Part shown: positions 1-62,025 of the stretch, in pieces | Layout: each line of letters opens with the position of its first letter | Numbering within the stretch: the stretch's first letter is position 1 | Assembly: GCA_902626435.1 (NCBI GenBank) | Contig: CACOFO010000003.1 | Coordinates: 1-62,025, forward strand | Direction: 5' to 3' | Length of the DNA: 62,025 nt | Source of the DNA: an uncultured Prochlorococcus sp. | GTDB lineage: Bacteria; Cyanobacteriota; Cyanobacteriia; PCC-6307; Cyanobiaceae | Program-made: the position numbers and the translations under genes | Notes under the pieces: model-generated | Seen by the model: only the letters and a program-made list of their open reading frames with translations | Told to the model about the DNA's origin: nothing | Database searches by the model: none

Positions 1-21
1 ATAATAAAATTTTTAAATATC

Positions 22-216
22 ATGTCTTACGAAGCAGGCAGTAAAGAATGTAGACATTTGATTGACGCAAAGGAAAGTCTTTTATCAGCAATGGATGCTT
101 TAAGTAATATAAATTCAACTGATTTAATACAAATTCAAATAAAAGAAATTTACAATAAATTAGAACAAATGCATGATAATAGAAAAAAAATTGAATCAGA
201 TACTAATAAATCATAG
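22..216 (+). CDS. conserved small hypothetical protein (64 aa)
   Basis: ORF track. Confidence 0.55.
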   Translation: MSYEAGSKECRHLIDAKESLLSAMDALSNINSTDLIQIQIKEIYNKLEQMHDNRKKIESDTNKS

Positions 217-239
217 TGTATTCTGAATAATCAGAAGCT

Positions 240-437
240 TCAAAAATGACTTTTTACCTTTGTCGCTCTTTTATCTGATAATAGATCAAGCAAAGCATCA
301 AGTTGTGCATGTAATTCCTTAGCTTCATTTATATCTGGTAATAAATCGTCTTTAATAAGCGTTTGATGCATTTCTCTCAACTCTAACCTTATATACCTAA
401 GGTGAGAACTTACTTCTTCTCTCTTGGTTGCACTCAT
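240..437 (-). CDS. small hypothetical protein (65 aa), helical
   Basis: ORF track; ATG start. Confidence 0.6.
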   Translation of the reverse strand: MSATKREEVSSHLRYIRLELREMHQTLIKDDLLPDINEAKELHAQLDALLDLLSDKRATKVKSHF

Positions 438-569
438 ATTTGCTTCTTTTTCACTACATTATACAATATTATACTTTTATATTTATTAAAGAATCTTGCC
501 TAAAAAAATATTTGAGATTTAAAAACATATCAAAATTTATTAAATTAGTGATGTAGTAAAATAAATTTC

Positions 570-746
570 ATGAAGAAGAAAAAATTTAAAAAATTACAAA
601 ATAAATCAAACTCAAATATTCAACAAGAATTAGGTCAAACAAAAAATTCTGCAAAATTAGTTCTTTTTATATTTGGGATAGGTCCAATAATAGGGATAAC
701 AATATTTTTATACAGTAAAGGATTTTTTAGTTCACCAATTATGTAA
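570..746 (+). CDS. small single-TM protein (58 aa, MKKKKFKKLQNKSNSN...)
   Basis: Manual translation; lysine-rich N-terminus plus one TM; below ORF-track cutoff. Confidence 0.6.
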   Translation: MKKKKFKKLQNKSNSNIQQELGQTKNSAKLVLFIFGIGPIIGITIFLYSKGFFSSPIM

Positions 747-803
747 TTCGAAGTATTGAACTCTTAATTTAAAAATTAGTTTTCAAAAAATATATAAAAA
801 TAG

Positions 804-1007
804 TTATTGAAATTTCTTTAATGAAAATATCCTAAATTCAGCGATATTTCTTGCATTCTCTGGATTAGAGACTAAAAAAGGATGGTCAGATAAAAGTTCC
901 AGGACCTTCTCTATCTTTAATCGTGAATCCTCACAATCAATATTTTTCCATTCCTCATCAAATGAAATTGCGAAGCTGTCAGCATTATCATAAACTTTAT
1001 CTTTCAT
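804..1007 (-). CDS. small hypothetical protein (67 aa)
   Basis: ORF track. Confidence 0.5.
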   Translation of the reverse strand: MKDKVYDNADSFAISFDEEWKNIDCEDSRLKIEKVLELLSDHPFLVSNPENARNIAEFRIFSLKKFQ

Positions 1008-1235
1008 AATGTTTAGGGTTTAAATTAAAAAATTTTAGAATTTATGCATACTATTAAAGATTAACTAATTTGAAGCACATAAAATATTCTAATAAAAAAG
1101 TAAAGCGGGAATATTCTATGTAAAGGTTTTAGACTTATAAATTAATTCAATATTTAAGATTTCGAATGGAACCATAAATTTCAAATATGATTAGATTTGA
1201 CAGAAGTGTTACAATAACGTCATATATTAAATTTC

Positions 1236-1604
1236 ATGGAAAATAAAGTTAAAAGGATAGGTTATCTCCCAAGAAAAAGGGTACTTGAAATTATTGATGA
1301 AATATCAAAAAGCGAATCTATAAGTAGATCTAAAGTTGTTGGAATATTAGTTGAGGAAGCATTAGATGCAAGAGGAATTGCAAATTTTGGATATAGCAAT
1401 ATTGCCAAATCAAATTCATACAAATCAGATAAATATAACGCGGTCAAAAATGAGAATTTGCATTTAAAGGATTCAGAAGACGAATTTGTTGACGATAGTG
1501 GATATACAGTTTCTTCTCATAAAACATTAGAACGCTCGATATCTTCAGCAGATATCGAATTAGCAAATAAAATTAATATCCTTAAAGAATCTGGATTAAT
1601 ATAA
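1236..1604 (+). CDS. ribbon-helix-helix/CopG-like small protein
   Basis: N-terminus KRIGYLPRKRVLEIIDEISKSESISRSKVVGILVEEAL resembles an RHH domain. Confidence 0.6.
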   Translation: MENKVKRIGYLPRKRVLEIIDEISKSESISRSKVVGILVEEALDARGIANFGYSNIAKSNSYKSDKYNAVKNENLHLKDSEDEFVDDSGYTVSSHKTLERSISSADIELANKINILKESGLI

Positions 1605-1734
1605 CTCCCATTGATTATTTATTTAATTTATTAATGCATAACATTCGATAATTGTTTATTCTTAGTCAAGAATAATATTCTTTTTAAAAAATTCGAATAT
1701 TAAATTCTTTCTAATATTAATTTTGTAATTAAAA

Positions 1735-3054
1735 ATGAAAGATATTAAATGTCCTTCATGCGGCAAAACTTTCCAAATTGATCCTCATAGATTTGAAGAT
1801 ATACTTCTTCAAATAAAAGACGAGGAATTTAATAAACAAATAAAAGAAAGACTTCTCTTAGCAGAGGAAGATAATAAAAAAGCTTTGGAAATTTTAAAGC
1901 GTGAATTAAAAATACAGTTAATAGAGCAAAATCGAATCAAAGAGTCTGAGATACAAGCTCTTGAATCTAAATTAAATATCGCTGAAGAAAAGAAAACAAA
2001 TGCCCTAAATGATTTAAAAAATCAAGCAACAAATAAAATTAATTCTCTTAATAATGAATTAAATAAGTTAAAGAATGAAATCAAAAACCAGTCATTGATT
2101 TCAGAATTATCTTTAAAAAACAAAGTCAATGAAGCTGTTATTAATTTAGAGAAAGAAAACACATCATTAATAAATTCGATTGAAAAGATGAAACTTGAAC
2201 AATCAATTAATGAAAAATTAATTGAAGAAAAGTTTAAAAGCAAAATTAGTGAAAGGGACTTGACTATTCAGGAGCTAAGAGAAATGAAATCTAGATTATC
2301 TACAAAGATGGTTGGCGAAACCTTAGAAATCCATTGCGAAAACCAATTTAATCTTAATCGCGCCTCTGCATTTAAAAACTCTTATTTTGAGAAGGATAAT
2401 GATGTTACTTCTGGAAGTAAGGGAGACTATATATTTAGAGAATTTGATGAAAATAATACTGAAATCGTATCCATCATGTTTGAGATGAAGAACGAAAGTT
2501 TTAATGGAAATAATAAAAGAAAAAACGAAGATTTCTTAAAAGAATTAGATAAAGATAGAAGACAGAAATCTTGTGAGTACGCAGTACTCGTATCTCTTCT
2601 GGAACCAGATAGTGAATTATATAATGCAGGGATAGTTGATGTCTCTCATAGATTTCCAAAGATGTATGTAATAAGACCACAATTCTTTTTGCCAATTATT
2701 TCTTTACTAAGAAATGCTTCTTTGGAAACTCTAAAATACAAATCTCAAATTGATTTAATGAGACGCGAGAACTACGACATAACTAATTTTGAAAGTACCC
2801 TTGAGCAATTTAAGAATGCAGTTGGCAAAAATGTATCACTAGCCCAAGATAGATTTAATGATGCAATTACAGAAATTGATAAATCGATAGTCCATCTACA
2901 AAAAACTAGGGAGGCTTTAATTCTTTCAAAAAAACATTTGTTATCTGCTGATAGCAAATCCCAAGATTTAACAGTTAAGAAATTAACTAGAAATAACCCA
3001 ACTATGAAAAAAAAGTTTAATGAATTAAACAATTTAGAAGATGAAGTTGCTTAA
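1735..3054 (+). CDS. DUF2130-like protein: N-terminal CxxC, coiled coil, C-terminal nuclease-like domain
   Basis: CPSCGKTF at N-terminus, long coiled coil, then KGDYIFREF...IMFEMKNES (D...ExK). Confidence 0.75.
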   Translation: MKDIKCPSCGKTFQIDPHRFEDILLQIKDEEFNKQIKERLLLAEEDNKKALEILKRELKIQLIEQNRIKESEIQALESKLNIAEEKKTNALNDLKNQATNKINSLNNELNKLKNEIKNQSLISELSLKNKVNEAVINLEKENTSLINSIEKMKLEQSINEKLIEEKFKSKISERDLTIQELREMKSRLSTKMVGETLEIHCENQFNLNRASAFKNSYFEKDNDVTSGSKGDYIFREFDENNTEIVSIMFEMKNESFNGNNKRKNEDFLKELDKDRRQKSCEYAVLVSLLEPDSELYNAGIVDVSHRFPKMYVIRPQFFLPIISLLRNASLETLKYKSQIDLMRRENYDITNFESTLEQFKNAVGKNVSLAQDRFNDAITEIDKSIVHLQKTREALILSKKHLLSADSKSQDLTVKKLTRNNPTMKKKFNELNNLEDEVA

Positions 3055-3155
3055 TTTTTAAAAAATTTAAAATTAATAATAGTTAAAGATTCATTTAATT
3101 ACTAATTTATAAATATACTATTAATAATAAATTAAAAAAGAAAACTATAATTTCC

Positions 3156-3434
3156 ATGACCACCCCGATTTATACTATTGCTAAAGATCTTAATGTCGAA
3201 AGTAATAGAATATTATTAGCCTGCAAGAAACTAGGGATCAATGCAAAAGGCGCTACGAAAAGATTAAATAAAGAAGAATTAGAGAAAATTAAAAGTTATT
3301 TTGAAACTGGTAAAAACGTTTCAGATGAGATAGTTAATCTAAATAATAAAGTAAAAGTAAAAAACAGTTCAGGAAAAATTGAAGAAAAAGTAAAAATTAA
3401 CTATTTTAAAAACAGACTTATTCGTAAATCTTAA
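3156..3434 (+). CDS. stand-alone IF2_N-like domain protein
   Basis: IYTIAKDLNVESNRILLACKKLGINAKGATKRLNKEELEKIKSYF resembles the IF-2 N-terminal domain. Confidence 0.65.
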   Translation: MTTPIYTIAKDLNVESNRILLACKKLGINAKGATKRLNKEELEKIKSYFETGKNVSDEIVNLNNKVKVKNSSGKIEEKVKINYFKNRLIRKS

Positions 3435-3518
3435 ATAAAACTAATTTTTTATTATAACTCAACAGAAAAAACCACAGCAGAAAAAGATAATGATTTAAGA
3501 TGGGTAAAAATACTTAAA

Positions 3519-3932
3519 ATGAAAATAAACAAAATTTTAAATTCCTTAGAAAAATCATGGGAACGAGATGAAATTCTTATCAAAATAAAGAATGGTTTGA
3601 GTACAGATGAGATAGTTAGTGAATTTCTCGAAAAAAACGAAGTGCAAATTAAAAAATTAAATACACTTTTAAGACCCGAAGATATTGATTTATTAAATCA
3701 AGTTGAACAACTATCAACTTGCGAAGCTAAATTACTAAATAATATAAATAATTTAAATTACTCAAAAAATATGGGTAATATTCCCAAAATAAATGAGAAA
3801 AAAATCTCTTTATCTAATAATATTCCAACTAATAGTATTAGTTTGTTAATGATAAACTGGAGCAACAAATTTGTTATTATTGCTTTACTAATGATTTCAG
3901 CTATAGCTTTATCAAAACAAGCATGGGCATAA
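3519..3932 (+). CDS. hypothetical protein with C-terminal TM helix
   Basis: ORF track; hydrophobic C-terminus. Confidence 0.6.
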   Translation: MKINKILNSLEKSWERDEILIKIKNGLSTDEIVSEFLEKNEVQIKKLNTLLRPEDIDLLNQVEQLSTCEAKLLNNINNLNYSKNMGNIPKINEKKISLSNNIPTNSISLLMINWSNKFVIIALLMISAIALSKQAWA

Positions 3933-3966
3933 TTAGCTAAATTAACTTCATTTAAGAGATGGAGTT

Positions 3967-4950
3967 TTGAAAACTAAACAAGAAGATTTAATTAGATATA
4001 AAGATGGAAATCTTTATTGTGAGCTCGCGGATATTTGGATTGATCCAAGGACGCCAGTAAAAAGAGCATTAATAACTCATGCTCATTTTGATCACTTTAC
4101 ATTTGGCTGCGAAGAATACTTTTCTACAAAAGAGACAGCGATACTTCTTAAAGAAAGAGTGGGAGAAAATATCAAAATTAAGACTTTTGATTATGGAGAT
4201 GGATTTAAGATAAATGGCATCAATATTTCTTTTCATCCTTCTGGTCATATTCTTGGATCCAGTCAAATAAGATTTATTTTTGCTGAAGAAAAATGGTTAA
4301 TTTCAGGTGACTTTAAGCTTCAAGAAGATGAGACATGCAAACAATATGAAATAGTAAAAACTGATTATTTAATAAGCGAATGTACTTTTGGTTTACCAAT
4401 ATTCAAGTGGGATGAGACAACTAAAATAGCAAATGATATTTCTAGATGGATAACTAATTCACCAGAAAAAACTTCTTTACTTTTCTGCTATTCACTTGGA
4501 AAAGCCCAGAGATTGTTAAACGAAATTAGTCAAACAAATTTTAAAGGTGATATTTATTCCCATGGCAGTATTTATAAAATGAACAATTGTTATAAGAAAC
4601 TTGGAATTAATATTAAAGATACTATAAAAATCGAAAATAAAAAAAAGATTGATGAACTTAAAGGAAGTCTAATATTATTACCGCCATCTTTAAGTAAGGA
4701 ATCCTATCTAAAAAATTTTAAAAATATTCAAACAGCTTTTGCTAGTGGATGGATGTCAATAAGAGCTCTAAGAAAAAGATCAGGATATGACAAAGGATTT
4801 GCAATCTCTGATCATGCAGATTGGGATGGGATTTTGGAAGTGGTAAAAAAGTCTGAAGCAAAAAATATATTTTTTCATCATGGCGATAGTGAAGCCTTAA
4901 GTAAATATTTAGTTGAAAAGGAATCAATAAATGTTCTTTTTTTTCAGTAA
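3967..4950 (+). CDS. ligase-associated DNA exonuclease (MBL fold)
   Basis: HAHFDH and GSSQIRF...LISGDF motifs; adjacent to ligase and helicase; starts at a TTG in the track. Confidence 0.85.
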   Translation: MKTKQEDLIRYKDGNLYCELADIWIDPRTPVKRALITHAHFDHFTFGCEEYFSTKETAILLKERVGENIKIKTFDYGDGFKINGINISFHPSGHILGSSQIRFIFAEEKWLISGDFKLQEDETCKQYEIVKTDYLISECTFGLPIFKWDETTKIANDISRWITNSPEKTSLLFCYSLGKAQRLLNEISQTNFKGDIYSHGSIYKMNNCYKKLGINIKDTIKIENKKKIDELKGSLILLPPSLSKESYLKNFKNIQTAFASGWMSIRALRKRSGYDKGFAISDHADWDGILEVVKKSEAKNIFFHHGDSEALSKYLVEKESINVLFFQ

Positions 4951-4956
4951 ATAAAT

Positions 4957-6597
4957 ATGAGCTTAAAAAATTTTTCAGAATTATTTGTAGATTTAGATTC
5001 AAGTAACAGTACAAATAATAAAATTGAAGTTTTAAAGAATTATTTTTTATCTAATAAAGCAATAGATAATTCCTGGACAATATCTTTACTAACTGGAAAA
5101 AGTAATAAGAGATTTATTAGTGGAAGATATTTAAAAAATCTTTTTTCTCAAATATATGAATATCCTCAATGGTTAATTGATACATGTTATTTAAAAGTTG
5201 GTGATTCTGCTGAGGTAATAACTTTATTACTTAAAAATAAAAGTACTTCCAGAAATAAGAAATTATCAAATATAAGTCTCAATGAATTATTAAGCAAAAT
5301 AATACCTGATTTATCAAAACTTAATGATGAGGAGAAAATTTTTGAAATTAAAAATATTTGGGAAACATTACCGGAAGATAACCATCTGATTTTCAATAAA
5401 GTTCTTACAGGAACATTTAGAGTAGGTGTCTCTATAGGATTAATCACAAAATCAATATCAAAACTAACTAGTATTGATGAAGAGATTATTTCCCATAGAT
5501 TGATGGGGAATTTTGAACCTTCAATTGATTCATATGAATTTTTAATTAATAAGAATATCAATCCTGAAGAATTGAATTCAAAACCATTTCCTTTTCTTCT
5601 TGCAAATACCTTTGAAGATAAAATATTCAAACATTCAATAAATGATTTTCAATTTGAATGGAAATATGACGGTATCAGGATTCAATTAATTAAAAGATCA
5701 GGGAATTGTTCTTTGTGGACAAGAGGGCAAGAATTAGTAAATGAATCTTTCCCAGAATTAGTTCAGAGAATGTCTTATATAAAAGATGATTTTGTTCTTG
5801 ATGGGGAATTATTAGTTTGGAATTATAAAGAACAAATTGCCTTTGATTTTCCTTTTCTTCAAAAAAGAATAAATAGAAAATCTCCTCCTAGATCAATCCA
5901 AATAAAATATCCAATTATTTTTATTGCTTATGATCTTTTAGAGATTAATGGAAGAGATATAAGACAAATTAAATTAGAAAATAGGAGAATTGAGTTAGAA
6001 AAATATTTTTCAAAATGGTCAAATAAAACTGAGAATAATATCACTGATATTTTCAGAATATGCGATTTAATCTATCCTAATGATTGGACTGATGCTTTAA
6101 CTTTTAAAGAAAAATCTCGAGAAAATAATACTGAAGGATTAATAATTAAGAACAAAAATTCTCCATACACATCTGGGAGAAAAAAAGGTATTTGGTGGAA
6201 ATATAAAGTTGATCCCATGCAATTGGATGCTGTTCTTATTTACGCTAAAGGTGGAAGTGGTAGAAGAGCTGGTCTTTATACGGATTACAGTTTTGCATTA
6301 TGGAAAGACCAGCAATTAATTAAATTTGCAAGTGCATATTCTGGTTTAACGAATACTGAGATTAAAGAGCTAGATAAATGGATAAGGAAAAATACAATAG
6401 AAAAATTCGGCCCTGTTAGATCATTGAAACCAGAAATGGTATTCGAAATATCTTTTGAGAAAATACAAATTTCAAAACGTCATAAGTCAGGAATAGCAGT
6501 AAGATTTCCAAGAATAACAAAATGGAGAAAAGATAAAAAAATCAAAGATGCGGATAGCCTAGAGAATGCTTATGAACTTATGAAAAAAATATCATGA
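4957..6597 (+). CDS. ATP-dependent DNA ligase (ligase-associated operon type)
   Basis: EWKYDGIRIQL (KYDG nucleotidyltransferase motif), DGELL, EGLIIK, WWKYKVD motifs. Confidence 0.9.
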   Translation: MSLKNFSELFVDLDSSNSTNNKIEVLKNYFLSNKAIDNSWTISLLTGKSNKRFISGRYLKNLFSQIYEYPQWLIDTCYLKVGDSAEVITLLLKNKSTSRNKKLSNISLNELLSKIIPDLSKLNDEEKIFEIKNIWETLPEDNHLIFNKVLTGTFRVGVSIGLITKSISKLTSIDEEIISHRLMGNFEPSIDSYEFLINKNINPEELNSKPFPFLLANTFEDKIFKHSINDFQFEWKYDGIRIQLIKRSGNCSLWTRGQELVNESFPELVQRMSYIKDDFVLDGELLVWNYKEQIAFDFPFLQKRINRKSPPRSIQIKYPIIFIAYDLLEINGRDIRQIKLENRRIELEKYFSKWSNKTENNITDIFRICDLIYPNDWTDALTFKEKSRENNTEGLIIKNKNSPYTSGRKKGIWWKYKVDPMQLDAVLIYAKGGSGRRAGLYTDYSFALWKDQQLIKFASAYSGLTNTEIKELDKWIRKNTIEKFGPVRSLKPEMVFEISFEKIQISKRHKSGIAVRFPRITKWRKDKKIKDADSLENAYELMKKIS

Positions 6598-9080
6598 AAA
6601 ATATTAAGCAAAATATTAAGCAAAAAAATTTAATTTCTAAAATTAAACAGTTTTTCTTCACAAATGGATGGGAGCCATTACCCTACCAGATCGAATCTTG
6701 GGAAGCATTTTTAAATGGAAAAAATGGAATAATACAAGTCCCTACTGGATGCGGCAAAACTTATGCTGCATTAATGGGACCTCTTTCACAGATAGAAGAT
6801 CCAAAAAATAATAAAAGTGTGAAAATATTATTAATAACTCCTTTAAAAGCACTAAGTAGAGATCTAAAAAATTCTATACAATTAGCAGCTTTACATTTTA
6901 ATAAAGAAATCACTGTTGAAATTAGGAATGGGGATACCACCTCGTATGAAAAGAAAAAGCAATTAACTAAACCACCTAATATTCTTATAACCACTCCAGA
7001 GTCTCTATCTCTTTTACTTTCTAATAAAGCCTCTAATATTCTCTTTAAGGAGTTGTCATCAATAATTATTGATGAATGGCATGAATTAATGGGTAGTAAA
7101 AGGGGTAACCAGTGTGAGTTATCTTTAAGTTGGCTAAGAGGTAATATAAAAAATTTACAAATATGGGCTATGTCTGCAACTATAGGAAATATTGAAGAAG
7201 CGGCTAGAGCAATAGTTGGTATGAGCGCTATAAAGCCCAAAATAATTAGTACAAATATTCAAAAAGAGATCGAAATTATAAGTGTTTTACCGGAGAAGGA
7301 AACTACTTTTCCATGGAGTGGACATCTTGGAATTAGAAGTCATTCTTCGCTTATAAAAATACTAGATAAAAATAAAAGCACTTTATTATTCACCAATACA
7401 AGAAATCAATCTGAAAGATGGTATCAATGTCTTAAATTTTTTTACCCAGAGATGGAAGACAAAGTAGCAATTCATCACGGCTCACTCGATAAAGAAGATA
7501 GAAAAAGAGTTGAAGAAGGAGTTAAAGACGGATTAATAAAATGGGTAGTCTGCACCAGCTCATTAGATTTAGGGGTTGATTTCCAACCGGTAGATCAAAT
7601 AGTTCAAATTGGTAGTGCAAAGAATTTAGCTAGACTTATTCAAAGAGCCGGAAGAAGTGCTCATAGACCAGGAGGAAAATCAAAAATAATTTTTATGCCT
7701 ACCAATTCTCTAGAATTATTAGAGATTAGTGCAATGAGAAGAATAATAAAAAGTGGTATATCTGAAGAAATTAGACTGCCTGAATTATCTTATGATGTGC
7801 TTCTTCAACATCTAATAAGCTTAGCATGCGGGAATGGTTTTGATCCGACAATTGAGAAGGAAAGAATTAAAAATTGCTGGAGTTATAGAAATTTAAAAGA
7901 TCAAGACTGGAATTGGTGTCTTGACTTTTTAGAATATGGAGGAAAATGTCTTAAAGCATACCCAAAATATAAAAAGATAGTTAAAAAAGAATCACAAAAT
8001 AATAATGAGAACTTTAAATATTTTGTAGAAGACAAATCTTTAATAAGAATGCATAAGTTCAATATTGGGACAATTACAAGTGACAAATTTGTAAATGTTA
8101 AATATATGAAAGGCAAATCCTTAGGTAATTTAGAAGAGAATTTTGCTTCAAAATTAAATCCTGGAGATACCTTTTACTTTGCAGGTAAAATGCTTCAATT
8201 TGTAAGAATCCGAGATATGGTTTTATACGTTAAAAAATCAACAAAAAAAAGTTCACTCATTCCTGCATGGGTTGGAGGTCAAATGGCAATTTCTGATCTG
8301 CTTTGTGAATGTTTGAGAAAAGAAATAGATATATGCAATGAATTAGAAAAATATGATTACTTAAATCCTGAACTAAATTCTTTACGTCCAATATTTTTGA
8401 AACAAAAGATTCTTTCAAATATTCCAAAGAAAGATGAATTCCTTATAGAAATATATAAAACTAAGGATTTATCAAATCTTTTTGTTTTTACACTTGATGG
8501 CAAATTTGTAAATGAAGGAATTGCATTTCTATGGGCCTTAAGATTGGCAAAATTAAAACAATCTACATTTAGTATTACTGCTAACGATTTTGGATTCTGC
8601 CTAACAACCTCAGAAGATTATGATTTCTCCATAATAAAAAAAGACGCTGATTACTTTTTGGATAACAAAAAATTAGAAGAGGATCTAGAAAATGCAATTA
8701 ATTTTTCAGAATTAACAAAACGTAGATTCAAAAATATTGCCCAAATAAGTGGACTAGTAAATCAAAATAATCCAACCAAAACGAAAACTTCTTCTCAACT
8801 TCAAATAAGTTCAAGTCTTTTCTACGATGTTTTCACTAAATATGAAGAGGGCCATCTTTTAATAAAACAATCGCATAAAGAAGTAAAAGAATATCAATTA
8901 GAAAATAAAAGAATATCTAGATCATTAGAAAGATTAAAAAATTTAAAAATGCTACTTAATGAGATAAAAACTCCAACTCCTTTTGCTTTCCCTTTATTAG
9001 TTGAGAGACTTAAAAATACCTTAAGCAATGAACCAATTGAAAAAAGAGTAGAAAAACTTATAAAAAAATATAGTGATTAA
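6594..9080 (+). CDS. ligase-associated DEXH-box (Lhr-like) helicase
   Basis: VPTGCGKTY Walker A, IIDEWHEL, SATIGN, QRAGRSAHRPGG; ATG overlaps ligase stop. Confidence 0.9.
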   Translation: MKNIKQNIKQKNLISKIKQFFFTNGWEPLPYQIESWEAFLNGKNGIIQVPTGCGKTYAALMGPLSQIEDPKNNKSVKILLITPLKALSRDLKNSIQLAALHFNKEITVEIRNGDTTSYEKKKQLTKPPNILITTPESLSLLLSNKASNILFKELSSIIIDEWHELMGSKRGNQCELSLSWLRGNIKNLQIWAMSATIGNIEEAARAIVGMSAIKPKIISTNIQKEIEIISVLPEKETTFPWSGHLGIRSHSSLIKILDKNKSTLLFTNTRNQSERWYQCLKFFYPEMEDKVAIHHGSLDKEDRKRVEEGVKDGLIKWVVCTSSLDLGVDFQPVDQIVQIGSAKNLARLIQRAGRSAHRPGGKSKIIFMPTNSLELLEISAMRRIIKSGISEEIRLPELSYDVLLQHLISLACGNGFDPTIEKERIKNCWSYRNLKDQDWNWCLDFLEYGGKCLKAYPKYKKIVKKESQNNNENFKYFVEDKSLIRMHKFNIGTITSDKFVNVKYMKGKSLGNLEENFASKLNPGDTFYFAGKMLQFVRIRDMVLYVKKSTKKSSLIPAWVGGQMAISDLLCECLRKEIDICNELEKYDYLNPELNSLRPIFLKQKILSNIPKKDEFLIEIYKTKDLSNLFVFTLDGKFVNEGIAFLWALRLAKLKQSTFSITANDFGFCLTTSEDYDFSIIKKDADYFLDNKKLEEDLENAINFSELTKRRFKNIAQISGLVNQNNPTKTKTSSQLQISSSLFYDVFTKYEEGHLLIKQSHKEVKEYQLENKRISRSLERLKNLKMLLNEIKTPTPFAFPLLVERLKNTLSNEPIEKRVEKLIKKYSD

Positions 9081-9731
9081 ATGAAAAAAAGTTCCTTTAA
9101 ATTTTATTGGGAAGATACATTATTAGAGATGCTTCCTTCAAGAGCGTTATTTCTCCCCGGAACAAAAGAATTGTTGATATGCGATATTCATCTTGGTAAA
9201 GCTGAGTATTTTCAGCAAAATGGTATCCCTCTTACTAATAATTTAGATGAAAATAATTTCGCAAGAATAAAAAAAATAGTAAAAAAATATAGTCCTGAAA
9301 AGTTAATAATTTTGGGAGATTTATTCCACAGCAAATTTTCAATAGATAAAACTCTTCAAAAAAAAGTTGAGGATCTGCCTGAACTACTACAAACTAATGT
9401 TGAACTTGTCTTGGGAAATCATGATGTAGGTTGTGATATTAAAAATTTAAAAATTTTTGATATTAGAAAAACAAAAAATATTACTTTAAGCCATGAGTCA
9501 ATTAATTTAGCCGATAATAAAACTTTGAATATTTGTGGACATTATCATCCAAAACTCTATTTAAGAAATAATAGTGATAAATTATCCTTTAGATGTTTTG
9601 CAATGGACAAGAATAAAAATACTTTATATTTGCCTGCATTTGGAGACTTAACAGGAGGATATCCCTGCAAAAAGTCATTTAAAAAATGGGCAATTGTCTC
9701 TGAAGAAGAAATTATCGAAATAAAATCCTAA
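9081..9731 (+). CDS. ligase-associated metallophosphoesterase
   Basis: CDIHLGK, LGDLFHS, GNHD, CGHYHP motifs; directly abuts the helicase. Confidence 0.88.
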   Translation: MKKSSFKFYWEDTLLEMLPSRALFLPGTKELLICDIHLGKAEYFQQNGIPLTNNLDENNFARIKKIVKKYSPEKLIILGDLFHSKFSIDKTLQKKVEDLPELLQTNVELVLGNHDVGCDIKNLKIFDIRKTKNITLSHESINLADNKTLNICGHYHPKLYLRNNSDKLSFRCFAMDKNKNTLYLPAFGDLTGGYPCKKSFKKWAIVSEEEIIEIKS

Positions 9732-9933
9732 TGAAATTTTACAAAAATAAACTAAATTTTTATTTATATACCAATTTATACTTAAAAGTCTCGTTTAGTT
9801 TTTTTTTCAATTAATTTAAAGTTATTAACTTTTTTTATAAACAAAAATTGTTAACTAAGAATTTTAAAAGCTAATGACCCTTTCCTTAGAAGTCAATCCA
9901 CGTTATAAAAAAAATAAACACTTTTTTATAGAA

Positions 9934-10236
9934 ATGAAAAAATTAATAGCCTTGATTTTATTTCCATTTCTTACCATTCCATTTGGGACAAAAGCAAATG
10001 AGAATTTTTCCGTTGAGATAGAGGCCCTTACTCTCGTAATGGAGCAATATAAAGAAGATGCTGAAGCCACTACTGAATTAGACATAGAAGATAAAAAGCC
10101 AAGTTATATGGCTCTTAAACAAGACGAATGCAATGCCACTGTTGAAGTTACAGAAAAAACAGGATTAGAGGTTGTAAATACTGAATCCTTCGATGTAAAT
10201 GTCTGTTTGAAAGAAATTCATAAAGTAATTAATTAA
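9934..10236 (+). CDS. secreted small protein with signal peptide
   Basis: MKKLIALILFPFLTIPFGTKANE signal peptide; internal ATG preferred over track start at 9874. Confidence 0.6.
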   Translation: MKKLIALILFPFLTIPFGTKANENFSVEIEALTLVMEQYKEDAEATTELDIEDKKPSYMALKQDECNATVEVTEKTGLEVVNTESFDVNVCLKEIHKVIN

Positions 10237-10415
10237 ATAAATAGGCAATAAAAATATAAACAATACAAACAAATTAAAGAGACCTTCTACAGAAAGAAGG
10301 TAAGATTTAGATACCTAACGAGAAACCTTATAAAAGGATTCTGGATATTAAATTAATAACTACATTTAAATTATATAGGTATCATTAAATGTACAAAAAA
10401 TTATCTTTTGAATAT

Positions 10416-10562
10416 TTATTTCTTCTTTGATAATGTTTGTGATTCTTCTCTGGACATTAAAGCTTCGATTTGAGCAAGAACTTTTTGAAGTTCATCAGTT
10501 TTTGTAAGAGATGCTTCTGCAACTTCTCTTAATTTTTCTAACTGTTCTTTCGTTTTATCCAT
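10416..10562 (-). CDS. small helical protein (48 aa, MDKTKEQLEKLREVAEASLTKTDELQ...)
   Basis: Manual translation. Confidence 0.6.
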   Translation of the reverse strand: MDKTKEQLEKLREVAEASLTKTDELQKVLAQIEALMSREESQTLSKKK

Positions 10563-10572
10563 GATAAATAAA

Positions 10573-10728
10573 TTAGAAATTAACCGTTTTAAAAAATGAT
10601 TTTAATAAAGAATTTTCACTCCCACACAAATTCATATTCTCTCTTTTTTTTATAAAGTCAAATAAATTTCCTTTAATTAATGTTTTATGAGGAGTTCCAA
10701 TTAATTCTTTGTTTATTATTGAAACCAT
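10573..10728 (-). CDS. small hypothetical protein (51 aa)
   Basis: Manual translation MVSIINKELIGTPHKTLIKGNLFDFIKKRENMNLCGSENSLLKSFFKTVNF. Confidence 0.4.
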   Translation of the reverse strand: MVSIINKELIGTPHKTLIKGNLFDFIKKRENMNLCGSENSLLKSFFKTVNF

Positions 10729-10956
10729 AAGATTAACCTCAATAGAAAAACTTGTAAATTATGAAGTAAATACTGGTAATCCTATAGTTGCAGTTGTTAT
10801 TAAAGCCCCTGCAAAAATCAAGAAAGGTAGAAAAGGATAATTTTTCAAAGATAAACCTGCTAAGTCGAAATAACTATATAGGTATTTATACTGTTTGTCT
10901 ACCCCTGTCTTCTTTTTAAAGTAAAAATTACTCTTTAATAAAGTAAAAATTAAACA

Positions 10957-11766
10957 TCAACCAAATTTACCTGATATGTATTCTTGAGTAGTTTTTTCTT
11001 TGGGAGAATTAAAAATTTTCCTAGTGGAATTAAATTCTGCAAGATAACCAACTTTACCTCCATCTCCATCTTCATATTCAATTGCATTAAAAAATGCAGT
11101 CATATCACTAACTCTTAATGCCTGCTGCATATTATGAGTAACGATTATTATTGTATAATTCTTCTTAAGTTCGTGCATCGTCTCTTCTATTTTTAAAGTT
11201 GAAATGGGATCTAATGCTGAGCATGGCTCATCCATAAGAATTATTTCAGGCTCAATTGCAATGGTTCGCGCAATACATAATCTTTGCTGTTGTCCTCCAG
11301 ATAAAGAGTAACCACTATCATTTAATTTATCCTTACATTCGTCCCATAACGCAGCTTTTCTAAGAGAACTTTCAACTAATTCATCCATATCTCCTGTAAA
11401 ACCATTAATTCTCGCTCCAAATGCGATATTTTCATAGATAGATTTTGGGAAAGGATTTGGTTGTTGAAAAACCATTCCAATTCTTCTTCTTACTTCAACT
11501 GGATCTACTCTTTTATCATAAATATTAGTTCCATCAAAGAGTACAGTTCCTTTTAATGAACAATTCGGAATCAAATCATTCATTCTATTTAATGATCTAA
11601 GAACAGTTGATTTACCACAACCTGAAGGTCCAATAAGGGAGGTTATATTTCCTTTTTTAAATTTACAAAAAACATTTCTTACTGCTTCAAAAGTTCCATA
11701 TCTAATGGAGACATTCTCAAGAGATAAAATGATATTCTTTGGTGTTTTTTTATTAGTTTTGATCAT
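10957..11766 (-). CDS. pstB: phosphate ABC transporter ATPase
   Basis: [28 protein letters not shown]; pst context. Confidence 0.97.
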
Positions 11767-12660
11767 TTATACTCTTTTAGTTTTCTCAGTAAAAGCGGCT
11801 AGTATCCTTGAAAATATATTCACTGATAGTATCGATAAAACAAGAATAAAGGAAGCTGCCCAAGCCAGTTTATTTTGAGCATCATATGGTTCAAGAGCAA
11901 AATTGTATATCAATACAGCTAAAGATCCCATCTCATAAAACAAATCTCCAATACCAGTTATGTAGTAGTAAGAAAATAAAGCAGTGAAGATCAAAGGCGC
12001 TGTTTCGCCTGCAGCTCTTGCGATACCAAGAACAACTCCAGTAGCAATGGATCTAAATGCAGATGGCAAAGTAACTTTTAATATTGTTGTATACATACTT
12101 GCTCCAACACCAAGAGAAGCATATCTCAACTCATTAGGCACAAGCTTTAACCCTTCATCAGTTGTTTTTATCACAGTAGGCAACATTAATATTGAAAGCG
12201 CCATACCTCCGGCCAAGCCACTGTACATACTTCCAAATAAAATCTTTGTTGAAACAATTAAGGCATAAATAAATACACCAGCAATTATTGAGGGGACTCC
12301 CGCTAAAACATTTACCCCGAATCTAATAAACCTTGAAAAAGAACCACCTTTAGAATACTCAGCTAGATATATACCGCCGCCAACACCTACTGGTATGGCA
12401 ATAATTGAAGCAACGCTAGTAATTATTAATGTCCCTATTAAGGCAGGATTAATACCTCCTGCACCTAGATCATCTCCAGGAGGATTTGGTTCTAAAGTAA
12501 ATAATTCTGGTGTGATTTGAGATCCACCTTTGTAAAGGATATAAGTCACTAGAAAAATCAAAGGGAGTATTGCTATCAATGCACAAATTGCTGATACAGA
12601 AGTAAAGAATTTATCTCCTATATTTCTTGATAATCTTTTCTGGTAATAGAGTGAATTCAT
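11767..12660 (-). CDS. pstA: phosphate ABC transporter permease
   Basis: Multi-TM permease between pstB and pstC. Confidence 0.96.
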   Translation of the reverse strand: MNSLYYQKRLSRNIGDKFFTSVSAICALIAILPLIFLVTYILYKGGSQITPELFTLEPNPPGDDLGAGGINPALIGTLIITSVASIIAIPVGVGGGIYLAEYSKGGSFSRFIRFGVNVLAGVPSIIAGVFIYALIVSTKILFGSMYSGLAGGMALSILMLPTVIKTTDEGLKLVPNELRYASLGVGASMYTTILKVTLPSAFRSIATGVVLGIARAAGETAPLIFTALFSYYYITGIGDLFYEMGSLAVLIYNFALEPYDAQNKLAWAASFILVLSILSVNIFSRILAAFTEKTKRV

Positions 12661-12666
12661 AATTAT

Positions 12667-13614
12667 CTAATATTTGAGACTAAATTTCTTAACTAGCCAT
12701 TGAGCAAAGATATTGACCACTAAAGATAGGATCATCAGTACAAAAGCCGCATAAAAAAGTGATGAAACTTGACTTCCATCAGCTTCACCAAACTGGTTTG
12801 CAAGCATAGAGGAAATGGTATACCCAGGAGATAATATAGACCAACTAAATGCATTGGAATTTCCGATAATCATTGTGACAGCCATAGTTTCACCCATTGC
12901 CCTACCTAAAGCCAATAGAACACCTGCCATGATTCCTGATAATGCTGCCGGCAAAATTACTGAAAATATTGTTTTCCATCTACTTGCTCCAATCCCATAG
13001 GCTGCATTTCTAAGCTTTTTAGGCACTTGATTAAGAGAATCCCTTGCAATGGAAGTCACTATTGGCAAAAGCATTACTACTAAAATTAATATTGCTAACA
13101 AGGAATTCCTACCTGCAGGTTCTGTACTGAATAAAGGTATCCAACCAAAGAAATTATGTAACAAGACAAAAAAGGTCCTAAAAAAAGGTTCCATTACAAA
13201 TATTGCCCAAAGCCCTAACACAACTGATGGTATAGCTGCTAATAATTCAACAAACGAACCTATTATTTCTCTAAAAACTTTCGGCACAAAGTCTTCGGTA
13301 ATAAATATTGCAGTTCCAACGCCCAAAGGGATAGTAATTAATAGCGAAAGAAATGAGGTCAATAATGTGCCATATATTGCAGTAAAAGCTCCGTATTCAT
13401 CTTTTACTGGATTCCAATTGGACGTTACAAGAAACTTCAAGCCATACCTAGAAAAGGATTCGAATGACTGAAAAAAGACTACTAAAATTATTCCTAAAAG
13501 TATTATTGCTACGAAACTAGACAAGACTAGAGCAGTATTCTTAAAGATAATATCAATATTTTTTTCGATACCGAATCTTTTACGATTTTTGAAAAGAGTT
13601 AATTTCTCTTCCAT
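12667..13614 (-). CDS. pstC: phosphate ABC transporter permease
   Basis: Multi-TM permease, LGRAMGETMAV motif. Confidence 0.96.
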   Translation of the reverse strand: MEEKLTLFKNRKRFGIEKNIDIIFKNTALVLSSFVAIILLGIILVVFFQSFESFSRYGLKFLVTSNWNPVKDEYGAFTAIYGTLLTSFLSLLITIPLGVGTAIFITEDFVPKVFREIIGSFVELLAAIPSVVLGLWAIFVMEPFFRTFFVLLHNFFGWIPLFSTEPAGRNSLLAILILVVMLLPIVTSIARDSLNQVPKKLRNAAYGIGASRWKTIFSVILPAALSGIMAGVLLALGRAMGETMAVTMIIGNSNAFSWSILSPGYTISSMLANQFGEADGSQVSSLFYAAFVLMILSLVVNIFAQWLVKKFSLKY

Positions 13615-13718
13615 TAAAAAAAGAATATCTCTATAAATCTACTACTAAATGTTGTAAAAGACTTTAAGAGGGGTTAAAGGTATATGAAAGTCATGATAAT
13701 TTGACATGTATTGAAAAT

Positions 13719-14690
13719 TTATCTTCCTATTTTTTTAACTGCGGCTCTTGATTTCTCAAGGATATCTCCTTTAAGTGGAACAAATCCTAGAGCCGAAGCT
13801 TTATCTTGGTATTCATCGCTGAGCAATTTATAGAATGTATTTTGAATTGCCTTGGTATTCCTACCATTGCCTTTTTCATAAGCAAGTATCCAAGTCAAGG
13901 TTGCTATGGGATAAGCTCCTTTGGCAGTAGGGTTTGGATTTTTACCCGCCAAGTTCTTATCAAGATTTATTCCATTTAAAGCTATTGCGCCTGATTCAGT
14001 ATTGGGGGTAACGAATTCGCCAGAAAGATTTTGTAAAGCTGCAGCTCTTACATTCCCTTTTATATATGATTGGTTGACATAACCAATTGCTCCGAGAGTA
14101 TTTTGAATAACACCCGCCACACCAGAATTACCTTTTGCTCCAACACCTGCTGGCCACTTAACTGATTTACCAGTTCCTAAAGTCCATGTAAGTGAAAATG
14201 CTTTCATAGAATTAGTAAAAGCTTTAGTCGTGCCTGAACCGTCGGAACGATGCGTCCAAGTTAATTTGCCTGATTTACATCCTAATTCCTTCCAATCTTT
14301 TATCATTCCCATTGCTACTTGAACAGCCTGCTCTTGAGTTAATTTCAAATCGCAATCATAGTTATATCCAAACGCAATTGTTCCCCCAACCATTGGTATT
14401 TGAACAAGTCCTCTTTTAACTTTCTCTATATCAGAAACTTTCATAGGATCATCTGATGCACCAAAATTTACAGTTTCGTCTATGAAGGCTTTTCTTCCAG
14501 ATCCAGAACCTACTGCTTGATAATTAATTCTAGGACCTCCAGATTTAGCTAAGTCAAAAAACCATCTGGTATAAATTTTTGAAGGGAATGATGCCCCAAG
14601 TCCACTCAATCTTTTTGATGCCATCGCAGATGGGGAAAGCATTAATGAAATTACAGAAACGAAAGCGAGGTTTTTTTTGAAAATGCCCAC
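13719..14690 (-). CDS. pstS: periplasmic phosphate-binding protein
   Basis: GLGASFPSKIYTRWF, GSGSGRKAF, RSDGSGTT motifs, signal peptide. Confidence 0.97.
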   Translation of the reverse strand: MGIFKKNLAFVSVISLMLSPSAMASKRLSGLGASFPSKIYTRWFFDLAKSGGPRINYQAVGSGSGRKAFIDETVNFGASDDPMKVSDIEKVKRGLVQIPMVGGTIAFGYNYDCDLKLTQEQAVQVAMGMIKDWKELGCKSGKLTWTHRSDGSGTTKAFTNSMKAFSLTWTLGTGKSVKWPAGVGAKGNSGVAGVIQNTLGAIGYVNQSYIKGNVRAAALQNLSGEFVTPNTESGAIALNGINLDKNLAGKNPNPTAKGAYPIATLTWILAYEKGNGRNTKAIQNTFYKLLSDEYQDKASALGFVPLKGDILEKSRAAVKKIGR

Positions 14691-14789
14691 TATGTAATGA
14701 GAACTAAGTTTGTTTAATATAAAGATAATTTACAGTGTTTAAAAAATTTCAAAATTGAAAGATTTATATATCAAATTATTTTGTTACAT

Positions 14790-15845
14790 TTACTTTAAAA
14801 GCTCTACTGCTACAACAAGATTTCCTAATAAACCGTTTAAAAAATTTAGTTGTTCTTTACTGCCAAATGCTATTAATAACTGACCTGGCTGCAGTATAAA
14901 GTTACCTCCAGGGTTGGTTACTAATTTTTCGTTTTCTTTTATAGCTAATATTTTTGCACCACTTTTTTTGCCTATTCCTAGTTCAGAAAGTGATCTTTTC
15001 TCTGCTGTTTCAAAAAGACTAATATCATTACTTAATTCAAATTCTTCAATTTCACATTCACTGCCCGCTAAAAGATCTAGAAAGTCAATTGCGATTGGTC
15101 TTAATGCCATTGATGCCATTGCTCTTCCTGCCGCGATATAAGGGCTTACAACTATACTTGCACCAGCTAATCTCAACTTACTTGCAGCTTCTTCCGTTCC
15201 AGCTCTTGCAATTACTCTTATTGAACTTCTTATCCCTTTAGCGCTTAAAACGACATATAAATTAGCAGCATCATTAGGTAAGGTAACAACCAAACTTTTG
15301 CATTTTTCTAATCCTGCTAGTTTTAACGTCTCATCAAGAGTCGCATCAGCACAAAGGACTTCTAAACCATTTTCTTCCGCAATCTTTTTCCTCTCTTCAT
15401 CACTCTCAACAACGATAATAGGAATGTTTTGAGTTTTTATTTGGTTAGATATTTCCTGTCCTACCCTCCCATATCCGCACAAAATTACATGATTTTCCAT
15501 TTTTCTAAGAATTCTTTTAAAACGTAATTCGTTTACTCTTTGAAAATAGCCTGATTCGAATAATCTAACAGCTTTTTGAAAGGTAAATTGAATAAATATC
15601 AATCCGCCAACGATTACTAAAACAGTTACTATCCTGCCTTCAGGACTTAAAGGTTGAACTTCTCCAAAACCAATAGTGGTTATTGTGATCAGAACCATCC
15701 ATAAGCAATCACTCCATACCCACCCCTCTGTTATTCGATAGCCAATTGCACCTAAAATAAACAGAAAGAATAAAGAATAAATAAGACCAAACCAAGGCCT
15801 TAAATAGTCTTTAATAAAATAGAACTCAAATAATCTAAGCTTCAT
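14790..15845 (-). CDS. potassium channel with RCK/TrkA-N domain
   Basis: TITTIGFGE selectivity filter, VILCGYGRVGQEI NAD-binding domain. Confidence 0.88.
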   Translation of the reverse strand: MKLRLFEFYFIKDYLRPWFGLIYSLFFLFILGAIGYRITEGWVWSDCLWMVLITITTIGFGEVQPLSPEGRIVTVLVIVGGLIFIQFTFQKAVRLFESGYFQRVNELRFKRILRKMENHVILCGYGRVGQEISNQIKTQNIPIIVVESDEERKKIAEENGLEVLCADATLDETLKLAGLEKCKSLVVTLPNDAANLYVVLSAKGIRSSIRVIARAGTEEAASKLRLAGASIVVSPYIAAGRAMASMALRPIAIDFLDLLAGSECEIEEFELSNDISLFETAEKRSLSELGIGKKSGAKILAIKENEKLVTNPGGNFILQPGQLLIAFGSKEQLNFLNGLLGNLVVAVELLK

Positions 15846-16028
15846 ATCCCTTATTATCGTTAACTATTCAAAAATTTCAAAAAAATTTTCTATTATGTTC
15901 CTAAAACTATTTATTTGTTTAAGTGAAATATATATTAAGCAGGATAATAATATTTATTTTCGTAGCTGTTTGCATTAAACAAATGATTACAGTGTCAGAT
16001 CTGATTTAGTGCTTGATTAAAAATCTAT

Positions 16029-16160
16029 TCAGGGTTTTACTTGTACCGATTCAATAAGAAAATCAGAAGCTGCTTTCAACCAATCAGCGACTGTAAGACG
16101 AAGTTCAGGTTGAGAATATACCAGCGCGACAATAATTCCAACTAAGATTATTTTTACCAT
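16029..16160 (-). CDS. small TM protein (43 aa, MVKIILVGIIVALVYSQPELRLTVADWLKAASDFLIESVQVKP)
   Basis: Manual translation; below ORF-track cutoff. Confidence 0.65.
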   Translation of the reverse strand: MVKIILVGIIVALVYSQPELRLTVADWLKAASDFLIESVQVKP

Positions 16161-16236
16161 GGCAATTCAATATTCTTATGAATTAAAGCACAAGTATTTA
16201 GTAAAAAGAACCTTAAATTTATAAAAAACAGAATAA

Positions 16237-16590
16237 TTAAAATTTCTCTAATTGATTAAATAAGTATTCCACTCTTCTTAAATTAACGCCTAAATCAGAT
16301 TGCCCTAATCTTGCAGCAGATCTTATTTGGATTATCCCTTTAGATCTATCTACATAACTCCTCACATCAAGCTTTAAAATTTCAAGGTCATCAGGAAATC
16401 TAAAAATCAAGCTCCTACAAACACCTCTCCAATAATTTCTTCCACTTTCAATAACTTCTGTACGAGGTAACCCTTCTGCAAGAGAAACGAGTTGAATGAA
16501 CTTTTGATCAACATTTATTAGTTTCTTTTCTATTAAGACACTATTTAATGGATTGGTTATTGGAGCAAGACCTTGGATAGAGGAAACCAT
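16237..16590 (-). CDS. DUF1499-like protein (translation ends ...YVDRSKGIIQIRSAARLGQSDLGVNLRRVEYLFNQLEKF)
   Basis: Resembles DUF1499 C-terminal motif. Confidence 0.7.
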   Translation of the reverse strand: MVSSIQGLAPITNPLNSVLIEKKLINVDQKFIQLVSLAEGLPRTEVIESGRNYWRGVCRSLIFRFPDDLEILKLDVRSYVDRSKGIIQIRSAARLGQSDLGVNLRRVEYLFNQLEKF

Positions 16591-16710
16591 ATTTTTAAAA
16601 ACTATTTTGATGTTCTAACTGATTTCATACACAAAGTGAGAGAAAAAAAGTAAAAATTTCTCCATAAAAGTGATCTCTTTATAAAGATTCCTTATTTTGT
16701 GATCAAAATT

Positions 16711-16848
16711 CTAAAATTTTAGATTTTTTATTGTTTTTTTCGATAGAGATGGTTGCCTAGCTTGTTTACTATTTAATTTCATAACCCAGAAAAAAACTCC
16801 TACAAACAAAAACATTTCAACAATAATTCCAATCTTTATAAGACTCAT
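16711..16848 (-). CDS. small TM protein (45 aa, MSLIKIGIIVEMFLFVGVFFWVMKLNSKQ...)
   Basis: Manual translation; start overlaps the stop of the upstream small ORF (ATGA). Confidence 0.6.
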   Translation of the reverse strand: MSLIKIGIIVEMFLFVGVFFWVMKLNSKQARQPSLSKKTIKNLKF

Positions 16849-16937
16849 TTCTTATCCTCTTTTTTCTTTTTCGCATCCTCTATATATGGTCCAAGGATAT
16901 TTAATAACCCTTTTTTAAATGAACTTAACGGTTTCAT
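16845..16937 (-). CDS. micro-protein (30 aa, MKPLSSFKKGLLNILGPYIEDAKKKKEDKK)
   Basis: Manual translation; coupled to neighbours. Confidence 0.55.
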   Translation of the reverse strand: MKPLSSFKKGLLNILGPYIEDAKKKKEDKK

Positions 16938-16944
16938 AATCTAT

Positions 16945-17328
16945 TTACTTGCCTTTTCTCCACATACTATTTCCTTTGATGAGATCCTCTATATTTGGCC
17001 AAGCTGCTATTAATTCTTTAAGAGCCTTTCTATTAGGAGTATAGAAAACACATGACAATGCACTTATTACATAAAATATAAACCATAACTTACTTTCTGA
17101 ATAAGCTAAAAACAAAGAGAAAAGAAAACTTCCAATAAAGAAAAAGAAAAATGACCTATTTAATATTTCTAATGGAGTTCTTTTAAGTCTGTAAAATTTA
17201 GTCTTTTTTTTATCTGGTTCAGTATTTTTCAGGAATTTACCTTCGTACGAATTAATTATTTCTTCTTCTAGAACTTTTTCATACTCTAAATTATCAATTG
17301 GATCACTTTTGTCCTTTTTATTTATCAT
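16945..17328 (-). CDS. conserved two-TM protein
   Basis: ORF track; resembles picocyanobacterial conserved hypotheticals. Confidence 0.7.
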   Translation of the reverse strand: MINKKDKSDPIDNLEYEKVLEEEIINSYEGKFLKNTEPDKKKTKFYRLKRTPLEILNRSFFFFFIGSFLFSLFLAYSESKLWFIFYVISALSCVFYTPNRKALKELIAAWPNIEDLIKGNSMWRKGK

Positions 17329-17611
17329 TGTTATCTATAAAATACAAATATAGTAACTAATTTAAGGAATTTATAAAAGTATCAAATTTTATCTGTTTAC
17401 TAAAGCTATACGAACAGATCATGGTTTTGAAAATACTTCAAGATTGTCTTATTTATAAAAGATAAATTTGTCAAAATATTCTTTTTAATTTTCCCAAATC
17501 TTTCGGTCATTTAAAACAATCACTTCTATAAACTTCATAGCATTAATTAAATTGGGAGGCAATATCTAAATGTAGAGTTAAAATAGTTTAGAGATTTTAA
17601 TAATAATCTAT

Positions 17612-17923
17612 ATGCAAAGGTATTTGATTTCCTACGAATTTACAGATGGCGAGGATCAAGAAGAAGGTGCAGAAATGCTAATTAATTGGTACGAGTCAGG
17701 TGGTCCCCAAAACAGACCTGAAAATTATGAGGTTCATTCTTGGATTTTTATGGTTCAAAATGGGATTGGACATTCTGTAGTGAGTGCAGATTCTCTTGAA
17801 ACAATTTGGAAGCAATGGCATCCCTGGAGGAGGTTAATGGATATAAGTATTCAACCGTGTATGGATCTTGATGAGACAGTTGGATTATTCAAAAAACAAA
17901 AAATGAATACACGAATAGTCTAA
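17612..17923 (+). CDS. DUF3303-like protein
   Basis: MQRYLISYEFTDG...WHPWRRLMDISIQPCMD. Confidence 0.7.
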   Translation: MQRYLISYEFTDGEDQEEGAEMLINWYESGGPQNRPENYEVHSWIFMVQNGIGHSVVSADSLETIWKQWHPWRRLMDISIQPCMDLDETVGLFKKQKMNTRIV

Positions 17924-18233
17924 AAGTATTTCTAACTTCTAAATATAAATTTCTTTTTAGTAGCGCCTAATACTACATACATATTTCACTGCGTTAAAAA
18001 GGGAAAGATTTATTTTCCATGATGAAGGATTCTTATCTCATTAACTTCAAAGGAGAAATTCTTTTCAAGAATTTAAGTAAAGATTAATTTGAATTTGTTT
18101 GGGGATAACTTTATACATCTTATATGCATGCCTTAAATAAAAAGCTAACCTACGAATTAATTAACGAAAACAATATTATGGAGAAGGCATCTTACCTTGA
18201 ACCATCATACTGAATCAAAAACTAAATTTTAGA

Positions 18234-18476
18234 TCATGAATAAAATAAGAAAAGCTTTCTATTTTTTATTTTGAGATACTCTTTTTCTTCTTTAGTTATA
18301 TCCAAAGCTACTTTATTGGCCTCAATATCGACCTTCGAATCATAAGTTTCAAAGCTCTCCTCTTTTTTAAATAGGGCAACAATGCCAATGTCTGTTATGA
18401 ACCAAATAAAATGATCAGTTACTCCAATTGGCTCCTCCTTCAAAAAATCGATAATCAAATCAGATGTTGAATCCAT
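18234..18476 (-). CDS. small hypothetical protein (80 aa)
   Basis: ORF track. Confidence 0.5.
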   Translation of the reverse strand: MDSTSDLIIDFLKEEPIGVTDHFIWFITDIGIVALFKKEESFETYDSKVDIEANKVALDITKEEKEYLKIKNRKLFLFYS

Positions 18477-18497
18477 TTAATTTTAAGTGAGGTATAG

Positions 18498-18734
18498 TTA
18501 ATTGCCCCCATTGCAATACCTTACTGCCTCAGAATTTGTACCCCCATCTTCAATAATTTCGGTAACACATTTATTGAAAAGTTTTGCCTCTTTCTTTACA
18601 GAACAAAATCCAAAAGCTATGGCAGCTAACGCTATTGCAGATACGAAACTAGAACCGAGTTGTATAAAACCATAGGCAAACATAATATTTTTCTTCCCGG
18701 AACATTTTTTTGAATCCTTTTTTTCTTCAGTCAT
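18498..18734 (-). CDS. small single-TM, two-Cys protein (78 aa)
   Basis: ORF track; VKKEAKLFNKCVTEI resembles VKEAKYKNQCIKH in the 25980 ORF. Confidence 0.55.
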   Translation of the reverse strand: MTEEKKDSKKCSGKKNIMFAYGFIQLGSSFVSAIALAAIAFGFCSVKKEAKLFNKCVTEIIEDGGTNSEAVRYCNGGN

Positions 18735-19265
18735 TTAAAACTTTCTAACTAAGTATAGTTTATTCGATGAATTTTAGGCTTGAGACATCTTTCCATAGAA
18801 AAAACCGAATCAAGCATTAAATTGACCAGCTAAGACAAAAAATTGAAATTTCAAGCTTAGATTTATTTTTCTTTACTTTAATTTTCAAATTGATACACCA
18901 TTAAGAAAAAAATTTTTTTAAATTTTTTTCAACATAAGCTTTTGAAGTAGATATTTTTTTTTATTTTAAAAGTAGTGATCCCACAGTTATCACAAGTGCT
19001 TCTGAGACTTTTTAAACTATAATTTTTTTTTTTTGATGAAGTATTAATACTTAAAAATTATTCAAGAAAAGCTTGTTTTGATAATGCTCCCCAAGAGTTA
19101 TCCACTTTTTAAGCGTTTTTCAACAGGGTTTTCCACAATATGTTGATTAAATTCGATTCTCTATGTGCAAAATGAAATATTATTTGTTTATTGGGAAAAA
19201 GTATCCACAATTTCGATTAGGAATAAGTATATTCAAATTGTTTTGACTTAATTAAGTTTAATTTT

Positions 19266-19391
19266 ATGAATCTAAATGATACAAAAAGGGATTTAACTTT
19301 TGAACTAGATAAAAAGTTGAAAAAATCAAGGCTTGATGTTCTCACTAATGAAAACGATTTTTTAGTTAAGAACCTTAAAAAGGCTGGATAA
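19266..19391 (+). CDS. micro-protein (41 aa, MNLNDTKRDLTFELDKKLKKSRLDVLTNENDFLVKNLKKAG)
   Basis: Manual translation. Confidence 0.5.
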   Translation: MNLNDTKRDLTFELDKKLKKSRLDVLTNENDFLVKNLKKAG

Positions 19392-19612
19392 CCAATTAAG
19401 CCTTAAAATATCTTAATTACTGAAAAATGAAATATAAATTTAATATTAAAAATACAAATTAATACTTATACCTTTAAACGAAAAATATAATTACACGCTA
19501 AATTATCTTTATCTCTGAAGAGATCAGATTAAAAATATTTACGGAAAAAATTTATTTTTTTTTATTTATTCCAACATTGAGTCTATCTATAAACTGCTCT
19601 TTTTCTCGAAAA

Positions 19613-19861
19613 ATGATGAATACTCAGGAACTAAAAATCAAATATAAAAAGCTTTTAAATAAAGCTGCAAAAGCAAATGGGCGTAAAGAAACTGTTTCTT
19701 ATTTAAATAGAGCTGCTAATATAAAGTCTAAACTTTATTCAAAAACTAAAGTAAGTTGTTTTAGATGTAATGGAGTAGGATTTCTAAGAATTTCATTAGA
19801 TGAAACTAAAACCTGTTTATCTTGTTATGGAAGAGGTTTTCTGATTAAAGAAATTTATTAG
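19613..19861 (+). CDS. small DnaJ-type zinc-finger protein
   Basis: CFRCNGVGFLRI...CLSCYGRGFL = two CxxCxGxGF motifs; start chosen at MMNTQELK (track start 19577). Confidence 0.65.
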   Translation: MMNTQELKIKYKKLLNKAAKANGRKETVSYLNRAANIKSKLYSKTKVSCFRCNGVGFLRISLDETKTCLSCYGRGFLIKEIY

Positions 19862-19885
19862 TTTTAAAGCAAATTTGATTTATTA

Positions 19886-20041
19886 ATGAAGGATTTAATT
19901 CAAGCTCATAAAAAATTAATTAAAACTGTCAAAGAACAAATGGGGTTTTCGGATTATGGTATGTACTGGTTAGCTTTCTTGGAAGGGGGGTTAACTATTT
20001 GGTTGCTAGATAGAATATTTTTTCACTGGTTAAAATTTTAA
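19886..20041 (+). CDS. small protein with C-terminal hydrophobic segment (51 aa)
   Basis: Manual translation MKDLIQAHKKLIKTVKEQMGFSDYGMYWLAFLEGGLTIWLLDRIFFHWLKF. Confidence 0.6.
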   Translation: MKDLIQAHKKLIKTVKEQMGFSDYGMYWLAFLEGGLTIWLLDRIFFHWLKF

Positions 20042-20132
20042 TTTGTATTCAATATCAAAAAAATCTATTAAGTATTAAATAAACTAATTTATCGAAAACA
20101 TTTAAAAAGTTGTAGCATAGTAAAAAACTGAT

Positions 20133-20360
20133 ATGCAATTACTGGGATTGATTCTTCTTCTAGCTAGTAGCTGGTATTTATGGAAATTAACATCAAACTT
20201 TCTTGATGAACCAACAAAAAAAGAGCTGATAGATAGTTTTAATAATCTCAAAAATAAATTATCTGAGGGGAAACAAAACTTCTCTAAAGCAAAAATAAGT
20301 GAAGCTTGGGAAAAATACAAAGAAGAAGGTGGAGCTTTATCTAATAAAGAAAAAAGCTAG
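20133..20360 (+). CDS. small membrane-anchored helical protein (75 aa)
   Basis: ORF track. Confidence 0.6.
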   Translation: MQLLGLILLLASSWYLWKLTSNFLDEPTKKELIDSFNNLKNKLSEGKQNFSKAKISEAWEKYKEEGGALSNKEKS

Positions 20361-20614
20361 TGGACTTTTTTATTATTACAAGTCTCACTAAAGATATTTC
20401 TAGAATTGATCTCATTGGTATTTTGATTGGTCATTTAATTTTTGGAATTGCATTGACACAGATTTTAGATTGGACGTGGTTAAAAAACCTTATGACTGAA
20501 GAAGATAAAACAAGGATGCTTAAAAGCTATACATGGAAAGACTTATTAGTAGATGCAGCAATTGTTACGGTATTTCTAGGAATAATCTTTTTGATAATTA
20601 GCATTTTTCTATAA
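20360..20614 (+). CDS. two-TM protein (84 aa)
   Basis: ORF track; abuts upstream stop. Confidence 0.6.
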   Translation: MDFFIITSLTKDISRIDLIGILIGHLIFGIALTQILDWTWLKNLMTEEDKTRMLKSYTWKDLLVDAAIVTVFLGIIFLIISIFL

Positions 20615-20704
20615 ATGAACGTAACTTACATCCTTTTAGCTTTTTTAATGATGTCAATTATGATCTTCACTCAAATAATCAATCCCTCCGATAAATCAAA
20701 ATAA
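20615..20704 (+). CDS. single-TM micro-protein (29 aa, MNVTYILLAFLMMSIMIFTQIINPSDKSK)
   Basis: Manual translation; starts directly after upstream stop. Confidence 0.55.
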   Translation: MNVTYILLAFLMMSIMIFTQIINPSDKSK

Positions 20705-20806
20705 ATGACAGAAGTAACAAGCTACTCCTCAACTGGGTGGTACTTAATTGCGTTGGTAAGCACTTTATCTTTTTTGGCCTTAATTTACTTTGGCCAAAAA
20801 AGATAG
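20705..20806 (+). CDS. single-TM micro-protein (33 aa, MTEVTSYSSTGWYLIALVSTLSFLALIYFGQKR)
   Basis: Manual translation; starts directly after upstream stop. Confidence 0.6.
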   Translation: MTEVTSYSSTGWYLIALVSTLSFLALIYFGQKR

Positions 20807-20836
20807 ATTAAATTTTGAAAGACTATTTAAATTCAT

Positions 20837-20873
20837 AAAAAAAGCTCTGCAACTACTTGAGATACAGAGCTTT
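20837..20873 (-). terminator. Rho-independent terminator of minus-strand micro-ORF unit
   Basis: AAAGCTCTG/CAGAGCTTT 9-bp stem followed by a T run on the minus strand. Confidence 0.8.
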
Positions 20874-20892
20874 CGATTATTAAGTGATTGAT

Positions 20893-21015
20893 TTATATAA
20901 ATCTATTGATGATGAAACCTTTTTTCTTAATTAAAGAAAAAGAGACCGATGAATGTGATGAAGATACTGAATTCACGGTCCCTTTGATAACCGCATTTTT
21001 CGGTAGATACGACAA
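20893..21015 (-). CDS. unannotated 40-aa ORF MSYLPKNAVIKGTVNSVSSSHSSVSFSLIKKKGFIINRFI (TTG start)
   Basis: SD AAAGGAGGTGAT at 21019-21030 with good spacing to TTG; terminator downstream. Confidence 0.65.
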   Translation of the reverse strand: MSYLPKNAVIKGTVNSVSSSHSSVSFSLIKKKGFIINRFI

Positions 21016-21147
21016 TGAATCACCTCCTTTACTAATGTTTTCTTAAAGATAACTAAGAGAATTAAATAAGGAAAGAAATACTTTAAAAATTTAAAAGTTT
21101 TTTAACAAATCTAAGATATAAATCTCTTCAATACAAAGGTAAAGATA

Positions 21148-21813
21148 TTACCAGGGCAAAATTTCTCCGTTGGCATGCCAAAACATCCCCGAGTTATTTT
21201 TATTTAAAGAATCAATACGTTTTAAAAGGCCATTTGCTGATTCTTCAGGACTAATTCCATTTCTTGTAAAGCCAGTCATTCTTGTACTCACTAACCCAGG
21301 ATGCAAAATAGCTACATAAATATCTTCTCTTGATAAATCTATGGAAAGTGATTTTGCTGCCATAGACAAGGCTACCTTAGACATCCTGTAACCATAAGAA
21401 CTTCCTGATGTATTATCTTCAATAGATCCCATTCTACTTGTGACAAAAGCAACTTTAGAAGATCTTTTTAAAAGATGCTTAAGTGATTGAGTCATACATA
21501 TTGGGCTCAATGCATTGACTTCAAATTGACGCAAAATACTTTTCTTATCTAAGTTTTCGAAAGAATTAAATTCATAAATTCCTGCATTATGAATTAAGCA
21601 ATCTAAATTAACTCCAGATAATTTTTTACACAAATTTGTTATGGACTCATCAGAAGAAATTTCTACATTCTCTTCAACTCTCACTCCTAAATCTTCAAGT
21701 TCTTTTGAAGCTTTCCTACACGTTGCAATTACATTATCTCCCCTCTTATGAATTTGCCTACATAATTCTAATCCAATCCCCCTATTTGATCCTGTAATTA
21801 GATAAGTCGGCAT
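21148..21813 (-). CDS. short-chain dehydrogenase/reductase
   Basis: ITGSNRGIGLELCR, HNAGIYEF, YGYRMSK motifs. Confidence 0.9.
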   Translation of the reverse strand: MPTYLITGSNRGIGLELCRQIHKRGDNVIATCRKASKELEDLGVRVEENVEISSDESITNLCKKLSGVNLDCLIHNAGIYEFNSFENLDKKSILRQFEVNALSPICMTQSLKHLLKRSSKVAFVTSRMGSIEDNTSGSSYGYRMSKVALSMAAKSLSIDLSREDIYVAILHPGLVSTRMTGFTRNGISPEESANGLLKRIDSLNKNNSGMFWHANGEILPW

Positions 21814-21984
21814 CTTTAAACTAAAAAATAAAAAATTAATCTAAATCCAAATATAAAAAAAACAAACCAGAAAAAGAAAAAATTTATAAAATTCCTTATA
21901 AAATTAAATAAGGTTATATAATTTTTAATATACAAAAGAATGCATAAAGAAAGCAAAGATATTTTTATCATCAAAATTTAATGT

Positions 21985-22191
21985 ATGGAATTTTTCAATC
22001 AGGAATTTATACAAGAGATTATTAGGTTAACGTGGAGAAATCCTGCTTTCATGGCTATAGCTATCGCATTAGTCTGGCTTATCCCACAATTATTTATCAG
22101 AAAAATAATGGCAAAAAAATATGAACAAAGAAAAATAGAAATTCAGAAAAATAAAATTCAGAAGCTTTACCCAAGCAATACTCCTAAATAA
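21985..22191 (+). CDS. small single-TM protein (68 aa)
   Basis: ORF track; C-terminal KIQKLYP resembles KISKLYP in the 56662 ORF. Confidence 0.6.
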   Translation: MEFFNQEFIQEIIRLTWRNPAFMAIAIALVWLIPQLFIRKIMAKKYEQRKIEIQKNKIQKLYPSNTPK

Positions 22192-22252
22192 GATTTACAT
22201 TTATAAGGTGATCTAATGAATCAAAAGAATACTTTTCGCATCTAAGTAAAAT

Positions 22253-22444
22253 ATGACCTACAAAATAATTAGAATTGATGGGAAAGATGATGAATTAACC
22301 TGTCAAAGTTTTGATAACTATTCAGAGGCATACGATTTGTTAGAGGAACTTTATGGAGATTTATGTTGTTCAGATGCTGATTATGGAGACATAACCTATT
22401 ACGATATTGTGGAAAATAATTTAAAAAATATTAATGGAGAATAA
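22253..22444 (+). CDS. small acidic protein (63 aa)
   Basis: ORF track. Confidence 0.6.
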   Translation: MTYKIIRIDGKDDELTCQSFDNYSEAYDLLEELYGDLCCSDADYGDITYYDIVENNLKNINGE

Positions 22445-22643
22445 AAAATGGGTCCCCTCCCAAGAACAAAATTTAGGGGTAATAACAAGCGTATATGAAT
22501 TCATTAAAGAAGAACTTTCAGAACTTCAAAAAGAAACAGGATGTCCCGATTCATTTATTTATGATTTTATTGGCAAAATTCAGAATGAATGGCATCCTGA
22601 ATCTTGCCACTCCATAGTTAGAAATAAAAAAAGGCAAAATTAG
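22434..22643 (+). CDS. small hypothetical protein (69 aa)
   Basis: ORF track; overlaps upstream ORF. Confidence 0.55.
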   Translation: MENKKWVPSQEQNLGVITSVYEFIKEELSELQKETGCPDSFIYDFIGKIQNEWHPESCHSIVRNKKRQN

Positions 22644-22718
22644 AAAATATTAAATCTTCAACTCAAATTTATAAAACTTCTTTAATATAATTTGAATTTA
22701 AAAATATTAAAATTTCTC

Positions 22719-22931
22719 ATGAAATGGCCTCCCACTCTTTGTTGGACAGCACCAAGGACTATTAATGGTAATAGGCATTTTCAAGTTAAAGCTTATGGTG
22801 GTAAAAATGAAGATAGATGGGTTGATATTTTTCCTACTAAAAATAAAAAAGATATTAAAAGAATCTCATGGGAAAAACTAAAATCCGAATGGAATACAGG
22901 ATGGTTAAGGCTCCCAAAAGATAAAGATTAA
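22719..22931 (+). CDS. small tryptophan-rich protein
   Basis: MKWPPTLCWTAPRTINGNRHFQVKAYGGKNEDRWVDIFPT...; internal ATG preferred to 22692. Confidence 0.6.
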   Translation: MKWPPTLCWTAPRTINGNRHFQVKAYGGKNEDRWVDIFPTKNKKDIKRISWEKLKSEWNTGWLRLPKDKD

Positions 22932-23029
22932 TTTGTTCATTTAAAAAAATATTATTAACTAGAAAAATGTAAAAAATCATACCTAGTAAGACAAAATTAT
23001 CTTCTAATATTTTTTAAAAGCTGTTTAAT

Positions 23030-23203
23030 ATGATGCCAGAACCGAAGAAAAAACTTCCTAATAAAAAAGTTATAAGTTCAGCAAAATTTGAGGCTAAAGA
23101 ACAATTCACAAAGTCTGCATTAGAAAATTTAAAAACAGAAACTGAAAGGATTGTTAATTCGCTAAAAAAATCTGGTGAAATTAAAGAATCTAAAAAGGGG
23201 TAG
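23030..23203 (+). CDS. small lysine-rich protein (57 aa)
   Basis: Manual translation. Confidence 0.5.
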   Translation: MMPEPKKKLPNKKVISSAKFEAKEQFTKSALENLKTETERIVNSLKKSGEIKESKKG

Positions 23204-23254
23204 ATTTACGGAATTAAAATTTTTTTATTAATATATTATTTTATAGATTGAGAA

Positions 23255-23371
23255 ATGATTGAAAAAATTTCTATTGCAAATTCTCATTTACCACAACTTA
23301 TTGGGTTCGTACTTATGGCAATAGGATATACATTAGGAAATAAATTCTACCTTCCTGAAATTAAAAAATAA
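23255..23371 (+). CDS. single-TM micro-protein (38 aa, MIEKISIANSHLPQLIGFVLMAIGYTLGNKFYLPEIKK)
   Basis: Manual translation. Confidence 0.55.
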   Translation: MIEKISIANSHLPQLIGFVLMAIGYTLGNKFYLPEIKK

Positions 23372-23720
23372 TCATTCCTAATTATTTAAATTATTTTAAA
23401 TAATTAACATTGAAAAATATTCCAAAAATAATTTTTTGATATACGTTTGTTATTTAGGAATAGGTCTTAATGTTAATTCTTAAATTCCATTAAGACCATT
23501 TTAAGAATAAATGATACATAAATGTAGCATTATCGTCTTTTTAATATGTTAAATCCAAAGAAATAGTAAGATTTCATACTATTTTTTTAAAGATATGTTA
23601 CATTTGTTAATAATTAAAGTTCAGAAATCCTTTGTCAACAAAGCAGTTTAAGGGATATTTGATACTTACAAATGTCATTTACTCATTGGCTAATTAAAGG
23701 ATTACATTTGAAATCTAAAA

Positions 23721-23975
23721 ATGGATGCTCTTACTAGTTTTATAGTTGTTATCATCGCCATCACAATTCAATTCTCTTTATATGCGATCAAGAGATTACA
23801 GGAACCTTTAGAACCAAATTATTTGATAGATAAAGATCCAAAAAAAATTAAAAACTATTTGGGCAAATATTGGGAAAATGCTGAGATAACAAATGGTAGA
23901 TTAGCTATGATTGGTTTTTTAGCTTTAATAATAAACTACGGTTTTTTTGGATGGATAATTCCAGGTTTTATTTAA
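23721..23975 (+). CDS. hli: high-light-inducible protein (one-helix Chl-binding-like)
   Basis: ENAEITNGRLAMIGFLALIINYGFFGWIIPGF. Confidence 0.9.
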   Translation: MDALTSFIVVIIAITIQFSLYAIKRLQEPLEPNYLIDKDPKKIKNYLGKYWENAEITNGRLAMIGFLALIINYGFFGWIIPGFI

Positions 23976-24072
23976 ACTATCTATCTATATAAGATTAAAG
24001 TAAAATAAATCTTTCGTTCAAAAAAAAACCCTCCTTTTTTAAAAAAAATTTTTATTATATGTTAAAAAACAA

Positions 24073-24270
24073 TTGAGTAATTCTGATTTTGATAAAAATG
24101 GGTTAGACAGCTATGGAATACATTGGCTTCAATATGCTGCTTTTGCTGTTTCTGGTTTTGCTATATTTACAACTTGGGCGTTTTTTTATGATGAAAGATT
24201 CCACAATTTTATAATCAACATTTTTAGGGTTATCAACTGCAGTGGATTTAACTGTAATGGAGCTTTTTAA
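24073..24270 (+). CDS. hli-adjacent small TM protein (FDKNG...HWLQYAAF family)
   Basis: ORF track (TTG start); homologous to the 53701-53927 region. Confidence 0.65.
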   Translation: MSNSDFDKNGLDSYGIHWLQYAAFAVSGFAIFTTWAFFYDERFHNFIINIFRVINCSGFNCNGAF

Positions 24271-24276
24271 GATTCT

Positions 24277-24459
24277 ATGGCTAATCCAGATCAAAAAACG
24301 ACATTAATTGATAACGCTTACGAGGAAATAAAAAAAATATGCATAAATCTACAAAAAGATGCTGATGCTTCTAATTTAGAAGTTAAAAGTTTACTAAAAT
24401 TAATTACGAACGAATGGGAAGAAAAGGAAGAACAAAAAACTGGTTTTGGATTCAGATAA
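24277..24459 (+). CDS. small helical protein (60 aa)
   Basis: ORF track. Confidence 0.5.
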   Translation: MANPDQKTTLIDNAYEEIKKICINLQKDADASNLEVKSLLKLITNEWEEKEEQKTGFGFR

Positions 24460-24571
24460 ATTTGGCAATTATCTAGAAGTGCCCTTGATATCAAGTCATT
24501 TAATGTGAATAATTTTTTTTACTTAAGAATTTAATATTCATAATTTCACATTTTTTAGATAGAAATTAAAA

Positions 24572-24601
24572 GGAATGAATTTCAAATAGAAGATTCATTC
24601 C
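24572..24601 (-). terminator. Rho-independent terminator of MIDSPPE unit B
   Basis: GGAATGAAT/ATTCATTCC stem then TTTT on the minus strand. Confidence 0.7.
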
Positions 24602-24627
24602 AGATTTAGCATTAGTTTTATTTAGAT

Positions 24628-24669
24628 TTAAATTTTATAATCTAACTCCTCTGGTGGACTGTCAATCAT
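24628..24669 (-). CDS. micro-ORF MIDSPPEELDYKI (13 aa)
   Basis: Strong SD GGAGGG; synonymous-only divergence from MIDSPPE of the 58827 micro-ORF. Confidence 0.6.
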   Translation of the reverse strand: MIDSPPEELDYKI

Positions 24670-24751
24670 TAGATCCCTCCGATTCAATAAGTTAAACGTA
24701 GGACTTACTTATAAAGAAAGTAAATCAGTAAAAATGCTGATTTATTATTTT

Positions 24752-24853
24752 CTAAAATGTTTGAATTAAAGAAGCTAATTCTGGTGCATCTAATAAAAGT
24801 GCAAAAAATGTAAGCACTACTAATAGAAATATGGAAAAGTAAAATTGAATCAT
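24752..24853 (-). CDS. single-TM micro-protein (33 aa, MIQFYFSIFLLVVLTFFALLLDAPELASLIQTF)
   Basis: Manual translation. Confidence 0.6.
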   Translation of the reverse strand: MIQFYFSIFLLVVLTFFALLLDAPELASLIQTF

Positions 24854-24954
24854 AATTTAAAAATTACTCAAAAAGATTTTTTTAAGTTGTATAAAATAAT
24901 GCTTTGTTTACATAATTAAATATCTCCAAATAGGTAAGTTTAATTAAGGAACAA

Positions 24955-25188
24955 TTAAGATGCTTCAAGAAAAAATATAGTCAAATTTATTTGCCAATTC
25001 TCACAACATTTAAGTAAATGATAGCCCTGTTGTAGGTGTTTTTCATGTCTTTGACATATCAGGACAGTAGCAAAAGTTTCTATAGTACTTTAGCGAAAGT
25101 GATTGCAAGTATTACAAATCTTTGCACGTTTTCGTTTTAGGATAGATTCTTTTAGATAATCCCATTGTGGAGGATTTACCTTAACCAT
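24955..25188 (-). pseudogene. Cys/His-rich putative zinc-binding small protein interrupted by one in-frame TAA
   Basis: MVKVNPPQWDYLKESILKRKRAKICNTCNHFR*STIETFATVLICQRHEKHLQQGYHLLKCCENWQINLTIFFLEAS; stop at 25090-25092. Confidence 0.6.
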
Positions 25189-25190
25189 GT

Positions 25191-25481
25191 TTACTGGAAT
25201 TTATGAGTAACATTTTGCCAACCTCCTAAAATTAATTCATCCCATGTTTCACAAGAACACTCAATAGAGTGAAGTCTTGAATTTTTAAGTTTGGCTGGCT
25301 CACCTAATTCATTTGCATAGAAAAGGTGAGTATATACTTTTAGGTTATTAAATGCAGATCTCTTATAACTCTCAAAAGAAATTAATAAACCACTTTTTTG
25401 GTTAAACAACCAGCCAGTTGGGGCGTCAATAAGGCAGCCACGATAAAAATTAGTCCGAACATAAGCAACTCCTGATGCCAT
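25191..25481 (-). CDS. DUF1651-like protein
   Basis: PTGWLF...YANELGEPAKLKNSR...WDELILGGW. Confidence 0.8.
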   Translation of the reverse strand: MASGVAYVRTNFYRGCLIDAPTGWLFNQKSGLLISFESYKRSAFNNLKVYTHLFYANELGEPAKLKNSRLHSIECSCETWDELILGGWQNVTHKFQ

Positions 25482-25831
25482 GATAATAATACGATTGTAC
25501 TATTAATATATATGTACTAATCTTCGACGTCAAGCATCCCTCTAGGTAATTATTTAAATACAAAAATCATATTCCTGAAATCATTAGCCATAAACTTCTT
25601 ATCCGGCAATAGTGTATACAAGTAACTCCTTTAAAAGGAAAATATCATTAAAGAAAAAATCTATAAAATAAAATATAACGAAATCCCTTCTATTAAGGGT
25701 GGAATAAAGTTTGGTCTTTTCTATTTTTTTTTAGAGGGTGGCATTGCAAAAAATGAAGCAAAGGTTTTTTTGTATATCTATTACTACAAAAGTTTAGAAA
25801 AGAGAATCGCCCTTAGAATCTATAGTTAGAT

Positions 25832-25942
25832 ATGTCTCCAAAGAGCAAAGGATTAGAAAATCAAGGTATTATTCATGGATTAGATCTGTTAATGAAAAAC
25901 AATAAATTAAGCAGTCCTGCAATTACTAAAGTAATTTGTTGA
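25832..25942 (+). CDS. micro-protein (36 aa, MSPKSKGLENQGIIHGLDLLMKNNKLSSPAITKVIC)
   Basis: Manual translation. Confidence 0.4.
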   Translation: MSPKSKGLENQGIIHGLDLLMKNNKLSSPAITKVIC

Positions 25943-25979
25943 CAACTAATTTAAAATAAAGTTTAGTTATTTATTTTTC

Positions 25980-26237
25980 GTGTCTAATAAATTTTATGAA
26001 CGGTGGAAAAACCACAGAAAAGTTGTAACCTTTGGGGCTTTTATAATCTTATTTGGTTTTTATTTTTCTCCTGTTGTAAAAGAAGCAAAATATAAAAACC
26101 AATGCATTAAGCACTCCACCAAGGGAGCATTAACTAAATTTAATAAAGACGTTATTGGAGAAACTTTATTAGAAGAAACAGGTTTGAACATTGATGAACT
26201 AGCGAAGATTGAAGGTTATAAGAATTGCATTAAATAA
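25980..26237 (+). CDS. small single-TM, two-Cys protein (85 aa)
   Basis: ORF track; resembles the 18498 ORF. Confidence 0.6.
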   Translation: MSNKFYERWKNHRKVVTFGAFIILFGFYFSPVVKEAKYKNQCIKHSTKGALTKFNKDVIGETLLEETGLNIDELAKIEGYKNCIK

Positions 26238-26268
26238 AAAGTTTGCGAAAATTACGCTAGGTTTTTAA

Positions 26269-26475
26269 ATGTTTAAGGTTATTTTTAAACTTATTTTATT
26301 AATTTTATTATTAGGATTTATATCAATAAGTCCAAAAACAAGATATATGGTTGGCATATCCCTAAAACAAATTTCTTCGTTTCTTTTATGGACTGTTAAA
26401 TATGAAGATAGAGAAAAATGGATGATAGATAAACCAAGTTGGATTCCCAGCCAAAAACTTAGGTCATTGTATTAA
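26269..26475 (+). CDS. small TM protein (68 aa)
   Basis: ORF track; ends directly before the 26476 ORF. Confidence 0.55.
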   Translation: MFKVIFKLILLILLLGFISISPKTRYMVGISLKQISSFLLWTVKYEDREKWMIDKPSWIPSQKLRSLY

Positions 26476-27225
26476 ATGAAGACATACTTAGAAGAACGAA
26501 TTGAATGGTATGACGATAATTATAGAAATGGTAATGCTTTAATTTCTGATAAGCAGTTCGATCAACTTGAAAATAATTTATTAAGAACAAACCCTAATTG
26601 TGATTACTTTAAAAAGAAAAATAAACTAGTTTTACCTTCATTAGAAAAGGATTCAATAGATGAATTTCTGAAAGGATTATTAGCAGATACCAGATTATTA
26701 ATTGAACCTAAAATTGATGGTTGTGCTGTTGCTTTACAATATAGGGATGGAACCTTTGAGAAAGCAATTTCGAGAAAAGGGGCTGATGTTACTAGTAAAC
26801 TTATTAGAGTCCAAGACATTCCTTATAAGCTCCCATTAAGAGGAGTTCTACAAGTTAGAGGCGAATTATACTCACCTAACCAAAGTCCAAATATCTCCCA
26901 GAAAATTGCTTCTGGATTTCTCAGAGCTAAAGAAGGATTTTCTGAGAGTCTTAGCTTCTGTGCATTTCAAATACTTAACTCAACACTTAACCAATATGAG
27001 TCCAAAAAGAGTCTTTCCAAGCTTGGCTTCACGATCCCTCAGGATATTTCATGCAACTTTACAAGCCAAGTTGAAGTATTTAGAAAACAATGGCTAGAAG
27101 GGAGGCTTTTTAGGAAATATCCAACAGATGGAATAGTAGTAAAAATAAATTCTAGAAAATTACAATTAATTAGAGAAAAATCGAATTTAGATTATCCTTA
27201 TTGGCAAGTGGCAATAAAAAGTTAA
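26476..27225 (+). CDS. truncated NAD-dependent DNA ligase: stand-alone adenylation domain
   Basis: LIEPKIDGCAVALQYRDG (KxDG), LQVRGELY, PTDGIVVKIN...PYWQVAIK; no OB, zinc-finger, HhH or BRCT region. Confidence 0.85.
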   Translation: MKTYLEERIEWYDDNYRNGNALISDKQFDQLENNLLRTNPNCDYFKKKNKLVLPSLEKDSIDEFLKGLLADTRLLIEPKIDGCAVALQYRDGTFEKAISRKGADVTSKLIRVQDIPYKLPLRGVLQVRGELYSPNQSPNISQKIASGFLRAKEGFSESLSFCAFQILNSTLNQYESKKSLSKLGFTIPQDISCNFTSQVEVFRKQWLEGRLFRKYPTDGIVVKINSRKLQLIREKSNLDYPYWQVAIKS

Positions 27226-27344
27226 TGGAATTAATACACCATATTTTTCCTCCTTGGCATATTTACTTGGACATATTTTTGATTGGCTTTGCAACTTATG
27301 GTTTTCTAAGAATTAAGAAAAAAATAAAAAACCCAAATAAATAA
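27225..27344 (+). CDS. single-TM micro-protein (39 aa, MELIHHIFPPWHIYLDIFLIGFATYGFLRIKKKIKNPNK)
   Basis: Manual translation; TAATG overlap with the ligase-like ORF. Confidence 0.6.
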   Translation: MELIHHIFPPWHIYLDIFLIGFATYGFLRIKKKIKNPNK

Positions 27345-27364
27345 TTCATAAATAAAGTTTTAGA

Positions 27365-27517
27365 TCATCCATGATCCTTAAGCATGGATTTAAGTTGTTC
27401 GCTATCTAATTGTTCGAGATAATTTCTCATCGCCAACCAAGATTTTCTACTTTCTAACTTTCCACTTTGTTTAAATAAATTTGCGGAAACTTGATCTATC
27501 AATTCTTTATGAGTCAT
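27365..27517 (-). CDS. small hypothetical protein (MTHKELIDQVSANLFKQSGKL...)
   Basis: ORF track; ATG at 27517 preferred over track start 27553. Confidence 0.6.
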   Translation of the reverse strand: MTHKELIDQVSANLFKQSGKLESRKSWLAMRNYLEQLDSEQLKSMLKDHG

Positions 27518-27647
27518 ATTTATATTCTTTATCAATTTCAATGACAACACCATTAAAAAATTCTGCTAATAATTTTGATGGGTCTTGCATAGATATCTTT
27601 CTATCTACTTTTGATAGTTTCTTTTGGATTGGATTTAAGTTAATCAT
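27507..27647 (-). CDS. small hypothetical protein (46 aa, MINLNPIQKKLSKVDRKISMQDPSKLLAEFFNGVVIEIDKEYKYDS)
   Basis: Manual translation; overlaps next ORF. Confidence 0.5.
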   Translation of the reverse strand: MINLNPIQKKLSKVDRKISMQDPSKLLAEFFNGVVIEIDKEYKYDS

Positions 27648-27958
27648 ACTGATTCAGGTAATACAAGTTCTTCAAAAGTCCAACCTTCTAATTGAAGGTC
27701 ATGCCATTTATCCCAAGCATTATCCAAATACATTTGAGTTGATGATTTAATTGCTATTGGCTCACCAAGATCATTTGCATAATATGTATGAGCAAAAATT
27801 CTCATACAATTTCTTGGAGATTTTTTATTCCTTACAAATAAAATTAATCTTCTGCGGTCTGGGCTAAGCAACCAACCACTTGGGGACTCATTACGATAAC
27901 CATAAGAAAAATTAGTCCAAACATTAGCTCCTCCTAAAGTCATTACATAGCAATACAA
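27644..27958 (-). CDS. DUF1651-like protein
   Basis: PSGWLLSPDRRRLILF...YYANDLGEPIAIKSSTQMYLDNAWDKWHDLQLEGW. Confidence 0.85.
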   Translation of the reverse strand: MYCYVMTLGGANVWTNFSYGYRNESPSGWLLSPDRRRLILFVRNKKSPRNCMRIFAHTYYANDLGEPIAIKSSTQMYLDNAWDKWHDLQLEGWTFEELVLPESV

Positions 27959-28094
27959 ATGTACTATTAATATAAATGTATTAGATATGGATCGTCAAGT
28001 ATTTTGGCAAATAAATTATTTACACTGATAGAAAAAAAAAGATACTCAGTTATTCCTAAAAAAAAATACCTACCAAAAGCCTGTTTTAAAAGGC

Positions 28095-28277
28095 ATTTGA
28101 TAGGTTAAACCGGATCCCCGTCAGTTCTCTGCTGCATCGACCTGGAAATGCCAGAAGAGGATTCAAAGTGGGCTTTCGTTTCCGATTACAAGATCGGTTT
28201 ACTACCGCATCACGACAGTCTCCTCATGTCGAAAGAGAGTCAGATCAGAGCACATAAAGAAGAACTTAACCAAAGAT
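28095..28277 (-). ncRNA. ssrS: probable 6S RNA
   Basis: GC-rich structured intergenic sequence next to purK, closing stem GGTTAA/TTAACC; 6S-purK linkage is known in cyanobacteria. Minus strand favoured by terminator-like GCCTTTTAAAACAGGCTTTT; strand not certain. Confidence 0.62.
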
Positions 28278-28304
28278 CCAGTAATCTAACTCTAACTTAT
28301 TTTT

Positions 28305-29495
28305 TTATGCATTTGGAGATGGCCAAATGTCTCTTACCATAGTTAATAAAACTTGAGCCTCATCATATCTTTCCGAATGCGTTTTACCATTTAATAAAAA
28401 TGTGATATGAGCCATTTTTCTTCCCAGAATTTCGCGAGATTTGCCATAACAATGAATATTAGAACCCTCAATTTCAGATAATATTTTAATTCTGGTTTCC
28501 ATTGGGATTGGGAAATTCTTTCTTAATCCCAGTAGATTTATCATAATTGCACCTTCACAGTTCATTTTAATTTCAGGTGGCATTATCCCAGAAGAAATGC
28601 AAACATATTGATCAAACTGACTTGAAGTGCAAGCTTCAATAGAGAAATGAGCTGAGTTATGTGTTCTAGGAGCTATTTCATTAATTAAAAGACCTTTATC
28701 TCCATAAAAGAATTCAATAGCTAAAACTCCAACGTAATTAAGTTCATTGACAATTGAAGAGAAAATATTTATTGCAAATAAGTTCAAATCATATTCATTT
28801 GTTCCAGGTGCAAGAACCCAATCACAAACATGGTTTGATTGGAATGTCTCAACTATTGGAAAGAATCTTATCTTACCGGTCCTATCTCTCGAACCAACAA
28901 GAGCCAGTTCTTTTTCATACTCTATCCATTCTTCTATTAACCATTCATCAGAATTATTCTCTGTTAAAAAAGAATCTAAATCTTCTTTTGTCTTTATTTT
29001 TCTGTTCCCTTTGCCGTCATATCCACCTTTATTTGATTTTGCCATTAGAGGAAAAGTCCAATTATTGATTTCCTCATCCGAGAGACTTTTAAAATCTTCA
29101 ATACTTATCCATTTTGGACAGGGGATATTCATTTTATCTATTAATTTTTTTTGAGAAAACCTATCTACTAACGGCTTAATAGCATTAAGGCTTGGTACAA
29201 AAATATCGTTATTGTCAATTAAATTTAATTTATCAATTTTTATCCATTCATTTTCAAAAATTATTTTTTCACACTCATTAATTAATGATTTGTTACCTCT
29301 TATCTTTAAAGGATCAGCTTCTATGACATGATCTGCTTTTGACCCAGCAGGATCATCACAAGATTTTGTTTGCACACATACTTCTAAATCTCTTTGTTTT
29401 GCTGCCTCGGTTAACATCAAAGCCAGTTGACCACCTCCAATTATTCCTAGGGAATAATTTTTCTTAATATCGTTTATATTTTTTTTAAAACTCAT
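28305..29495 (-). CDS. purK: N5-carboxyaminoimidazole ribonucleotide synthase
   Basis: LGIIGGGQLALMLTEAAK, ATP-grasp motifs, EIAPRTHNSAH. Confidence 0.97.
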   Translation of the reverse strand: MSFKKNINDIKKNYSLGIIGGGQLALMLTEAAKQRDLEVCVQTKSCDDPAGSKADHVIEADPLKIRGNKSLINECEKIIFENEWIKIDKLNLIDNNDIFVPSLNAIKPLVDRFSQKKLIDKMNIPCPKWISIEDFKSLSDEEINNWTFPLMAKSNKGGYDGKGNRKIKTKEDLDSFLTENNSDEWLIEEWIEYEKELALVGSRDRTGKIRFFPIVETFQSNHVCDWVLAPGTNEYDLNLFAINIFSSIVNELNYVGVLAIEFFYGDKGLLINEIAPRTHNSAHFSIEACTSSQFDQYVCISSGIMPPEIKMNCEGAIMINLLGLRKNFPIPMETRIKILSEIEGSNIHCYGKSREILGRKMAHITFLLNGKTHSERYDEAQVLLTMVRDIWPSPNA

Positions 29496-29620
29496 AGCAT
29501 GATTTTATTACCATTTCTAATTCTTAACAACTGAATTTTTAAGTATCTAGAGCTTAGATTTTGCTAATATATATAGTATTTAATACCAAATATTTATAAA
29601 TTTTAACTAGGTAATCAATT

Positions 29621-30712
29621 GTGAATAAGAGAAAAATATTAGTCCCATTAGGTAATAAGTCATACGAAGTAACTCTAGAAGCAGGGATACTGAATAATAT
29701 CAGCGAAGAACTCTTAAAAATTGGAATAAAAAAGAATAGAAAAATACTTGTGATTTCAAATGAAGAAATATCAAATTTGTATGGAGAAAAATTCTTAAAT
29801 AATTTAAAAGATAATCAATTTCAGGCCAAAATATTCCTTATTAAGGCTGGAGAAACATATAAAAGCTTAAAAACCTTAAGTGAAATATATGATATTGCAT
29901 TTGAATTTGGCTTAGATAGAAATTCAATAATTATTGCCCTTGGAGGAGGAATTGTTGGAGACGTAAGTGGTTTTGCAGCTGCTACTTGGCTGAGAGGTAT
30001 CGAATATATTCAGATTCCAACAACATTACTATCAATGGTTGATTCATCTGTGGGAGGAAAAACAGGGGTAAATCATCCAAAAGGTAAGAATTTAATTGGA
30101 GCTTTCAATCAACCTAAAGCAGTTTTTATTGATCCAGAGACTTTAAAAAGTTTGCCCAAAAGAGAATTTAATGCCGGCATGGCCGAAGTAATAAAATACG
30201 GAGTAATAAGAGACAAAGAACTTTTCGAATACTTAGAAATTGAAAAGAACAAGAATGAACTTATAAATCTCAAGAATGAATATCTAATTAAAATAATTAA
30301 TAGTTCAATAAAAACAAAGTCTCATATTGTTTCTCAAGACGAACATGAAAATGGTGTTAGAGCAATATTGAATTATGGTCATTCTTTTGGTCACGTTATT
30401 GAAAATTTATGTGGATACGGCAAATTTCTACATGGTGAGGCAATATCAATTGGTATGAATATTGCGGGGGAAATAGCAATTGAGAAAGGGTTATGGTCTA
30501 AAGAAGAATTAGATAGACAGAAAAATCTTTTGAAGAGTTACAATCTTCCTACCGAGATCCCCAAAATAAATAAGGAAGACGTTCTAACAATACTTATGGG
30601 CGATAAAAAAGTTCGTGATGGCAAAATGAGATTTATATTACCGAAAGAAATTGGTGTAGTTGATATATATGATGACGTAGAGGATTCATTATTTTTAAAG
30701 TTTTTTTCTTAA
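29621..30712 (+). CDS. aroB: 3-dehydroquinate synthase
   Basis: [28 protein letters not shown]...HGEA. Confidence 0.97.
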
Positions 30713-31899
30713 CGCAAACAAGTTGAATTTATATTTATTTTCTCCTCCTTAAATTTATTAAAAACAAGCCACTTAAAATCACCTAGACATACAGGATCAA
30801 CGAGTCTAAGTAATGCCTCTCTTCTTAAAAGGGCATTTGATAAATCTTCCTTAAATTCTTTCTGAATTCCATAAAGTCTCTCTGCTAATCCAAGGGCCAA
30901 CAAAGCCTCTCCTTGTTTAGTTATTCCTACAGTATTAAATCCAAGAGTTTCAGCATCATTAATTAAAGTTTCTATGCAAATATGAGATGTTAAATCGTAA
31001 TTTCCAGGAGAATCGAGGAAATTATTCATCATTTTTTGACTTTCATAAGAAGCTATCGTCCCATCAGAATTCTTAGAGGTATAGTATTTTTTTGCTTCTT
31101 TAGCGTAATCAATTATCAATAAAATACCATTATTAATTTTTCCATAAATAGCTTTTAACCATTTTGAGTTATCTATGTGCCATTCTGTCGTCCATCCTTC
31201 TAGGGCATCTTCAGGCGGAATAGTAATTCCCAACTCACTTTTAGCAAGTTTAATACTTTTTTCTAATTCACTTGTAATTGGCATTTCATCAAAAAATAAT
31301 TTATGAGATTTTTTGTCTATAGAAACTGCTTGTCGATGTAATGTTCCTTTTGAGAAGGTTATTCTCTCTACTGGCAAAGCATCTAAAACCTCATTTGCAA
31401 GAACTATTCCATTTATATTATTTTCCTCTACTTCTTCCAAAACTTTCCATAAAATTTCAATCCCTAAATTTAAAAATTCCCCCAATTTATTTTTTTGTTT
31501 TTTTACCATCCCTTCATTAGGTTCAATAATTACAAAAGAAACTCCTTCTAAAAAATTCTTGTTTTTTTCTAAAAAATATTTAATTAATCCACTCATAAAG
31601 CTTCCATCTCCAGCTCCAAATTCAATTACAGATAATTTCTGATTAGATAAAAAAATATTTTTGAACTGAATTAGCCAATCTTCTATTTGTTTACCAGCCA
31701 AAAAAGCAAAATCATCAGATAAAGATGGTGATGTGACAAAATCTCCTCGAATGCCTAACTCAGCTTTGCCGCTGCCGTAATAACCATTAATAGGATCATT
31801 TAAAACAAAATTCATATAGTCATAAAAACTTATAGTCCCACCCATTTTTATTATTTTTTTTACTAACCAATCTGGATTATTCGCGGGTAAGCTATTCAT
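30709..31899 (-). CDS. MidA-type SAM-dependent methyltransferase
   Basis: [40 protein letters not shown]. Confidence 0.88.
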
Positions 31900-31930
31900 C
31901 GGCGAAAATATAAAGAGATAAAACTTATTT

Positions 31931-32728
31931 ATGCCTTCAAAGATTAACTATTTATTGGGAATATTTCTATCTATATTAGTTTTAATTTCACATAAACCTG
32001 TTTTCGCTATAAATAATCCAAATCTCTTACCAGAAGAAAAAACACCAGTAATTGATTTAGCTAAAACATTAAGCCCTAATCAGAAAAAATCTTTAGAAGA
32101 GAATCTCAATAATCTTGAAATAGAAAGTGGGTGGAAAATTAAATATTTATCTCAGTTTGAGAGTTCTCCTGGAAGTGCGATAAAGGACTATTGGAATTTG
32201 GATGAGACAAGTTTGTTGATAGTTGCTGATCCTAGAGGAGGAAATTTACTGAACTTTAACGTAGGAGAGGCTTATTTTAATTTTATGCCAAGGTTATTTT
32301 GGGTTGAGCTTCAAACACGATTTGGTAATCAATATTATGTGAAAGATCACGGTGAGGATGGCGCAGTATTAGATGCAATTAATTCCGTAAAGATTTGCCT
32401 TGAAAGAGGAGGGTGTCAAGTTGTTCCTGGCCTCCCAAAAGAACAATATATATGGACTTTATGCACATCTATTCTTGGAGGTTTAGTAGCAGGTTTCGCA
32501 TCTGCGCCACGAAAAGAAGGTCAAGTGATATCAATTGGATTTTTAGCTCTTCTTTCTCCTTTATGGGGAATGTTATTTGGAATTTTTGGTTTGGCACCGA
32601 TAATTTCCAGAACAAACGATTTATTACCATTATTTAAAAATGGTTTAGCTTTTACAGCAGCAGGAATTGCGGGTTATATTTTATCTCAAACATTATTTTC
32701 GAGATATGAAAAGCCCAAAAATACTTAA
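31931..32728 (+). CDS. TPM-domain protein (TLP18.3/Psb32-like)
   Basis: Signal peptide, VIDLAKTLSPNQKKSLEENL..., TM C-terminus. Confidence 0.75.
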   Translation: MPSKINYLLGIFLSILVLISHKPVFAINNPNLLPEEKTPVIDLAKTLSPNQKKSLEENLNNLEIESGWKIKYLSQFESSPGSAIKDYWNLDETSLLIVADPRGGNLLNFNVGEAYFNFMPRLFWVELQTRFGNQYYVKDHGEDGAVLDAINSVKICLERGGCQVVPGLPKEQYIWTLCTSILGGLVAGFASAPRKEGQVISIGFLALLSPLWGMLFGIFGLAPIISRTNDLLPLFKNGLAFTAAGIAGYILSQTLFSRYEKPKNT

Positions 32729-32751
32729 AATTTGATCAAAAATATCTAATC

Positions 32752-33531
32752 CTAAAAAAATTTATCTTCTTCGCAAATTTCACCTGACTCTGAATACCAT
32801 CGGTGAGAAACATTTCTTAATTCCTTTTTTTCAAACTCAATCCATGAAAAGTTAATTAGTAATTTCCCATCTTCTTCAAATTTATATCTTGGCACTACAG
32901 CAGTATTGAAATAAATTGTCCCTTTGCTATCAATTTTAAACATCTCTCTTAAACCAAGATTTCTTTTAAGCCGATTGTGCATATGACCAAAAATCACAAG
33001 ATCAACTTTTCTTCTCTTTTGTATTTGAGAAATAGCCACAGACAAATCTCTATCCCCCCAATCTAAAGAGGGTAATTTCCAGTCTTTTCCACAAATGCTT
33101 TTAGGTTCTGAGCCTAAACCCGAAGGACCAGCATGAGACATAATTATTAAAGGTTTATCTTCGACACTCTCTTCTGAACATTTGATGATTTTATTTATTG
33201 AATCTTGTTCAGTGATAGGTCCATAAACACCTTTAACTTCTTTTGAAAGGTAATAGCCGCCGCCAGAACTACATGGTCTTGCAGACAATAAGTTTATTTG
33301 ATTATTAAAAACTTTCAAATCCCATGCACAATATTTTTCACCAAGAATGCGTATCTGCTTTGAGAGAGTCTCGCCTGTAGAATCTTTACCTCTATCATGA
33401 TTTCCTAAAATCACAAAAGTAGGAATTTTGATCTCATTGATTTTTTTAATTATCTTGACACTTCCATCAGAAATATCACCCACAAATAAAACAATATTTG
33501 GTTTAATAATCGATAAAACATTCAAGTCCAA
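32752..33531 (-). CDS. metallophosphoesterase; true N-terminus lies upstream of track start
   Basis: VGDISDG, LGNHDRG, FGHMHNRLKR; upstream in-frame IAIVGDCHGQWSEL. Confidence 0.82.
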   Translation of the reverse strand: MDLNVLSIIKPNIVLFVGDISDGSVKIIKKINEIKIPTFVILGNHDRGKDSTGETLSKQIRILGEKYCAWDLKVFNNQINLLSARPCSSGGGYYLSKEVKGVYGPITEQDSINKIIKCSEESVEDKPLIIMSHAGPSGLGSEPKSICGKDWKLPSLDWGDRDLSVAISQIQKRRKVDLVIFGHMHNRLKRNLGLREMFKIDSKGTIYFNTAVVPRYKFEEDGKLLINFSWIEFEKKELRNVSHRWYSESGEICEEDKFF

Positions 33532-33688
33532 TTCAGACCATTGACCATGACAGTCACCAACAATAGCAATTTTTAAATTTGTCAGAATTTTTTCTGTTTT
33601 AAGGCATATAATCTATTTAGATGTATTCTAAATCCTGACCAGTATAACTTCTACTGCAAAACAGAAATCAGTTCAAAACGAAGAGGAT

Positions 33689-34603
33689 TTGATTTCTGAA
33701 ATAAACGAGCGTTGCGAAAAAGCTAATGCAATTATTCTTGCGCACTATTATCAAGCTCCAGAGATTCAGGAAATTGCACATTTTATTGGCGATTCATTAG
33801 ATCTATCTAGGAAAGCTGCAAATAATGACGCAGATATAATAATTTTTTGCGGTGTGCACTTTATGGCCGAAACGGCAAAAATACTGAGCCCTAATAAAAC
33901 AGTCCTATTACCAGATATTGACGCAGGATGCTCGTTAGCAGACGATTGTCCCTCAGATAAATTTCAAAAGTTCAGGGAAGAGAATCCAGATCACTATGTA
34001 GTTAGTTATATAAATTGCACTGCAGAAGTAAAAGCTCAAAGTGATCTGATATGTACAAGCAGTAATGCAGTCTCATTAATTAAAAAGATACCTAAAGATA
34101 AAAAGATTATATTTGCACCAGATCAAAACCTTGGGAGATGGGTACAGAAAAATTCAGGAAGAGATATTAAATTATGGCCTGGCAGCTGCATTGTGCATGA
34201 ATCATTTAGTGAAGAAGCGCTTCTAAAATTAAAGTATCAAAATCCAGGATCAAAAGTCATTGCTCATCCTGAATGTAGTCAAAATTTACTAATTCTCTCA
34301 GACTTTATTGGATCAACAAGCAAGCTGCTTGATTTCGTAAGTAAAGATCCATCCAAAACTTACATGGTACTAACTGAACCTGGAATAATCCATCAAATGA
34401 AGAAGAAAGAACCTAACAAAATTTTTATTGAAGTCCCAGATATTGAAGGTTGCAAATGTAACGAGTGTCCATATATGAAATTGAATACTCTAGAAAAAAT
34501 TCTTGATTGCTTGAAAACTAATTCTCCAACTATCGAACTTGACCCAGAAATAATAAGAAGGGCCTATGTACCAATAAAGAGAATGCTGGATATGAGTAAT
34601 TAA
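33689..34603 (+). CDS. nadA: quinolinate synthase
   Basis: AIILAHYYQAPEIQ, GDSLDLSRKA, CGVHFMAETAKIL. Confidence 0.97.
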   Translation: MISEINERCEKANAIILAHYYQAPEIQEIAHFIGDSLDLSRKAANNDADIIIFCGVHFMAETAKILSPNKTVLLPDIDAGCSLADDCPSDKFQKFREENPDHYVVSYINCTAEVKAQSDLICTSSNAVSLIKKIPKDKKIIFAPDQNLGRWVQKNSGRDIKLWPGSCIVHESFSEEALLKLKYQNPGSKVIAHPECSQNLLILSDFIGSTSKLLDFVSKDPSKTYMVLTEPGIIHQMKKKEPNKIFIEVPDIEGCKCNECPYMKLNTLEKILDCLKTNSPTIELDPEIIRRAYVPIKRMLDMSN

Positions 34604-35934
34604 TTTAATGCAAATACCTGATTTTTCTTATTAATTTTTAGGAATGCATTAATATTTGCAGTGTTAGGTTTAAATTCACTTATCTGATTCTTTCTATTAA
34701 TTATATTTATTAGCTCTTTTTCACCAGCTCTATATTGTTTATCTTTTTTAGTCCCAATCTCTCTTTGAAGAATAGGGTTGATATTCATTTTTACTTCTAT
34801 GTCTGGAATAATTCCAAATTTGTTTATATCAGTACCGTTCGGAGTTAGATACTTAGCGACTGTAACAGTTAACCCTGAACCATCAACTAATGTTCTCATA
34901 GATTGAACTAGACCTTTGCCAAACGTTTTCTTCCCAACTAATTTTCCTCTTTTGTTATCTTTTATTGCACCAGAGACTATTTCACTAGCACTAGCAGAAC
35001 CTTCATTAACTAAGACAACTAAGGGCTTTTTTGTTAGAGCTTGACCATTTCCTCTTTTTGTTTCTCTTAAACCATCTTTACTTACTGTACTTACTATTAC
35101 TCCTTTGTTAATGAAGTGCCTTGAGATATCAATGCTTGATTCTAATAAACCTCCTGGATTACTTCTCAAGTCAAGAACATATCCTGAAACTTTTTTTGTT
35201 TCTAAATCCTTAATAGCATCTCTAGTTTCTTTTGATGCATTTGCATTAAATTGTTTAATCCTTACATAGCCAATTAATAAACCGTTTTTGGTTTGATTGA
35301 CTTTACTTGATACAGATTTTATTTCAATCTTTTCTCTTGATAAAGTCTTAAAAAAGGATCTAGAACCTCTAAGAATTTCAAGCTTAACTTTAGTGCCTCT
35401 TTGTCCTCTTATTAATTTCACGGCCTCCTCTATATTCATACCTTCAGTAGAAATATCATCTATAGATAATATTTTATCTCTAGCTTTAATTCCAGCATCA
35501 AATGCAGGTGTACCTTCTATAGGAGAAATAATTATCAAATCATCTGATTCTTCATCTTTAACTATTTGGATACCAACTCCAGTTAATTCACCAGAAGTAT
35601 CAATTCTCATTTGATTAAATTCCTTAGGTTCTAAAAATCTTGTATAAGAGTCATCCAGGTTAGAAAGCATATCTCTAATCGCATCATATGCTTCATTGCT
35701 GTCTGAATATGTTTTTGATAGAACTTCTTTTCTTAGATTAATCCAATTGGACTTTTGAAATTTTCCGCTTGAATCAAGAAAATCTCTATATACAATTTGC
35801 CAAACATGATCAATTACTTCTTTATAACTATTATTTAAAACTGAAGCTTCTGCAAAATTATTTAAAAATAGCCCAGAAAAGGATGTTGCAAACAGAATTA
35901 TAAATTTTTTTTTAAACAATTTTCTTATCTTCAA
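34600..35934 (-). CDS. carboxyl-terminal processing protease (PDZ, S41)
   Basis: LRSNPGGLL, NEGSASASEIVSGAIKDNKRG, KTFGKGLVQ. Confidence 0.94.
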   Translation of the reverse strand: MKIRKLFKKKFIILFATSFSGLFLNNFAEASVLNNSYKEVIDHVWQIVYRDFLDSSGKFQKSNWINLRKEVLSKTYSDSNEAYDAIRDMLSNLDDSYTRFLEPKEFNQMRIDTSGELTGVGIQIVKDEESDDLIIISPIEGTPAFDAGIKARDKILSIDDISTEGMNIEEAVKLIRGQRGTKVKLEILRGSRSFFKTLSREKIEIKSVSSKVNQTKNGLLIGYVRIKQFNANASKETRDAIKDLETKKVSGYVLDLRSNPGGLLESSIDISRHFINKGVIVSTVSKDGLRETKRGNGQALTKKPLVVLVNEGSASASEIVSGAIKDNKRGKLVGKKTFGKGLVQSMRTLVDGSGLTVTVAKYLTPNGTDINKFGIIPDIEVKMNINPILQREIGTKKDKQYRAGEKELINIINRKNQISEFKPNTANINAFLKINKKNQVFALN

Positions 35935-35997
35935 AGAATTCGGTGTTTTTTTATTATAAAAAGAATTTATTTATAATTTCAAAAATTTGACAAATCC

Positions 35998-37215
35998 TTA
36001 AGGATCAATCCACTTCCCATCATCCTTAATAAGTTGGATTAAAGCATTAACCCCCTCATCTTCGGGTACTCTTTTTATCTCTTCTTTCCTTCTATATAAG
36101 GCAATAGTTCCTTTACCTTTCCCAACATAACCATAATCAGCGTCTGCCATTTCTCCTGGGCCATTAACAATACATCCCATTATTGCTATGTCTAGGCCCG
36201 TCAAATGTGCAGTAGCGTTTCTAACTTTGTCTACAACTTCTTCTAAATTGAAAAGAGTTCTCCCGCAACTAGGACAACTTATGTATTCAACCATCGTTTT
36301 TCTTAATCCTAAAGATTGCAAAATTGAATAGCCCACTGGTATTTCTTTTTCTGGGGCTTCTGTTAAAGAAACCCTGATGGTATCTCCTAATCCCTCTGCT
36401 AAAAGCGTTCCAATTCCAGCAGTACTTTTAATCCTTCCATAATCACCATCTCCAGCTTCAGTAACTCCTAAATGTAAGGGATAGTTATATCCTTCAGAGT
36501 CAAGCCTATCTGCAATCATTCTGTAAGCAGCCATCATGACAGGAGCTCTGGAAGCTTTCATAGAAATAATTATGTTATGAAAATCAAGCTCATCACAAAT
36601 TTTGACGAACTCCATCGCAGATTCTGTCATTCCTAATGGAGTATCTCCATAAGTAAAAAGCATCCTCTCAGATAGAGATCCATGATTAACTCCAATTCTT
36701 AGAGCTTTGTTTTCAGCCTTTAAAACTTCAACTAAAGGGGTAAATCTTTTAAGTATTGTTTGTTTAATAGTTTCAAATTCCTCATCTGTATATTTAGTTC
36801 TTGTGGGGTCTGATTTTTCAAACACAAACAATCCAGGATTAATTCTTACTTTATCAACATGTTTTGCAACCTCCATTGCAATTTTCATGCCATTATGGTG
36901 AACATCAGCTACCAAGGGGGTATTGACATTATTTTCTAATAATTTTGCTTTTATATCTCCTACTGCTTTTGCGTGTGCTAAGGAAGGGACTGTTAATCTT
37001 ACTATTTCACAACCTACATCATGAAGTCTTTTAATAGCTAAGTAAGCATTTTCGACATCCATAGTATCTTCATTTATCATCGATTGAACTCTTACTGGAT
37101 AATCACTTCCAATAGCTACATCACCAACCATTACTGTTCTAGTAATCCTTCTCTCAATATGAGTTGAATATCTTTTGGAGAGACTATTAACCTCTTTTGA
37201 TTGAGTTAATGACAT
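35998..37215 (-). CDS. ispG: 4-hydroxy-3-methylbut-2-enyl diphosphate synthase
   Basis: [34 protein letters not shown]. Confidence 0.97.
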
Positions 37216-37249
37216 TAAAATTTTTGATATTCAAAAAGTGTTCACTAAA

Positions 37250-37753
37250 TTATACGGCATATAGTTTACCACTTACATTTTCTAGGTCTTTTAAAGTTAG
37301 ATGGTAAGGTTTATTGATTTCTTTTGAAGGAAATCTCAATAAATAAGATGGATGAAAAATTACCATAATTTCTCTCCCATCTTTTTTAATCCATTGACCT
37401 CTTAAATTACTTATAGGATCTTTAACTTCTAAAATAGCTTTCATAGCAGTTGAACCAGTAAGTAATATAAATTTTGGATCAACTAGCTTTATTTGCTGTA
37501 ATAACCAAGGTTTATGAATATTAATTTCTCTAGCAGTGGGTTTTCTATTATTTGGTGGACGACATTTAATTACATTGCAAAAATAAACATCCTCCTTATA
37601 GTCAATCCCAGCTTTTATCAATAATTCGTTTAATAACTTACCCGATTTACCTACATATGGTTTTCCTTCAAAGTCTTCTTGTGCTCCAGGCGCCTCACCA
37701 ATTATTAATAAATCTGCAAATACACTTCCTCTTCCAACAACTAACCTTTTCAC
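37250..37753 (-). CDS. family-4-like uracil-DNA glycosylase
   Basis: IIGEAPGAQEDFEGKPYVGKSGKLL, NVIKCRPPNNRKP, FHPSYLLR. Confidence 0.9.
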   Translation of the reverse strand: MKRLVVGRGSVFADLLIIGEAPGAQEDFEGKPYVGKSGKLLNELLIKAGIDYKEDVYFCNVIKCRPPNNRKPTAREINIHKPWLLQQIKLVDPKFILLTGSTAMKAILEVKDPISNLRGQWIKKDGREIMVIFHPSYLLRFPSKEINKPYHLTLKDLENVSGKLYAV

Positions 37754-37897
37754 TGAAAATAAAACTTTAAATAATTTTTATCTTAAGAACTCAAAACATG
37801 AAAATAAAATAGATTAAGAAAATGAACTAAATTAAACCATTATGTGATACTTTTACCTAATGTAAATTTATGCATTTGTCATTATTAAAAGTCATAT

Positions 37898-39094
37898 TTG
37901 AAAAGTTATAAGTCAATGAGTCAAGTTAATTTATCGGAAAGAGTACTTTCAATTGAGCCTTCTCTTACATTGCAGATAAGTGCTAAAGCAAACCAATTAT
38001 CTGCAGAAGGAGTAGATATTTGCAATTTAAGTGCAGGCGAACCTGACTTTAATGCCCCAAAAGAAGTAATAGAAGCAACGAGTAAAGCTATATTTGATGG
38101 ATTCACAAAGTACGGGCCCGCAGCGGGCAATTTAGATCTCAGAAAAGCAATTACAAATAAACTTCAAATTCAAAACAATTTAAATTATGAATTTGAAAAT
38201 GTAATGGTCACAAATGGTGCCAAGCAAGCAATATTTAATCTTTTTCAAATTTTATTAAATACTGATGACGAAGTTATTATACCTTCTCCACACTGGTTAA
38301 GTTATCCCCAGATGGTTAGGCTGGCAGGTGGTAAGCCGATTTTTACAAATTCTTCTGCAGAAGATGGATTCAAAATAAACATAAAAGATTTGAAGTCTAA
38401 AATTTCTTCAAAAACTAAATTTATAATTATAAATTCTCCTAATAACCCTACTGGAAGAGTTATGTCGAAGGAAGAATTATTACAAATTGCCGATTTGGTT
38501 AGAGAAAATCCCAATATCAATATTCTTTCTGATGAGATTTACGAACTAATCCTTAAAAAAGAATTTAAACATTACAGTTTATCTTCATTAGCAAATGACT
38601 TAAAAGATAGGATTTTTATAACAAATGGTTTTGCGAAAGGGTGGGCCATGACTGGTTGGAGGATAGGTTATTTAGTAGGTCCAAAAGATGTAATCAAAGC
38701 ATCTTCAGCATTACAAAGTCAAAGTACAAGTAATGTTTGTTCTTTTGTTCAAAAAGGTGCTTTAGAGGCTTTAAAAATTAATAATGAATTTTTCTCAATG
38801 ATAAATAGTCATTTTGATCAAAGAAGAAGTCTTCTCTATAAGGGCCTTAAGAATATAAATGGAATTTATATTGAAGAACCTAATGGAGCATTTTATGCAT
38901 TTCCAAAATTACCTAACTCCTCAATTACCTCAGTTGATTTCTGCAATAAAGTTCTTCAAGATTATGGATTAGTTGTCGTACCTGGAAAAGCTTTTGGGGA
39001 TGATCAATGCATCAGGATATCTTGTGCAGTTTCAGAGATCAAAATAAAAGATGGACTAAAAAGGCTTAAAAAAGCAATTTCTGAATATTATTAA
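37898..39094 (+). CDS. aspC: aspartate/aminotransferase class I
   Basis: NSPNNPTGRVMS, SDEIYEL, NGFAKGWAMTGWRIGY. Confidence 0.93.
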   Translation: MKSYKSMSQVNLSERVLSIEPSLTLQISAKANQLSAEGVDICNLSAGEPDFNAPKEVIEATSKAIFDGFTKYGPAAGNLDLRKAITNKLQIQNNLNYEFENVMVTNGAKQAIFNLFQILLNTDDEVIIPSPHWLSYPQMVRLAGGKPIFTNSSAEDGFKINIKDLKSKISSKTKFIIINSPNNPTGRVMSKEELLQIADLVRENPNINILSDEIYELILKKEFKHYSLSSLANDLKDRIFITNGFAKGWAMTGWRIGYLVGPKDVIKASSALQSQSTSNVCSFVQKGALEALKINNEFFSMINSHFDQRRSLLYKGLKNINGIYIEEPNGAFYAFPKLPNSSITSVDFCNKVLQDYGLVVVPGKAFGDDQCIRISCAVSEIKIKDGLKRLKKAISEYY

Positions 39095-39107
39095 TTAAAA
39101 GTCATTT

Positions 39108-40001
39108 ATGTTGAATTTTAAAAATTTCCTACTCAGTTCATCTATATTATTTTCTATTTTTTCATCACCTGTATTTTCAAATCCCAAAGTTTTAAAAGTT
39201 GGAGCAATACCTGATCAAAACCAAGATATTTTGGACAAAAGATTTAATTTATTTTCAAAAGAATTATCCAAACAACTTGATGTAGAAGTAAGATACATTC
39301 CTGTTATTAATTATGTTGCAGCAGTAACTGGATTTAGGACTAAAGATTTAGATTTAGTTTGGTTTGGAGGTTTATCAGGAGTTCAAGCAAGACTACAAAC
39401 TCCTAATTCAATTGTCATAGCTCAAAGAGATATTGATAAGGAATTTAAAAGTGTTTTTATAGTAAACAAAAATTTAGAACTTAATCCAATTTCTAATATT
39501 AAAGGTCTTAAAGAACTAAAAAATTTAAGATTTACTTTTGGCTCTGAAAACTCAACTTCTGGAAGATTAATGCCAGAATATTTTTTAAATCGAGCAGGGG
39601 TAGAAATTAAACACTTTAAAGGGAAAAAAGCAGGTTTTAGTGGGAGTCATGATGCCACTATAGCTTTAGTTAATAGCGGGGCTTTTGATGCTGGAGCTTT
39701 AAATAAACAAGTTTGGGAAAACAATCTAAAAAATAATCCCAAAAGAACAAGTAATTTAGAATTATTCTGGATCACACCAGAATATGTTGACTATCATTGG
39801 ATTGCTCAAGGGGATCTTGAAAATAGATTCGGGGAAGGGTTTACAAACGAACTTAAATCAGTAATTCTAAATTTAGATATAAAGCAAAAATCACATAAAG
39901 GGATTTTAGATATGTTCAATGCAAAAAGATTTATAAATGCAGAAGCAAAACAATATAAAAATATAGAGGAAATCGGGAGGAAATTAAATAAAATTAGATG
40001 A
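39108..40001 (+). CDS. phnD: phosphonate/phosphite ABC transporter substrate-binding protein
   Basis: Signal peptide, LKVGAIPDQNQDILDKRF, GSENSTSGRLMPEYFL. Confidence 0.9.
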   Translation: MLNFKNFLLSSSILFSIFSSPVFSNPKVLKVGAIPDQNQDILDKRFNLFSKELSKQLDVEVRYIPVINYVAAVTGFRTKDLDLVWFGGLSGVQARLQTPNSIVIAQRDIDKEFKSVFIVNKNLELNPISNIKGLKELKNLRFTFGSENSTSGRLMPEYFLNRAGVEIKHFKGKKAGFSGSHDATIALVNSGAFDAGALNKQVWENNLKNNPKRTSNLELFWITPEYVDYHWIAQGDLENRFGEGFTNELKSVILNLDIKQKSHKGILDMFNAKRFINAEAKQYKNIEEIGRKLNKIR

Positions 40002-40738
40002 ATAATACTCTCTTAGAATTAAAAAATATATCTTATAAATACAAAAATAATCTAATTCTAAAAAAAATAAATTTAAAAATAAATTCAGGGGAGAAAATTG
40101 CACTTTTAGGTAAAAGCGGTTCAGGTAAAACTACACTTATATCAGTACTTAATGGCACTATCAAGCCAACTCAAGGTGAGGTTAAATTATTCAATAAAAG
40201 TTTTGAGGAATTAGATAGAAAGCAGAAAAATAAAATAACAACTATTTGGCAAGATTTAAGATTAATAGAAGATCTCTCTGCAGAACAAAATGTTAATTGT
40301 GGACTACTAGCGGAAAACAATTTTTATTTCGCTTTTAAAAATTTGCTTAATATAAGCTCTTTTGAGAAGGCGCATAAATATATGCAATTATGTAGACTTC
40401 ATAACTCTCTTTACGACAAAAAAATCAGAAACCTATCGGGGGGGCAAAAAAAAAGGGTTGCTATAGCTAGATCATTAATTCAAGGATCAAATATATTACT
40501 TGCAGATGAGCCTTTTAATAATTTAGATCCCAAATTGATAAGAATAATTAAAAGCCTGCTGCTAGAAAATGTAGATAAAAATAATACAAAAAAATCCCCA
40601 AAGACGGCATTAGTTGCATTACATAGATTAGATTTGCTGAAGGATTTCGATAAAGTTATTGGAATCAGGGATGGTAAAATTTTTTTCAATATCAAAAGAA
40701 CCAGCTTAAAGAAGCTTCATTTAGACAAAATATATTAA
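39998..40738 (+). CDS. phnC: phosphonate/phosphite ABC transporter ATPase
   Basis: [34 protein letters not shown]. Confidence 0.92.
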   Translation: MNNTLLELKNISYKYKNNLILKKINLKINSGEKIALLGKSGSGKTTLISVLNGTIKPTQGEVKLFNKSFEELDRKQKNKITTIWQDLRLIEDLSAEQNVNCGLLAENNFYFAFKNLLNISSFEKAHKYMQLCRLHNSLYDKKIRNLSGGQKKRVAIARSLIQGSNILLADEPFNNLDPKLIRIIKSLLLENVDKNNTKKSPKTALVALHRLDLLKDFDKVIGIRDGKIFFNIKRTSLKKLHLDKIY

Positions 40739-40742
40739 TTAG

Positions 40743-42245
40743 TTGAATAAATTAAAATTAAACTATACCTCATTATCTTTTCTTCCAATTTTGGTTTGCA
40801 TACCTCTAGGGTATCAATTAATAAATAATATTCATTTTGGAGGATTTAAATTATTCCAAGAATTCTTAATTTCCGCATTTAAACCCAAGATCGATAATGA
40901 AATTATTATTATCATAATTAATCGACTAAATGAAACTATCCTAATTGGTTTTTTTAGTTGGTTAGTAAGTATTATTTTTGGAGTAATTTTTGGAATAATA
41001 TCCTCAAATATTTTTTATAAAATCTTTAATATTCCAAATTTTTTCTACCGCATAATAAGGTTTTTTCTAACAATAATTAGATCTATTCATGAAGTGGTTT
41101 GGGGAATAGTATTAATGCAAATATATGGCATAAATTTTTCAATAGGAATAATAGCTATATGTATCCCTTATATTGCTGTGAATTCAAAAGTTTTTGCTGA
41201 ACAATTAGAAACTATTGACTACAAAAGATTTGAATCTATAAATCAAATAAATGCTCCTAAAATTTCTTCTTTATTAACTATAATATGGAATCCAATGATA
41301 AATACATTTAAAAACTTTGGTTTATATCGATTAGAGTGTTCAATAAGAAGTACAGTGATTTTAGGACTTTTTGGGATTGGAGGAATAGGTACTAGTATTT
41401 TTTTATCTTTCCAGACTTTGAATTTTAGGGAGTTATGGACTTATTTGTGGTCCTTAGCAATTTTGATAATTCTTTCTAAATTAATATTCAAAAAAATAAA
41501 ATTTAATACTACAAATAAAATCCTATCTATTTTTTTTGTTGCAGTTTTTTTCATAATAATTTTATTTTCTTTTTTATATTTTCTTTATTTTATTTTTAAT
41601 AATAATTTTGAAAATTTTAATTCCGTTAGTTCTCTTTTTAAATCAGGCTCAGATTTAGGATTATTTGATTTCTTAAAACTTATATATGAAACAATAATTT
41701 TAAGTCTCTTATCAACAGGAATCGCAATTAGTTTACCTCCATTAGTAATAGGAATTTTTAACAACAATACTTCTAAATTTTTCATAAAAATTTTTGCATT
41801 TTTAATCCGTTTAATACCTACACCTGTAATACTTCTAATTCTATTAACTTTTAATAATCCTTCTTTATCTTTAGCAGCTTTAACATTAGGTCTTCACAAC
41901 GCTGGCATTACAAGCAAATTACTTTTTACAAATCTAGAAAGCCAAGACAGGAGAAATTACATTGCAATGAAATCTCTAGGAATCTCAAAAAAGACTAGTT
42001 GGCTTTTAGGTTTATTTTCTCAACAAGCAAAAAGTTACTTAGCATATTGTGCTTATAGATCTGACATTATTATTAGAGAAACTGCAATTGTTGGGATCAT
42101 TGGAAGTGTTGGTCTAGGTTGGCAATTGCAAGAATCTCTAAGTTCCTTCGCATGGCAAGAAGTTACAATAGTTTTGACAACTTATAGCTTCATTGCAATA
42201 GTTGGCGAATTAATAAATGGTAAAATCAAAAATAGTTTAACTTGA
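40743..42245 (+). CDS. phnE: phosphonate/phosphite ABC permease, two permease halves fused
   Basis: About 500 aa; IIRSIHEVVWGIV and LIRLIPTPVILLIL repeats; TTG start. Confidence 0.85.
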   Translation: MNKLKLNYTSLSFLPILVCIPLGYQLINNIHFGGFKLFQEFLISAFKPKIDNEIIIIIINRLNETILIGFFSWLVSIIFGVIFGIISSNIFYKIFNIPNFFYRIIRFFLTIIRSIHEVVWGIVLMQIYGINFSIGIIAICIPYIAVNSKVFAEQLETIDYKRFESINQINAPKISSLLTIIWNPMINTFKNFGLYRLECSIRSTVILGLFGIGGIGTSIFLSFQTLNFRELWTYLWSLAILIILSKLIFKKIKFNTTNKILSIFFVAVFFIIILFSFLYFLYFIFNNNFENFNSVSSLFKSGSDLGLFDFLKLIYETIILSLLSTGIAISLPPLVIGIFNNNTSKFFIKIFAFLIRLIPTPVILLILLTFNNPSLSLAALTLGLHNAGITSKLLFTNLESQDRRNYIAMKSLGISKKTSWLLGLFSQQAKSYLAYCAYRSDIIIRETAIVGIIGSVGLGWQLQESLSSFAWQEVTIVLTTYSFIAIVGELINGKIKNSLT

Positions 42246-42294
42246 TTTGTAAGAATAATTTGTTGAATCAAGTGATTATTTTTTCCCAGTTATA

Positions 42295-42939
42295 GTGATT
42301 AGTTTACCAAAACAGCTAGTTGTAATTGGAGACAGTTCAGTTTATGGATGGGGAGATAATGAAGGTGGCGGATGGTGTGAAAGGCTTAGAAAAGATTGGT
42401 GCAATTACCACAATGGGCCAGTAATTTATCAACTCGGTGTAAGAGGAGATGGGATAGAAAAAGTTTCATCTAGATGGGAAAAAGAATGGTCATCTAGAGG
42501 AGAAACTAGAAGAAATAAACCTAAAGCGATCCTGCTAAATGTTGGACTTAACGACACTGCAGCAATCGGTCAGAAAAACGGAAGACATCAATTAGATATA
42601 GATGGATTTGAATATGGATTAGAGAGACTTATTAATGGAATGAACTCTCAAACAAATGTCTTTGTTATTGGTTTGACACCTGTTGACGAAAGCAAAATGC
42701 CGTTCGCTGGATGTCTATACTACTCAAATGATTTTTGTAATTCTTATGAAAGGAGAATGGAGGAAGTGTGCCTCAATCAGAATGTACCATTTCTTCCTAC
42801 TTTTAGAGAAATGTACTCTGATAAAAGGAGTAAAAATTGGATTACGCATGATGGAATTCATCTAAATTCCGAAGGTCATTTCTGGCTTTTCCAAAGACTG
42901 AAAAGCTGGGAGATTCTTACAAAATGGAAAGAATCCTAG
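42295..42939 (+). CDS. SGNH/GDSL hydrolase
   Basis: VVIGDSSVYGWGD, LLNVGLNDTA, THDGIHLNSEGH. Confidence 0.9.
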   Translation: MISLPKQLVVIGDSSVYGWGDNEGGGWCERLRKDWCNYHNGPVIYQLGVRGDGIEKVSSRWEKEWSSRGETRRNKPKAILLNVGLNDTAAIGQKNGRHQLDIDGFEYGLERLINGMNSQTNVFVIGLTPVDESKMPFAGCLYYSNDFCNSYERRMEEVCLNQNVPFLPTFREMYSDKRSKNWITHDGIHLNSEGHFWLFQRLKSWEILTKWKES

Positions 42940-42955
42940 GTCTTTCTAAATATTA

Positions 42956-43699
42956 TTAATTTAAAAAATATGAATATAAAATAAGAGCAAAGATAGCAAA
43001 AACAGAAGCAATACTTGTCTGAATAGCATTTACCAATTCATTACTTAATTTATATTTGTTTTGAAATTTAGCACCAATAATACTTTCAGAAACTGTTGCA
43101 AAAAATCCTGAAACTATAACAATTAAGAAATGATAATTTGTAGAAATAATTGATAGACAAAGCATTATAAAAGCCATAAATATTGATCCCAAGATGCTAG
43201 CTAAAGTTCCTTCTATACTTATTCCTCCTTCAGTTCCTCTCTTAACCTTTTTAAGTGAAGTAATTAAATATGTATCTTTCCCAAATCTTTTCCCAATTTC
43301 ACTACCAAAAGTATCTGCCAATTTTGCTGAAAAACTTGCAGCAAAGGCTACTTTGAACAAAACTTCGTTGGCCAAATTAAATTTAGCCATAAGAGCAAAA
43401 AATAATCCTGTAGCTGCAGAGCCCCATACATTTTCAGGGCCTCTTCTCCCATCTCTTTTTTCAGCTATTCCTTGTTCTTTTTTAAATTTATAACCTATTT
43501 TAGTTACCAGAGATCCAAATAATAAATAAATAACAACTGACATCCAACCCTGCCAAGACAAACATCCCCACAAAATTGTGCCTAGAATACCGGCGCTTAA
43601 CCAACCACCTTTTGTCATCAAAGGAATCTTGCAGAAAATATAAATCAAAATAAAATTAATGCAAAAACCTATAAAAAATTGATTCGTAATCAAACTCAT
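42956..43699 (-). CDS. DUF92/VTE6-like membrane protein
   Basis: KLADTFGSEIGKRFGK, GTEGGISIEGTLAS. Confidence 0.88.
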   Translation of the reverse strand: MSLITNQFFIGFCINFILIYIFCKIPLMTKGGWLSAGILGTILWGCLSWQGWMSVVIYLLFGSLVTKIGYKFKKEQGIAEKRDGRRGPENVWGSAATGLFFALMAKFNLANEVLFKVAFAASFSAKLADTFGSEIGKRFGKDTYLITSLKKVKRGTEGGISIEGTLASILGSIFMAFIMLCLSIISTNYHFLIVIVSGFFATVSESIIGAKFQNKYKLSNELVNAIQTSIASVFAIFALILYSYFLN

Positions 43700-43702
43700 A
43701 AT

Positions 43703-44473
43703 TTATCTAATTAATTTCAAATCAATCCTCCACTGATTTAGGATTGATGATGCGTTAATACTAGCTGTTGAAGTTCTCAAGATAGTATCAGATAATTTCA
43801 CAAAGGTAATATTATTTTTATTAAAAAATTCAATTTCTTTAGGGGACCAGCCTCCTTCAGGGCCAATCACATTCCAAAAGATACCTCCTTTATTTACGAA
43901 TTCTTGCTGTTTTCTTAACCATTGATTTAAGTCATAACGAGTATCTTCTCTGGTTATAGAAATTGAAACTCTTTCTTGATTATCTCTAATTTTCAGCCAT
44001 TCAATAATGTCCATAGCATTTAAAATAGATGGCTTCCATAATCTCTCACTTTGCTCAACTGCTTCTTTGATAATGGAATTCCATCTCAAAAGTTTTTTCG
44101 TAAAATTTAAATTTTTGTTTACTTGTCTTTCTGAAAATAATGGTTGTATAAAATCAATTCCTATTTCAGTGCACATTTTCAAAATATCCTCAAAACCACT
44201 TTTAGGTATAACAACAGCTATACCTAATAAGTAAATTTCTTGCTCTTGAAAAAAGTAAGGTTTTTTAAATTGACTTATTTCTAAACAATCATTTTTGACT
44301 TTTATAGCTTTCCATAATGAACCCTCTCCGTTACCTATAAATATTTCTTTACCATTTTTTATCCTCATTACTTTATTTATGTAATGAGCCTCTTCATAAG
44401 TCAGTGGCAAATTATTGTTGCTAATATTATCAATTCTTTCATGGGAAATAATTAATCTTGTTAAGTCTTCCAT
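43703..44473 (-). CDS. rsmE: 16S rRNA m3U1498 methyltransferase
   Basis: HYINKVMRIKNG, VIGPEGGWSPKE, LSDTILRTSTA. Confidence 0.92.
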   Translation of the reverse strand: MEDLTRLIISHERIDNISNNNLPLTYEEAHYINKVMRIKNGKEIFIGNGEGSLWKAIKVKNDCLEISQFKKPYFFQEQEIYLLGIAVVIPKSGFEDILKMCTEIGIDFIQPLFSERQVNKNLNFTKKLLRWNSIIKEAVEQSERLWKPSILNAMDIIEWLKIRDNQERVSISITREDTRYDLNQWLRKQQEFVNKGGIFWNVIGPEGGWSPKEIEFFNKNNITFVKLSDTILRTSTASINASSILNQWRIDLKLIR

Positions 44474-44482
44474 CTAAAACAC

Positions 44483-44926
44483 TTAATCTTTGAAAACTAA
44501 ATCTTCATGTTCTTCAATTGCCCAATCATCATTTTCACCACCAATAATTAAATCTTCGATTTTTACATAATTATTTGATATCTCATTCAAAGAATTAATT
44601 AATATATCTATTGAAAGGGAGTCTGAAGTTCCAAAATCAACCCAACATCTTCCCCATAGGTTTTGATATTCCATAATTCCTAAATTATGCATTAAAGCTG
44701 GAAGAGATGCGTTTTTTTGGTCATTATCGTAGGGCATCCAACTTAAATCGGAACCCTCTTCATGAGTTTGCAAATTTTCAGAATTAAATCCCCCTAACCT
44801 TCCTAAAACGTACCAACTATCAAAAACACCATCTAAATAACTTTTTTCATCTTGAGTTGGTGATTCTGAAAACCTTATCCATATCCAACAATTAAAAGGA
44901 TCAACTTCTCTAAAAATAATATTCAT
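44483..44926 (-). CDS. DUF3531-like protein
   Basis: FREVDPFNCWIWIRFSESPTQDEKSYLDGVFDSWYVLGRLGGFN. Confidence 0.85.
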   Translation of the reverse strand: MNIIFREVDPFNCWIWIRFSESPTQDEKSYLDGVFDSWYVLGRLGGFNSENLQTHEEGSDLSWMPYDNDQKNASLPALMHNLGIMEYQNLWGRCWVDFGTSDSLSIDILINSLNEISNNYVKIEDLIIGGENDDWAIEEHEDLVFKD

Positions 44927-45009
44927 ATTGACTAATAGCTTTTTAGATCTATAGCTATTATAAGTAAGTTATTACTAGATTAAAATTTATACTTCTAACT
45001 TAATTAATA

Positions 45010-45657
45010 ATGCTTGATTTAAAAGAAATATCTTATCAACCTCAAACTGGTGAAAAAAAAATAATAAATAATCTAAATTTAAAAGTTCATGAAAATGAAA
45101 TTATTTTAATTTGCGGCAATAGTGGTTCTGGTAAAACAACACTTCTCGAAATAATAAGCGGATTAACAAATCCACAAAAAGGAAAAATTACTTGGAATAA
45201 TAAAATTCTATCTTCTAGGCAAAGAAGATGGTTTTGCGGAGTAGTATTCCAATTTCCTGAAAGATACTTTATAGGTACAACAATTGGAAAAGAATTAAAA
45301 ATGGGCCATAAATCTTTAAAAGAGAAAAATATAGAAATAGTTTTAAATAAGGTTGGTCTGAAAAAAATTAATTTAACACAACCTCCAGAACAACTAAGTG
45401 GCGGACAACAAAGAAGGTTAGCTGTAGCAGTTCAGCTTCTTAGAAACCCCTCAATTCTTTTACTTGATGAACCAACTGCTGGATTAGACTATTCAATGAG
45501 AAATGATGTGAAGAATTTAATTCTTGATCTAAAAAATAAAAATACAATTATTATTGTGACTCATGAACCTGCCTTATTTGAAGGCATTCCGTCTAGGATA
45601 TTAATTCTGGAAAAAGGGAAAATCAAAAATCTTATGAAAGAAAATTATGAAGGATAG
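45010..45657 (+). CDS. ABC transporter ATPase (CbiO-like)
   Basis: [37 protein letters not shown]. Confidence 0.88.
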
Positions 45658-46555
45658 GATAGTACGAGCTACTGCAGCAAATGGAGGAATTAGATTAGTT
45701 GCAGTCTTAACAACAGAATCTTCTCTAGAAGCAAAAAAAAGACACGGCCTCTCTTATTTAACCACATGTATCTTAGGAAGAGCATTTAGTGCTTCACTGC
45801 TTTTAGCAAGTTCAATGAAGATAATGCATGGAAGAGTAACTTTAAGAGTTAGGTCAGACGGACCTTTGAAGGGATTGCTCGTTGATGCAGGTAGAGACGG
45901 CAAAGTCAGAGGTTATGTAGGGAATCCTGATTTAGAATTAGATCTAGTCAAAATAGATAGTAATAAATATTCTTTTGATTTCACAAAAGCATTAGGTACT
46001 GGCTATTTAAATGTTATTAGAGATAGCGGCATTGGAGAGCCCTTTACAAGTACAGTTGAATTAGTAAATGGGAATATTGCAGAGGATTTGGCTTCATATT
46101 TATATCATTCAGAACAAACTCCTTCTGCTGTATTCATTGGAGAAAAAATTCAAAATAAATGTGTTATTTGCAGTGGTGGTTTATTAGCTCAAGTTTTACC
46201 TAAAAAAGACACTGACCCTTTACTAGTTTCACTTCTTGAAGAAAGATGTAAAGAAATTAATTCTTTTAGCGAAGACTTATTTCAGTCAAAAGATAATCTT
46301 CTTTCGTTAATAAGAAATATATTTCCCGATATTGACGATAAATCCATATCTGAAAAAGCTCGTTCACAAGAGGTTATTTTCAAATGCAAGTGCTCTAAAC
46401 AAAGAAGTTTAAATGCAATGAAAATGCTTGATAAAAGTGAGTTGGAGGACATCCTAAAGAAAGATGGCAAAGCAGAATTGGTTTGTGAATTTTGTAAGAA
46501 TAAATATCTTATAAATTATGAAGAAATTAAATCGATAATAGAAAATAAATTATAA
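45647..46555 (+). CDS. hslO: Hsp33 redox chaperone
   Basis: [22 protein letters not shown]...CEFC zinc site. Confidence 0.93.
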
Positions 46556-47224
46556 GAAAATCACTCCAAGCCATAAAATAACCATGGCTGGAATACTTTG
46601 AATTTTCTGTATTGATAAAGAATTGTTTGATACTTCCTGAATGAAAGAATTATTTTCAAGTAATCCACCGAATATTAATCCAATCGAAAGAAAGGTAACA
46701 CTCCAACCTAGAGAACCTATAAATCTTTTCCCCGATTTAATTTGAGTATAGGTAAGTACTAATGTTGAGATAGAGAGCAAAAGTCTATTACTAGAGTCTG
46801 GACTAATAAATAACAAAATCAAAAATAATAGCCCAATAGATATTTTTATTGAAAGATTATCAAATGAGGGGGGCGTTATTTTTGGCAGACTATACTGACT
46901 TGAGTTCTTAGAGTTATTATTTAAATTTTTTATCTTAGAAAGCAGTGGGAAATTATTATTGGTAAATTGATTAATTTGTTTCTCTTTTTTTGAAGCACTT
47001 ACAGCTTCATAGCTTACATTTCCTGATTGTCTTGCTTTCAAACTCCCCATCAGTAATTGATCGAATGAGGATTCTATTTTTGCTTTCAAAATCAAATCTT
47101 CACCAGCCTCTTTAACTTTAAGATCTCTAGCCCTTTGAATATCCTCAAAGGCAGCACCTTCTTTTACACCTAAAATTTCATAAGGTGATTTTTCGCTATT
47201 GTTTTTATTACTGTTTGAATCCAA
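46550..47224 (-). CDS. CPP1-like membrane protein with J-like N-terminus
   Basis: [21 protein letters not shown]..., four TMs. Confidence 0.8.
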
Positions 47225-47275
47225 AATTTTTTTCCAATACTAATAGATTAACCAATTTTATAATCCATTAAGGCT

Positions 47276-48913
47276 TTATAGAACAATTGGTTCGACTCCA
47301 CTAACAACGGGAGCAACTTTCTTTAAATTTAACTGATCATTATCTTCAACAAATTGATTTAGATTCCACTCATTTTTAAAAAGAATAACTGGCCTATTCC
47401 AACAATCTTTAACTATTTTACAATTGAATATTCTTCCTAGTTTTTCAACAGCTGGCCATCCATCAGAAACCCATCTAGCCAAATGATATGGCATAGATTC
47501 AAGATTTGCATCTACACCATATTCACTTTTTAACCTGTGAGTCACTACTTCCAACTGCAATTGGCCAACAGCTGCGAGAATGGGGTCTCTTTTGCTCTCA
47601 TCAAAGTCATAAAGAATCTGAACCGCACCTTCTTCACGAAGTTCATTAACTCCCTTCCTAAAGTTTTTAAATGCTGAGGGATTCGGATTTCTTAGCCAGC
47701 TGAATATTTCAGGACTAAATGATGGTATACCTTCGTACTCCAGATATGAACCAGTATAAAGAGTATCTCCAATAGAAAACATACCTGGATTATTCAAGCC
47801 AATGACATCTCCAGGATAGGCATCATCGACTACTTCTCTATCTTGTCCAAATATTTTTTGTGGTCTTGATAATCTAATTGTTTTCTTAGTTCTAGAATGT
47901 TTAACTGACATATCCTTTTCAAATTTTCCACTACAAACTCTTATAAAAGCAACCCTATCTCTGTGCTTTGGATCCATATTTGCCTGAAGCTTAAAAACAA
48001 ACCCGCTAAATTCATCGCTTGCAGGTTCAACATCCCCTTTATTACTATTTCTTGAAGTTGGCTTTTGAGCCATTTTTAAAAAACTATCTAAAAATGGCCT
48101 TACACCAAAATTAGTCATGGCCGATCCAAAGAAAACTGGAGTTAAAGAGCCATTAAAAACTTTTTCTTTTTCAAATTTCGATCCTGCCTCATCAAGAACC
48201 TCCAATTCTTCAAGTGCATTTGCAAGTAAATCTCTCTCTACATATTTTGATAGCTCTTTATCTTCAAGACTTAATCTTTTCTCATTCGATTGTTTCCCTC
48301 TCACCGCTTTATCAAATAAAATAACCTCTCTCGAAAATCTATCAATAACACCTCTAAATTCCTCACCACTCCCAATTGGCCAGTTAATAGGCAAAGTATT
48401 TAATCCAAGTTCTGATTCAATTTCATCAAGTAAAGAAAATGGCTCTCTTCCGGGTCTATCCATTTTATTTATAAAAGTAAATATTGGTATTTTTCGCATC
48501 TTGCAAACTTCAAACAATTTTCTAGTTTGAGGCTCTAATCCTTTAGCAGCATCTTCCAACATAACTGCATTATCAGCAGCAGCTAATGTTCTATAAGTAT
48601 CTTCGGAGAAATCTTGGTGACCTGGCGTATCTAATAAATTGATGACTGATCTTTCATATTCAAATTGCAATACAGTTGATGTAATAGAAATACCTCTTTG
48701 TTTCTCAAGTTCCATCCAGTCTGATGTAGCTTTTCTCTGATTACCCCTAGCCTTTACTGCTCCGGCCTGTTGAATAGCACCTCCATATAAAAGAAGTTTC
48801 TCAGTAAGAGTAGTTTTCCCAGCATCTGGATGTGAAATGATGGCAAAATTTCTTCTTTTATTTACAGCGTCCAGTATTTCTTTATTATTTAAAATTTTAG
48901 TACCTAAGTTCAT
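47276..48913 (-). CDS. prfC: peptide chain release factor 3
   Basis: [45 protein letters not shown]. Confidence 0.96.
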
Positions 48914-48944
48914 CTTTATAATATAAGGACCTTTTACTTAGTTC

Positions 48945-49640
48945 TTAAACATTACCATAGACTATTAAATAATTATCACCTTCTTCAAACACATCTAAAG
49001 AGGATAGATTATTCTCCAAAATGAAATTTTTCAACTCTTTAAAAGTATAAGAAGCTCTTAAAGATGCATAATAATCATTAGTTAAAATCTCATTATATTT
49101 AGTTGAACATTGTGCTTTGAGTTCTAAAGCGGACTTTTCATCTAATGGCCTTTTCAAGTCCTTGTGAAAATTTACAGTGATATTACTAGACAAACTTCTT
49201 ATCGTGTTGAAGAAATCTTCAAGATTAGTAATATGATGGATCAAACTGTTACTTACAAGTAAACTAATTCCTTTTTTAATTAAAAAATTATTAGATTTAA
49301 TATCTTTTATATCAGAGCAAATGTAGCGTAGATTTTTTAATTTTTTTTTATTAGTAGAAATATTTTTATTATATTCTGCTCTAGAAATCATCTCTCTAGA
49401 ACCATCTATTCCAATTACTTCAGTATTAGGCCATTTTATTGCTAACTTCTCAGAAATATTTCCTGGGCCACATCCTAAATCAACTATTAAATCATTTTCG
49501 CCTAAAGGAATATTTTTTCTTAAAAGATAATGATTTATTTGATTAATTAGATGAACTTCCCCTTCTGAAAAATCAGCTTCGTCATAAGAAATTACTTGTT
49601 TTTTTTCTTCCATTAATTCAGGTTCAGGTATTCTTTCCAT
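48945..49640 (-). CDS. SAM-dependent methyltransferase
   Basis: LIVDLGCGPGNISEKLA. Confidence 0.85.
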   Translation of the reverse strand: MERIPEPELMEEKKQVISYDEADFSEGEVHLINQINHYLLRKNIPLGENDLIVDLGCGPGNISEKLAIKWPNTEVIGIDGSREMISRAEYNKNISTNKKKLKNLRYICSDIKDIKSNNFLIKKGISLLVSNSLIHHITNLEDFFNTIRSLSSNITVNFHKDLKRPLDEKSALELKAQCSTKYNEILTNDYYASLRASYTFKELKNFILENNLSSLDVFEEGDNYLIVYGNV

Positions 49641-49774
49641 CTTCTTTCTTGAAACAAAGATTTCATATTTAACATAATTCTACACAAACCGTTAAATAGT
49701 GGTAAGAATGGTTGCAGACGCCACAGGTAGAGTTATTCTTCCAGTACGTGTTATTTTCATACGTTTTTTTTATC

Positions 49775-52108
49775 GTGACTGTTGCACCAAATAAAGCTTT
49801 TTCAGAGAGCAATTCCAATAATCTTAAAAAAGATGATTTTCCAAAGACTGCGCCAGCTGCTTATCCTGTTTTTTTCAGATCTTACAGTAGAAAAACTACC
49901 TCTAGCAAAAGGGAGAACTGGAGTGAAGTAGTTGAAAGAAATTTATCTGGATTAAAAGAATTAGGAAAACTTTCTGATAATGAATTGATCCTAATGAGAG
50001 AGATGCAAAGTAATCAAAAAGCCCAACCTTCTGGGAGATGGTTATGGATTGGAGGAACTCCTTGGATTAATAAAAAACAAAATTTCTCTGGGGCATACAA
50101 CTGTACTTCAACAAACTTGATTGATTGGGAAGCCTTTGCTTTGATGATGGACTTAGCAATGATGGGATGTGGAACAGGTGCAATAATTGAGCCTCATTTT
50201 ATAAATAATCTACCTACGGTAATAAACAAACTAAATATTAAATCAGTGAGTGAAGTTGGAATAACTCCTAAAGATCAAAGAGAAGAAAAATCATCATTAG
50301 AAATCAAAGGAAAAGATCTTCATATTAAAGTTGGAGATAGCAGAAGAGGGTGGGTGGATAGCTATAAATATCTTCTTGAGGCATCAAGTAACGAGAGTCT
50401 TGAGAGAGAAATTGATGTTTATATTAATTTGGAAGATATTAGGCCTGCTGGAGAATCATTAAAAGGTTTTGGTGGTATGGCAAATCCTATCAAATTGAAA
50501 GATCTCTACTCAAGAGTCGCATCACTTCTTGGAAAGGCAATTGGCCGGAAATTAAGTACAGTAGAGTGTTGTTTATTAATTGATGAAGCTGCAGTAACAA
50601 TAGTTGCTGGGAATATAAGAAGAAGCGCTGGGATGAGACAATTTGCTTCAGATGATCAGGAAGCAGCATCGGCAAAAGAAAATTTATGGAGTCAAGATGA
50701 GAATGGTAATTGGAGAATAGATCCTGAGAAAGATGCCCTAAGGATGGCCAATCATACCAGGGTTTACCATACAAAACCGACTTACCAAACTGTTTTGGAT
50801 GCTGTAACAAAACAATTTCATTCAGGTGAGGGAGCTATTCAATTTGCTCCAGAAGCAATCGCAAGGTCAAATGCAGATATTCTCAAAGATGATGAATTGA
50901 GAAAGGAATTTATTGAAATCTACTCAGAACAAGGTAAGGATGAAGCGAGAAATTGGATAAATAATTGTTATGGTCCTTTTTCTAAAGAAGAGCTAGATCA
51001 CAGGATGAGCAGATATGGACTTAACCCTTGTGGGGAGATCTTAGGAAATGATTTTCACTGCAATTTGGCTGAAGTTCATTTAAATCAGATTGATCCCGAA
51101 AATTCTGAAGAGCAAAAAAAGGCTTTTAAAGCAGCAGCTCTTTCGGTGGCTTGCTTACTCAACCATGAGTTTGAAATTGAGCGTTACAGAAAAAGTAGGG
51201 AATATGATCCTATTGTAGGAGTAAGTTTCACTGGATTATTTGATTTCTGCGTCCATGCTTTTGGGACACCATGGTTGAAGTGGTGGGAAGCAGGAAGACC
51301 AAATAGCGAAGAAGGTAAGGCTTTCAAAAAGAAGGAAGCTAAATTCCTAAATTCTTGGAGAAAAATAGTAAAAGAAACTGTTTGGGAATATTGTGATAAA
51401 CATAATCTAAGAAGACCAAATCGATGCACAACAGTTCAGCCAGCTGGAACTAAGAGTCTTCTTACTGGAGCAGCTCCTGGATGGCATCCTCCAAAGGCTC
51501 AAAGATTCATAAGAAGAATAACTTTCAGAAAAAATGATCCAATTGCTTTAGCCTGCATGGATTATGGTTACTCAGTTGTTCCATCTCAATCTGATAAAGA
51601 TGAAAATGGACGCTTACTCGATAATCCATTTGATCCACGATGCACAGAATGGTTAGTTGAAATCCCTACAGAAGTTAGTTGGGCAAATATAGACGGTGCA
51701 GACCAAATAGACATTAATAATTTCTCAGCATTAGCTCAATTCGATTTTTACATGCAAGTGCAAAAATTTTACACAGAGCATAATACCTCTGCAACTGTAG
51801 AATTCAGAGAAAATGAAATAGAAGATTTAGCTAAGGCTATTCATGATGCGATAGAAAATAATGAGGGATATATTTCAGCGGCATTGCTAGCTCGATTTAG
51901 TGCCAACGCTACTTTCCCAAGATTACCCTTTGAACCAATAAGCAAAGATGAATTTATATCATTGCAAAATAAAGTTATAGAAAGGAAAGTTAATAATGAT
52001 TTCTTTGACGCTCTTAATAAATATGATGTTGGAGAACTATCTGAAGCAGGACCAGCAGGTTGTGATTCAGATAAGTGCCTACTTCCTCTGGCTAAACCAA
52101 AAGATTAA
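49775..52108 (+). CDS. nrdJ: adenosylcobalamin-dependent ribonucleotide reductase
   Basis: NCTSTNL, NPCGEILG, CTTVQPAGTKSLL; GTG at 49775 (MTVAPNKAFSE) preferred to the track start. Confidence 0.93.
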   Translation: MTVAPNKAFSESNSNNLKKDDFPKTAPAAYPVFFRSYSRKTTSSKRENWSEVVERNLSGLKELGKLSDNELILMREMQSNQKAQPSGRWLWIGGTPWINKKQNFSGAYNCTSTNLIDWEAFALMMDLAMMGCGTGAIIEPHFINNLPTVINKLNIKSVSEVGITPKDQREEKSSLEIKGKDLHIKVGDSRRGWVDSYKYLLEASSNESLEREIDVYINLEDIRPAGESLKGFGGMANPIKLKDLYSRVASLLGKAIGRKLSTVECCLLIDEAAVTIVAGNIRRSAGMRQFASDDQEAASAKENLWSQDENGNWRIDPEKDALRMANHTRVYHTKPTYQTVLDAVTKQFHSGEGAIQFAPEAIARSNADILKDDELRKEFIEIYSEQGKDEARNWINNCYGPFSKEELDHRMSRYGLNPCGEILGNDFHCNLAEVHLNQIDPENSEEQKKAFKAAALSVACLLNHEFEIERYRKSREYDPIVGVSFTGLFDFCVHAFGTPWLKWWEAGRPNSEEGKAFKKKEAKFLNSWRKIVKETVWEYCDKHNLRRPNRCTTVQPAGTKSLLTGAAPGWHPPKAQRFIRRITFRKNDPIALACMDYGYSVVPSQSDKDENGRLLDNPFDPRCTEWLVEIPTEVSWANIDGADQIDINNFSALAQFDFYMQVQKFYTEHNTSATVEFRENEIEDLAKAIHDAIENNEGYISAALLARFSANATFPRLPFEPISKDEFISLQNKVIERKVNNDFFDALNKYDVGELSEAGPAGCDSDKCLLPLAKPKD

Positions 52109-52196
52109 TTTTTGAATTATTTGTAAATAAAAAATATAAATTAGTTTTTAAAAGTTTAATTTATGGCTACCTCTTAAATAGGGACATAAATTATTT

Positions 52197-52463
52197 ATGA
52201 CATTAAGCTTAAATATTGGTAACTTATTTAATGATTCCTCTAGTCATGCATTAGTGGATGAGCTAAGAAAAAGAACCTCAGAAGAGGCTATCTTAGATTT
52301 TGAGGAAAAATTTAACTCCAAAAACGAAAAAAATCTACATGTTTATATATGTAGATTTCTAAAAAATAGATCAATATCTAGAGGGCTAGCCTCCAAATGG
52401 TTAATAACAATAATTAAAAACAAAGAATCAAAAATTGATGCTTTGCAAAAATTTAATAATTAA
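52197..52463 (+). CDS. small hypothetical protein (88 aa)
   Basis: ORF track. Confidence 0.6.
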   Translation: MTLSLNIGNLFNDSSSHALVDELRKRTSEEAILDFEEKFNSKNEKNLHVYICRFLKNRSISRGLASKWLITIIKNKESKIDALQKFNN

Positions 52464-52654
52464 GTCAGCCCTGATAGTTTCCATAGAGCAATTCCAAAAA
52501 TTGAGAATCCCATAATAAAAGTAAAAGCCAAAGCATTTACCAATTGAACCTTATCATTCATTCTGTTTGCGAATGGTAGTAATTGAGCAAATAATGGAGT
52601 CTCTTCAACTATTGCGGATTTTTTTACTGTAGGTTTTTTGCTTCTAGAAAACAT
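52460..52654 (-). CDS. small single-TM protein, possibly Hli-related
   Basis: NRMNDKVQLVNALAFTFIMGFSIFGIALW. Confidence 0.5.
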   Translation of the reverse strand: MFSRSKKPTVKKSAIVEETPLFAQLLPFANRMNDKVQLVNALAFTFIMGFSIFGIALWKLSGLT

Positions 52655-52879
52655 AAAACAAATTTTATAATCTTAAGAATTTTACATTTAAAAGTTCATT
52701 AAATAAAAAATACCTCTCAAAAACGAACAAAATGTAACCTGCAAGAAACTACATAAAGAAAAAACATAAATATCTTTAGTAGGCGCCTATTTCATTTTTA
52801 AAATATTTAAGTTTATTTATTAAAAAAATAGACGGATAATTTTCTTGAATGTTATTATTAAACTGTAGCAATCGCTACC

Positions 52880-52961
52880 AAAACGTTCAACTTGCGTATA
52901 GCAAGCCGCAAATCGACTTAAGCCATGGAACGGGGACTTAAGCGAAACCGGAGCTTAAAAA
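52880..52961 (+). promoter_or_regulatory. probable glutamine riboswitch of the downstream-peptide type
   Basis: CGTTC...GAACG closing stem, CTTGC-GTATA-GCAAG hairpin, short ORF immediately downstream. Confidence 0.65.
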
Positions 52962-53063
52962 TTGACTCTAATTTACAGAGGACAAAAGTACGTCCAGAAC
53001 AAAGAAGTAGCTAAAAAGCAACACAATAAACTTACTTATAGAGGAAAAGCCTACACAAGCTAG
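52962..53063 (+). CDS. 33-aa micro-ORF MTLIYRGQKYVQNKEVAKKQHNKLTYRGKAYTS (DUF4278-like)
   Basis: TTG start after CCGGAG; internally repeated L-x-YRG-x-x-Y motif; terminator downstream. Confidence 0.75.
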   Translation: MTLIYRGQKYVQNKEVAKKQHNKLTYRGKAYTS

Positions 53064-53085
53064 TTTATTTATCCAATAAATAAAA

Positions 53086-53110
53086 AAGCCACTTTTAGTG
53101 GTTTTTTTTG
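53086..53110 (+). terminator. Rho-independent terminator
   Basis: GCCACT-TTT-AGTGGT then T8. Confidence 0.88.
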
Positions 53111-53195
53111 TCTAAATATAATCTGAAAAATCATTTAATACTTCTAACAAGTACTAAAGTAATGTGATTTAATAGCGTTTATAGATCTCATAACC

Positions 53196-53345
53196 ATGGC
53201 AGACCAGAAACCTTTATTTAAAGCACCTTATGACATTAAAGATGTAAGTGCTCTTTTCGCCATTGTTGCTTTCGTTTTAATAATCGCTGCCATAGTTGGT
53301 AACAACTTATTTGGTTTATTTCAACAAAATGTCAACTTTGGATAA
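53196..53345 (+). CDS. small single-TM protein (49 aa, MADQKPLFKAPYDIKDVSALFAIVAFVLIIAAIVGNNLFGLFQQNVNFG)
   Basis: Manual translation. Confidence 0.7.
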   Translation: MADQKPLFKAPYDIKDVSALFAIVAFVLIIAAIVGNNLFGLFQQNVNFG

Positions 53346-53445
53346 ATTTTATGGTGCTGACTAGATTTGACTGGTATTTAAAAATGTTTTTACCCTATTT
53401 TGCCTTTTTAGTTTTTAAGATATACAAAATTCAAATTTTAATAAA

Positions 53446-53700
53446 ATGATTAAAAAAAAAGAAGACAATATTCGAAGCGAAAGCTATTACCCAGATAGTA
53501 ATTATTATCTTGATCAAGACAATGCTCCTGCAGAAATAAAAGTTTCAGAAGATCAAATATCTCATATGACTAAATTTGAATGGCCAAATAGCTATTGGTT
53601 TATTGCGGAGAGAACAAATGGAAGACTGGCAATGATAGGCTTCATGGCTGTTATTATTAACTACAGCTTATTTGGATGGATAGCATATCCAATCCTTTAA
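53446..53700 (+). CDS. hli: high-light-inducible protein
   Basis: AERTNGRLAMIGFMAVIINYSLFGWIAYPIL. Confidence 0.9.
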   Translation: MIKKKEDNIRSESYYPDSNYYLDQDNAPAEIKVSEDQISHMTKFEWPNSYWFIAERTNGRLAMIGFMAVIINYSLFGWIAYPIL

Positions 53701-53927
53701 ATGATTAATTCAAATTTTGACAAGAATGGTGTAGACAAGTCTGAAAGCATTGGCTTCAATATGCTCCTTTCTTTATAACTGGACTTGCTATTTATTTTGG
53801 CTGGGCATTTTTCTATGATGCTGATTTCCATCATTTCGCTTTTAAAATTTACAAGTTCCGGAATTGCAATGGATATAACGTTTTAAGTTATTATCTAATG
53901 CATTGGGAAGTTGACTTTAATCCCTAA
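53701..53927 (+). pseudogene. frameshifted paralog of the 24073 hli-adjacent protein
   Basis: MINSNFDKNGVDKSE in frame 1, then HWLQYAPFFITGLAIYFGWAFFYDADFHHFAFKIYKFRNCNGYN in the next frame; 1-nt loss near 53743. Confidence 0.65.
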
Positions 53928-53956
53928 AAATAACTTCTAAAAATGCTGGTCCTTTT

Positions 53957-54076
53957 CTAACCTTCTTCTATAAGCTGTTTATATTCTTTTCTTGCATTTT
54001 CTATTGTCTCTACTCTGCTACCTTTTATTACTGGTTTACTTAATCTTTTATAAACGCAACCATAAGAAATCATCAT
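53957..54076 (-). CDS. small basic protein (39+ aa), N-terminus uncertain
   Basis: MMISYGCVYKRLSKPVIKGSRVETIENARKEYKQLIEEG; frame stays open upstream without ATG/GTG/TTG. Confidence 0.4.
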   Translation of the reverse strand: MMISYGCVYKRLSKPVIKGSRVETIENARKEYKQLIEEG

Positions 54077-54366
54077 TGCATCAATTTTTAGTGAAGGTCT
54101 AGAAACATTTTCAAATGGTTCAAAGACTTTTATTCTTGATCTATCCTTAATTTATAAAAGTAAATTTGTACATATTAAAATTTTAGAAAAATTTGCACAA
54201 CATTACACTACATAGTGCAGATAGATAACTCATCATAAACTCTTACAAGTATTCATTGTTTTAAAATAATGGCCTTTTAGTAGCTCTTAAAAACTTTTTA
54301 AATATATTTTTTTAATAAAAATCATAAATTAAAGATTTTTAATTTATTGGAACAATTTTGTCCTTT

Positions 54367-54410
54367 GGAGATGTGGTCGAGGACTTTAAGGCTCTAGTCT
54401 TGAAAGCTAG
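54367..54410 (+). repeat. partial tRNA-Ser copy (5' half through anticodon arm)
   Basis: GGAGATGTGGTCGAGGACTTTAAGGCTCTAGTCTTGAAAGCTAG matches the 5' half of the tRNA at 54534. Confidence 0.85.
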
Positions 54411-54533
54411 ATTTAGTTTTAGTTGTGGCAATAGATTTCATATCTATCTTGACATGCGTTTCCGAACTGTTTCCGAAAAAATTAACCACCTTTTGATATA
54501 ATTAAAAAGTTAAAAATTTAATATTTTTCGCCT

Positions 54534-54620
54534 GGAGGGGTGGTCGAGTGGTTTAAGGCTCTAGTCTTGAAAACTAGCGTGTCTGCAAGGGCACCGTGGG
54601 TTCGAATCCCACCCCCTCCG
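54534..54620 (+). tRNA. tRNA-Ser (anticodon UGA)
   Basis: GGAGGGG/CCCCTCC acceptor, CTAGT-CTTGAAA-ACTAG anticodon arm, GGTTCGAATCC T-arm, long variable arm. Confidence 0.97.
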
Positions 54621-54836
54621 TTGCCTACAACTTACTTTGTAAAAAACTATTCCTTGGAGTTTTTTTTTGTTGCTTATAATTTAGACCATAATTCACTAGA
54701 TATCGCGTTATTTAATCTAATCAGATGAGGGAACGTGGCACAGATTCGGCACATCAATAAAAAAATAATTTGGTTGACAGTCAATCTAAAATAAGTTCCT
54801 ATTAGATTATTTTTATAGCAAAAAAAAATATTCAAA

Positions 54837-55559
54837 ATGGCTACCAGATTAAACAAGTATTTAAGTGAAGTCGGTTACTGCTCTAGAAGAGTTGCAGATA
54901 AACTAATTGAGGAAGGGAAAGTAACCATTAATGGTGAAATTCCCAGAATAGGGGCCAAGCTAGAGGAAGGTGATCAAGTTAAAGTCGAAGGTCAAAGAAT
55001 AGATAAATCAACAAAACAAAAAAATATTTACTTAGCCTTTAATAAACCTGTTGGAATTGTATGCACAACCAATAGAAAAGTAGAGCCCGACAATATTATA
55101 GACTTTATTAATTATCCAAAAAGAATTTTTCCTATTGGAAGATTGGATAAGCCAAGTGAGGGTCTTATTTTTTTAACTAATGATGGAGATATCGTAAATA
55201 AAATACTTAGAGCTAGAAATAATCATGAAAAAGAATACATTGTAACCGTTAATCGTGTTATTAATAGAAACTTTATTCAAAGTATGAGCAATGGTGTTGA
55301 AATTTTAGGCACCGTAACTAGGGATTGTTTCGTAAAGCAATTGGGGCAAAAAAAATTTAAGATCATACTTACTCAAGGACTAAACCGTCAGATTAGGCGT
55401 ATGTGTAAGGCATTAGGTTACAGAGTGCAATCATTAAAGCGTGTAAGAATTATGAATATTAGTTTAGACATCCCAACAGGAAAATATCGTGAATTTACCA
55501 AAGAAGAACTTTTAGAATTAAACAAATTACTAGAAAATTCTTTTAAAACATTTAATTAA
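54837..55559 (+). CDS. RsuA/RluB-family rRNA pseudouridine synthase
   Basis: RLNKYLSEVGYCSRRVADKLI, GRLDKPSEGLIFLTNDGD, GLNRQIRRM. Confidence 0.92.
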   Translation: MATRLNKYLSEVGYCSRRVADKLIEEGKVTINGEIPRIGAKLEEGDQVKVEGQRIDKSTKQKNIYLAFNKPVGIVCTTNRKVEPDNIIDFINYPKRIFPIGRLDKPSEGLIFLTNDGDIVNKILRARNNHEKEYIVTVNRVINRNFIQSMSNGVEILGTVTRDCFVKQLGQKKFKIILTQGLNRQIRRMCKALGYRVQSLKRVRIMNISLDIPTGKYREFTKEELLELNKLLENSFKTFN

Positions 55560-55839
55560 TCAAAAATCTTAAGATAGAGAAATTAAATTTAACGCTTTTA
55601 TCCGATTTACTCGATTATTATCAAAATTTAAAGTTGCTCACTAATCTAATATACTTAAGCCTCATCAGACCAATAATTGTGATAAATGGAAAAACTATTT
55701 TTGAAAACCACCTTACCCCAAGGGTAACATGGGTATGAAGATGCTTCCTCCTCTCTCTCTCTGGAAAAGTTAGAAAAAATGTCAAAAAAGACTCTCAATC
55801 TTTTTTATGCTTTTGTTAAAATTAATTTTTTAGTTAGAT

Positions 55840-56040
55840 ATGAGTAAAGGATTTGCGACAGAAAAACAAGCTCCAAAAAAGAAAAAAACTTTAAATTCCA
55901 CAAATGAATCTCAAGGAAGATTAATATCTTGGTCTCCTTGGCCACCTGCTAATTTTCAAACAAGATATCCTGCTTTCCCTTTTGTTGTTACAATTTTGAT
56001 TATAATAATTGGGCAGTGGTATTTTTCTCTACTAAATTAA
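55840..56040 (+). CDS. small single-TM protein (66 aa)
   Basis: ORF track. Confidence 0.65.
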   Translation: MSKGFATEKQAPKKKKTLNSTNESQGRLISWSPWPPANFQTRYPAFPFVVTILIIIIGQWYFSLLN

Positions 56041-56095
56041 CCTGAAAATAGTTTTTATATTTAAACTTTAGATGAATTGAGTTCAAGGATTTATT

Positions 56096-56368
56096 TTGTT
56101 TTTTTCCCTTTTATTATTAGCCCATATTCAAGCGGCAATCATCCCCATAATATTAGGAATCAGATCAATCAATAAATTCAATCATATAATCAATAACAAA
56201 ACAATACCCTTCGGTTTTATTTCTCTTGGATTAGCATCAATCTCTGAAATGATTGATCATACCCAAACATCTTGGATTTATGTAGATCATTCCTCTTTAT
56301 TTAATTGGCTATTTTATTCTTGCCTATCTTTTGGTCTAACATGTTTATCAATATCAGTTATAGATTAA
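56096..56368 (+). CDS. membrane protein (90 aa)
   Basis: ORF track. Confidence 0.6.
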   Translation: MFFSLLLLAHIQAAIIPIILGIRSINKFNHIINNKTIPFGFISLGLASISEMIDHTQTSWIYVDHSSLFNWLFYSCLSFGLTCLSISVID

Positions 56369-56435
56369 TTTCATTTCATTTTGGTTTATTGAATTCAAAT
56401 AATGATTTTTAATTGACTCCAATTTTGTAGGGGAG

Positions 56436-56612
56436 ATGCTTTTTTATAAAGATAAAGAGCATTCTTATAAATCTACTGCTTATATTTTTATTGCAGAAGG
56501 GATCCTTATGAGAATTTAATGGGAAAATCCTCCATTAATGAAAACTAGAAAAAAGTTTGTTATTGAAGAAGCAAGATTATTATGGCAAAAATTGTTAAAT
56601 GAAGGTTGGTAA
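56436..56612 (+). pseudogene. small conserved-looking protein with one in-frame TAA
   Basis: MLFYKDKEHSYKSTAYIFIAEGILMRI*WENPPLMKTRKKFVIEEARLLWQKLLNEGW. Confidence 0.6.
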
Positions 56613-56661
56613 AAAACTAGTAAAAAATGGTGAGTAAATTCAAAAATAAATTTTTCTAATT

Positions 56662-56856
56662 TCAGAAAATAAATGAACCTTTAGGATATAGCTTGGAAAT
56701 TTTTTTATGTTGTAATAATTTCTTTTTGTTGATGTAGTTTTCATATCTTCTCAACATCATTAGATAGTTTGTAAATCCAAAAATTACTAAAAAGATAATA
56801 AATCTTATTCCTGCCTCAAAGTTCATAAAAGTATTAAGCTTTTTTAAATCTGACAA
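56662..56856 (-). CDS. small single-TM protein (64 aa)
   Basis: ORF track. Confidence 0.55.
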   Translation of the reverse strand: MSDLKKLNTFMNFEAGIRFIIFLVIFGFTNYLMMLRRYENYINKKKLLQHKKISKLYPKGSFIF

Positions 56857-56887
56857 TTATTTATCAAAAATCAATCGGTATTTATAT

Positions 56888-57775
56888 CTAATTAAAAGGT
56901 CTAGAGAAAATCTTTTTTGATTTTATTGCATAAAAAATACATAAAAAAAGTAATATTAAAATTGCACTAAAGCTTCCTATTGGGTTTGGAGTATTTAATG
57001 TAAAAGGCCCTGCTAAGAAAGAAGGTGTATTTTCTTTGAATTCTATTAATCCGTTGTTTATAAAGAACCAAATACCCACAAGTCCTCCATGAATTCCTAT
57101 GCAATTCCACAAAGAACCTTGATCTCTAATTCTTACTAATGATAGAAATATCCCTAGTAAAATAAATCCTAAACGTAATCCAATCATATTCCAAAAGAGC
57201 TCATTTGAGAAATTATGAACAAAACTAAAAACTATAGCTTGTATGGCTATGGATATTTTTGTACCATATTCAAACTTTAATTCTTCTAGTAACCAGCCTC
57301 TAAAAATTATTTCTTCTGCGAAACCAACACCTAATCCAAGTAAAATAGAATTTAACAAAATGCTAGGGGAGAATTCACCTATCCAAGAAATATAATTTCT
57401 TTGTAACAGTGGTACCAGAATTAGAATTATTAAAACTAAAGCAAATAAAATGCCTTGTGAAAAATTGAAAAAGTTTTTTAAAAATTTGTCTTTACTTATC
57501 CCAAGAATTACCCATGCACTTGATATGTTCCGTCTGATATAAAACCAATATGGGAGTAAAAAGATAAAAAGTAAGAAAGTAATAATAGTACCAATTAAGG
57601 GTAAATTATCTTCTTCAAAATTTAACAATAATAATGGCTTAGATAAAGCCCAGCCAATGCCATAAAGAATTGGAATAAAAAATATAGTGGATAAAAATCT
57701 TGGTCTTAAAAGAAAAAAACTTTTAAATAATATTATTATATTTTTCATTTTAGTTTGAATATTAATTACCCCCAA
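56888..57775 (-). CDS. CPBP-family intramembrane protease
   Basis: FAEEIIFRGWLLEEL and FSFVHNF motifs. Confidence 0.88.
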   Translation of the reverse strand: MGVINIQTKMKNIIILFKSFFLLRPRFLSTIFFIPILYGIGWALSKPLLLLNFEEDNLPLIGTIITFLLFIFLLPYWFYIRRNISSAWVILGISKDKFLKNFFNFSQGILFALVLIILILVPLLQRNYISWIGEFSPSILLNSILLGLGVGFAEEIIFRGWLLEELKFEYGTKISIAIQAIVFSFVHNFSNELFWNMIGLRLGFILLGIFLSLVRIRDQGSLWNCIGIHGGLVGIWFFINNGLIEFKENTPSFLAGPFTLNTPNPIGSFSAILILLFLCIFYAIKSKKIFSRPFN

Positions 57776-57963
57776 CCTTTGCCTTTTGTTATTTTCAATA
57801 ATTGTTCAAAAAGATTTAGCTTTTCCTTTTTACCATAATTTATCTTTTTTGAAAGATGAGATAAATCTTTATAAAATTGCCTAGTTATTTTATCTTCTCT
57901 ATCACTAGGCCATAATAAGTTGGAGCCCTCTTCATATTCTTCTTTATATCTTTCTTTATTCAA
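57766..57963 (-). CDS. small hypothetical protein upstream of CPBP protease
   Basis: ORF track; overlaps CPBP start. Confidence 0.65.
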   Translation of the reverse strand: MNKERYKEEYEEGSNLLWPSDREDKITRQFYKDLSHLSKKINYGKKEKLNLFEQLLKITKGKGWG

Positions 57964-58053
57964 ATGTTTTTTTATATCGTAATAATTTAAATTTTACTTA
58001 TTGCAAATGCGTAAAAGTGATGTTTATTAAATTTATGTATTTTTTTAAAATTT

Positions 58054-58143
58054 ATGCTTATTAATCTTTCAACTTTAATTTTTACATTATTATCTCCATT
58101 GCTTATTCTTGCGGTAATAGTATCTGTTTACGTATTTCATTAG
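58054..58143 (+). CDS. single-TM micro-protein (29 aa, MLINLSTLIFTLLSPLLILAVIVSVYVFH)
   Basis: Manual translation. Confidence 0.5.
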   Translation: MLINLSTLIFTLLSPLLILAVIVSVYVFH

Positions 58144-58170
58144 GAAGTATTTATCAAAAAATTTAACTAA

Positions 58171-58266
58171 TTATGGGTGTATTATCCCTGCTTTTTCCAA
58201 TGCAAATGATAAAACTGCAATTGCCGCCATTATAGTTAAAATTTTGTTTTTTTTGATGAAATCCAT
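58171..58266 (-). CDS. single-TM micro-protein (31 aa, MDFIKKNKILTIMAAIAVLSFALEKAGIIHP)
   Basis: Manual translation. Confidence 0.5.
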   Translation of the reverse strand: MDFIKKNKILTIMAAIAVLSFALEKAGIIHP

Positions 58267-58340
58267 AATGTATATAAATAATCTATTTATTAAATACTTA
58301 TATAAAATAATAGGTAATTAAAAATATTATAACAATTTCT

Positions 58341-58481
58341 ATGGAACCCATATATGTAGGAGATTTAGTTCCCTCAATAGCATCTTATAAAAAGGTTATT
58401 GAAAAATATGATAAAGGTATAAGCGAAGGCGAATTTTTTGAAGAACCTCTTGGCGGAGATTTTAATTATCCCGATTGGTAA
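58341..58481 (+). CDS. small acidic protein (46 aa, MEPIYVGDLVPSIASYKKVIEKYDKGISEGEFFEEPLGGDFNYPDW)
   Basis: Manual translation. Confidence 0.6.
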   Translation: MEPIYVGDLVPSIASYKKVIEKYDKGISEGEFFEEPLGGDFNYPDW

Positions 58482-58483
58482 AT

Positions 58484-58666
58484 ATGCTTACTACAAAAAT
58501 AACTTTTGCCTTGGCAGATTGGATTAGAGAGTGGCGTAAGTGCCGGGATAAGAATCCTTCTATTGATGAGTGTTTCAAATTTGTTCAGTGGAAATTGGAT
58601 GATTATAAACTTTCTGATAGTGATAAAAGAGTTATAGAATCTATTTTGCTTTATGAATCAGAATAA
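58484..58666 (+). CDS. small hypothetical protein (MLTTKITFALADWIREWRKC...)
   Basis: ORF track (track start 58475); ATG at 58484 preferred. Confidence 0.6.
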   Translation: MLTTKITFALADWIREWRKCRDKNPSIDECFKFVQWKLDDYKLSDSDKRVIESILLYESE

Positions 58667-58826
58667 GAGGGTATTAAGACTTAAATTTTTATATTTATCT
58701 ACAAAAAACAAAAGATCATTAAAATTCTCTTACAGATTAAGAAAAAAGTAAATCAGCATATTTACGGATTTACTGAAAATATAAAAAGAAGTAATTTATA
58801 AATGTTGAGTTCGGAGGCAATCTAAA

Positions 58827-58853
58827 ATGATTGATAGTCCGCCTGAAATTTAG
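58827..58853 (+). CDS. micro-ORF MIDSPPEI (8 aa)
   Basis: SD GGAGG; shares leader and peptide with the 24628-24669 micro-ORF. Confidence 0.55.
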   Translation: MIDSPPEI

Positions 58854-59105
58854 CAAATTCCAAAATATAGGAAGCGTATTCCTGAGAATGGGATTATTCG
58901 AGAATTAATGTCTAATCAATTAGTCTGATAAGACTTCGCTTTATAATTACTAGCGACAATAGGGACTAAAATGATCGAGAGAAATCCCCTAATTCACGTA
59001 TTCTAGGTTTATGAGTAAATAGACTTTAAAATATGTAAATTTATATCCTGTAAGAAGGAAATGAGATATCTAAAAAGGACTGTACAAACAGTCCTTTTTT
59101 TTTTG
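58854..59105 (+). ncRNA. candidate structured RNA following the micro-ORF, ending in a strong terminator
   Basis: Several local hairpins (TTCC..GGAA, CGCT..AGCG) and possible GGGATT/AATCCC long-range pairing; no ORF. Confidence 0.45.
59072..59104 (+). terminator. Rho-independent terminator
   Basis: GGACTGTACAAACAGTCC then a T run. Confidence 0.9.
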
Positions 59106-59173
59106 CAATCATTTCTAAAATGTACTTATTTTTGGATAATATAGACCTATAAATTGATTAAAAATATTTCAAA

Positions 59174-60115
59174 ATGAAAGATCAAGTCTTGTTTCCTGAA
59201 ATTAAAGTAAGGGAAAAGGGTTTTTTAAAAGTTAGTGAAATTCATACTATTTATTGGGAAAGATCTGGAAATCCAAATGGTAAAAAAATACTTGTTATTC
59301 ATGGAGGCCCAGGAGGAGGAAGTCAACCAAGATATAGAAGATACTTTGATCCAGATAAATTCGATATTATTCAATTTGACCAAAGAGGTTGCGGTTCTTC
59401 AACTCCTTTCTCCGAATTAAAAGAAAATACAACTTATCATTTGGTTGATGATATTGAGAAATTAAGGCTGCTATTAAAAATAGATAGTTGGCATTTGTTT
59501 GGTGGATCTTGGGGCTCTACACTTTCACTTATATATGCAATTAAAAATCCCTCAAGAGTTATTAGCTTAACTTTGCGAGGAATATTTTTATGTAGAAAGT
59601 TTGAATTGTTATGGTTTTATCAATATGGTGCGAGTGAAATATTCCCTAGTGAATTTGAAGAATATATTTCTGTAATCCCAAAAGAAGAAAGGAATGATTT
59701 GATAAGTTCTTTTTATAAATATCTAACATCTTCAGATGCGAATCTTAGATCAAAAGCAGCAGCAGCTTGGACAAAATGGGAACTCTCAACTAGTCATTTA
59801 ATAAATAAAAAATTCGATTTTGATAAGTCTCAAGTTAATTCTTTTTCAGATGCCTTTGCAAGAATTGAATGTCATTATTTTATTAATAATATTTTTTTAG
59901 AAGATGATTTTATTTTAAAAAATATAAAAATCATAGAAATGATACCAACAAAAATAATACAAGGTAGATATGACATAGTATGCCCTGTGAGAAGTGCCTG
60001 GGATCTGAATAAAAAATTAAAGAATTCTGAATTGATTATTGTTGATGATGCTGGACATTCAATGAGTGAAAAAGGTATAACAATTAAATTAATTGAGGCT
60101 CTAAAACATCTTTAG
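59174..60115 (+). CDS. pip: proline iminopeptidase
   Basis: HGGPGGGSQPRYRRYFDP, FDQRGCGSSTP, GGSWGSTLSL. Confidence 0.95.
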   Translation: MKDQVLFPEIKVREKGFLKVSEIHTIYWERSGNPNGKKILVIHGGPGGGSQPRYRRYFDPDKFDIIQFDQRGCGSSTPFSELKENTTYHLVDDIEKLRLLLKIDSWHLFGGSWGSTLSLIYAIKNPSRVISLTLRGIFLCRKFELLWFYQYGASEIFPSEFEEYISVIPKEERNDLISSFYKYLTSSDANLRSKAAAAWTKWELSTSHLINKKFDFDKSQVNSFSDAFARIECHYFINNIFLEDDFILKNIKIIEMIPTKIIQGRYDIVCPVRSAWDLNKKLKNSELIIVDDAGHSMSEKGITIKLIEALKHL

Positions 60116-60139
60116 TAAATATTTTAATGCTTAAATATT

Positions 60140-60313
60140 CTAAAGCCCATTATCCTCAATATTTTGTGCAATGCTCCTGAGTAATTCCACAATATCAGAA
60201 TCTTCGCATTCAGTATCTTCTTTGAGCAAAATACACTCATCTCTAATACTCACATTGGTACTCCACCAAATACCTGAACTGTTGGTATCGTCCCACTCAA
60301 ATCTACTTGACAT
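60140..60313 (-). CDS. small acidic protein (57 aa, MSSRFEWDDTNSSGIWWSTNV...)
   Basis: Manual translation. Confidence 0.6.
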   Translation of the reverse strand: MSSRFEWDDTNSSGIWWSTNVSIRDECILLKEDTECEDSDIVELLRSIAQNIEDNGL

Positions 60314-60315
60314 AA

Positions 60316-60564
60316 TTAATTAGTGCTGATTTCCACCTCTTCTTTGGCTGACTCTTTTAATTCCTCTTTTGGCTCTTCCGGCCAGGCTACATCAAATCTT
60401 GCAATTTCTTCAGTTGCAAAACCTTCAGGATGACGTGTACATATCTTCTTTCTTCTTACAAAAATATGATCAACTCTTTTCTCTTCATCAGGAGTAACTA
60501 TCCTTTCTAGCTCTATAACTTCTGTGAAAGGAGTTGACTTAAGCTCGTTAGTAGGTTTTGTCAT
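60316..60564 (-). CDS. small conserved hypothetical protein (82 aa)
   Basis: ORF track. Confidence 0.65.
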   Translation of the reverse strand: MTKPTNELKSTPFTEVIELERIVTPDEEKRVDHIFVRRKKICTRHPEGFATEEIARFDVAWPEEPKEELKESAKEEVEISTN

Positions 60565-60705
60565 GGTTTTTATTTTATTTTCCTAGGTTAAAGCTTGTAA
60601 AAAATGAATGTGGATTTTATTAATAATGAATTTGCCAAATTTATTGCCTGATTATTTTATTAATGAAGAATTTAATTTTAGAAATAAAAAATAATTAATT
60701 GAAGT

Positions 60706-62025
60706 TTAAATTCCTAAATTTAATTCATATTGGAGTTGTTTTTTGTTATTGTTTTTTTTGGGTCTTTTATTGATGGCTGTTTTTTTCCTTGAGCCATGCT
60801 TCAAATATATTTTTTTTGATATATCCCAGTATCCTTTTTTTTGTGTGATTTCTTGAATTTTTTTCCTGGCTTCCCTAGATGTTTTAGGAATATCAACAAT
60901 TGGTTTAACGTATTTTAATTTCTCGTATTCGTCACAATTAAATTTGCTTAGTAACCAAGGCTCATGAATAAAATTAATGGCTACGTTTTTTAATTCTGGT
61001 ACCCATTTCTTTATAAATGTCCCCTCAGGGTCATGATCTTTACCCTGCTTAATTGGATTGTAAATTCTATTAGTATTTATAGAGGTTGTTCCAGACTGCA
61101 TTTGGCATTGATTCCAATGTATTCCTGGCTCATAATCTACAAATTTATTTGCTAATTCTGAACCTGAATCTTGCCAAGGCAACCATAAATTATAGCTTGC
61201 AAAAGACATTAGCATTGCGCGCATTCTGAAGTTAATCCATCCATTAAAGTTTAATGAACGCATACAAGCATCTATAAAAGGATAACCAGTATTACCTTGA
61301 CTCCATAAAAAAAGTAATTCAGTATTTTTTGTTCTACTGTTTTTAAAATAGGGGTGGAAATCACAGAATTCTAATTCTGGTTCGCTTTCAAGTTTCTGAA
61401 TGAAATGACAATGCCAAGTTAATCTACTCTTAAACATTATGGAATTATTATTTTTACGTAAATTTGCTTGATAAAAAATCTCTTTTAATGAAATACATCC
61501 CCAACTAATATAAGGAGATAATCTTGAACAGCTATCAAAAGATTTTTCTGGGCTTGAAATATTTTTCGAATATGAATTTAATTTTTCATTGAAAAAGTAT
61601 TGCATTCTTTCAATTCCTTTTTTTCTTCCTCCTTTTAATCTCCCTTTGCATTCATCCTTTTCAAAAGAAAATATTTTTTCGTCGGGTATTTTCCCAATAT
61701 CAAAATCAATTGGACTAATTCTTAATGGTCTTTTAATTAATTCTCTCTCAGCATTTTTTTTCCACTTTTTAGACCAATCATCTCTATTTATATTTCCTCT
61801 AAATACAGAAAACTGTAAAAATTCTCTCCAAATTATTTTTTTATTTGCAGCCCATAATTTAACTTCTTGATCTCTTTTATAAGTAAGCCAATCTCCCGTT
61901 TCTTGATGACTATATATACCTACTACATTAAATTTAGAGCTGATTTCCTCAAATATTTTAATTACATTTCCTGTCCTTATTATTAGTGGTTGCCCTATTT
62001 CTTTCAGTGAATTTCTTAAATCTAA
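60706..62025 (-). CDS. DNA photolyase/cryptochrome family protein, 5' end outside window
   Basis: Frame open to the window edge; SRLSPYISWGCIS, TGYPFIDACMRSLNFNGWINFRMRAMLMSF, HWNQCQMQSGTT. Confidence 0.9.
   Translation of the reverse strand, partial: LDLRNSLKEIGQPLIIRTGNVIKIFEEISSKFNVVGIYSHQETGDWLTYKRDQEVKLWAANKKIIWREFLQFSVFRGNINRDDWSKKWKKNAERELIKRPLRISPIDFDIGKIPDEKIFSFEKDECKGRLKGGRKKGIERMQYFFNEKLNSYSKNISSPEKSFDSCSRLSPYISWGCISLKEIFYQANLRKNNNSIMFKSRLTWHCHFIQKLESEPELEFCDFHPYFKNSRTKNTELLFLWSQGNTGYPFIDACMRSLNFNGWINFRMRAMLMSFASYNLWLPWQDSGSELANKFVDYEPGIHWNQCQMQSGTTSINTNRIYNPIKQGKDHDPEGTFIKKWVPELKNVAINFIHEPWLLSKFNCDEYEKLKYVKPIVDIPKTSREARKKIQEITQKKGYWDISKKIYLKHGSRKKTAINKRPKKNNNKKQLQYELNLGI

Follow-up and report, generated by a model that had tools for sequence, protein, structure and literature searches.

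The two MIDSPPE micro-ORFs in the window, by which we mean the whole 62,025-nucleotide stretch of Prochlorococcus DNA analysed here, lie at the 5′ ends of stand-alone small RNAs, each behind the same promoter element. For the plus-strand copy (copy A) this RNA is the known Yfr8, which faces its antisense partner Yfr9. The same micro-ORF joins Yfr8 to Yfr11 and Yfr16 and to two unreported loci, that of the minus-strand copy (copy B) and a third, locus C. None of the papers searched contains MIDSPPE. We are close to certain about the identity and anatomy of these RNAs. As for what they do, the explanation that we find best, and to which we would give an even chance of being right, is that they are redox-linked small RNAs in which a ribosome is loaded on the micro-ORF at the 5′ end. 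A sequence-only reading had presented the unit as a conserved hairpin leader plus a short peptide; this is supported in part, since the micro-ORF is real and recurrent, but it belongs to known RNAs and stands behind a promoter element that they share.

Copy A of the micro-ORF is ATGATTGATAGTCCGCCTGAA at 58827-58847 (+) and copy B is ATGATTGACAGTCCACCAGAG at 24669-24649 (-). Both are exact MIDSPPE frames with GGAGG upstream, as described earlier from the sequence, and all four differences between them over the seven codons are indeed synonymous third positions. They were the sole matches in the window to the degenerate motif ATGATHGAYWSNCCNCCNGAR with at most 2 mismatches, for which shuffled sequences gave a mean expectation of 0.02. 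The remainder of the incomplete genome contained two matches only, each with 2 mismatches. Both copies show the full order of the unit: the element, about 28 nt, the RNA start (placed from MED4), about 21 nt, GGAGG-N6-9-ATG, MIDSPPE-like codons 1-7 and a terminator of their own. The features are as follows.

58750..58776 (+): conserved promoter element of Yfr8 (the earlier "hairpin"), also the Yfr9 3′ end; exact match to the shared element
58797..58803 (+): -10-like box TATAAAT of Yfr8, directly 5′ of the MED4 start site
58804..59099 (+): Yfr8 RNA, probable extent, from the site homologous to the MED4 5′-RACE end as far as the terminator
58813..58817 (+): Shine-Dalgarno GGAGG of copy A, intact in all alleles
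58827..58853 (+): micro-ORF copy A, MIDSPPEI plus TAG, from the motif search
59072..59099 (+): intrinsic terminator of Yfr8, the sole terminator-like site in 58600-59200
58740..59030 (-): Yfr9, antisense RNA to Yfr8; RF02360 match plus MED4 coordinates, probable extent after MED4
24717..24743 (-): conserved promoter element of copy B, pattern match
24676..24680 (-): Shine-Dalgarno GGAGG of copy B, from the sequence
24628..24669 (-): micro-ORF copy B, MIDSPPEELDYKI plus TAA, from the motif search
24567..24688 (-): predicted copy B RNA, about 120 nt; start by homology, end at a hairpin plus T-rich tail
24572..24601 (-): putative terminator hairpin of copy B, GGAATGAAT...ATTCATTCC then TTTTAATTT; under the GC threshold of the terminator scan

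Other features of the window include a 33-aa hydrophobic ORF (MIQFYFSIFLLVVLTFFALLLDAPELASLIQTF) at 24752-24853 (-), immediately upstream of copy B, which varies among relatives in the manner of a coding sequence (heterozygosity 0.032, 0.000 and 0.113 by codon position). Further known RNAs are Yfr17 at 18982-19245 (-), 6S RNA at 28103-28287 (-) and a glutamine-II riboswitch at 52881-52942 (+).

The assignment of copy A rests on an Rfam RF02360 (Yfr8/9) match at 58804-59030 (-), which scored 246 bits against a gathering threshold of 40 and covered positions 1-226 of the 226 in the model. In MED4 the same model matches 339952-340177, in agreement with the published coordinates of Yfr8 (339952..340241) and Yfr9 (complement(339887..340176); PMC2518516). 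The Rfam model therefore represents the Yfr9 strand, and the strand of the micro-ORF is that of Yfr8. From the 5′-RACE and Northern data of MED4, copy A would give two overlapping convergent transcripts, and the length of Yfr9 places its 3′ end on the copy A element. Past the copy A TAG there are 24 further open codons in frame (58854-58925, +), conserved in relatives. We considered readthrough of the TAG (QIPKYRKRIPENG... in the open frame); the TAG is fixed, and some relatives have TAG-TAA, a second stop that makes readthrough unlikely.

The link to the other RNAs comes from MED4, where the motif ATGs lie at 339974 (+), 358733 (-) and 657508 (-). The reported 5′-RACE ends are 339952 for Yfr8, 358754 for Yfr11 and 657529 for Yfr16 (PMC2518516), so that the RNAs start 22, 21 and 21 nt before the ATG, respectively. 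Rfam separates Yfr8 (RF02360) from Yfr11/Yfr16 (RF02363). The 2008 paper noted the 74% likeness of Yfr11 and Yfr16, and its passages on the pair neither tie them to Yfr8 nor mention an ORF (PMC2518516). The RF02363 model had no match in the window and none at the HLII copy B locus L065, and no Rfam family matched copy B or locus C. The frame of locus C reads MIDSLPEISE, or MIDSLPAISE in the MED4-like group. A tandem arrangement occurs at L191, where two Yfr11-type cassettes (positions 770 and 1175) lie 405 bp apart, each with its stop shifted up to give a 9-codon ORF.

The family is limited to one Prochlorococcus genus. Motif plus Shine-Dalgarno was found in all six genomes sampled from the genus and was absent from 145 genomes of 58 other genera of the family, and family B (the copy B locus and its relatives) had a long strong match in most of 61 sampled genus genomes. 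A check for phage origin found no phage match; two viral contigs that matched the motif encode a longer, apparently unrelated protein that starts MIDSPPEFQVTC by chance.

The upstream element lies outside the leader: the distance from element to ATG is 77 nt in copy A and 74 nt in copy B, and by homology to the MED4 5′-RACE ends the "hairpin" sits 27-28 nt upstream of the transcription start, leaving the micro-ORF RNAs a true 5′ UTR of only about 19-23 nt. The element pattern AAATCAGCATNNNTACNSATWTACNNA, with at most 2 mismatches, had six matches in MED4, and the backward-read control had 0. Four of the six end 27-28 nt 5′ of the independently mapped starts of Yfr8, Yfr11, Yfr16 and Yfr19, and the element is therefore best read as an activator-type promoter element. 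In the diverse Yfr11/16 family this block hardly varies; behind it, at -33 to -28 from the ATG and some 7-12 nt ahead of the start, comes a -10-like TANNNT, an arrangement typical of activator-dependent promoters. In the 2008 paper Yfr11, Yfr16 and Yfr19 stand out as the three RNAs that go down in light and up with DCMU (PMC2518516). The element, centred near -41, is most likely an activator site tied to photosynthetic redox state.

The element also occurs without the micro-ORF, at Yfr19, at MED4 locus 1347611 with its Yfr11-like upstream region, and at L319, L321 and L322, so the micro-ORF is just one of several modules that a common promoter serves. The MED4 locus (1347611, +; L431) has the element and a terminator and is an unlisted sRNA candidate of about 80 nt. 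Behind the common element at L319, L321 and L322 there is a second recurrent RNA module, GATCNATGATTTAGG(TGCGTT), in a variable stem; it is in tandem twice in L319 and L322 and is present in locus C too (L066, L312). In several genomes a variant of the element stands 5′ of a small ORF, of 60 aa in MED4 (L432, MED4 1326697, -; L434, from genome G041); this may be a protein-coding regulon member or merely a terminator hairpin.

With a common ribosome-binding site and a tiny frame behind one promoter element, the RNAs are probably read by ribosomes, and this would include Yfr8, Yfr11 and Yfr16, catalogued in 2008 as non-coding. Established, here or in the literature, are the MED4 transcripts with their starts, the 5′ ends and upstream element held in common, the conserved Shine-Dalgarno, ATG and codons 1-7, and the terminator ahead of the next gene. 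We infer translation, ribosome pausing, the regulator and the role of the remaining RNA, and word the mechanism conditionally. A promoter with the conserved element near -41, an activator site linked to redox state, would start a transcript about 21 nt 5′ of the ATG with its strong Shine-Dalgarno. A ribosome would initiate there and translate an ORF of 8-13 codons, of which the first seven (MIDSPPE, including a Pro-Pro pair) hardly change and the remainder is free. Loaded, and perhaps held, at the 5′ end, the ribosome would set the stability or accessibility of the RNA, and the remainder, closed by its own terminator, would act as an sRNA. The family comprises Yfr8, Yfr11/Yfr16 and loci B and C, all stand-alone small RNAs with the unit at the 5′ end.

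To see which level selection acts on, we used 182 loci gathered by flanking DNA similarity or an Rfam model rather than by the motif (61 in family A, 40 in B, 40 in C and 41 in D, the Yfr11/16 family). The sequence-only reading had named many copies with synonymous bias as support; the Shine-Dalgarno plus micro-ORF unit is indeed recurrent and conserved, with many copies in related genomes. GGAGG and ATG were intact in all alleles examined, with a spacing of 6-9, and codons 1-7 contained no indels. Frame-breaking variants in these codons, which would have spoken against the peptide, were looked for in the 182 loci and were not found. As amino acids, Met1, Ile2 and Pro6 were never altered and the other residues of codons 1-7 occasionally (Leu replaces Pro5 in family C, and Ser does so once in family A). 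By contrast, the sequence, length and stop position of codons 8-13 all drift. Some changes seen in single genomes may stem from errors in amplifying or sequencing single-cell genomes.

The earlier claim of selection on the peptide holds only in part. Between the four family consensuses, six of the seven minimal changes are synonymous third positions (p = 0.0008), a test that carries an ascertainment bias, since it was the motif that first led to family C. Within families, the parsimony steps in codons 2-7 number 6, 3 and 13 by codon position (third-position excess p = 0.012), but only 7 of these 22 are synonymous and 15 nonsynonymous (p = 0.23 for a synonymous excess, the expected share being 0.23). 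Family D alone has 8 of 12 steps at third positions (p = 0.019) and 6 of 12 synonymous (p = 0.037), and for all data pooled 19 of 29 changes fall at third positions (p = 0.0004). Third positions themselves are conserved: their heterozygosity in codons 2-7 of family B is 0.008 versus 0.113 in the neighbouring 33-aa ORF, measured on a slightly different set of loci. In family C every codon position is conserved between deep clades, the sole deep difference being Glu to Ala. The segment is therefore under strong nucleotide-level constraint and weaker codon-phased constraint, and the evidence for the peptide as the target of selection is only moderate.

These numbers bear directly on a reading that takes the peptide for the product: a family of micropeptides, 8-13 aa long, whose N-terminal MIDSPPE is conserved by selection on the amino acids. 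The third-position counts between families, in family D and in the pooled data favour it, as does the fact that 13 codons is the commonest ORF length in both family B and the Yfr11/16 family. The within-family share of nonsynonymous changes near the neutral expectation, the drift of codons 8-13 and the stop, the conservation of family C at all codon positions and the bias of the between-family test all count against it, and we consider it rather unlikely. No support was found for a secreted or signalling role. Nor is a leader peptide for a downstream gene supported, since each unit is on a stand-alone sRNA with its own terminator: that of Yfr8 (59072-59099) precedes the next gene, which begins at 59174, and Yfr11 and Yfr16 are only 149 and 138 nt long (PMC2518516).

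The nucleotide-level conservation, third positions included, could instead mean that the Shine-Dalgarno/ATG segment is an RNA pairing site, either an sRNA seed for targets or a site bound in trans by Yfr9-like antisense RNA, with the frame incidental. Yfr9 is the perfect complement of Yfr8 over this segment, and for copy B, Yfr11 and Yfr16 the pairing predicted with Yfr9 is stronger than for shuffled sequences (1-2 of 200 as strong), as expected from the shared sequence. However, GGAGG-N6-9-ATG is perfectly retained while the spacer sequence varies, which is the mark of ribosome binding, the changes between families are in codon phase, and the analysis yielded no target RNA; pairing seems improbable to us as the main explanation. 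Folding gave no common structure over the Shine-Dalgarno/ORF region of the families (z versus shuffles -1.16, 0.80, -0.15, -0.21, 0.31 and -2.76), which speaks against conservation for secondary structure. Finally, the 2008 authors proposed that Yfr8/Yfr9 form a type I toxin-antitoxin pair, which would suit cis-antisense RNAs of unequal decay (19.7 and 6.9 min) with Yfr9 up early in phage infection (PMC2518516). Such a pair calls for a small hydrophobic toxin under antisense control, and we find it very hard to credit here: MIDSPPEI is very short and polar, the minus-strand ORF of Yfr9 (40 aa in MED4) is not kept in the window (at most 28 aa), and families B, C and Yfr11/16 have no known antisense partner.

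Ribosome loading at the extreme 5′ end is the simplest reading. Pro-Pro-Glu is a known EF-P-dependent pause context, and the Shine-Dalgarno, the ATG and mostly Pro-Pro-Glu are retained while the peptide tail is variable. It is possible, though we put it somewhat below even, that the ORF serves chiefly to bring a ribosome onto the 5′ end and perhaps to keep it there. Against a median of 2.6 min in MED4, Yfr16 (half-life above 20 min) and Yfr8 (19.7 min) belong to the most durable RNAs, as one would expect if a paused ribosome shielded them. Yfr11, at 4.8 min, does not fit stabilisation in general. Also against a loading site are conservation of nucleotides, third positions included, beyond strict need, the Leu or Ser at Pro5, and the partial predicted pairing of the Shine-Dalgarno in Yfr8.

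In Prochlorococcus, protein regulators are few and small RNAs without an assigned function are many. Rfam families Yfr8, Yfr11 and Yfr19 are here linked through one promoter element, with a redox response that is partly shared. We tentatively suggest, with rather more doubt than confidence, a redox-controlled regulon of dispersed sRNAs with one promoter element and interchangeable 5′ modules, in which the MIDSPPE module would set RNA lifetime or yield micropeptides of 8-13 aa. Orphan RNAs would in this way become a testable regulon, and ribosomes may read some "non-coding" RNAs.

Compared with known systems, the unit shows the following likenesses. Ribosome-stalling short ORFs stabilise or attenuate mRNAs; MIDSPPE RNAs share with them a strong Shine-Dalgarno, a very short ORF near the 5′ end and a Pro-Pro motif, but have no downstream gene on the transcript, and pausing is putative here. 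Yfr19 (RF02366) has the common element 27 nt before its start and responds to light and DCMU like Yfr11 and Yfr16, but its 5′ end lacks the Shine-Dalgarno and MIDSPPE module. The dual-function sRNAs SgrS/SgrT and RNAIII have ORFs of 26-43 codons, with peptide and base pairing both shown. They (also cited in PMC2518516) resemble the MIDSPPE RNAs in carrying a short ORF in a regulatory RNA, and the ORF with Shine-Dalgarno inside a small RNA that defines such sRNAs is found here; the MIDSPPE ORFs, however, have 8-13 codons, and both peptide and base pairing are putative. Yfr11/Yfr16 (RF02363) share with Yfr8 the Shine-Dalgarno, ATG and MIDSPPE 21 nt past the 5′ end, the upstream element and the stand-alone RNA, whereas the sequence 3′ of the ORF is unrelated and neither Rfam nor, in its passages on these RNAs, PMC2518516 joins them. 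Copy A is the same locus as Yfr8/Yfr9 of MED4 (RF02360; Steglich et al. 2008, PMC2518516), with the RNA start, antisense partner and terminator position alike; that paper's passages on Yfr8 call it non-coding and point instead to a 44-aa frame in Yfr9, with no mention of the micro-ORF that Yfr8 carries.
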